Shown piece after piece: positions 1-26,037 of a DNA stretch of 26,037 nucleotides. The stretch's first letter is position 1. The number at the start of each line of letters is the position of its first letter. The position numbers were made by a program, and so were the translations under genes. A model generated the notes under the pieces. That model ran no database searches. It was not told the DNA's origin and saw only the letters and a list, made by a program, of their open reading frames with translations. Source of the stretch: a virus; the IMG/VR virus record IMGVR_UViG_3300025087_000281, positions 1 through 26,037 of that record. One strand, 5' to 3'.

Positions 1-375
1 ACCTCAAACTCAATTTCAGGATCGGCAGTCGTCTATGGCGGAGGAGGAGGCGGGGGGACCTATAATGGAGGAACGGCTGGGGCAGGAGGGGACGGCGGCG
101 GCGGTGCAGGAGCAGTGAATGCAAATGGTACGGCTGGAACTGCCAATACGGGGGGTGGCGGAGGAGGAGCGGGAAGTACAGCTACAGCGTATAATGGGGG
201 CGCCGGAGGTTCAGGCATTGTTATTATCCGCTATCTCACTTCAGACTTCGGAACCTGTACAGGTGGGACAATAACAACGGATGGATCCTATACGATTCAT
301 ACGTTTACATCAGGTGGGACATTCGTAGCTATCGGATTAGCAGGAACAAAAGGACTTCCGTATTTAATTTATTAA
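1..375 (+). CDS. Tail fibre/appendage protein, C-terminal part (5' truncated)
   Basis: The open frame enters from the left edge with no start and ends at TAA 373-375. About 124 residues are visible, over half of them Gly, Ala, Thr or Ser, in runs such as GGGGGG and GTAGTANTGGGGGGAG. The segment GGSGIVIIRYLT follows and is typical of the C-terminal end of many phage tail fibre and adhesin proteins, where glycine-rich tracts precede a short beta-rich tip. The downstream lysis cassette fits this gene ending the structural module. The true N-terminus lies outside the window; the fibre-like gene starting at 25580 is a candidate if the genome is circular. Host-receptor binding is inferred. Confidence 0.7.
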   Translation, partial: TSNSISGSAVVYGGGGGGGTYNGGTAGAGGDGGGGAGAVNANGTAGTANTGGGGGGAGSTATAYNGGAGGSGIVIIRYLTSDFGTCTGGTITTDGSYTIHTFTSGGTFVAIGLAGTKGLPYLIY

Positions 376-403
376 CGTATGTCATTAACATCAGGGAGAA
401 TAT

Positions 404-619
404 ATGCTCAATAAATCTTGGAATGAAATAACTTCAGCAGAGGCATATCGCCTCCAAAATGCGGAATTTCATGGTATGACTATTCAAGCACTCAAAGATA
501 TTCGTGAAGATATAGCCGAGATCAAACAGCAAAATAATGTCACCCGATGGATTTCAATGGGCATAGCTGGAGTAGCTGGAATTTTGAGTGGTATTATGGG
601 AAAAGATATAAAAATATGA
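404..619 (+). CDS. Small membrane protein, XhlA/holin-accessory-like
   Basis: This 71-residue protein starts after GGGAG (392-396). Residues 1-48 are charged and helical (LKDIREDIAEIKQQ), and one hydrophobic segment follows (about 50-66, ISMGIAGVAGILSGIMG) before a short basic tail. Coiled coil plus a single C-terminal membrane helix is the architecture of XhlA-type proteins that work with holins. It lies directly upstream of the endolysin. The family call is by architecture and position, as there is no diagnostic motif. Confidence 0.5.
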   Translation: MLNKSWNEITSAEAYRLQNAEFHGMTIQALKDIREDIAEIKQQNNVTRWISMGIAGVAGILSGIMGKDIKI

Positions 620-660
620 TTCAACCACTGTTACAGCGTGTGATGGGAATTGAACGATGA
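616..660 (+). CDS. Possible 14-residue coupling peptide
   Basis: An ATG overlaps the TGA of the gene at 404 (ATGA, 616-619). It opens a 14-codon frame (MIQPLLQRVMGIER) whose TGA overlaps the ATG of the endolysin (657-660). It thus bridges two genes with two back-to-back ATGA junctions, which would let ribosomes travel from the membrane protein gene to the endolysin. It may have no function as a protein. Confidence 0.25.
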   Translation: MIQPLLQRVMGIER

Positions 661-1502
661 CGCTAACTAATTTTATTATCAAATATAATGGAAAGTGGCT
701 AGAAGTAGCGGGAAGCGTGGGGGCAGAAAACCAATGCGTAGATCTTGCTAATGCCTATATCCGTGAAGTTCTCGGACTCCCCATCATAGAGTGGACAAAT
801 GCGGTTGATTTTCCATCAAAGGCAGGAGATAATTACGATTGGATACCTAATACTCTCACCAATATCCCTAAAGAAGGAGATATCATTGTCTGGAAGCCTT
901 CACCGGGTCATATAGCGGTTTTTATAGAAGGCAATGTAGATACCTTTAAGAGCTTCGATCAGAACTTTCCTACAGGAAGTCCCTGTCATATTCAAAATCA
1001 TACCTATCTTAACGTAACAGGGTGGCTACGAGCCAAAAATACCGTACCTGCTGCAGATACCACAGCCATTTTACAAGCAGAATTAGACATTGTACGGAAA
1101 AAACGGGATGAAAATTGGAATTATTTTATCGCCGTATGTGAAGCTCTTGGCGTAGGAGCGAACGTAGAAACCGCAGTCGCAGAGGCGAAGAAACTCTCTA
1201 CTCTTGAAGATGCGCTTCAAAATAAAGACCGACAACTACAAGAAGCTAATACCAAGATTGCCGACTTAGAGGCAAAGATGGCGAACTTTACCAATAACTT
1301 TAACGAAGTGTTAGAAGAGAATACAAAACTATCAGAACGGGTTGCAAAATCGGAAGAGATGGTCAAAGAGCTGGGAGCGCAGGCAAAAGACCTTTCAGAG
1401 GCACTACAGAAGGTTAAGGATGGCATGGCGTTGCCTGATTGGAGTGCGGGTAAATACTTTATAGCGTTTGTAAGAAAACTTGTAGGACTGGAGGTGAGTT
1501 GA
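657..1502 (+). CDS. Endolysin, N-terminal CHAP amidase/peptidase domain
   Basis: This 281-residue protein should cleave cell-wall peptidoglycan at the end of infection. Residues 1-125 look like a CHAP cysteine peptidase/amidase: Cys27 in NQCVDLANAY is the expected nucleophile, His85 in SPGHIAVF the general base, and D101/N103 in FDQNFP the place of the third catalytic residue. Residues about 135-250 are a long charged helical stretch rich in Glu, Lys and Ala, probably a coiled coil. The last 25 residues (DWSAGKYFIAFVRKLVG) are a short tail of unknown role. There is no signal peptide, so release probably needs the neighbouring holin candidates. The ATG overlaps an upstream TGA. The CHAP call is firm; the function of the coiled coil is unknown. 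Confidence 0.85.
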   Translation: MTLTNFIIKYNGKWLEVAGSVGAENQCVDLANAYIREVLGLPIIEWTNAVDFPSKAGDNYDWIPNTLTNIPKEGDIIVWKPSPGHIAVFIEGNVDTFKSFDQNFPTGSPCHIQNHTYLNVTGWLRAKNTVPAADTTAILQAELDIVRKKRDENWNYFIAVCEALGVGANVETAVAEAKKLSTLEDALQNKDRQLQEANTKIADLEAKMANFTNNFNEVLEENTKLSERVAKSEEMVKELGAQAKDLSEALQKVKDGMALPDWSAGKYFIAFVRKLVGLEVS

Positions 1503-1503
1503 T

Positions 1504-1761
1504 ATGGAAAAAATTAAAGCAGCATTACGGGAGGCAGTCAAAGAAGCGCTTAGGTTAGGGCTTTTGAGTATCGTCGGTTTTCTCATTCAGGAAGGTGCGG
1601 GACTTATTGTTGATGTGTTTGGCGGGAAACTTACTTCCGAACAACGAGTGATGGTGACAGGAGGATTTATTTATGCCCTCCGCTCACTTGATAAGTATCT
1701 CTATGAACTCGGAAAGTCTACCAAAAACGAAAGTATGTCGCTTGGACTCACCAGATTCTAA
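1504..1761 (+). CDS. Putative holin
   Basis: This 85-residue protein begins one base after the endolysin stop, with an SD-like GGAGG upstream (GGAGGTGAGTTGATATG). A short amphipathic N-terminus is followed by a hydrophobic stretch (about 17-37, LLSIVGFLIQEGAGLIVDVF), a second weaker one (51-61), and a polar basic C-terminus. Size, membrane character and position next to a CHAP endolysin fit a small class II-like holin. No family signature is visible, so the assignment rests on context. Its last 89 bases overlap the next gene in another frame. Confidence 0.5.
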   Translation: MEKIKAALREAVKEALRLGLLSIVGFLIQEGAGLIVDVFGGKLTSEQRVMVTGGFIYALRSLDKYLYELGKSTKNESMSLGLTRF

Positions 1762-1921
1762 CCAAGCCTTACATGATATATTTTATGACTTATATGGCGT
1801 TCCGTTTGGCATGGCACAACAACTCGCTCAATGGAACTTATTTGGTTGGAAAGAACGGTTAGAACAATTTGAAGAACTGATAAAGAAGCCCGTAGAACAA
1901 GGAGAAATAGAGATTAGTTGA
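1673..1921 (+). CDS. Unknown 82-residue protein overlapping the holin gene
   Basis: The start is supported by a strong AGGAGG (1659-1664), eight bases before ATG 1673, inside the previous gene and in another reading frame. The overlap is 89 bases. The protein has a polar N-terminus and a core with DSNQALHDIFYDLYGVPFG and WNLFGWKERLEQFEELIKK. It has no membrane segment and is rich in aromatics and acids. A later start (ATG 1703) would shorten it by ten residues. It is the last gene before the promoter and terminator region, so it probably closes the late operon. Function unknown. Confidence 0.6.
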   Translation: MPSAHLISISMNSESLPKTKVCRLDSPDSNQALHDIFYDLYGVPFGMAQQLAQWNLFGWKERLEQFEELIKKPVEQGEIEIS

Positions 1922-1927
1922 AAAAAG

Positions 1928-1956
1928 TTGACAAGGTGTGAAATAAGGTATATTGT
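1928..1956 (+). promoter_or_regulatory. Sigma70-like promoter for the replication operon
   Basis: TTGACA at 1928-1933 matches the -35 consensus. A -10 follows as TATTGT (1951-1956, spacer 17) or TATATT (1949-1954, spacer 15). Transcription would begin near 1963 and read through two terminator-like hairpins before the first gene at 2068. Confidence 0.6.
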
Positions 1957-1975
1957 TATTAGTGACATCAATTAA

Positions 1976-2014
1976 AGTCCAATGAGCTTAGGGGAACTGG
2001 GGACTCATTTTTTT
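1976..2014 (+). terminator. Terminator/attenuator 1
   Basis: AATGAG (1981-1986) can pair with CTCATT (2004-2009), with a T-run at 2008-2014. AGTCC (1976-1980) can instead pair with GGACT (2001-2005). The two stems share bases and exclude each other. This can end the upstream lysis transcript and can attenuate the transcript from the 1928 promoter. Confidence 0.5.
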
Positions 2015-2067
2015 AGGCTTTGGTTGGTGAACATCCCTAAGGTGTTCGCCACCCAGGGCCTATTTTT
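2015..2067 (+). terminator. Long hairpin plus T-run abutting the start codon (attenuator-like)
   Basis: The 19-base arm 2015-2033 pairs with 2043-2061 at 18 of 19 positions, three of them G-U, with one T-C mismatch at 2024/2052. Two more pairs close the CCTAA loop. ATTTTT follows directly and ATG 2068 comes next. The shape is that of an intrinsic terminator, but it ends at the start codon of a gene with no clear Shine-Dalgarno site, so it is more likely a controlled leader than a plain operon end. Confidence 0.6.
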
Positions 2068-2376
2068 ATGGAAAATTTTACAGAAAAACCTTATACACTA
2101 CAAAAATATTTAGTGGTTCCTTTGTCTAAATCCATTTATGGAACAGCGAATTATGCGATTCGTGATAAATGGATTGATCTAGCAAAGCGAACAAAAAGAA
2201 TGCTACTTATCCGAACACCAAATGGTCAAGAAATAATTGATCCAAAAAGATACCAAAGTGAGAGTAAGAAGTTTCTCATGGAAAAACTTATCCCCGGACA
2301 CCCTATGACCATGTATCAACGAACGCTGAAACTCGAACCATTACAAGATATTGATAAGTATAAATTTGATTGGTAA
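2068..2376 (+). CDS. Unknown 102-residue protein, first gene of the replication operon
   Basis: ATG 2068 follows the long leader hairpin and its T-run, and no clear ribosome site is visible. The protein is basic and soluble (LAKRTKRMLLIRTPNGQEIIDPKRYQ), with a polar C-terminus ending KYKFDW, and no known motif. As the first gene after the leader it would respond most directly to attenuation. Its function is unknown; position suggests early expression. Confidence 0.65.
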   Translation: MENFTEKPYTLQKYLVVPLSKSIYGTANYAIRDKWIDLAKRTKRMLLIRTPNGQEIIDPKRYQSESKKFLMEKLIPGHPMTMYQRTLKLEPLQDIDKYKFDW

Positions 2377-2388
2377 GGAGGTGAGTAT

Positions 2389-2613
2389 ATGTTACCGTTT
2401 GTATCCGTAGCACTAGCTACAGCAGAAAAAATGGAGATAGCAGATAAAAAAGGGCAGGGAATTCTTATGCGGTTTGCAAAACTATATACACCGGAAAAGA
2501 TGGGAAAGATTATGGAAAAAGCTCAGTCTTTTGTTTGGTGGCACAACTATCCAGTTGCGGCATTTATGAAAGCAGTCGGCATAGTAAATAAAGAGGAGAA
2601 AGAAAATGGCTAG
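2389..2613 (+). CDS. Unknown 74-residue protein
   Basis: An excellent ribosome site AAGGAGGTGA (2375-2384) precedes ATG 2389. The protein has helical blocks (ILMRFAKLYTPEKMGKIMEKAQ) and a tryptophan-rich part (FVWWHNYPVAAFMKAVGIV) that may touch a membrane but is short for a helix. It ends in a charged tail and overlaps the O-like replication gene by 8 bases. It is probably an accessory early protein; no family recognised. Confidence 0.6.
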   Translation: MLPFVSVALATAEKMEIADKKGQGILMRFAKLYTPEKMGKIMEKAQSFVWWHNYPVAAFMKAVGIVNKEEKENG

Positions 2614-3238
2614 TCCACAAGTAGAAAATGGAATGACATCGCTCGCCAATGAGCTTGTAGAGGCTTTAGCAAAAACACAACTCTCTCCTTATGAGAGTAG
2701 ATTTTTATGGGCGTTATGGAGAAAAACGTATGGGTGGCATAAAACTGAAGACTGGATATCGGGAAGTCAAATTATGGAATTAACAGGATTAAGAAAACAA
2801 CACGTATGGAGAACAAAGAAAATACTTATTGATAGGCATATAGTAACCCCAAATGGTTATAAAATATCATTTCAGAAGGATTATACGCTCTGGATTGATA
2901 GCAAGGTAACCAAACGGGGTTACCATAATAAAGTAACCAATTCGGGTATTTCGGTAACCAATCGGGGTACGGAAGTAACCAATCGGGGTGGACACAAAGT
3001 AAACTATACAAAAGAAACTTATACAAAAGAAAGGGGAGGGATACTCAACCTTACCACTAATCAAAAAGCATTTCTTAAAAGGAAATATCCAAATGCAGAT
3101 ATAGATAAACTCTATGACAAATTCCGAGCATGGCAAAAAGCCAACGCTCGTTCGTATCCTAACGTCCTCGAAGCGTTTAAGGTTTGGCTTATTGAGGACA
3201 ATACAAAAAATAAACCTGGAGAGGTAGTGCGATTATGA
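2606..3238 (+). CDS. Replication initiation protein, lambda O-like
   Basis: This 210-residue protein should bind the phage origin and recruit host replication proteins. Residues 8-80 match the N-terminal winged-helix domain of the phage replication protein O family: GMTSLANELVEAL, then WALWRKTYGWHKTEDWIS, then a recognition-helix region (IMELTGLRKQHVWRTKKIL). Residues about 97-131 are a linker encoded by DNA iterons (VTNRG repeats). The C-terminal part (LTTNQKAFLKRKYPNADID onward) is probably the partner-binding domain. The ribosome site is GAGGAGA upstream of ATG 2606. As in lambda, the origin appears to lie inside the gene. No helicase, primase or polymerase gene is visible in the window. 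Confidence 0.8.
   Translation: MASPQVENGMTSLANELVEALAKTQLSPYESRFLWALWRKTYGWHKTEDWISGSQIMELTGLRKQHVWRTKKILIDRHIVTPNGYKISFQKDYTLWIDSKVTKRGYHNKVTNSGISVTNRGTEVTNRGGHKVNYTKETYTKERGGILNLTTNQKAFLKRKYPNADIDKLYDKFRAWQKANARSYPNVLEAFKVWLIEDNTKNKPGEVVRL
2843..3032 (+). repeat. Candidate replication origin: iterons plus AT-rich direct repeats
   Basis: Four 15-base iterons of the form GTAACCAATCGGGGT lie at 2906-2920, 2933-2947, 2954-2968 and 2975-2989. The last two are identical, the first differs at one base and the second is less exact. Start-to-start spacing is 27, 21 and 21 bases, about whole helical turns and multiples of three. A degenerate copy is at 2843-2857, and an inverted half-site GGTTAC at 2918-2923. 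Immediately after is an AT-rich stretch with TATACAAAAGAAA twice (3005-3017, 3020-3032). This is the lambda ori plan: iterons then AT-rich DNA inside gene O. Confidence 0.75.
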
Positions 3239-3750
3239 TGTACGAAATTGTTTTAACCGGAGGGAAAACTCTAACGGTCACAGAAGATCAAAAGAAAAAG
3301 TTGGAATCTTATATGGTCGAAAAAGATGGCGGGATGGTTACGTGTCTATTAGGCAATAACACCATAAAGGTTTCTATGGTTAAAGGTATTTTTGAGGTAA
3401 AGGATCAAAGTTTCGTGCCGATGAATAAAAAAATAGAACAACAACATCAATCATGGGATGAGATGTGTGCAAAAATGGCCGTGTGGGGAATAAAGGAAAA
3501 AACTGAAAATGAGGTAAACGCACGGATATTACCGATGTTTAAGAAAAAAACTATAAGCGATGAGTTGATGCCGGTACTGTATCAAACGATAGAAGCATTT
3601 TTTACTTCTCATCCGAAATATCCACGATGTCCGTCAAAAATATGGTGGCCGATGGTAAAAGATTTTACTGATACGCAAGCACCATTATTTATGGAATATG
3701 TTATCCGTAATGATAATGCAATAGAAGAATATGTTAAATTCCATAGATAA
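3235..3750 (+). CDS. Unknown 171-residue protein in the lambda P position
   Basis: It overlaps the O-like gene by four bases (ATGA, with a second ATG at once). Residues 1-60 look beta-rich (YEIVLTGGKTLTVTEDQKK and IKVSMVKGIFEVKD). The C-terminal part is helical, with FFTSHPKYPRCPSKIWWPMV. There is no Walker motif or zinc site. The slot directly after O is where lambda carries the helicase loader P, so a replisome-recruiting role is possible, but only by position. Confidence 0.65.
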   Translation: MMYEIVLTGGKTLTVTEDQKKKLESYMVEKDGGMVTCLLGNNTIKVSMVKGIFEVKDQSFVPMNKKIEQQHQSWDEMCAKMAVWGIKEKTENEVNARILPMFKKKTISDELMPVLYQTIEAFFTSHPKYPRCPSKIWWPMVKDFTDTQAPLFMEYVIRNDNAIEEYVKFHR

Positions 3751-3925
3751 AAAGCAGATGGCGTTTGATTTTGATGCACCGTCTGGGTTACCTGAAACAA
3801 CGGATGAGGAAAGCGCCCATGATTGTTTCTGGGCTATTCACCAATATAAGGAAACCTGCTCTTGTGGTATAAGTTGGACAAATTGGGAAGAACGTACTAA
3901 AAGAAGCGTATGGGAAATAGCATGA
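3731..3925 (+). CDS. Unknown small protein with CxC motif
   Basis: This 64-residue acidic protein overlaps the previous gene by 20 bases. An alternative start is ATG 3758 (MAFDFDAPSG). The C-terminal half has HDCFWAIHQYKETCSCGISW, with three Cys and two His, suggesting a small metal site. Its stop overlaps an ATG at 3922. No family recognised. Confidence 0.5.
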   Translation: MLNSIDKKQMAFDFDAPSGLPETTDEESAHDCFWAIHQYKETCSCGISWTNWEERTKRSVWEIA

Positions 3926-3969
3926 AATCTAAAGAACTCCTCTATCTTGAATTAAAGATTGACAACTAA
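3922..3969 (+). CDS. Possible 15-residue ORF overlapping a promoter
   Basis: ATG overlaps the TGA of the preceding gene and gives MKSKELLYLELKIDN before TAA. The end of the frame contains the TTGACA -35 of the next promoter. It may be only a coupling or spacer sequence. Confidence 0.2.
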   Translation: MKSKELLYLELKIDN

Positions 3970-3987
3970 CGACTAAGGTGCTACTAT
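3959..3987 (+). promoter_or_regulatory. Sigma70-like promoter giving a near-leaderless transcript
   Basis: TTGACA (3959-3964) is followed after 17 bases by TACTAT (3982-3987). The expected start of transcription is about 3994, only four bases before ATG 3998, so there is no room for a Shine-Dalgarno site. Confidence 0.6.
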
Positions 3988-3997
3988 TCTTTAGAGA

Positions 3998-4234
3998 ATG
4001 AAAATAACATTAAAGTTGGTCTCCAAGGCTGGAAAGGTGAAATGGTACTTCGTTGGAACAAAAAAGCGTTTTATCTACTGGCTTACGCATGGAAAATTCT
4101 CAAAAGCCATTGTACGAGTCGAGTACGGGAAGGAAAAAGACAACCATGGGAAGATGGTTATGTTTTATAACGAGGGCGAATATACAAATAAGAAAGATGC
4201 ATTACAAGCCTTACGGGCATTTTGTGAAAAGTAA
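3998..4234 (+). CDS. Unknown basic 78-residue protein
   Basis: This small basic protein sits directly behind its own promoter. It starts MKITLKLVSKAGKVKWYFVG, continues KKRFIYWLTHGKFSKAIVRVEYG, and ends in a helix (NKKDALQALRAFCEK). Alternating hydrophobic and charged residues suggest a compact beta-alpha fold. It is followed by a TAATATG junction to the KGG protein gene. A DNA- or RNA-binding role would fit the charge but is not shown. Confidence 0.6.
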   Translation: MKITLKLVSKAGKVKWYFVGTKKRFIYWLTHGKFSKAIVRVEYGKEKDNHGKMVMFYNEGEYTNKKDALQALRAFCEK

Positions 4235-4235
4235 T

Positions 4236-4418
4236 ATGGATAAAGTCTACACACAAGAAGAATTAGCGGCATTTGGTTTTGAAGTATTAGAAGCTCGTCG
4301 TAAAGGGGGTAAGATGGTATTAAAAAAATACGGCCCCGAATACTTTTCAAAACTTGCAAAGCTTTCTAACAAACGCCGACAAGAAAATAAGGAAATAGCC
4401 AAGGCTAAACAAGGCTAA
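4236..4418 (+). CDS. KGG-motif small protein
   Basis: This 60-residue protein is read from ATG 4236, one base after the previous TAA. A longer frame starting at 4053 lies inside the previous gene and is rejected. Residues about 24-48 (RKGGKMVLKKYGPEYFSKLA) match the GGK...YGPEYFS.L motif of KGG repeat proteins such as general stress protein GsiB/Con-10-like domains, here a single copy. The rest is basic and helical. Phages often carry single KGG proteins; their biochemical role is not established. Confidence 0.6.
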   Translation: MDKVYTQEELAAFGFEVLEARRKGGKMVLKKYGPEYFSKLAKLSNKRRQENKEIAKAKQG

Positions 4419-4431
4419 GTATTTTGGGGTA

Positions 4432-4461
4432 TTGACATACGGCATAGTCGCATGATAAAGT
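4432..4461 (+). promoter_or_regulatory. Sigma70-like promoter before the structured leader
   Basis: TTGACA (4432-4437) and an extended -10 TGATAAAGT (4453-4461, -10 hexamer 4456-4461) are separated by 18 bases. The start of transcription near 4466-4468 is at the first bases of the stem that closes the leader RNA. Confidence 0.6.
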
Positions 4462-4464
4462 ATC

Positions 4465-4554
4465 TTTAGATAACAAAAGTGAGTGAGAAACAAGTATCTG
4501 CGTTTCTCTAAGTGAATACAGGAATACAAACCTACAGCCCACACGTTATCTAAA
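4465..4554 (+). ncRNA. Structured leader RNA, class unknown
   Basis: TTTAGATAAC (4465-4474) pairs perfectly with GTTATCTAAA (4545-4554). GTG 4479-4481 can pair with CAC 4542-4544 behind an AAAA bulge. Inside, GAGAAAC (4485-4491) pairs with GTTTCTC (4502-4508) around a 10-base loop. The remaining 30 bases, including AATACAGGAATACAAACC, could hold a ligand or protein site. The closing stem ends six bases before ATG 4561 and there is no clear Shine-Dalgarno site. I do not recognise a known riboswitch. Confidence 0.5.
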
Positions 4555-4560
4555 AGAAAT

Positions 4561-4764
4561 ATGAAAACCTATAGATTAATTATAGACGGCGGAAAAGAAA
4601 TTGACGATGAATTTTACACATCAAAAACCAAACTGTTAAAAGTTATATCTAATATATTATCTGGTCATAAAATTGAAGTCATGGAATATGACGGAACAAA
4701 AGGTGATGAGTTAGAAAATTATAGAGGGACATTCAATAGCAAGCTTCAAGATCAAGGATACTAA
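4561..4764 (+). CDS. Unknown acidic 67-residue protein under the structured leader
   Basis: This is the first gene after the 4465-4554 leader. The N-terminus MKTYRLIIDGGKEIDDEFYT looks like two beta strands and a helix, then KLLKVISNILSGHKIEVMEYDG. No motif is recognised. A TAATATG junction joins it to the next gene. Its expression may depend on the leader fold. Confidence 0.6.
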   Translation: MKTYRLIIDGGKEIDDEFYTSKTKLLKVISNILSGHKIEVMEYDGTKGDELENYRGTFNSKLQDQGY

Positions 4765-4765
4765 T

Positions 4766-4993
4766 ATGAAATATAAAGAATTTGAAGACTACCTAAAAGA
4801 ACAACACGGTAAAAATTACCGAGGTTTAGACGATGATATGCCTGATGCGTATGAAAAATGGGTTACTGAATTAGACTTAACAACGGTTATGGAATTAGCA
4901 GATGATTATTCTCATGCATATGCATTTCAAGAAATGGAAATAATGGCTGATAAAATGATTAAAAGTATAGGTATAGGATATAAAAAAGTATGA
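4766..4993 (+). CDS. Unknown acidic protein, paralogue A
   Basis: This 75-residue acidic helical protein contains FEDYLKEQHGKNYRG, an aspartate cluster (DDDMPDAYEKW) and AYAFQEMEIMADKMIKSIG. It is clearly related to the protein at 5468-5692, with about half of the residues identical over the whole length. The two copies flank the transglycosylase gene. Small acidic phage proteins sometimes act as inhibitors or DNA mimics, but nothing here proves that. It overlaps the next gene by four bases (ATGA). Confidence 0.65.
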   Translation: MKYKEFEDYLKEQHGKNYRGLDDDMPDAYEKWVTELDLTTVMELADDYSHAYAFQEMEIMADKMIKSIGIGYKKV

Positions 4994-5466
4994 AACAAAT
5001 TCACCACAAAGATTACATCGCCAAACTCAAGCTCCAAAACCGCATATTTTGGACAATAGCTTTCTTCTCTTTAGTTGGTGCAATTCTTTATATAACCAAA
5101 GCTCCTACGATAAATCCATGTCCACATGATTGTATTAACGCTTCGGCTAAGGTAGTGTATGCGGCTGATGAAGCCGATGAATTAGAACAAATAACCGCTT
5201 ATATTGTTAAAAAGTTTCAACCACATGGCCGACAAGTAGCGGTGAGAGCACTAGCGTGTTTTATAAGCGAATCAGGTTTGCGCCCGGATGTCATTCATGT
5301 AAACACCGACGGAACAACAGACGCAGGAATCGCCCAAGTAAATTTGTATTGGCATCGGGAAACTGCGGAAAGAATGACGGATTGGAAATTAAACATAGAC
5401 AAAGCAGAACGTATCTATGCAAGTCGTAAAAATTTCTCAGCTTGGTATGGTGCTTACTGCAAATAA
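4990..5466 (+). CDS. Membrane-anchored lytic transglycosylase (SLT/lysozyme-like)
   Basis: This 158-residue protein has a basic N-terminus, one membrane segment (about 19-36, IFWTIAFFSLVGAILYIT) and an outside domain. Residues 85-157 follow the SLT order: catalytic Glu94 in FISESGLRPD, then TDGTTDAGIAQVN (106-118), and NIDKAERIYASRKNFSAWYGAY near the end. It should cut glycan strands from the outer face of the membrane. Its place among early genes, far from the endolysin, suggests a job other than final lysis, for example local wall remodelling or superinfection exclusion; that is inference. Three Cys (44, 48, 90) may form disulphides. Confidence 0.75.
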   Translation: MKQIHHKDYIAKLKLQNRIFWTIAFFSLVGAILYITKAPTINPCPHDCINASAKVVYAADEADELEQITAYIVKKFQPHGRQVAVRALACFISESGLRPDVIHVNTDGTTDAGIAQVNLYWHRETAERMTDWKLNIDKAERIYASRKNFSAWYGAYCK

Positions 5467-5467
5467 T

Positions 5468-5692
5468 ATGGAATACACAACTTTTGAGGACTATTTGAAA
5501 GAAGTACATGATAAACAATATCACGGGACGGCTGACGATGCGCCGGATGATTATGAGAATTGGTTGAGTAACGTGGATCAGGAAGACATGATTGCATATG
5601 CAGATTTATACGCACATAAATACGCATTCCAGGAAATGAAAAAAATGGGTCAAAAAATGATTGAAAGTATAGGTTATAAACCAACTAAGTAA
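5468..5692 (+). CDS. Unknown acidic protein, paralogue B
   Basis: This 74-residue protein starts one base after the transglycosylase stop (TAATATG). A longer in-frame start at 5417 lies inside that gene and is not needed. It mirrors the protein at 4766: FEDYLKEVHDKQYHG, DDAPDDYENW, and KYAFQEMKKMGQKMIESIG. The pair probably arose by gene duplication, with the transglycosylase either carried between the copies or inserted later. Function unknown. Confidence 0.65.
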   Translation: MEYTTFEDYLKEVHDKQYHGTADDAPDDYENWLSNVDQEDMIAYADLYAHKYAFQEMKKMGQKMIESIGYKPTK

Positions 5693-5693
5693 T

Positions 5694-5876
5694 ATGAAAA
5701 AAGGTGACTTTACCAACTATGTTGATGAAATAAAACGAAGAGTAGAGGTAGGAGAGATAACGAAAGAAGAAGCGGTATATTTTGTCTTAGCCAAAGTGAA
5801 TAGTATCTTTGAACACATGAAACCGGAAGAACAATTCATGCGGGATAGAATGTATGAAAGCCAAAACTATAACTAA
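5694..5876 (+). CDS. Unknown 60-residue protein
   Basis: It is joined to the previous gene by TAATATG. A helical, charged protein (FTNYVDEIKRRVEVGEITKE, AVYFVLAKVNSIFEHM) with no Cys. It overlaps the next small gene by 23 bases. No family recognised. Confidence 0.55.
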   Translation: MKKGDFTNYVDEIKRRVEVGEITKEEAVYFVLAKVNSIFEHMKPEEQFMRDRMYESQNYN

Positions 5877-5979
5877 ACGGCAAGGATATAAAGGTGCACA
5901 ACAAACGTGGTTAGAGAAGAAAATTATTACACAAGAAGAAGCATTATTAAAATTTATAAAAGAAAGAGAGGCAATATGA
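5854..5979 (+). CDS. Unknown basic 41-residue protein
   Basis: The frame runs from ATG 5854 (inside the end of the previous gene) to a TGA that overlaps the next ATG (5976-5979). It encodes a basic peptide, MKAKTITKRQGYKGAQQTWL, then a helix with ITQEEALLKFIKERE. The ATGA link to the following gene and the continuous open frame support it, although there is no strong ribosome site. Confidence 0.5.
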   Translation: MKAKTITKRQGYKGAQQTWLEKKIITQEEALLKFIKEREAI

Positions 5980-6443
5980 GCGACAAAAATAATGAAACGT
6001 ACTACGAAAGTAAAAAAGACTTTGAAGAATCAAACATGGCACAAGACGTAGAAGCAAGCTTGGATGAAGCACAAATGGTAGTTGATGAGCGCAATGATGA
6101 TGTGTTGCCGGAAGCTCCGGCTGTAGCAAATATAAAAGTATGGATTCAAGGATATGGTGTTATGTTAACGGTCCGGGGTGAAAAAATGAAGGATATTGTT
6201 AAGAAAACGGAAACACTTGTAGACTACGCAATTTCACATGGATGGAAGAATGTATGGGATTCACCACAAAACGCCGCTACAAGTCAACCTACGGCCTCAC
6301 AAGCACCAGCTTGCGGCGTCCACGGAACACCTATGACATGGAAAACTGGAGTAAGCAAGAAAACAAACAAACCATATGCATTCTGGAGTTGTTCAACACG
6401 AAACGCCGATGATAGCTTTTGTTCGTACAAGCCGGAGAAATAA
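5976..6443 (+). CDS. Zinc-ribbon protein, possible nucleic-acid binder
   Basis: This 155-residue protein starts at ATG 5976, overlapping the previous stop and preceded by GAGAGG. A GTG-initiated frame from 5907 would only add residues that overlap the small gene at 5854. The N-terminal 45 residues are acidic and disordered. The middle (IKVWIQGYGVMLTVRGEKM, then a helix) may be a small beta-alpha domain. The C-terminus has a zinc-ribbon pattern, CGVHGTPMTWKTG...KPYAFWSC and a final Cys (SFCSYKP), like the small ribbons at the ends of topoisomerases and many phage proteins. DNA binding is inferred. Confidence 0.6.
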   Translation: MSDKNNETYYESKKDFEESNMAQDVEASLDEAQMVVDERNDDVLPEAPAVANIKVWIQGYGVMLTVRGEKMKDIVKKTETLVDYAISHGWKNVWDSPQNAATSQPTASQAPACGVHGTPMTWKTGVSKKTNKPYAFWSCSTRNADDSFCSYKPEK

Positions 6444-6444
6444 T

Positions 6445-6633
6445 ATGAAATGTATTTCGTGCAAAAAAGTACAAACCTCTAGCCCCGACCATATCTGCGG
6501 GTTTTGTCACCTACGAAGAACACTCGGAGATATGCAAGGTATTCAAGATGCGAAAGAGTTTGTTAAAAATATGCCTATAGGAGCGCTTGAAAGCTTGAAG
6601 GCAGAGTTTTTTGATTCGTCTGAAAATATATAA
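6445..6633 (+). CDS. Small zinc-finger protein
   Basis: This 62-residue protein is read from ATG 6445, one base after the previous TAA. An earlier in-frame start at 6376 lies inside that gene. CISCKK and CGFCHLRR form a CxxC...CxxC metal site in the first 30 residues. The rest is helical (DAKEFVKNMPIGALESLKAE). Perhaps a regulator or adaptor; the metal site is the only clear feature. Confidence 0.6.
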   Translation: MKCISCKKVQTSSPDHICGFCHLRRTLGDMQGIQDAKEFVKNMPIGALESLKAEFFDSSENI

Positions 6634-6652
6634 ACAATAAGTAAGGAGGAAG

Positions 6653-6748
6653 ATGAGAAATATAAACCTAGAATACTTTTTTTATGGCGTCATCTCTATT
6701 ATTACTATGTATATTTTTCTGAACTTAGCTAAGGTGAATGGGATATGA
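6653..6748 (+). CDS. Single-pass membrane micropeptide (31 residues)
   Basis: AAGGAGG (6643-6649) lies three bases before ATG 6653, a strong but tightly spaced ribosome site. The peptide MRNINLEYFFYGVISIITMY continues IFLNLAKVNGI and is almost entirely one membrane helix. Its TGA overlaps the next ATG (6745-6748). A candidate early membrane modulator; function unknown. Confidence 0.55.
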   Translation: MRNINLEYFFYGVISIITMYIFLNLAKVNGI

Positions 6749-7143
6749 AAAAACTTAAATTAGCAAAGCCAAAGAAATGGAATAAAACAAAAGCGAAACG
6801 AAAGCTCGATGTATTGTTCAGTAAAGCCATACGGGGAAATAGGGGAAAATGCGAGGTATATGGACGGGTTGATGGGGTACGATGTGGTGGACCACTCCAG
6901 GCGGCGCATATAGAAAATAGAGCAAATATACGATTGCGATGGGATGTGATGAATGTACTCTGTCTCTGTTTTGGTCATCACTTTTGGTTCCACCGGAATC
7001 CAACTAGATTTATGGAGTTTGTTATGAAGTATTTTTCGAGAGAATATAACTATTTAGTCCGTTATCGCAATGAAAAAGTAACCTTTAATGAGGTGTATTA
7101 TAAAGAAAAATTAGCGGAGCTTTCCTCTAAGGTAACAGTATGA
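6745..7143 (+). CDS. NinG/HNH-like nuclease or recombination protein
   Basis: This 132-residue basic protein resembles the NinG/HNH group. KLDVLFSKAIRGNRGKCEVY gives the entry helix and first Cys, RCGGPLQAAHIENRANIRLR is the Cys plus His core, and RWDVMNVLCLCFGHHFWFH supplies further Cys and His ligands, followed by NPTRFMEF. In lambda, NinG (Rap) acts in recombination as a junction-directed nuclease. It overlaps both neighbours by four bases. Whether the nuclease is active cannot be told from sequence. Confidence 0.65.
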   Translation: MKKLKLAKPKKWNKTKAKRKLDVLFSKAIRGNRGKCEVYGRVDGVRCGGPLQAAHIENRANIRLRWDVMNVLCLCFGHHFWFHRNPTRFMEFVMKYFSREYNYLVRYRNEKVTFNEVYYKEKLAELSSKVTV

Positions 7144-7508
7144 AAAAGATACTTTGTCCATATTGCGGAAAAGAAGCTCTTTGGGTTTCTAATGAAAAGG
7201 TGTATGGAAAACGATATGGCAAGTCCTATATGTGTTATTACTGTCCTACAGATGAAGCGTATGTAGGATGTCATAATAATACAAGAAAACCGTTAGGAAC
7301 TATGGCAAATAAAGAACTGCGGGATTGGCGAATAAAAGCTCACGCAAAGATAGACCCTCTTTGGAGAACAGGTTCGGATAAAACAAACAGAAATTATAGG
7401 CGGAAAAAATTATATCAACGGTTAAAAGAACTGTTTGGACACGAGGTGCACGTTGGGGAATCGGATATAGAAATGTGTAAAAAAATAATAGAAATTAAGT
7501 TAGTCTAG
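7140..7508 (+). CDS. Phage zinc-finger-containing protein (DUF3268-like)
   Basis: This 122-residue protein begins MKKILCPYCGKEALWVSNEK, has the invariant-looking VYGKRYGKSYMCYYCPTDEA, YVGCH, then PLGTMANKELRDWRIKAHAK and DPLWR. This order (CxxC, CxxC, VG.H, PLG..AN..LR, AH...DPLW) is that of a widespread phage family of zinc proteins, which I link to DUF3268 from memory. The C-terminal 45 residues are a basic helical domain. Its function is unknown; it overlaps the NinG-like gene by four bases. Confidence 0.7.
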   Translation: MKKILCPYCGKEALWVSNEKVYGKRYGKSYMCYYCPTDEAYVGCHNNTRKPLGTMANKELRDWRIKAHAKIDPLWRTGSDKTNRNYRRKKLYQRLKELFGHEVHVGESDIEMCKKIIEIKLV

Positions 7509-7532
7509 TCTTTTCTTATACAGGAGGAACCT

Positions 7533-7724
7533 ATGGGATCACAGGATATGAAAAAAGCATTTATTGGTCGTATATTTTTTTCTTTGGAATCTGCTGTAAA
7601 AGAATATAACAAAATGTCTCATATGCTACGAAAACACAAAAGTGTTATTAAATTAAAAGAAAACTATTTTATTTTAGGAAATAGCACAATACAAGCACTA
7701 CAACGTCCATGTAATTGTCCATAA
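7533..7724 (+). CDS. Unknown 63-residue protein
   Basis: It starts behind AGGAGG with ACCT directly before the ATG, a pattern repeated in several genes here. A basic soluble protein with IFFSLESAVKEYNKMSHMLR and a short Cys-Pro rich end (RPCNCP). No family recognised. Confidence 0.6.
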   Translation: MGSQDMKKAFIGRIFFSLESAVKEYNKMSHMLRKHKSVIKLKENYFILGNSTIQALQRPCNCP

Positions 7725-7745
7725 AAAGATTAAAGATTGTCTAAC

Positions 7746-7771
7746 CCCTAAACACTAGGGAGAAGTATATG
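7746..7771 (+). promoter_or_regulatory. Small hairpin covering a ribosome site
   Basis: CCCTA (7746-7750) pairs with TAGGG (7756-7760) around AACAC. The right arm includes part of the only purine-rich site (TAGGGAG) before ATG 7769. It could limit starts at 7769 and favour ATG 7799, which has its own AAGGA site. Confidence 0.35.
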
Positions 7772-8038
7772 AACCCAACCAACAAAAAGGAACTACCTAT
7801 GTCAAAAGCAGAGGGGAAAAAGATATTAAAACAATTATTTATTTCGCCCACGAAAGCAAAAGCCATGTTGAAGGCTCAAGGAATAGCAGATGAGTTGGTT
7901 GGAAAAGTTGGGTATTTGATACTTGAGGCACAAGGAACGAATGAACGAGAGAAGGGAACTACCGAAATTACAGGGTTAGAAGCAGATAATCTTGCAAAAC
8001 GAATTATTAAACTTGTAAGGTCTAACTCATTCAATTGA
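7769..8038 (+). CDS. Unknown 89-residue protein, alternative start at 7799
   Basis: Two in-frame starts are plausible. ATG 7769 lies behind a hairpin that covers TAGGGAG; ATG 7799 (MSKAEGKKILKQ) has AAGGA and ACCT directly upstream and may be the main start. The body is helical and basic (KAKAMLKAQGIADELVGKVG), and the C-terminus is ADNLAKRIIKLVRSNSF. No motif recognised. Confidence 0.6.
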   Translation: MNPTNKKELPMSKAEGKKILKQLFISPTKAKAMLKAQGIADELVGKVGYLILEAQGTNEREKGTTEITGLEADNLAKRIIKLVRSNSFN

Positions 8039-8053
8039 GTTTGAAAGGAGTAT

Positions 8054-8506
8054 ATGAGAGAAATAAAATTTAGAGCGTGGATGAAAAACAAAATGTGGAA
8101 AGTTGAAGCCATTGATTTTGGGCGAAACGGTGTGGATTTGCGGGATGACCAAGGAAAAGGAGTGTATGTAGAAGATAGTAAAGAGTTACAACTCATGCAA
8201 TTTACTGGTTTAGAGGATAAGCAAGGGAAAGAGATTTACGAGGGGGATATTGTAAAGTTTAAGTCGTCAGAACAAGGTAAACAAAGTGAGTTTTATGAAC
8301 AAAAACACATAGTTAATTTTGGTAACGGTGGATTTTATGTAGGCTCAATTTATTTTTCAGAGTGCAATCGTGGTGAGGGAAATAATTTTTATAGGAATAC
8401 TCATACACGAGGGGCGTTGGATAGAGATTTATATTATGTAGATTTTGATTTTGAAGTCATCGGCAACATATACGAAAATCCAGAGCTTATGGAGGCTACC
8501 CCATGA
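8054..8506 (+). CDS. YopX family protein
   Basis: This 150-residue protein has the family hallmarks: MREIKFRAWMKNKMWKVEAI at the start, LMQFTGLEDKQGKEIYEGDI in the middle and FEVIGNIYENPELMEA at the end. YopX proteins are common in Gram-positive phages and prophages; the structure is beta-rich and no activity is agreed. The ribosome site GAAAGGAG precedes ATG 8054. The region between GNGGFYVGSIY and YYVDFDF is somewhat longer than in short family members. The stop overlaps the next ATG. Confidence 0.85.
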   Translation: MREIKFRAWMKNKMWKVEAIDFGRNGVDLRDDQGKGVYVEDSKELQLMQFTGLEDKQGKEIYEGDIVKFKSSEQGKQSEFYEQKHIVNFGNGGFYVGSIYFSECNRGEGNNFYRNTHTRGALDRDLYYVDFDFEVIGNIYENPELMEATP

Positions 8507-8844
8507 TCATCCATGACTTTATAGAGGGGAAAATAAAAGCGTTTTGGATTGAATGTTCAAATGAAAATACAGTAGGTACAAGGGCGTGGAATTTACGAGA
8601 GATAGGTCGTACAAAGGATATAAATAATTTTCTCCGTACCTTCTTCCAAGAATTAATAGAGAAATGCGGGGAGGAGATAATTGAGCAACTTGCATGGAAC
8701 GTTGAAGTGCCAGAATGGGGTGATAGCGATGAGTCTAAAGAAAAACGTAGAAAAAGATATTCATTAACTAAGAATAAATTGATTGAAATTGTAAAAGATA
8801 TAAATAGAGAGCCAGAGCGTTCTCACCTGAAAGGGAAAATATGA
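8503..8844 (+). CDS. Unknown 113-residue protein
   Basis: It overlaps the YopX-like gene and the next gene by four bases on each side. A charged, mostly helical protein (NFLRTFFQELIEKCGEEIIE and ESKEKRRKRYSLTKNKLIEI) with several Trp near the N-terminus. No domain recognised. Confidence 0.6.
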   Translation: MIIHDFIEGKIKAFWIECSNENTVGTRAWNLREIGRTKDINNFLRTFFQELIEKCGEEIIEQLAWNVEVPEWGDSDESKEKRRKRYSLTKNKLIEIVKDINREPERSHLKGKI

Positions 8845-9014
8845 TAATAACTAAGTTCTATACAATGGTACCAGAGTGTTTGGAAAAACCGTTTGTATGC
8901 GGTCATAGAACCTGTAAACTATGGGCAGAAGGCTATCAAGTGTCTATGCGGAAGTGGTGGATATTCAAGTGGCTTGTGTGGGAAAAACCAACGGTAGCGA
9001 AAGGGAATTTATGA
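8841..9014 (+). CDS. Unknown 57-residue Trp- and Cys-rich protein
   Basis: This short frame is bounded by ATGA overlaps at both ends (8841-8844 and 9011-9014), which supports it. CLEKPFVCGHRTCKLW holds three Cys and a His; the C-terminal half has six Trp (RKWWIFKWLVWEKP). It may be a small zinc protein. A different frame downstream (see 9011) is also protein-like, so an old frameshift is possible. Confidence 0.5.
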   Translation: MIITKFYTMVPECLEKPFVCGHRTCKLWAEGYQVSMRKWWIFKWLVWEKPTVAKGNL

Positions 9015-9142
9015 AAAAACTTTTAAGTCTGTTGAGAGCAATCTTTCATATTTGCGAGCTTATGGAGTTTGGGTACTTAATTCGGAAAATCAACCATGGC
9101 ATGGTAGTCATAAGGAATGTAAAATATGCGGGTATTATTTAG
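9011..9142 (+). CDS. Unknown 43-residue ORF, reading frame uncertain
   Basis: ATG 9011 overlaps the previous stop and encodes MKKLLSLLRAIFHICELMEF then YLIRKINHGMVVIRNVKYAG. A second frame, open to TAG 9144-9146 but lacking ATG, gives VWVLNSENQPWHGSHKECK followed by ICGYY and looks more like a real protein. So this stretch either encodes the short basic peptide or holds a frameshifted remnant of a zinc-binding protein. Confidence 0.35.
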   Translation: MKKLLSLLRAIFHICELMEFGYLIRKINHGMVVIRNVKYAGII

Positions 9143-9173
9143 GTTAGTCTCCGCTCTGCGGAATAAATAAACT

Positions 9174-9377
9174 ATGAACAATAAACAAAAATTACGAATG
9201 GCACGAAGAATGTATCCGAAGCATAAAGCAAATGTGTTTAGTAGTCATCAATGGGAAGCCCGTAAAAAGGGAATAAAGGCACGGGTAGAGAAAATAGAGA
9301 ATATTGCACACGAAAGGGCGTTGGAGCGTAAAAAGCAAAAAGTAGTTTCCGCTATTTGGGAGAAAGGAACCCTATGA
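9174..9377 (+). CDS. Unknown highly basic 67-residue protein
   Basis: It is nearly all helix-forming and very rich in Lys and Arg: NKQKLRMARRMYPKHKANVF, WEARKKGIKARVEKIENIAH, ERKKQKVVSAIWEKG. A nucleic-acid-binding role is plausible from charge only. A short CCGC/GCGG hairpin (9151-9161) lies 12 bases before the ATG and no Shine-Dalgarno site is clear. It overlaps the next gene by four bases. Confidence 0.6.
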   Translation: MNNKQKLRMARRMYPKHKANVFSSHQWEARKKGIKARVEKIENIAHERALERKKQKVVSAIWEKGTL

Positions 9378-9547
9378 CCCACACCCGCCAAGACAAGAGA
9401 GTGAAGGAGTATTTAGAGGAAGCAAGGCAATTATTGTCTGATATGACACAAAAAGATATTCGGGTAGATTGAGAAGGAACAATTGAAATCGCCAAAATGA
9501 TCCAAAAAGAATATCACCGTGAGCATCACGCAAAGGAGGAAGTATGA
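9374..9547 (+). pseudogene. Small gene interrupted by an in-frame TGA
   Basis: ATG 9374, with AAAGGAACCCT upstream, opens a frame of 32 residues (MTHTRQDKRVKEYLEEARQL onward) that meets TGA at 9470-9472. The same frame stays open with similar charged helical composition (EGTIEIAKMIQKEYHREHHA) to TGA 9545-9547, which overlaps the next ATG. One base (TGG to TGA) would explain the break. The remaining choices are a 32-residue real protein, readthrough, or reinitiation at ATG 9497. TGA is a normal stop elsewhere in this window. Confidence 0.5.
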
Positions 9548-9699
9548 AAGACCCTAAAGAAATGACCGATGATGAACTTGAGCGAGAAATAGAACGAACC
9601 AAAAGTGTAACAGAGAGAGTTTTAGAGCAAGATGTGTATCATTGGATACTTATAAGAGAAGAAGGACGCAGATTACAAGAGGAGTTTACCTATGTCTAA
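9544..9699 (+). CDS. Unknown acidic 51-residue protein
   Basis: A strong AAGGAGG precedes ATG 9544. The protein is one charged helix (MTDDELEREIERTKSVTERV and DVYHWILIREEGRRLQEEF). Its stop overlaps the start of a 16-codon frame. Composition suggests a coiled-coil partner protein; function unknown. Confidence 0.55.
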   Translation: MKDPKEMTDDELEREIERTKSVTERVLEQDVYHWILIREEGRRLQEEFTYV

Positions 9700-9742
9700 T
9701 CGTTTTGTTATCAGCTTGGAATTATCAAAGGGGGTGAAATAA
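9692..9742 (+). CDS. Possible 16-residue leader ORF
   Basis: ATG 9692 follows GAGGAGTTTACCT, the ribosome-site pattern used by several genes here, and encodes MSNRFVISLELSKGVK. It ends three bases before the next gene. It may only feed ribosomes to 9746. Confidence 0.35.
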   Translation: MSNRFVISLELSKGVK

Positions 9743-9745
9743 ATT

Positions 9746-10072
9746 ATGGAGTATAAAAAACTTGCAAAAATAGTAGATAGATTATCGGGAAGAAAAAAGG
9801 AACATAAAATAAATTGTGCTCTTAATGCAAGAGGAGTAGCAGATGAGTTTGATGTGTTGGGTTGTACTTGTAAAAAAATAAAAAGTTACATAGATGATAA
9901 GAGAATAACTTTAAGAATACAAGAAAACCAATCACATCAAACTATTATGCTTCCAACTGCTTTAGCGAAACAGATTGTTAAAATTGCTAAATATATGCAC
10001 GTTACACCAGATGAATGGACAATAGGAAGGCTTTGGGGACAATTATCACGATTTAAGCATAAAGTTAAATAG
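9746..10072 (+). CDS. Unknown 108-residue protein with Cys cluster
   Basis: The N-terminal half is basic with a possible metal site (HKINCALNARGVADEFDVLG followed by CTCKK). The second half is a beta strand (RITLRIQENQSHQTIML) then helices with a tryptophan-rich end (DEWTIGRLWGQLSRFKHK). The stop codon sits directly against CTCCCC, the left arm of the structured RNA, so ribosomes ending here would disturb that fold. No family recognised. Confidence 0.6.
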   Translation: MEYKKLAKIVDRLSGRKKEHKINCALNARGVADEFDVLGCTCKKIKSYIDDKRITLRIQENQSHQTIMLPTALAKQIVKIAKYMHVTPDEWTIGRLWGQLSRFKHKVK

Positions 10073-10202
10073 CTCCCCCAACGAGGGAAGGTAGATTGAA
10101 GTTGGTCGGGAGTAAACGGCAATATATTAGGGCTTTCCTGATGTGTTGTGATAATCGCTCCCGCCCATCTTGAGTCTATCTCTCGTTGATGGCTGAGGGG
10201 AG
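10073..10202 (+). ncRNA. Long structured RNA element before 10210
   Basis: This gap is almost entirely base-paired. CTCCCC (10073-10078) pairs with GGGGAG (10197-10202). CAACGAGGGA (10079-10088) pairs with TCTCTCGTTG (10179-10188), all ten with one G-U. TAGATTGAAG (10092-10101) pairs with CTTGAGTCTA (10169-10178), nine of ten. GGTCGGGAG (10104-10112) pairs with CTCCCGCCC (10158-10166), eight of nine. A 45-base apical region holds a small AGG/CCT hairpin. The outer right arm is the ribosome site of ATG 10210. GTGATAAT in the loop (10148-10155) also matches ATTATCAC (10042-10049) in the upstream gene. Confidence 0.65.
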
Positions 10203-10209
10203 GGTTGAT

Positions 10210-10311
10210 ATGAAGAAAGGAAAAAAAGCACAGAGACATAATCGCCAACCTTTGAAAAATGACCCGAAACATTGGAATAAATATAAAAAACAAAAGAAGG
10301 AAAACCTATGA
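10210..10311 (+). CDS. Very basic 33-residue peptide gene
   Basis: ATG 10210 follows GGGGAGG (10197-10203), which the upstream RNA can hide. The peptide MKKGKKAQRHNRQPLKNDPK then HWNKYKKQKKENL has about half basic residues. Its stop overlaps the next ATG (10308-10311). It could bind nucleic acid, or serve mainly as the regulated entry point for the downstream gene. Confidence 0.5.
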   Translation: MKKGKKAQRHNRQPLKNDPKHWNKYKKQKKENL

Positions 10312-10580
10312 ATCAACCAAAGAATGATTGGCAACACAACGAAGTCTACAAAGTACTCCAAAGCCACTGTATTGCATCGGGGGCAGATAAACGGACACTT
10401 CCGCATTTCATTCAAACATTACTTCATTCCCAAGCCCGTGAGGTTTGCGAGAGCTTAGAGGGGATGAAAAGAAAAATACCACAACAACAAGGAAAGTGGA
10501 TGCCGATGGATGACAAGAATGATGGGTATAATCAAGCTCTCTTCCAAGCTATTGAGAGGATAAAAAAGGAATGGTACTAG
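10308..10580 (+). CDS. Unknown 90-residue protein
   Basis: AAGGAAAACCT precedes ATG 10308, which overlaps the previous stop. The protein is polar and helical: DWQHNEVYKVLQSHCIASGA, PHFIQTLLHSQAREVCESLE and NQALFQAIERIKKEWY. No motif. Its expression is probably coupled to the basic peptide and so to the RNA structure. Confidence 0.6.
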   Translation: MNQPKNDWQHNEVYKVLQSHCIASGADKRTLPHFIQTLLHSQAREVCESLEGMKRKIPQQQGKWMPMDDKNDGYNQALFQAIERIKKEWY

Positions 10581-10593
10581 GGGAAGGAGAAAT

Positions 10594-10800
10594 ATGTTGC
10601 AAGCCATTCTAAAGGGTGAAATCTATCATTGTCATCATTGTCATAAAAGCTATCGTTATCGGGGAGAAGCAACGGGATGTATGGGATCGGATTGTTGCCA
10701 TGGGGCCGATCAACAGATCACGCCGGATGAGGTTTGGAAAGAACATAAGAGAATACAAAAAATTTATCAGAAAGCGAAGAAAACTTTGAAATATACCTAA
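10594..10800 (+). CDS. Small zinc-finger protein, Cys/His-rich
   Basis: GGGGAAGGAG precedes ATG 10594. This 68-residue protein has YHCHHCHKSYRYRGEATGC then MGSDCCHGADQQ, an unusually dense Cys/His set likely to bind one or two zinc ions. The C-terminus is basic and helical (WKEHKRIQKIYQKAKKTLK). It ends 27 bases before the groES start, and the groES promoter follows it. A nucleic-acid-binding role is possible. Confidence 0.6.
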   Translation: MLQAILKGEIYHCHHCHKSYRYRGEATGCMGSDCCHGADQQITPDEVWKEHKRIQKIYQKAKKTLKYT

Positions 10801-10812
10801 AGGATTATGATA

Positions 10813-10821
10813 TGATATAAT
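10813..10821 (+). promoter_or_regulatory. Extended -10 promoter of groES, leaderless
   Basis: TGATATAAT ends at 10821, and exactly six bases separate it from ATG 10828. Transcription should start on the A of the start codon. There is no good -35 at normal spacing, as usual for extended -10 promoters. Confidence 0.65.
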
Positions 10822-10827
10822 ATACTT

Positions 10828-11142
10828 ATGAAGGAAATTACCCAAAAACTTCAACCAACTTCGGGATATATAATTATTGACCCATTAGAGAAAGATAATA
10901 AGAGTCAATATATTGCGGTACAAGACCCTATAGATAAGCCACACAAAGGAACGGTTGTTGCTATTGGTCCATCAAAAATAACTGATTATGGAATAAAATT
11001 AGAATCACCAGTTAAGGTTGGTGATTTTGTGTTATATAGTATAGCAGGATGTGAGTCGTTTAAGACATTATATGATGGTGATCCACGACATGAATTTATC
11101 GTATCCCCATTTAATAGAATATTAGTTATATTAGATAAATAA
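10828..11142 (+). CDS. groES: GroES-like co-chaperonin
   Basis: This 104-residue protein is the lid partner of the GroEL encoded next. LQPTSGYIIIDPLEKDN starts the first beta strands, residues about 20-38 are the mobile loop (KSQYIAVQDPIDKPHKG), VVAIGP and VKVGDFVLYSIAGCESF follow, and EFIVSPFNRILVIL closes the barrel. Bacterial GroES loops usually carry GGIVL-like residues; here the loop has YIAV (28-31), so docking to GroEL may be adapted to the phage partner. Two bases separate it from groEL. Its own promoter predicts a leaderless transcript. Confidence 0.85.
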   Translation: MKEITQKLQPTSGYIIIDPLEKDNKSQYIAVQDPIDKPHKGTVVAIGPSKITDYGIKLESPVKVGDFVLYSIAGCESFKTLYDGDPRHEFIVSPFNRILVILDK

Positions 11143-11144
11143 AT

Positions 11145-12725
11145 ATGTACTACACAGACTTAAAATATACAAAAGATGCCCGTGAAGCTATTATGAGAGG
11201 AGCAGAGAAGGTTTTTAATTTAGTATCAGCTACTCAAGGACCACGAGGAAGGAATATAGCGATCAATAAAGGTTTTGATATAGAGATTCTCCATGACGGT
11301 CTTAAAGTTTCACGATTTGTTTCACCGGAAGATAAGTTTGAAGCAATTGGTGCAAGTATTATTCGGGAAGCAGCAGAGCAACAGGCGGTCAAAGTAGGGG
11401 ATGGAACAACACTGACGATTGTATTGGGTTATGAGATAGCCCGTGAAGCTATGATTTTGATTGATAGTGGGATAAACCCCATGTCATTGACGAATGGATT
11501 AGAAAAAGGACGTACTTTATTACTCAACGAAATACAGAGATTATCAAAACCAATTCAGACAGAACAGGAAAAAATACAGATTGCAACAATTTCCAGTGAA
11601 GATGAGATTTTGGGAAAAATGATTGGTGAAACATATCACAAAATAGGAGTCGACGGGGTAATTACTGCTGATGAGTCAAAATCACATGAAACCACCATAG
11701 AACATCAGGAGGGCATATCTATAGATCATGGGTTTCTTTCTCCATACTTTATTACTGATCCACGAAGCCTTACGGCAACACTGAAAGATGCACATATTCT
11801 CTTTTTAGAACGGGAAATTGAAGATGTCTATGAGTTTTTGCCGTTTGTTGAGAATGTATTAAAACCAAATAATATACGGAATTTATTTATTATAGCAAAA
11901 GATGTAAAAGGTACGGCGCTGGCTTCTCTTATTGAAACGAAGCGAAAGGGAATGATGAACATTCTTTGTGTGAAGTCTCCTTCGTTTGGAAAATATCAAC
12001 GGGAAATGTTAGAGGATATTGCAACTATGTGCGGGGGAATGGTTATTGATGAAGCATCGGGAAAAAAACTTAAAGATATTACTCTTGAGTATTTAGGATA
12101 TGCAGAAACAGTGAAATCAAGCAGAGACTCAACGACTATATTGGAAAACAAGGGAACAGTTAAAAAGATAAAGGACAGAATAGCATCTATACGTCATTTA
12201 TTGGAAGATCCCGAATCAGACTTAGATCACGAGAAGTTAAAAGAGCGTCTTTCTAAAATGACCGGTGGGGTATATGTAGTAAAGACTGGTGGCTCTACGG
12301 AGTTGGAAATGAACGAGAGGAAGGAACGGGTGGATGATGCCATTCTTGCTACGAAAGCGGCGATAAAGGGTGGTATTGTCCCTGGTGGTGAAGTGGTTTT
12401 ATTAACAGCGAGAAACGTATTAAAATTTACAAATACGGATGAGGAATATGCGTTTAGAATACTTAAAAGTGCATTAGAAAAACCGTTTGATAAACTTCTT
12501 CTAAATGCAGGATTGAACCCTGGGTACTATATGGCGAAGCTGGAAGATAAGCCTTTCGGTTGGGGAGTTGATGTAACGGATGCACAAACAAAAAATCTTA
12601 TAAAGTCCGGTATTATTGATCCTGCCATTGTTGTTAGTGAAGCATTAAGAAGCGCTATATCAGTTGCAATACTTCTTGTTACTTCAGATGGCGCATCAGT
12701 TATTATTGAAGAAAAGAAGGGATAA
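11145..12725 (+). CDS. groEL: GroEL-like chaperonin
   Basis: This 526-residue protein is a full-length group I chaperonin. The ATP site is intact: TQGPRGRN (30-37), Asp51 in HDGLKV, GDGTT (85-89) with Asp86, and catalytic Asp398 in ERVDDAILATKAA. The apical domain keeps FLSPYF (197-202), used for substrate and GroES binding. The equatorial glycine motif is PGGEVVL where most GroELs have AGGGVAL, so Glu416 replaces a Gly. The usual C-terminal GGM tail is missing (ends IEEKKG). It is read from the groES transcript. Together they should fold phage proteins in the cytoplasm, perhaps capsid subunits. Confidence 0.92.
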   Translation: MYYTDLKYTKDAREAIMRGAEKVFNLVSATQGPRGRNIAINKGFDIEILHDGLKVSRFVSPEDKFEAIGASIIREAAEQQAVKVGDGTTLTIVLGYEIAREAMILIDSGINPMSLTNGLEKGRTLLLNEIQRLSKPIQTEQEKIQIATISSEDEILGKMIGETYHKIGVDGVITADESKSHETTIEHQEGISIDHGFLSPYFITDPRSLTATLKDAHILFLEREIEDVYEFLPFVENVLKPNNIRNLFIIAKDVKGTALASLIETKRKGMMNILCVKSPSFGKYQREMLEDIATMCGGMVIDEASGKKLKDITLEYLGYAETVKSSRDSTTILENKGTVKKIKDRIASIRHLLEDPESDLDHEKLKERLSKMTGGVYVVKTGGSTELEMNERKERVDDAILATKAAIKGGIVPGGEVVLLTARNVLKFTNTDEEYAFRILKSALEKPFDKLLLNAGLNPGYYMAKLEDKPFGWGVDVTDAQTKNLIKSGIIDPAIVVSEALRSAISVAILLVTSDGASVIIEEKKG

Positions 12726-13117
12726 TGAAATGCCCTCGATGTGGAAAGAATAAAGCAAGTGAAGATGCTGAATATGGAGTATTGCCTTGTAATAATTGCC
12801 AAAATGAGGATAGCACTATCCCAAAACCAACCCAAGGAGTTACCTATGATTTTGCTAGTCCAAGTACTAAAAATCAACGGAAAGAATACGGAGGGGAGAT
12901 GTATCAGCCGTATGTTAATGGTGTTTTAAGTCGTGAGTATGTTGAATCTTGGGGAACGGATAAACTTTACGGAGTAACAAAAAAAGATATCAAGAAAAGT
13001 AAGTACGTTTATGGGAATATGACCCGTGCGCATAAAACTTTGGAGAACGCAAAAAATAAATCCAGAGAGATATACGGCGACAAGCCAAAAAACGATTATA
13101 GGGTGGAGGGTCTATGA
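12725..13117 (+). CDS. Zinc-ribbon protein
   Basis: ATG 12725 overlaps the groEL stop by one base (TAATG). The 130-residue protein starts MKCPRCGKNKASEDAEYGVL and PCNNCQ, a CxxC...CxxC ribbon of about 25 residues as in many small phage proteins. The rest is a polar tail with YDFASPSTKNQRKEYGG, SREYVESWGTDKLYGVTKKD and basic helices. Its place between the chaperonin and the packaging genes is unusual. Function unknown; metal binding is well supported by pattern. Confidence 0.65.
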   Translation: MKCPRCGKNKASEDAEYGVLPCNNCQNEDSTIPKPTQGVTYDFASPSTKNQRKEYGGEMYQPYVNGVLSREYVESWGTDKLYGVTKKDIKKSKYVYGNMTRAHKTLENAKNKSREIYGDKPKNDYRVEGL

Positions 13118-13251
13118 TATTAAAAGGATGTGATCGAAACAAACCTTGTTATTGTGGATCAGGTAAAAAATATAAAAAGTGTTGCTGGATCAAAGATGAG
13201 AACGTTCGATCATTTAAAAAATATGGAGTTATTCTTACAGATAAAATATGA
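13114..13251 (+). CDS. SEC-C motif mini-protein
   Basis: This 45-residue protein overlaps both neighbours by four bases. KPCYCGSGKKYKKCC (residues 10-24) is the SEC-C zinc motif (CxCGSG.KYK.CC) known from the C-terminus of SecA, where it binds SecB and ribosomes, and from many stand-alone proteins. The remaining 20 residues are basic (FKKYGVILTDKI). As a lone SEC-C module beside a chaperonin pair it could be an adaptor, but that is inference. Confidence 0.65.
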   Translation: MILKGCDRNKPCYCGSGKKYKKCCWIKDENVRSFKKYGVILTDKI

Positions 13252-13514
13252 AACAAAAAAAGAGAAAGACTACATTTTTGGAAGTTATAGATAAAATACT
13301 TGATAGCGATCTCCCTCTTTCTACAAGAAACTCTGTTGTACGCCACTACATGCTTCCACAGTTAGGATATACGAAAGCAATCATTGAGGATAATACTGTT
13401 GATATAGGAACGGTAGAGCGTCCGACATCAGAAGAATTGAGAATTGAAAATAACCCACGGTTAAAAGCTGAAGAAGAAGATACAGAAAAACTTATGGGGG
13501 GAGTAGATGAATAG
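13248..13514 (+). CDS. Unknown 88-residue protein before the terminase
   Basis: It starts in an ATGA overlap. The N-terminus is basic, then FLEVIDKILDSDLPLSTRNS and VVRHYMLPQLGYTKAIIEDN suggest a compact helical domain. The C-terminus is acidic (KAEEEDTEKLMGGVDE). It is the last gene before the packaging block. No family recognised. Confidence 0.55.
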   Translation: MKQKKRKTTFLEVIDKILDSDLPLSTRNSVVRHYMLPQLGYTKAIIEDNTVDIGTVERPTSEELRIENNPRLKAEEEDTEKLMGGVDE

Positions 13515-13588
13515 CCACTCTATGTATATCCAAACACCATTTTGGTCTTGGTAGGTACTAGTGGCCAGAGTTTACGTTGCTAACGGCG

Positions 13589-13638
13589 TATAATATTTGA
13601 GGAGTCTTATTATACTGATTCCCTAGTGAGGTAGACTC
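13589..13638 (+). promoter_or_regulatory. Promoter and 5' hairpin before the terminase genes
   Basis: TATAAT (13589-13594) predicts a start near 13601. GAGTCT (13602-13607) then pairs with AGACTC (13633-13638), so the mRNA would begin with a hairpin, a known way to protect 5' ends. No good -35 is seen. A CCAAA/TTTGG hairpin lies upstream at about 13531-13546. ATG 13652 has no strong ribosome site. Confidence 0.45.
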
Positions 13639-13651
13639 AATTGGAAATTAT

Positions 13652-14098
13652 ATGAAATCAAATACGAATACAAAAAAAGTTCATCTTGGTGCTCCAACAA
13701 AATACGATCCTAAATATTGCAAGAAGATTATTGATTATTTTGATATAGAGCCTCATTTTGAAACACCAGTTGTGACAACATATAAAGACGGGACAACGAA
13801 AGAAGAAATTAAGCTTATTCCTTCTGATCTTCCTACATTGGCAGGGTTTGCCGTTAAGATAGGTGTTCATAGAGATACATTGAATCAATGGGCTAAGGAT
13901 CACAAAGAATTTTCCGCCGCTATAAAGAGATCAAAGGAATGTCAGGAGAATCTTTTAGTAACGAATGGACTACAAGGATTATATGCTCAACCATTTGCCG
14001 TATTTACAGCTAAAAATGTTATGGGTTGGAGAGATAAAAGCGACACTGAGATAAACGGTAATTTAACAATACTTATAGATAAATCACTTGAAAAATGA
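13652..14098 (+). CDS. terS: Terminase small subunit
   Basis: This 148-residue protein should recognise phage DNA and start packaging. GAPTKYDPKYCKKIIDYF, then LPTLAGFAVKIGVHRDTLNQ as a helix-turn-helix, KEFSAAIKRSKECQENLLV, and the tail TAKNVMGWRDKSDTEI match the order of many terminase small subunits. The helix-turn-helix should contact the packaging site. The next gene begins directly after its stop, as expected for a TerS-TerL pair. Confidence 0.85.
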   Translation: MKSNTNTKKVHLGAPTKYDPKYCKKIIDYFDIEPHFETPVVTTYKDGTTKEEIKLIPSDLPTLAGFAVKIGVHRDTLNQWAKDHKEFSAAIKRSKECQENLLVTNGLQGLYAQPFAVFTAKNVMGWRDKSDTEINGNLTILIDKSLEK

Positions 14099-15568
14099 AT
14101 GGAATCAATAAAACTCTATACTCCCCACACAAATCAACGACTTATCCATGAGTCAAAAGCTCGCTATAGAACGATAGTGGGTGGGAGAAGATTCGGTAAG
14201 TCAGCCCTTCTTTTTAACGAAGCCATAGCGTTAGCTCTTCAGGTGCCAAGACAAGTAGCGTGGATCATTCTCCCTTTATATCGTCAGGCCAAGGAAGTGT
14301 ACTGGATTGATCCTGATATCACCAAGTATTTTATACCATATATTAACGCCGGAGTTTGTAAAGCAGATAAGTCAGAGCTGTCTCTTTATTTCAAGAATAC
14401 GGAATCATGGGTGAGACTAAAGGGGTCAGATAATTTTAATTCTTTGCGGGGATCAGGATTAGACTTCATCGGATGGGATGAGGTAGCCGACGTAAAAAAA
14501 GAAGCGTTTGACACTATTGAACCTGCCCTTGCAGATTCTCCGAATCACCGGATGATGTATATAGGAACACCCAAAGGACTTAATTGGTTTCACGATTTTG
14601 CCCTCAAGGGAGATCATAAAGGAGTAATTCCTGATTTTGGAAAGAATATAAAAAAAGATGACGAATGGGAAACATGGCATTTTACCAGCTATGATAATGC
14701 TTCATGGTCGGAAGGAAGTTATGAGAGAGAATCGTTTGTAAAGTTTATAGATAAAAAGAGAGCAGAGGCCGTTGAGAAAGGAAGGATAGCATGGTTTAAC
14801 CAGGAGTACATGGCAAGTTTTGAACAAAGTGCCGGAAGGTTCTTTCCTACATGGAGTTATGGAACGCATGTATCGCAGGACAGCTTCAAGGGGTTTGAAG
14901 GAGCGTTTATCGTGGAAACAATGGACTGGGGTATATCAGCTCCATTTTGCTGGTTAGCACATTTAGTAGTGAAAGAAAAATATAACGGATTGAATTTTAA
15001 TCGTGTGTATACAATAGCGGAATTATATGGACCAGGGAAAACACCTTCGGAATGGGCGAAAACTATTATGAGAAAAAGAGAGCAGTTTGATATATTTTCA
15101 GATTCCGTTGACCATATCTATGTTGATAATACGATGTTTAATATAACAAATGACGGTTCAGCATCTATCGTAAAGCAGTTTAATCAGGCCTTCACTCAAT
15201 TAGAGGGGAAAGTATATTCGTTTGAGAAGGGAAGTAAAAATAGAAAGGGCCGTTGGTCGGCTATGATGGACTGGATGCGCATGGCTCCCGATGGAAAGCC
15301 TTATTGGATAGTAACTAAGGATTGTCCGAATCTTATACGAACAATCCCTCAAATGGAGCCGGATGAATTGGATATTGAAGATATAAATACAAAACTTGAT
15401 GACCATGCAATTGATAGCGCTAGCTTTGGGCTTCCTTTTATTCCCTGGGTAGATGCAAAGGTGGGCACGGTAGAAAGTGGTAAAATAGAAAAAGAGAGAA
15501 CAAATATCGATGAGGAAAAAGACTTATTCGGAGCTGATGAGCCTGATTTATTAAAGAAAATTATATGA
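14099..15568 (+). CDS. terL: Terminase large subunit
   Basis: This 489-residue protein is the packaging motor and nuclease. The ATPase domain has Walker A GGRRFGKS (28-35), Walker B LDFIGWDE (121-128, Asp127 and Glu128) and the coupling motif GTPKG (156-160). The C-terminal RNase H-like nuclease is marked by Asp276 in ETMDWG, Asp343 in YVDN, and the DDHAIDSASFG motif (434-444) with its final acids. Size and motif order are normal. It works with the small subunit and docks on the portal at 16055. Confidence 0.95.
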   Translation: MESIKLYTPHTNQRLIHESKARYRTIVGGRRFGKSALLFNEAIALALQVPRQVAWIILPLYRQAKEVYWIDPDITKYFIPYINAGVCKADKSELSLYFKNTESWVRLKGSDNFNSLRGSGLDFIGWDEVADVKKEAFDTIEPALADSPNHRMMYIGTPKGLNWFHDFALKGDHKGVIPDFGKNIKKDDEWETWHFTSYDNASWSEGSYERESFVKFIDKKRAEAVEKGRIAWFNQEYMASFEQSAGRFFPTWSYGTHVSQDSFKGFEGAFIVETMDWGISAPFCWLAHLVVKEKYNGLNFNRVYTIAELYGPGKTPSEWAKTIMRKREQFDIFSDSVDHIYVDNTMFNITNDGSASIVKQFNQAFTQLEGKVYSFEKGSKNRKGRWSAMMDWMRMAPDGKPYWIVTKDCPNLIRTIPQMEPDELDIEDINTKLDDHAIDSASFGLPFIPWVDAKVGTVESGKIEKERTNIDEEKDLFGADEPDLLKKII

Positions 15569-16047
15569 CTTATCGTACCATAAGGGGACAGAATGTATTG
15601 ACGGTGTTGTATACGAAGGCGCAGGATGAAAAACAGTTAAAAATGTTTTTTTGTCCTTACACGAAAAATATTACAACGCAATATCAGGGAGATATTTCAG
15701 CAATTTATCCTGGGTTTGACTCAACAGAAACGCCACAAGTAATGATTCGTCCTCAACGCATGGATTATGGATATAATATTCAATATTCGTTTCGGGAAGT
15801 AGAAAAACATGGGGATGAGGTCCAATTTTGGATACAGGATCAGTATTTCCAAAATATTCCAGTTAAGACATATTATTGTTTCAATTGTCAGGCTCCTCAG
15901 CTTTATTTTAGTGATGATAAGGTGGTAGGATATCAAAATAAGTCGGAAATACTATCAGGATCATCATATTTGTGTATCAATCCTTTATGTAGAACGCATT
16001 TTATGTTTTTAGGAATTGTTAAAATTCAAAGCATTCATGATGTATAA
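15565..16047 (+). CDS. Unknown 160-residue protein between terminase and portal
   Basis: It overlaps the terminase stop by four bases. The C-terminal half has two Cys pairs (CFNCQAPQLYF and LCINPLCRTHFMF) that may form a zinc ribbon; the N-terminal half is beta-rich with many Tyr and Gln. Its stop lies inside the portal promoter. Between TerL and portal one may find head-maturation or packaging accessory proteins, but none is recognised here. Confidence 0.6.
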   Translation: MTYRTIRGQNVLTVLYTKAQDEKQLKMFFCPYTKNITTQYQGDISAIYPGFDSTETPQVMIRPQRMDYGYNIQYSFREVEKHGDEVQFWIQDQYFQNIPVKTYYCFNCQAPQLYFSDDKVVGYQNKSEILSGSSYLCINPLCRTHFMFLGIVKIQSIHDV

Positions 16048-16048
16048 T
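16043..16048 (+). promoter_or_regulatory. -10 box giving a leaderless portal transcript
   Basis: TATAAT (16043-16048) is followed by six bases and ATG 16055, the same spacing as the promoters of groES, 18236 and 22076. TG lies immediately before the box instead of one base away, so it is a weaker extended -10. It overlaps the previous stop codon. Confidence 0.5.
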
Positions 16049-16054
16049 ACGAAT

Positions 16055-18049
16055 ATGGAAGTAAATAGTACCAACCGTTTTAGTGCAGAAACAGGTGTAT
16101 TAGCGACACTTTCTCCTCTCAACATAGAGATAGATGATAAAAAATTGTTGACCTATATTTGTGAATTAGAGAAACAAGCCACAACACACTGGAACTCTCC
16201 TGAAATAAATTTGAAGAATCGAAGAGCACAATTGATTAAGTATCTTTTTGGCAGACAACTCATAGGGAAAGAATTGAAAGAATACGATTCAGAGTTTTTG
16301 GATAACGTAATTTATGAATTTGAGGGTATCTTAAAATCTCTCGCAGTATCAAAGATGCCTGATATTACTGTTAAGGCTGGGGGAATTGGAAAGAGTGAGG
16401 AACGAGAAATGACCGCAGAACTCCTTACGAAGTTTTTTGATAAATATATAGATAGCGATCAAAACAAAAAAGACTTGGGTATGATGTTTAAGCACATGCC
16501 TATTTACCTTATCGCAGCCAAAAAGTATCGGTGGGATGCTACAAAAGATATGGGCGATATCGTTGAGGAAGTAATAAACCCTGATAATATTCTTTTAGAT
16601 CATACTGCTATAACATCAAATCCTGACGAAATGTTATTTATCATTCATTATGTAGAAAAGACTGCGAAAGAGTGGTCCATGTTATTTCCAGATAAAGAGG
16701 AAGAAATTAAGAAAGAGGTGGCAAAGCACAATCCTATTTTATCGGGAAATTCAAATGAAGATGTACTGATGGCTCAAAAGGTTAAAGTTGCCGAGTGTTG
16801 GTATGATTGGTTTGATAAAGATGAAGACTTTGATCCGAAGAATCCTAAATTTACTTTTACGTCCGGTGTAACGTGGAAACTTTCTAAAGAAGTATTGCTT
16901 GGCAAGAGTAAAAATCCAAATTGGGATTACGAAGGTCACAATGTAACTACGTTGAACGGTCAGCCTGTTTCAGCAGATATGATGGAACAGATAGCACTTA
17001 CAGGTCAACAACCCCAAGGATTTGAGATTAAGAAAGTGTTTAATAACTACTTCAAGTATCCTAAAAAGCCTTTTATTTTTATGACGTTCGATCAATTTCT
17101 TCGGAGTGCGATAGATGAAACGTCCCGTATTGAACAGGTTATACCACTTCAAAAGTCTATAGATGATGTAGAGCGCCAGACTGATTTTATGGTGAAACAC
17201 CATAAAGGAAAACATATATGGGGATCAGATTCAGGCGTTGATAAAAAGAATATAAAGAAAATGGACATGAATAATCCTAATGTTGACGTGGTGGTAAAAG
17301 GAAATCCACGACTTGTGCATGATTTTATCCAGCCTGTCATGCCTCCTGGCGAAATGTTTGTCCATATTCGTGATAGAAGGGATCGTGTGTTTGCCAAAGT
17401 AGGCGCACATGGGGCTACAAGGGGTGAGATAACGACAGATGTGGCAACCACCAATCAAATATCACGGGAGGCAGATTTTACGAAGAATGATGATTTAGTA
17501 AACGATACTATACTTTTTGTATCTACAGAGTCGATAAAAGCACGTTTACACATGATGAAACTTCGTTATACAGAGGAGCATTTTAAGCGTATAGCGGGGA
17601 CTGAGGAGGGTAAATATCTTCATCTAAGGCTTACGAATGATTCTATAGACGATGGAATGGAGGTTGTTGTTAAGGCTTCAACGACTGATAAGTTGCGAGC
17701 TGAGAGAAATGCACAGGGCATGGCATCATTACAAATGATTGATCCTTATTACTACTACAAAGACCTTAACATTCCTGATCCGCAAGGGAGAGCAGAGGCT
17801 TTGTATTTATATAGCTCAAACCCAGCTCTTTGGTATGAGAAGGTTGTATTAGGGAAAGATATAACCGCTTTGGCTCAACAGGTAACACGATCAACTGGTG
17901 TTATCCCGCCGGTTTCTCCTGTGGCTCCTGAAACTCCCGCAATGATACCTAGTCCTGTAGATACTACAAATATAGCTACTCAACCCAGCGGAGGGCAGAA
18001 TATGATTCAAAAGGCTATGGGAGGAATTAAGAAATTATTTGGGAGGTAG
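16055..18049 (+). CDS. Portal protein
   Basis: Read from ATG 16055 (664 residues); in-frame starts at 16016 and 16037 would add up to 13 residues, but 16055 has the leaderless promoter spacing. Position after the terminase, length and the long acidic and helical body fit a portal, the ring through which DNA enters the head. Segments such as FEGILKSLAVSKMPDITVKA, PDNILLDHTA, DRRDRVFAKVG and HGATRGEITTDVATTNQ resemble portals of podovirus-like and metagenomic phages. The C-terminal 60 residues are Pro- and Thr-rich then basic (MGGIKKLFGR). Confidence 0.8.
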   Translation: MEVNSTNRFSAETGVLATLSPLNIEIDDKKLLTYICELEKQATTHWNSPEINLKNRRAQLIKYLFGRQLIGKELKEYDSEFLDNVIYEFEGILKSLAVSKMPDITVKAGGIGKSEEREMTAELLTKFFDKYIDSDQNKKDLGMMFKHMPIYLIAAKKYRWDATKDMGDIVEEVINPDNILLDHTAITSNPDEMLFIIHYVEKTAKEWSMLFPDKEEEIKKEVAKHNPILSGNSNEDVLMAQKVKVAECWYDWFDKDEDFDPKNPKFTFTSGVTWKLSKEVLLGKSKNPNWDYEGHNVTTLNGQPVSADMMEQIALTGQQPQGFEIKKVFNNYFKYPKKPFIFMTFDQFLRSAIDETSRIEQVIPLQKSIDDVERQTDFMVKHHKGKHIWGSDSGVDKKNIKKMDMNNPNVDVVVKGNPRLVHDFIQPVMPPGEMFVHIRDRRDRVFAKVGAHGATRGEITTDVATTNQISREADFTKNDDLVNDTILFVSTESIKARLHMMKLRYTEEHFKRIAGTEEGKYLHLRLTNDSIDDGMEVVVKASTTDKLRAERNAQGMASLQMIDPYYYYKDLNIPDPQGRAEALYLYSSNPALWYEKVVLGKDITALAQQVTRSTGVIPPVSPVAPETPAMIPSPVDTTNIATQPSGGQNMIQKAMGGIKKLFGR

Positions 18050-18050
18050 T

Positions 18051-18209
18051 ATGCCACTTACAAAAAAGGGTTCTAAAATTATGAGTTCTATGATGAAAGA
18101 ATATGGAATGAAAAAAGGTAAGAAAATTTTCTATGCGTCAAAAAATAAAGGAACAATAACTAGCGTAGAGAAGGCAAAAGAGGCAATGCACAAAGAGATG
18201 CACACATAA
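18051..18209 (+). CDS. Small basic protein of the portal-scaffold interval
   Basis: GGGAGG lies four bases before ATG 18051, at the end of the portal gene. The 52-residue protein MPLTKKGSKIMSSMMKEYGM, KKGKKIFYASKNKGTITSVE and KAKEAMHKEMHT resembles a common small phage protein of the form KKG.K...MK..YG.KKG..VFYAS.NKG, usually found near portal and capsid genes. Its role in the head is unknown. Confidence 0.65.
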   Translation: MPLTKKGSKIMSSMMKEYGMKKGKKIFYASKNKGTITSVEKAKEAMHKEMHT

Positions 18210-18220
18210 TTTTATAGATG

Positions 18221-18229
18221 TGATATAAT
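18221..18229 (+). promoter_or_regulatory. Extended -10 promoter of the scaffold gene, leaderless
   Basis: TGATATAAT (18221-18229) is preceded by ATG and followed by six bases before ATG 18236. Eleven bases, ATGTGATATAA, are identical to the promoter at 22061. Confidence 0.65.
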
Positions 18230-18235
18230 ACGCTT

Positions 18236-18961
18236 ATGACAGACGATATAGGGAATTTATCGAAAGATGCAGTTGTTACTCCAGAGAAACCAACGGAACC
18301 AGTAACACCTGTTACCCCAGAGAAACCTATTGCTCCTGTTGAACCGGTTGCGCCCGATTTTAGTGGTATCAAAACCGAGATTGAAACGTCGGTAGCTGAA
18401 AAGGTACAAAAGTCTGTGCTTGAGAAAATTGGAGAAGCATTAGGTCTTACAAAAGCAGAGAAGAAACAACTTCCTACCGATCCTGATGAGTTGGCAAAGT
18501 TTATTCAGGACAATGCACGAAAAGGAACACAAGAGGTATTAACCGAGCGGGAAAAAGAAGAACAAACTGCTACTGAGGAACGAGAAAAACAAGTGAGTGA
18601 AGGGGCGCAGCGGTTTCAGACATTGTGGAAAAATCAATATACTGAATTGGCAGAGTCAGGGAGAGTGCCTAAAATAGTCAATCCTGATGATAAGAATGAT
18701 CCTGGTAATTTAGCAAAAGTTCGTATTCTTACGAAATTGTCACAGATTATTAAAGAGAATGAGGAAAAAGGAATTGACTATGTTCCTACATTAAAAGAAG
18801 TATTTTACGAAAATCCAAACATACTACGGACCGATACGGTAGCTGGTGCAACTACTCCTATATCTGGTGGGGGAAGAACAATTGCTCAAACAGGGGCATT
18901 AAAATATGAAGAATTACACAAAGCAAATATTGAGGATTTAGTGAAGAGTAAGTATAATTAG
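18236..18961 (+). CDS. Scaffold-like protein
   Basis: This 241-residue acidic protein lies just before the capsid gene, the normal place for a scaffold. The first 45 residues are a Pro/Glu/Thr/Val low-complexity tract (PEKPTEPVTPVTPEKP), then long charged helices (EVLTEREKEEQTATEEREKQ) likely to form a coiled coil, and a C-terminal part ending DLVKSKYN that probably touches the capsid subunit. Scaffolds line the inside of proheads and leave before packaging. No protease domain is seen. Confidence 0.7.
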   Translation: MTDDIGNLSKDAVVTPEKPTEPVTPVTPEKPIAPVEPVAPDFSGIKTEIETSVAEKVQKSVLEKIGEALGLTKAEKKQLPTDPDELAKFIQDNARKGTQEVLTEREKEEQTATEEREKQVSEGAQRFQTLWKNQYTELAESGRVPKIVNPDDKNDPGNLAKVRILTKLSQIIKENEEKGIDYVPTLKEVFYENPNILRTDTVAGATTPISGGGRTIAQTGALKYEELHKANIEDLVKSKYN

Positions 18962-18976
18962 CCTTAAATACATCTA

Positions 18977-19006
18977 TTGACAAAGGATTATTTTTAGGTG
19001 TAGTAT
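18977..19006 (+). promoter_or_regulatory. Capsid gene promoter
   Basis: TTGACA (18977-18982) and TAGTAT (19001-19006) are 18 bases apart. The start of transcription is expected near 19013, giving a leader of about 49 bases. The stretch TTTAGGTGTAGTAT is shared with the promoter of the gene at 24911. Confidence 0.6.
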
Positions 19007-19024
19007 TGAGTAAGTAAGGAATTT

Positions 19025-19049
19025 ACCTCGCAAACAGCGAGGTTTTTTT
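19025..19049 (+). promoter_or_regulatory. Hairpin plus T-run in the capsid leader
   Basis: ACCTCGC (19025-19031) pairs with GCGAGGT (19037-19043) around AAACA, followed by seven Ts (19043-19049). It looks like an intrinsic terminator but lies between AAGGA (19016-19020) and ATG 19062. It may protect the mRNA, bring the ribosome site nearer, or attenuate transcription. Confidence 0.6.
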
Positions 19050-19061
19050 ATATAAAAATAT

Positions 19062-20168
19062 ATGGCATACGACGGAATCCAATTTTCTAACCGTGTTGAT
19101 AACTTCTCAGATCGTGATCTTTACAGAAAAGTAGTTGATAACGTATTAGTTTCCACAACTTACGCATCCCGCCTTTTAGGTATGGGTAAAAGTTTTTCCG
19201 GTAAGACAAAAGATTTTACCGTGACTCATGCCCGTGATAATCAGTTTCGTTGGTTAGGTGGCGGTGGGGAAGAGCTTTCTGCGTCTGCAACAAATAACAC
19301 TATCGTTCTTTCCTATGGTAGAACAATGGGAGTACAGCCGAAAGCGATGATTGATTTTGAAGATTTTGCCAATGACGGGGATAATTCAGTTATTGATCTT
19401 GAATCTTTCAAATATAAAGAAGCGGCGGCAGTTGTGACTCAGGAGATAGGATCAGCGGTGTTTGGAGCAGGTACAGGAGATCAGCCGGAAGGTCTTGATT
19501 CATTCGCAGACAACGGAACGCTAAAAACAACGATTGGTGGACAGTCCAAGACGACTTATACGGTTCTTAAAGGGACATATACGGACGCAAGTACCGTTAT
19601 TACTGCTGCAAAAATTTCTACTCTTGATGATGCGGTAAGCGCATCGGGATCACTTGAAGGATCACCGACGATTCGGGTAACGACAAAAACAGTCTGGAGC
19701 TTTATTGAAGAGCTTTTGACTCCGTTCCTGCAGAATCAATTTAACGCTAATCAGATGCCGAAACTTCCGCTTCGGGGTCTTGAGGTTATGGCTCCTGGGG
19801 AGTTTGGTGGACGGGCAGGATTTACCACAATGTTCTATCGCAACGTAGCTATCATTAAAGATGATAGTGCAAAAGCAGAGGCAATGTATGATTTGAATGA
19901 AAGAACATATGGATGGTTTGGAAACGACAGAGTTCCTTCCCGCTTGAAGGATCGGTATGAGAAAGTAAGTCTTTCAGAAGGTGCAGGATATGAGTCATCC
20001 GCAGCGATGGTTGATATGCCTCCTTCACCAGTTGGATGGTTCTATCGAAAAGATGAAAGTTTAGTCACTCAGCTTGGAACCGTCGCATACTTTGCAATAG
20101 TTGGAAATGTCGGTGCATGGGAGCCACGTAGAAATGGACAACTATATAATATAGACGGAATTGAGTAA
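19062..20168 (+). CDS. Major capsid protein
   Basis: This 368-residue protein follows the scaffold, has a strong promoter and its own structured leader, as expected for the most abundant phage protein. The N-terminus (FSNRVDNFSDRDLYRKVVDN) is helical. The middle has FTVTHARDNQFRWLGGGGEE and GRTMGVQPKAMIDFEDFAND, and later MAPGEFGGRAGFTTMFYRNV and GTVAYFAIVGNVGAWEPRRN. These features and the size fit an HK97-fold capsid subunit, but the fold is inferred from context. No prohead protease gene is visible beside it. Confidence 0.8.
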   Translation: MAYDGIQFSNRVDNFSDRDLYRKVVDNVLVSTTYASRLLGMGKSFSGKTKDFTVTHARDNQFRWLGGGGEELSASATNNTIVLSYGRTMGVQPKAMIDFEDFANDGDNSVIDLESFKYKEAAAVVTQEIGSAVFGAGTGDQPEGLDSFADNGTLKTTIGGQSKTTYTVLKGTYTDASTVITAAKISTLDDAVSASGSLEGSPTIRVTTKTVWSFIEELLTPFLQNQFNANQMPKLPLRGLEVMAPGEFGGRAGFTTMFYRNVAIIKDDSAKAEAMYDLNERTYGWFGNDRVPSRLKDRYEKVSLSEGAGYESSAAMVDMPPSPVGWFYRKDESLVTQLGTVAYFAIVGNVGAWEPRRNGQLYNIDGIE

Positions 20169-20182
20169 TTGAATAAAATTAT

Positions 20183-20899
20183 ATGAACACATTATCACCA
20201 TCAGTTATTACAGAAACAGGAACAGTACGACTTATAGAATTAGGTCATAGCTTGACTGAGGACTCAACGGGCCGTGTATGGAAATATGCACGGGCAGGTG
20301 GATCGAATATCGCACGAGGAGTAATGACAGTAAGTGCAGATCAGGACGCACAACGGGTTAATCTTTCCTTTGCAACTGCTCCGGCGGTAGGGGATAAAAA
20401 GGCAAGTGTGACTATCGGAACAGGGGCAGCATCCGCAGATGATTATCAGGATGGTTGGTTAGTCGTTCAAGATGGAACCGGTGAAGGCCGAGCCTACCCA
20501 ATTGAAGGACATGATGCAATCACCGCTTCAACAGCAGGAACATTCGTACTAAAAGAAGCCATTGATACGGCAGGTGCAACGGCAGAAGTGAATGTTGATC
20601 TTGTTAAGAATAGATATGATGACATTGTTATCGGACCAGGATCAGACAACCTTGATGTTGCAACGGGAGTGCCAACAGTAGCATTGACGACACTGTATTA
20701 TGGATGGGTACAAACGTGGGGAGCATGTTCAGTATGGCAGGATGAGACATCAGGAGTCGGTGCAACATTAGTAACAGGTGATGAAACCGCAGGAACGGTA
20801 GACACTGGAGCTGCAGGAGATGGATTCCTTGGTATTCAGGGGCCGCAGGGTGGAGTTGAAACAGAGTACCAGTTGGTTTATCTGATGATAGATCGGTAG
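20183..20899 (+). CDS. Head decoration/structural protein
   Basis: This 238-residue protein is Gly, Ala, Thr and Val rich and predicted all-beta. Stretches include LIELGHSLTEDSTGRVWKY, GVMTVSADQDAQRVNLSFAT and DDYQDGWLVVQDGTGEGRAY. The position right after the capsid gene and the beta-rich composition fit a head decoration or cement protein. No strong ribosome site is seen before ATG 20183, so it may be coupled to capsid translation; TATAAT 20145-20150 could be an internal promoter. Confidence 0.6.
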   Translation: MNTLSPSVITETGTVRLIELGHSLTEDSTGRVWKYARAGGSNIARGVMTVSADQDAQRVNLSFATAPAVGDKKASVTIGTGAASADDYQDGWLVVQDGTGEGRAYPIEGHDAITASTAGTFVLKEAIDTAGATAEVNVDLVKNRYDDIVIGPGSDNLDVATGVPTVALTTLYYGWVQTWGACSVWQDETSGVGATLVTGDETAGTVDTGAAGDGFLGIQGPQGGVETEYQLVYLMIDR

Positions 20900-20901
20900 A
20901 G

Positions 20902-20931
20902 TATAATGTTGACTCCCGCTTTGGCGAGGAT
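20902..20931 (+). promoter_or_regulatory. -10 box and leader hairpin before 20944
   Basis: TATAAT (20902-20907) follows the stop of the previous gene by two bases. The leader starts near 20914 and holds TCCCGC paired with GCGAGGA (one bulged A) around TTTG. The right arm overlaps the only Shine-Dalgarno-like GAGGA. Confidence 0.4.
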
Positions 20932-20943
20932 AGACATACAATT

Positions 20944-21945
20944 ATGGACGCAAAAAATTACACACCGGCATTCGGATTTGGAGCAAAAGTTTTTCCGCAA
21001 AACCTCGCTTTCTCTAACGGAATTCCCTTGATTAACAAGGTTATCTATATTGATGGAGTCAATGGCGCAGACTCAGGACGAAGCGGAAGGTCATTTAAGA
21101 CAGCGTATGCTTCTTTGTATAAGGCTCACGACGCAGTAACGACTGATAATTATGACATGATTATTGTCGCTCCCGCAGGAACAGGATCAGGATCAGGAAC
21201 AAATGAATCAGCAGCTCTGACAGGTGGACTGGTAACTTTTTCAAAGAGCCTTGTATCTGTTGTTGGTGCTCCTGCTCCAACTCGTGTCTCTCCTCGTGCC
21301 CGTATTCTTTGGGATACAGCAAGTCAGTCAACGACAACGGTAGCACTTTTGACTATTTCCGGTTCCGGAAATAGATTTGTGAATATCCAGCTTGGAACAT
21401 TTGTTGATAACAATGTTCTTTGTAAGGTAACAGGAGACAGAAATTATTTCGGTGCTGTTCATTTTGCAGGTATTGGTGACGCAACAGCAGGGGATGATGC
21501 TGATGCTAAATCTCTTTGGCTTTCTGATGCTGACGAGAATATGTTTGACGGGTGTTATATTGGTCTTGATACGATAGCCCGATCAACCTCAAACGTAGAA
21601 ATTGAGATTGACGGTCCGGCACAAAGAAATACATTCAAAGATTGTATTATTACAGGCTATGCAGATGATGCCGGACATTTATTTGTTCGTGCAGATACCG
21701 CACAGGATATGGATCGACACTTGATTTTTGACCATTGTTTCTTTATCAACCCTATAGCGTCAGCTGCAACCACTATGACGGTAGCGATGGCACTTACCGC
21801 ATCATTAGGTGGAGCAATTATTCTTTCTGATTCATGGCTTTTAGGAGCGACAGATTGGGCAGATAATTTCGCAAATGTCTATACCGCAGGAAATATGCTT
21901 GTTGCAACCGCCGCAACCGCAGGATTGATGGCTGTAGCATCATAA
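20944..21945 (+). CDS. Beta-helix-like structural protein
   Basis: This 333-residue protein has NKVIYIDGVNGADSGRSGRS followed by FKTAYASLYKAHD, the usual start of right-handed beta-helix virion proteins (DG.NG.D...G.S...P..T). Next come repeated strand-turn units: LLTISGSGNRFVNIQLGTFV, LCKVTGDRNYFGAVHFAGI, ADENMFDGCYIG and AQRNTFKDCIITGYADD. Such proteins occur as tail spikes, fibres or head appendages. The position within the head block favours a head decoration or fibre. No catalytic residues are apparent. Confidence 0.65.
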   Translation: MDAKNYTPAFGFGAKVFPQNLAFSNGIPLINKVIYIDGVNGADSGRSGRSFKTAYASLYKAHDAVTTDNYDMIIVAPAGTGSGSGTNESAALTGGLVTFSKSLVSVVGAPAPTRVSPRARILWDTASQSTTTVALLTISGSGNRFVNIQLGTFVDNNVLCKVTGDRNYFGAVHFAGIGDATAGDDADAKSLWLSDADENMFDGCYIGLDTIARSTSNVEIEIDGPAQRNTFKDCIITGYADDAGHLFVRADTAQDMDRHLIFDHCFFINPIASAATTMTVAMALTASLGGAIILSDSWLLGATDWADNFANVYTAGNMLVATAATAGLMAVAS

Positions 21946-21946
21946 T

Positions 21947-22009
21947 ATGAAAAATAAAGACGTTGTTCCTAAAAAAGAAGCAAAACAGCCCAAAAAAAAA
22001 GGAAATTAA
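21947..22009 (+). CDS. Lysine-rich micro-ORF with poly-A tract, possible frameshift
   Basis: ATG 21947 lies in a TAATATG junction and encodes the 20 residues MKNKDVVPKKEAKQPKKKGN. The frame passes a run of nine As (21992-22000). If one A is skipped, or two are added, the frame continues as KEIKQVSRVYQSHKQYDPS to TAA 22056-22058, much more like a real protein end and stopping just before the next promoter. A sequencing error in the homopolymer, a programmed slip, or a truly short peptide are all open. Confidence 0.4.
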   Translation: MKNKDVVPKKEAKQPKKKGN

Positions 22010-22060
22010 GCAAGTTTCCAGGGTATATCAATCTCACAAACAATACGACCCTTCTTAATG

Positions 22061-22069
22061 TGATATAAT
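22061..22069 (+). promoter_or_regulatory. Extended -10 promoter of 22076, leaderless
   Basis: TGATATAAT (22061-22069), preceded by AATG, is followed by six bases and ATG 22076. The spacing is identical to the promoters of groES and the scaffold gene. Confidence 0.65.
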
Positions 22070-22075
22070 ATCTGT

Positions 22076-22609
22076 ATGACAGATCGTATACAGCATAGAG
22101 ATGATAATGGTGTTACCCTCGGAATAGGCGGATTTAAGAGTCAGGCATTCTTAACGCTTGATGCTTCCAATGAAACAAAGGTAGAGCCACTTTTTAGAAT
22201 TACCGGATCAGTTGAGGTTCTTCAAATTTATGGAGTCATTACTACGGTAGTCGGAGCGAATCATACCGCAGCTTATTTGAGACTTAACGATCAAACTGCT
22301 CAATCGGATATTACGTTAAGTACTGGTACGACTATTTCAAGCGCTGCAGTTGGCTCTATTCTTGTGAAAAAAGGGTTGGCAGCAGCAGCCGTAACACTTC
22401 TTACGTCTGCTCAAGAACGGGTATCAGAGCCGACTACTCTTGAAACGCTTTATTTTTCCCCTTTCGTCATTGTTGCAAAAAATGGAGCGAATACGGATAT
22501 AGAATATGTGTATACGACAACGACTGAACCCACAACAGGCAAGATACAATTCTTTCTCGTATGGCGTCCGTTGAGCGCAAATTCAGCAGTAAGTCCACAG
22601 TCTAGTTAA
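22076..22609 (+). CDS. Beta-rich structural protein
   Basis: This 177-residue protein has a short N-terminal leader (MTDRIQHRDDNGVTLGIGGF), then alternating beta strands: LFRITGSVEVLQIYGVITTV, AAYLRLNDQTAQSDITLSTG, FSPFVIVAKNGANTDIEYVY and KIQFFLVWRPLS. Small, Thr/Ala-rich and beta-sheet like, it may be a second decoration or fibre-tip protein. It has its own leaderless promoter, which implies that the phage sets its level separately from its neighbours. Confidence 0.55.
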   Translation: MTDRIQHRDDNGVTLGIGGFKSQAFLTLDASNETKVEPLFRITGSVEVLQIYGVITTVVGANHTAAYLRLNDQTAQSDITLSTGTTISSAAVGSILVKKGLAAAAVTLLTSAQERVSEPTTLETLYFSPFVIVAKNGANTDIEYVYTTTTEPTTGKIQFFLVWRPLSANSAVSPQSS

Positions 22610-22613
22610 GGTG

Positions 22614-22622
22614 TGATATAAT
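22614..22622 (+). promoter_or_regulatory. Extended -10 promoter with short leader for 22646
   Basis: TGATATAAT lies at 22614-22622. Transcription should start near 22629, and AAGGA (22633-22637) then sits eight bases before ATG 22646, in the module AAGGAATTTACCT. This is the leadered version of the leaderless sites upstream. Confidence 0.65.
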
Positions 22623-22645
22623 AAAGAAAAGAAAGGAATTTACCT

Positions 22646-22843
22646 ATGGATGAATCTTCAAGAAAACCAATCCCCGAAGGAAAACTAAGCGCCCAAATAG
22701 TTCTTAATGATTTTTTGAAAGAAAAAGGAATCCTTCTCGGAACGCAACAGTCTGAAATTGAACGGACAGGCAAAGGATCGCTTATCATTCACCCTCCTAT
22801 TATTATCGCCGTATATGCAGATGAAACGAATAAGGTAAACTGA
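22646..22843 (+). CDS. Unknown 65-residue protein
   Basis: It has its own extended -10 promoter and a good ribosome site. The sequence has EGKLSAQIVLNDFLKEKGIL, LGTQQSEIERTGKGSLIIHP and PPIIIAVYADETNKV, a helix then two strands. It is followed closely by 22845. No family recognised; a structural or assembly role is suggested by location. Confidence 0.6.
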   Translation: MDESSRKPIPEGKLSAQIVLNDFLKEKGILLGTQQSEIERTGKGSLIIHPPIIIAVYADETNKVN

Positions 22844-22844
22844 T

Positions 22845-23489
22845 ATGGAAGAAACAAACATAGATAAAACAAGAAAGTCAGCAGATATTCAACGTGCGGA
22901 ACTAGAGCGTAAAAAGAGAGATTTATATAGAGTCTATAATCCTACCAATCAAGATCAGCAGGTTGTCTTAAACGCTGCGGTGAGTCCTGAAATATGGACT
23001 ATTAAGGCTAAAGAGGAAGCAATCGTTCCTCTTTATGTGGCGGTAAAGTATTTTGAAGAGATGAGTCAGAAGATTATTACAATTAAGTCTGATAAAGCGG
23101 TTATTGAGGAGAACGAAAAACGAACGGACAAAGGATTCTCCAAGATGGATCTTCACACGGAGCAACCACGTTTTGAATCAAGAAATCTTAAGAACATGAT
23201 GAGTAAGCGGGATCAGATTGTTGCTATTTTGAACCGTGGACTCTATCAAGAGTATGGAGTAGGAGGAAATAAGGAGAAAGTAGAGGATAAAAAGTATGTA
23301 AAAGATACGTTTGATGCAGGAATTGACCTAGAAACCAAGGCTGTGACCTCACAGGATGCCCCAGAAGGGGGTCAAACTGTAAAAGTGGAGGAAGATACCC
23401 CTGAAACCGAGGAAAGCCGTAAAGAACGAATAAAACAACAGAGAATTGAGAATATGGCTAAGGCAAGATCCATGAAAAGAAAGGAATAA
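22845..23489 (+). CDS. Unknown 214-residue protein of the structural region
   Basis: The N-terminal 30 residues are a charged helix. Residues 29-65 (YRVYNPTNQDQQVVLNAAVS, PEIWTIKAKEEAIVPLYVAV) form a strand-rich domain of a type often found in virion proteins of environmental phages. The middle has SKRDQIVAILNRGLYQEYGV. The C-terminal 60 residues are acidic then basic (ESRKERIKQQRIENMAKARS). Perhaps a head completion or internal protein. It has no motif for an enzyme. Confidence 0.6.
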   Translation: MEETNIDKTRKSADIQRAELERKKRDLYRVYNPTNQDQQVVLNAAVSPEIWTIKAKEEAIVPLYVAVKYFEEMSQKIITIKSDKAVIEENEKRTDKGFSKMDLHTEQPRFESRNLKNMMSKRDQIVAILNRGLYQEYGVGGNKEKVEDKKYVKDTFDAGIDLETKAVTSQDAPEGGQTVKVEEDTPETEESRKERIKQQRIENMAKARSMKRKE

Positions 23490-23492
23490 ATA

Positions 23493-23948
23493 ATGCCATC
23501 TGGTGTTTATATTAGAACTGAAGAATACAAAAATAACATGAGTAAAGTTATGAAAGAAAAAACGTGGATGAAAAATAATAAGGGTATTAAATCATGGCAT
23601 AATATATCTGGTCTTTCTAAATTGGGGGAACCATCTTGGAACAAGGGGAAAAAAATGCCTAGTATTGCAAAAGAGAATAGTTATAGATGGAAAGGTGATG
23701 AGGTTGGATATAATGGATTACATAGAAGAATAATTAAATACTATGGAAAAGTTAAAAAATGTTTTCTTTGTGGAATTAACAAAAAAGGACATTGGGCTAA
23801 TATAAGCGGAATGTATAAAACTTCTATAGACGACTTTGCGCCTCTATGTGTTAGTTGTCATAAACTTTATGATTTAGGAAAGTTAAATATAGATTTGTAT
23901 AATATGTGGGGCAAGGTGAGGGAGGCAAAACATGCAAATAACGGATAA
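23493..23948 (+). CDS. HNH endonuclease with NUMOD3-like motif (homing type)
   Basis: This 151-residue protein has a basic N-terminus with a NUMOD3-like DNA-binding motif (SKLGEPSWNKGKKMPSIAKE, then NSYRWKG) and an HNH domain with CFLCG (90-93), HWANISGMYKTSIDDFAPLC and VSCHKLYD (Cys119, Cys122, His123). Such proteins are typical free-standing homing endonucleases in phages, cutting related genomes to spread their own gene. It sits between two structural genes, and its end overlaps the next start by 17 bases. The gene is AT-richer than its neighbours by eye, which fits transfer. Confidence 0.75.
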   Translation: MPSGVYIRTEEYKNNMSKVMKEKTWMKNNKGIKSWHNISGLSKLGEPSWNKGKKMPSIAKENSYRWKGDEVGYNGLHRRIIKYYGKVKKCFLCGINKKGHWANISGMYKTSIDDFAPLCVSCHKLYDLGKLNIDLYNMWGKVREAKHANNG

Positions 23949-24123
23949 TTTATTTTTATCAGTATCTCGTTTCTTGGGAGTTCGGGTAACACCGGATAAT
24001 TTACGAACGAAAATAAATGACATAGCTTCAACGGGGGGTATAACGGCAAAGATTAAGACAGATACTCTCGTTGAGCTTCTTATCGCATTCAGCGAATTAG
24101 AAAAGAAGGTTGATGAACAATGA
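23932..24123 (+). CDS. Unknown 63-residue protein
   Basis: GGGAGG (23920-23925) lies inside the end of the HNH gene, seven bases before ATG 23932. The protein is soluble: NLFLSVSRFLGVRVTPDNLR, TKINDIASTGGITAKIKTDT and LVELLIAFSELEKKVDEQ, helix-rich with no Cys. TATAAT at 23899-23904 could give it an independent transcript. Function unknown. Confidence 0.6.
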   Translation: MQITDNLFLSVSRFLGVRVTPDNLRTKINDIASTGGITAKIKTDTLVELLIAFSELEKKVDEQ

Positions 24124-24350
24124 AGTCGATCTACAATCCGACGTTAGATGATTGTGAAACATGGGTAGATAAATTTGGTCCTCATCCTGAATACCATGTC
24201 CTAAAGGCCGGTGAGATAAAAGAATTTCCCGATTATGTCGCTGATCTTCTTAAAGAGAAACTCGCTACGAAAATGTTGTGGGCCAATCTACCTGCAAATA
24301 AGAATAAGGAGAAAAGATTAAAAGAGTTATATAAACTTATTGAAGTATAA
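24120..24350 (+). CDS. Unknown 76-residue protein
   Basis: It overlaps the previous gene by four bases. The order IYNPTLDDCETWVDKFGPHP, EYHVLKAGEIKEFPDYVADL, LKEKLATKMLWANLPAN is like a short beta module seen in small phage head or tail proteins (NPT...F...G...Y.L..GE...P...A..L), but I cannot name the family. A TAATATG junction follows. Confidence 0.55.
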   Translation: MKSIYNPTLDDCETWVDKFGPHPEYHVLKAGEIKEFPDYVADLLKEKLATKMLWANLPANKNKEKRLKELYKLIEV

Positions 24351-24351
24351 T

Positions 24352-24855
24352 ATGGACCTACAGAAAATCCGTGGTATTACTGAGGCTTTATCAAACGAGA
24401 TCGTTAATTTAGAACAATTTACGTCTAATTTAGAGTTAAAACAAATAGAATTGACTGATAAAGAAAATTCTCTTAACGCAAGGGAAAAATCTCTTGTAAA
24501 TCGTGAATCTGTGTTACTAAATAAAAAGTCCTCTATAGAGTTGAGGGATAAAGATATTACAAGAAATGAAACGGATTTGAAACATAAACAAGAGAAGATA
24601 GATACTGAGTGGCAAAGAATGGCTATTGAACGGGAAAAACTAGACAGGTCTATTGAGGAATATAAAAAGAATAAACTTACTCTAGATAATAAAGAAAAGG
24701 AAGTAAACAAAGCTAAAGAAGTATTTTTGACCGACTATGAAAATATGAAGAAAGAGCAGGAAGGGATGCAGGAATTAGGTAAAATGTTGAAGGTAAAAGA
24801 GGAAAAATTAAAGCAGGATCGTATAAAAGTAGATCGTTATATATCAGATATTTAG
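24352..24855 (+). CDS. Long coiled-coil protein
   Basis: This 167-residue protein is read from ATG 24352, one base after the previous stop. Almost the whole length from residue 5 on is a charged heptad-like helix (LEQFTSNLELKQIELTDKEN, NAREKSLVNRESVLLNKKSS, KDITRNETDLKHKQEKIDTE, and so on) with no Cys, Pro or Gly in the middle. This should form a long coiled coil. It could be a fibre shaft, internal virion protein or chaperone. Far too short for a tape measure. Confidence 0.6.
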   Translation: MDLQKIRGITEALSNEIVNLEQFTSNLELKQIELTDKENSLNAREKSLVNRESVLLNKKSSIELRDKDITRNETDLKHKQEKIDTEWQRMAIEREKLDRSIEEYKKNKLTLDNKEKEVNKAKEVFLTDYENMKKEQEGMQELGKMLKVKEEKLKQDRIKVDRYISDI

Positions 24856-24861
24856 GTGTAG

Positions 24862-24908
24862 TATAATAGAATAAAAGGACTTTACCTAGCTTGTAGCTAG
24901 GTATTTTT
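24862..24908 (+). promoter_or_regulatory. Promoter and hairpin leader of 24911
   Basis: TATAAT (24862-24867) predicts a start near 24874. AAGGA (24875-24879) and ACCTAGC (24884-24890) follow; the latter pairs with GCTAGGT (24896-24902) around TTGTA, then ATTTTT (24903-24908) and ATG 24911. The plan is the same as in the capsid leader. Confidence 0.6.
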
Positions 24909-24910
24909 AT

Positions 24911-25303
24911 ATGACCGCCGGAATTTTACCAAAGGATCAGAATTTTATATCCGCTATAGGCGGTACGTCCAGTCTTACCGATACTGCATCGTCCATAAGA
25001 TCATTTCAATATGATCCGACCACAAGAGGGTTGACCGTTCATGTAGTTGGGATGGATGCAATAACTATTTCACTTCCTACAGGAGCCTCTACCTCCACCA
25101 AACAAGATACCCAAACTACCCTCCTTCAAGGAATAGCGGGGTTTTTACCCTCCGCCTATGACTATTTCATTTACACATCAGGGTCAACTACGGATACTTT
25201 TGTCTTTAAGACTGGGGGTTCTGGGGGCACGACCGTATCTACGATCACCTTAACATATACAGACTCTACTAAAAAAACATTAAGTACAGGAGAAAAAACA
25301 TAA
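24911..25303 (+). CDS. Thr/Ser-rich structural protein
   Basis: This 130-residue protein is Thr, Ser and Gly rich and beta-like: ILPKDQNFISAIGGTSSLTD, FQYDPTTRGLTVHVVGMDAI and DYFIYTSGSTTDTFVFKTGG, ending TYTDSTKKTLSTGEKT. Similar small proteins often sit directly before tail fibre genes in environmental phages, so a baseplate, stopper or fibre-adaptor role is possible. Its capsid-like leader implies abundant or timed expression. Confidence 0.55.
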   Translation: MTAGILPKDQNFISAIGGTSSLTDTASSIRSFQYDPTTRGLTVHVVGMDAITISLPTGASTSTKQDTQTTLLQGIAGFLPSAYDYFIYTSGSTTDTFVFKTGGSGGTTVSTITLTYTDSTKKTLSTGEKT

Positions 25304-25304
25304 T

Positions 25305-25577
25305 ATGGCTATACAAAACAACTGGGAATCAATTTACGGAGCGTCTTTTAAGGAAGCCTACCACAAAATACTTGAAGCTAACTTTAACTATACTGACATG
25401 ACTATTACTTTAAGAATAGGTATTTACTGTGATGCGTTATCTAAGACTACGGGCAAACCTCCTATCTATATTCGCAAGGTAGTTTTGCCAATAGATGAAA
25501 AAGTAGTACCAGTTAGGAAACCCATGTACGACTATCTAAAGACCACTACTAATTACAGTGAGTCTAAAGATGTATAA
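25305..25577 (+). CDS. Unknown 90-residue protein before the fibre gene
   Basis: Joined to the previous gene by TAATATG. It has NNWESIYGASFKEAYHKILE, ANFNYTDMTITLRIGIYCDA and PPIYIRKVVLPIDEKVVPVR, a mix of helix and strands with a Tyr-rich end. The gene lies just two bases before the large fibre-like gene. Likely a virion protein by place; no family recognised. Confidence 0.55.
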   Translation: MAIQNNWESIYGASFKEAYHKILEANFNYTDMTITLRIGIYCDALSKTTGKPPIYIRKVVLPIDEKVVPVRKPMYDYLKTTTNYSESKDV

Positions 25578-25579
25578 CT

Positions 25580-26037
25580 ATGTCGTTTAAGAAATTCAAT
25601 CAATTACTTTCTGCGGGCATTCAAGACTCCTTTGACCCTAACAATGATGTGAGTGAAGCCGTCAATACCGATGCTGTAACTATGCGTGATACCGCAGGTG
25701 CCAAGAAGTGGTCAATCAAACACAACACTAACATCGTAAAGTACGACCACTACTCACCTGAACCTGATAATAAACTACTTAATAGTGGGTTTGAAACTGA
25801 TTTGACTTCGTGGACTTCTACCTTGTCTTACACCCTAAACGACCAGTTCACCACTGACCGGGCCGCAGGAGCAGTCAATGGCACTTCGGCTGAACCGACT
25901 GGGGGAACCAGGACGGTAACGGATACAAATAGCAAATTGAGTATTACGGGCAGTCAGTTGAGTTTTGCAACGGGGGGAAGTGCGGCTGGAAACCCTGGGT
26001 TGTGGTATAGCTCTTTAGTAAGAGGTGCTGGTAAAGC
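25580..26037 (+). CDS. Large fibre/virion protein, N-terminal part (3' truncated)
   Basis: ATG 25580 opens a frame that runs past the window edge, giving 152 residues. The start MSFKKFNQLLSAGIQDSFDP is followed by a beta-rich region: NKLLNSGFETDLTSWTSTLS resembles the first strand of carbohydrate-binding or laminin-like beta-sandwich domains (N...NSGFE....W), and GGTRTVTDTNSKLSITGSQL fits the same. It is likely a tail fibre or appendage. The glycine-rich C-terminus at 1-375 could be its end in a circular genome, but this cannot be tested here. Confidence 0.65.
   Translation, partial: MSFKKFNQLLSAGIQDSFDPNNDVSEAVNTDAVTMRDTAGAKKWSIKHNTNIVKYDHYSPEPDNKLLNSGFETDLTSWTSTLSYTLNDQFTTDRAAGAVNGTSAEPTGGTRTVTDTNSKLSITGSQLSFATGGSAAGNPGLWYSSLVRGAGK

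Follow-up and report, generated by a model that had tools for sequence, protein, structure and literature searches.

A long, strand-specific RNA hairpin predicted between two genes of an uncultured phage may act in cis on the downstream gene

Gene 10210 of this phage is separated from the gene before it by an intercistronic gap of 137 bases (10073-10209), and the question is whether this gap encodes a structured RNA and, if so, what that RNA does. The window analysed here is the whole record of 26,037 bases, in which every recognised gene lies on the + strand. These genes encode an endolysin, an O-like replication protein, GroES (10828-11142, +), GroEL (11145-12725, +) and a small and a large terminase; a long ORF occupies 16016-18049. 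The ORF upstream of the gap (9746-10072, +; 108 aa) has no PHROG or Pfam match and belongs to no known family. Downstream, gene 10210 (10210-10311, +) encodes a small basic protein of 33 aa without a match in a Pfam search, and its stop codon forms an ATGA overlap with the ATG of a 90-aa gene (10308-10580, +), which family searches placed in no known family. ORFs on the minus strand across the region had no family match.

The MFE fold of the + strand is a single long, rod-like hairpin of about 130 bases (10073-10202) with 48 pairs, seven of which are G-U. An outer stem of six pairs (10073-10078/10197-10202) encloses a stem of ten (10079-10088/10179-10188), which is followed by a 3-nt bulge and a stem of six (10092-10097/10173-10178). 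Beyond a 1x1 mismatch come three pairs (10099-10101/10169-10171), another 1x1 mismatch, three more pairs (10103-10105/10165-10167), a third 1x1 mismatch and seven pairs (10107-10113/10157-10163). A 5x7 internal loop (left side 10114-10118) then leads to a tip stem of 13 pairs (10119-10131/10137-10149). The original prediction had described nested stems over 10073-10202, which the MFE fold reproduces, and the tip stem is an addition to that list. The 42 pairs at 10079-10188 make up the rod proper, which folds independently of the outer stem and is set off from it on the 3' strand by an 8-nt bulge, ATGGCTGA (10189-10196). This unpaired bulge contains ATG 10189, in frame with gene 10210, which could give a 40-aa version of the protein, although a clear Shine-Dalgarno sequence (SD) is lacking there.

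The two arms of the outer stem lie exactly where they had been placed from the letters. The left arm, CTCCCC (10073-10078), directly follows the stop codon TAG (10070-10072) of the upstream gene, so that the hairpin's 5' end adjoins that gene. The right arm, GGGGAG, together with the next GG (10197-10204), is the SD of ATG 10210, with GGAGG at 10199-10203, 6 nt from the start codon.

The fold is far stronger than expected by chance. The stretch 10070-10205 reached -67.2 kcal/mol against -41.1 +/- 3.7 for shuffled sequences (z -7.06), with none of 200 shuffles as low, and the rod alone (10079-10188) reached -56.1 kcal/mol (z -8.4; 0/1000 shuffles). With wider flanks, the comparison that had been proposed as a check (10030-10215) gave a z of -5.45. 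Per base, the other long gaps of the window reach at most about half its stability (-0.49 kcal/mol for this gap against -0.26 for the next best), and the GC content of the rod region is 0.47, compared with 0.39 in its surroundings.

The fold also depends on the strand. The minus strand of the gap folds to -39.4 kcal/mol (z -2.7), compared with -67.2 for the + strand, and the reverse complement of the rod to -29.0, compared with -56.1. Against the seven G-U pairs we saw only one A-C opposition, beside the internal loop, a comparison with some bias, since G-U pairs are chosen by the folding program itself. As a neutrally decayed palindrome would yield equal numbers of both, this excess points to selection on the + strand RNA. 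The weak reverse complement and the seven G-U pairs among 48 likewise suggest a fold built for the + strand RNA, beyond a mere DNA palindrome. A structured + strand RNA is strongly supported, and the hairpin is, by prediction, a real, strongly folded and strand-specific intercistronic phage RNA.

We next consider its relatives. The view that the hairpin fits no named RNA class held for Rfam 15, where nothing matched at the gathering score; at permissive settings, the best weak match (E 1.8) was to a microRNA precursor model, far under its cut-off. At blastn sensitivity, the stretch 9000-11500 had no DNA relatives among 50,697 phage records, and a search of phages and plasmids for DNA relatives also returned none. 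No relatives of proteins 9746, 10308 and 10594 were found. A 19-base pattern had 0 matches in viral contigs; the 111 stretches matched by a 14-base pattern were chance hits, with no match to the RNA model in 80 of them. The large terminase (TerL) is shared with about 20 viral contigs at 46-100% identity, and three more matched it weakly (22-31%); none of these 20-odd contigs has the RNA or the genes beside it, and a TerL search of genome contigs found no match. Since no homologue of the RNA was found, there is no covariation evidence.

Other strong hairpins do occur in this phage group. In the related phage L006, whose TerL is about 62% identical, a + strand hairpin (8990-9105; -53.7 kcal/mol, compared with -32.2 for the minus strand) lies at a sulfotransferase gene (PF03567), located between the terminase and the next large gene, and keeps its start region closed. 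Opening this region costs 16.0 kcal/mol, the highest value of 120 gene starts. The hairpin has a terminator-like inner stem and a T-run, with its right arm at the sulfotransferase start. As its sequence is unrelated and its inner shape different, it is an analogue at most. Another related phage, L013, has a long, nearly perfect intergenic inverted repeat with G-U pairs (2949-3005). Within the window, a terminator-like hairpin at 2014-2067 has a T-rich tail adjoining ATG 2068, where opening the start region costs 15 kcal/mol.

The position of the outer stem had led to the proposal that it hides the ribosome site of gene 10210. Pairing of the SD was indeed predicted: 10197-10202 lies in a stable helix with 10073-10078 at a probability of about 0.8-0.9 (0.81-0.88 for the left arm). 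Its opening cost was 3.4-10.3 kcal/mol, depending on context, in folded stretches starting upstream of 10073. This is in the upper range for gene starts in the phage group (median 4.6, 95th percentile 9.9 kcal/mol; n = 120), but not special among them. When 10050-10078 was shuffled, the SD was as closed in 189 of 400 cases, with a mean cost of 4.89 compared with the observed 4.9. This is likely because the SD also pairs within gene 10210, where CAACCT, about 45 bases downstream, can pair with GGGTTG at the SD. In the model, a ribosome footprint over the upstream stop lowered the opening cost by 1.6-7.7 kcal/mol in 24 of 24 contexts, though the pairing inside gene 10210 often still leaves 2-5 kcal/mol. 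The outer stem is therefore predicted to be present with a modest effect on the SD, and we put translational coupling forward as a hypothesis.

A switch had also been proposed, in which ATTATCAC (10042-10049) pairs with GTGATAAT (10149-10156). The two segments are complementary as described, but a nested pairing is some 30 kcal/mol worse, as forcing it lifts the MFE from -97.5 to -67.2 kcal/mol, and we rejected the switch in its nested form. Readthrough of the stop codon at 10072 was ruled out, as the frame reaches a TGA after 8 codons.

Tentatively, the best explanation of these predictions is a cis-acting intercistronic hairpin that couples gene 10210 to translation of the upstream gene. Folding of the 137-nt gap into a rod would bring the stop of 9746-10072 near the start of gene 10210, while the outer stem would partly cover the SD. 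By covering the left arm, ribosomes that terminate at 10072 would loosen the outer stem. Translation of gene 10210, and through the ATGA overlap that of gene 10308, would then depend largely on translation of the upstream gene. Coupling is favoured by the placement of the two arms, the left one adjoining the stop codon and the right one lying within the SD, and the start-closing hairpin of L006 counts in its favour as well. Against it, a far shorter stem would suffice, and a 42-pair rod asks for another reason. What the analysis shows is a predicted, strand-specific fold far beyond chance that sits just between the stop codon and the start codon, with the SD predicted to be paired; from this we infer a regulatory role, with coupling as its route.

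Processing by an RNase III-type activity or a role in mRNA stability is a less likely reading. Here the rod would be cut or act as a barrier, splitting the upstream mRNA from that of genes 10210, 10308 and 10594 and possibly freeing the SD. The long, irregular, intergenic duplex, with its 1x1 mismatches, asymmetric internal loop and lack of a terminator tail, would suit this, as would the rod's own extreme stability, which does not depend on the SD stem; against it, there are no homologues that could show conserved cutting features. Duplexes processed between genes or before a start are known from the intercistronic RNase III sites of T7 and the lambda N leader.

Less probable again is a stand-alone structured RNA (a trans-acting sRNA, a decoy or a protein-binding RNA) that merely adjoins gene 10210. 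The strength of the rod by itself, its raised GC content and the lack of an Rfam family fit this idea, whereas the outer stem takes up the SD, promoter-like matches occur only at chance level and the RNA has no terminator of its own. Following the stem, the 3' base continues into GGTTGATATG, and a terminator search found no match; without a U-run there, the hairpin is not an intrinsic terminator, which also ruled out an attenuator. That the rod founds a new phage RNA family and has a protein-binding or trans-acting function of its own, its joining with the SD being a by-product or feedback, seems improbable.

Similarly doubtful is a timing switch of the T4 type, in which mRNA reading through from upstream would hide the SD and mRNA from an internal promoter would lack the left strand. 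An extended -10-like motif, TGTGATAAT (10147-10155, +), lies partly in the internal loop and is suitably placed as a possible weak promoter; transcripts would start near 10162, dropping the left strand, and T4 e, soc, 49, I-TevI and mobE/segB provide a documented arrangement of this kind (PMC3014915, PMC2988022). However, one-mismatch matches to the motif are about as frequent in the window as expected by chance (48 against 46.6), no -35 was seen, the clearest promoter-like sites of this phage read TGATATAAT, and in the shorter transcript the start region is predicted to stay closed, at about 8 kcal/mol. Evidence for an internal promoter is thus weak. As a separate observation, TGNTATWAT followed after 5-8 bases by ATG was found nearly always on the coding strand, 21 times in the forward and once in the reverse direction over 16 sequences. 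These sites include 10813, 18221 and 22061 in the window, 6765 in L005, 2918, 9668 and 9979 in L006, 1152, 3891, 6609 and 11149 in L008, 5846 in L010, and 4434 and 11235 in L012. They look like leaderless-mRNA promoters common to the phage group, for example right before GroES.

A decayed palindrome in the DNA, or an insertion resembling a MITE, with no function as RNA would explain a long, single-copy inverted repeat without relatives, but is hardly probable given the strand bias of the rod and its G-U pairs, the absence of a second copy from the window and the lack of a match to the RNA model in 19 related contigs.

A role in cis control or processing of the next gene's mRNA is likely. As a single case, the hairpin contributes a very strong and strand-specific RNA structure between cistrons of an uncultured, chaperonin-carrying phage lineage; if coupling or processing holds true, it would reveal how phages of this kind adjust the expression of small genes within a single long operon. 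Overall, we read the hairpin as a cis-acting element between phage cistrons whose general kind is already known, and we rank coupling narrowly above processing of the RNase III type. It resembles the RNase III sites of T7 and the stem in the lambda N leader in being a long, irregular duplex that lies between genes of a phage or precedes a start, although it has no sequence relation to them and is known from its predicted fold. The mRNA hairpins over the SD of T4 e, soc, 49 and I-TevI share with it a 3' arm holding the downstream gene's SD and a long operon (PMC3014915, PMC2988022); it differs from them in its great length (48 pairs), and the internal late promoter that would free its SD is only a candidate. 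Coupling has precedents in f1 VII/IX, MS2 coat/lysis and rpmI-rplT; it weakens as the gap between stop and start widens, and can be reduced by structure immediately beyond the upstream stop (PMC12548453). As in f1 VII/IX and MS2 coat/lysis, a structure surrounds the downstream start with the upstream stop near one arm (PMC12548453), but here the gap is 137 nt, the whole hairpin lies between the genes, and the coupling is a prediction.
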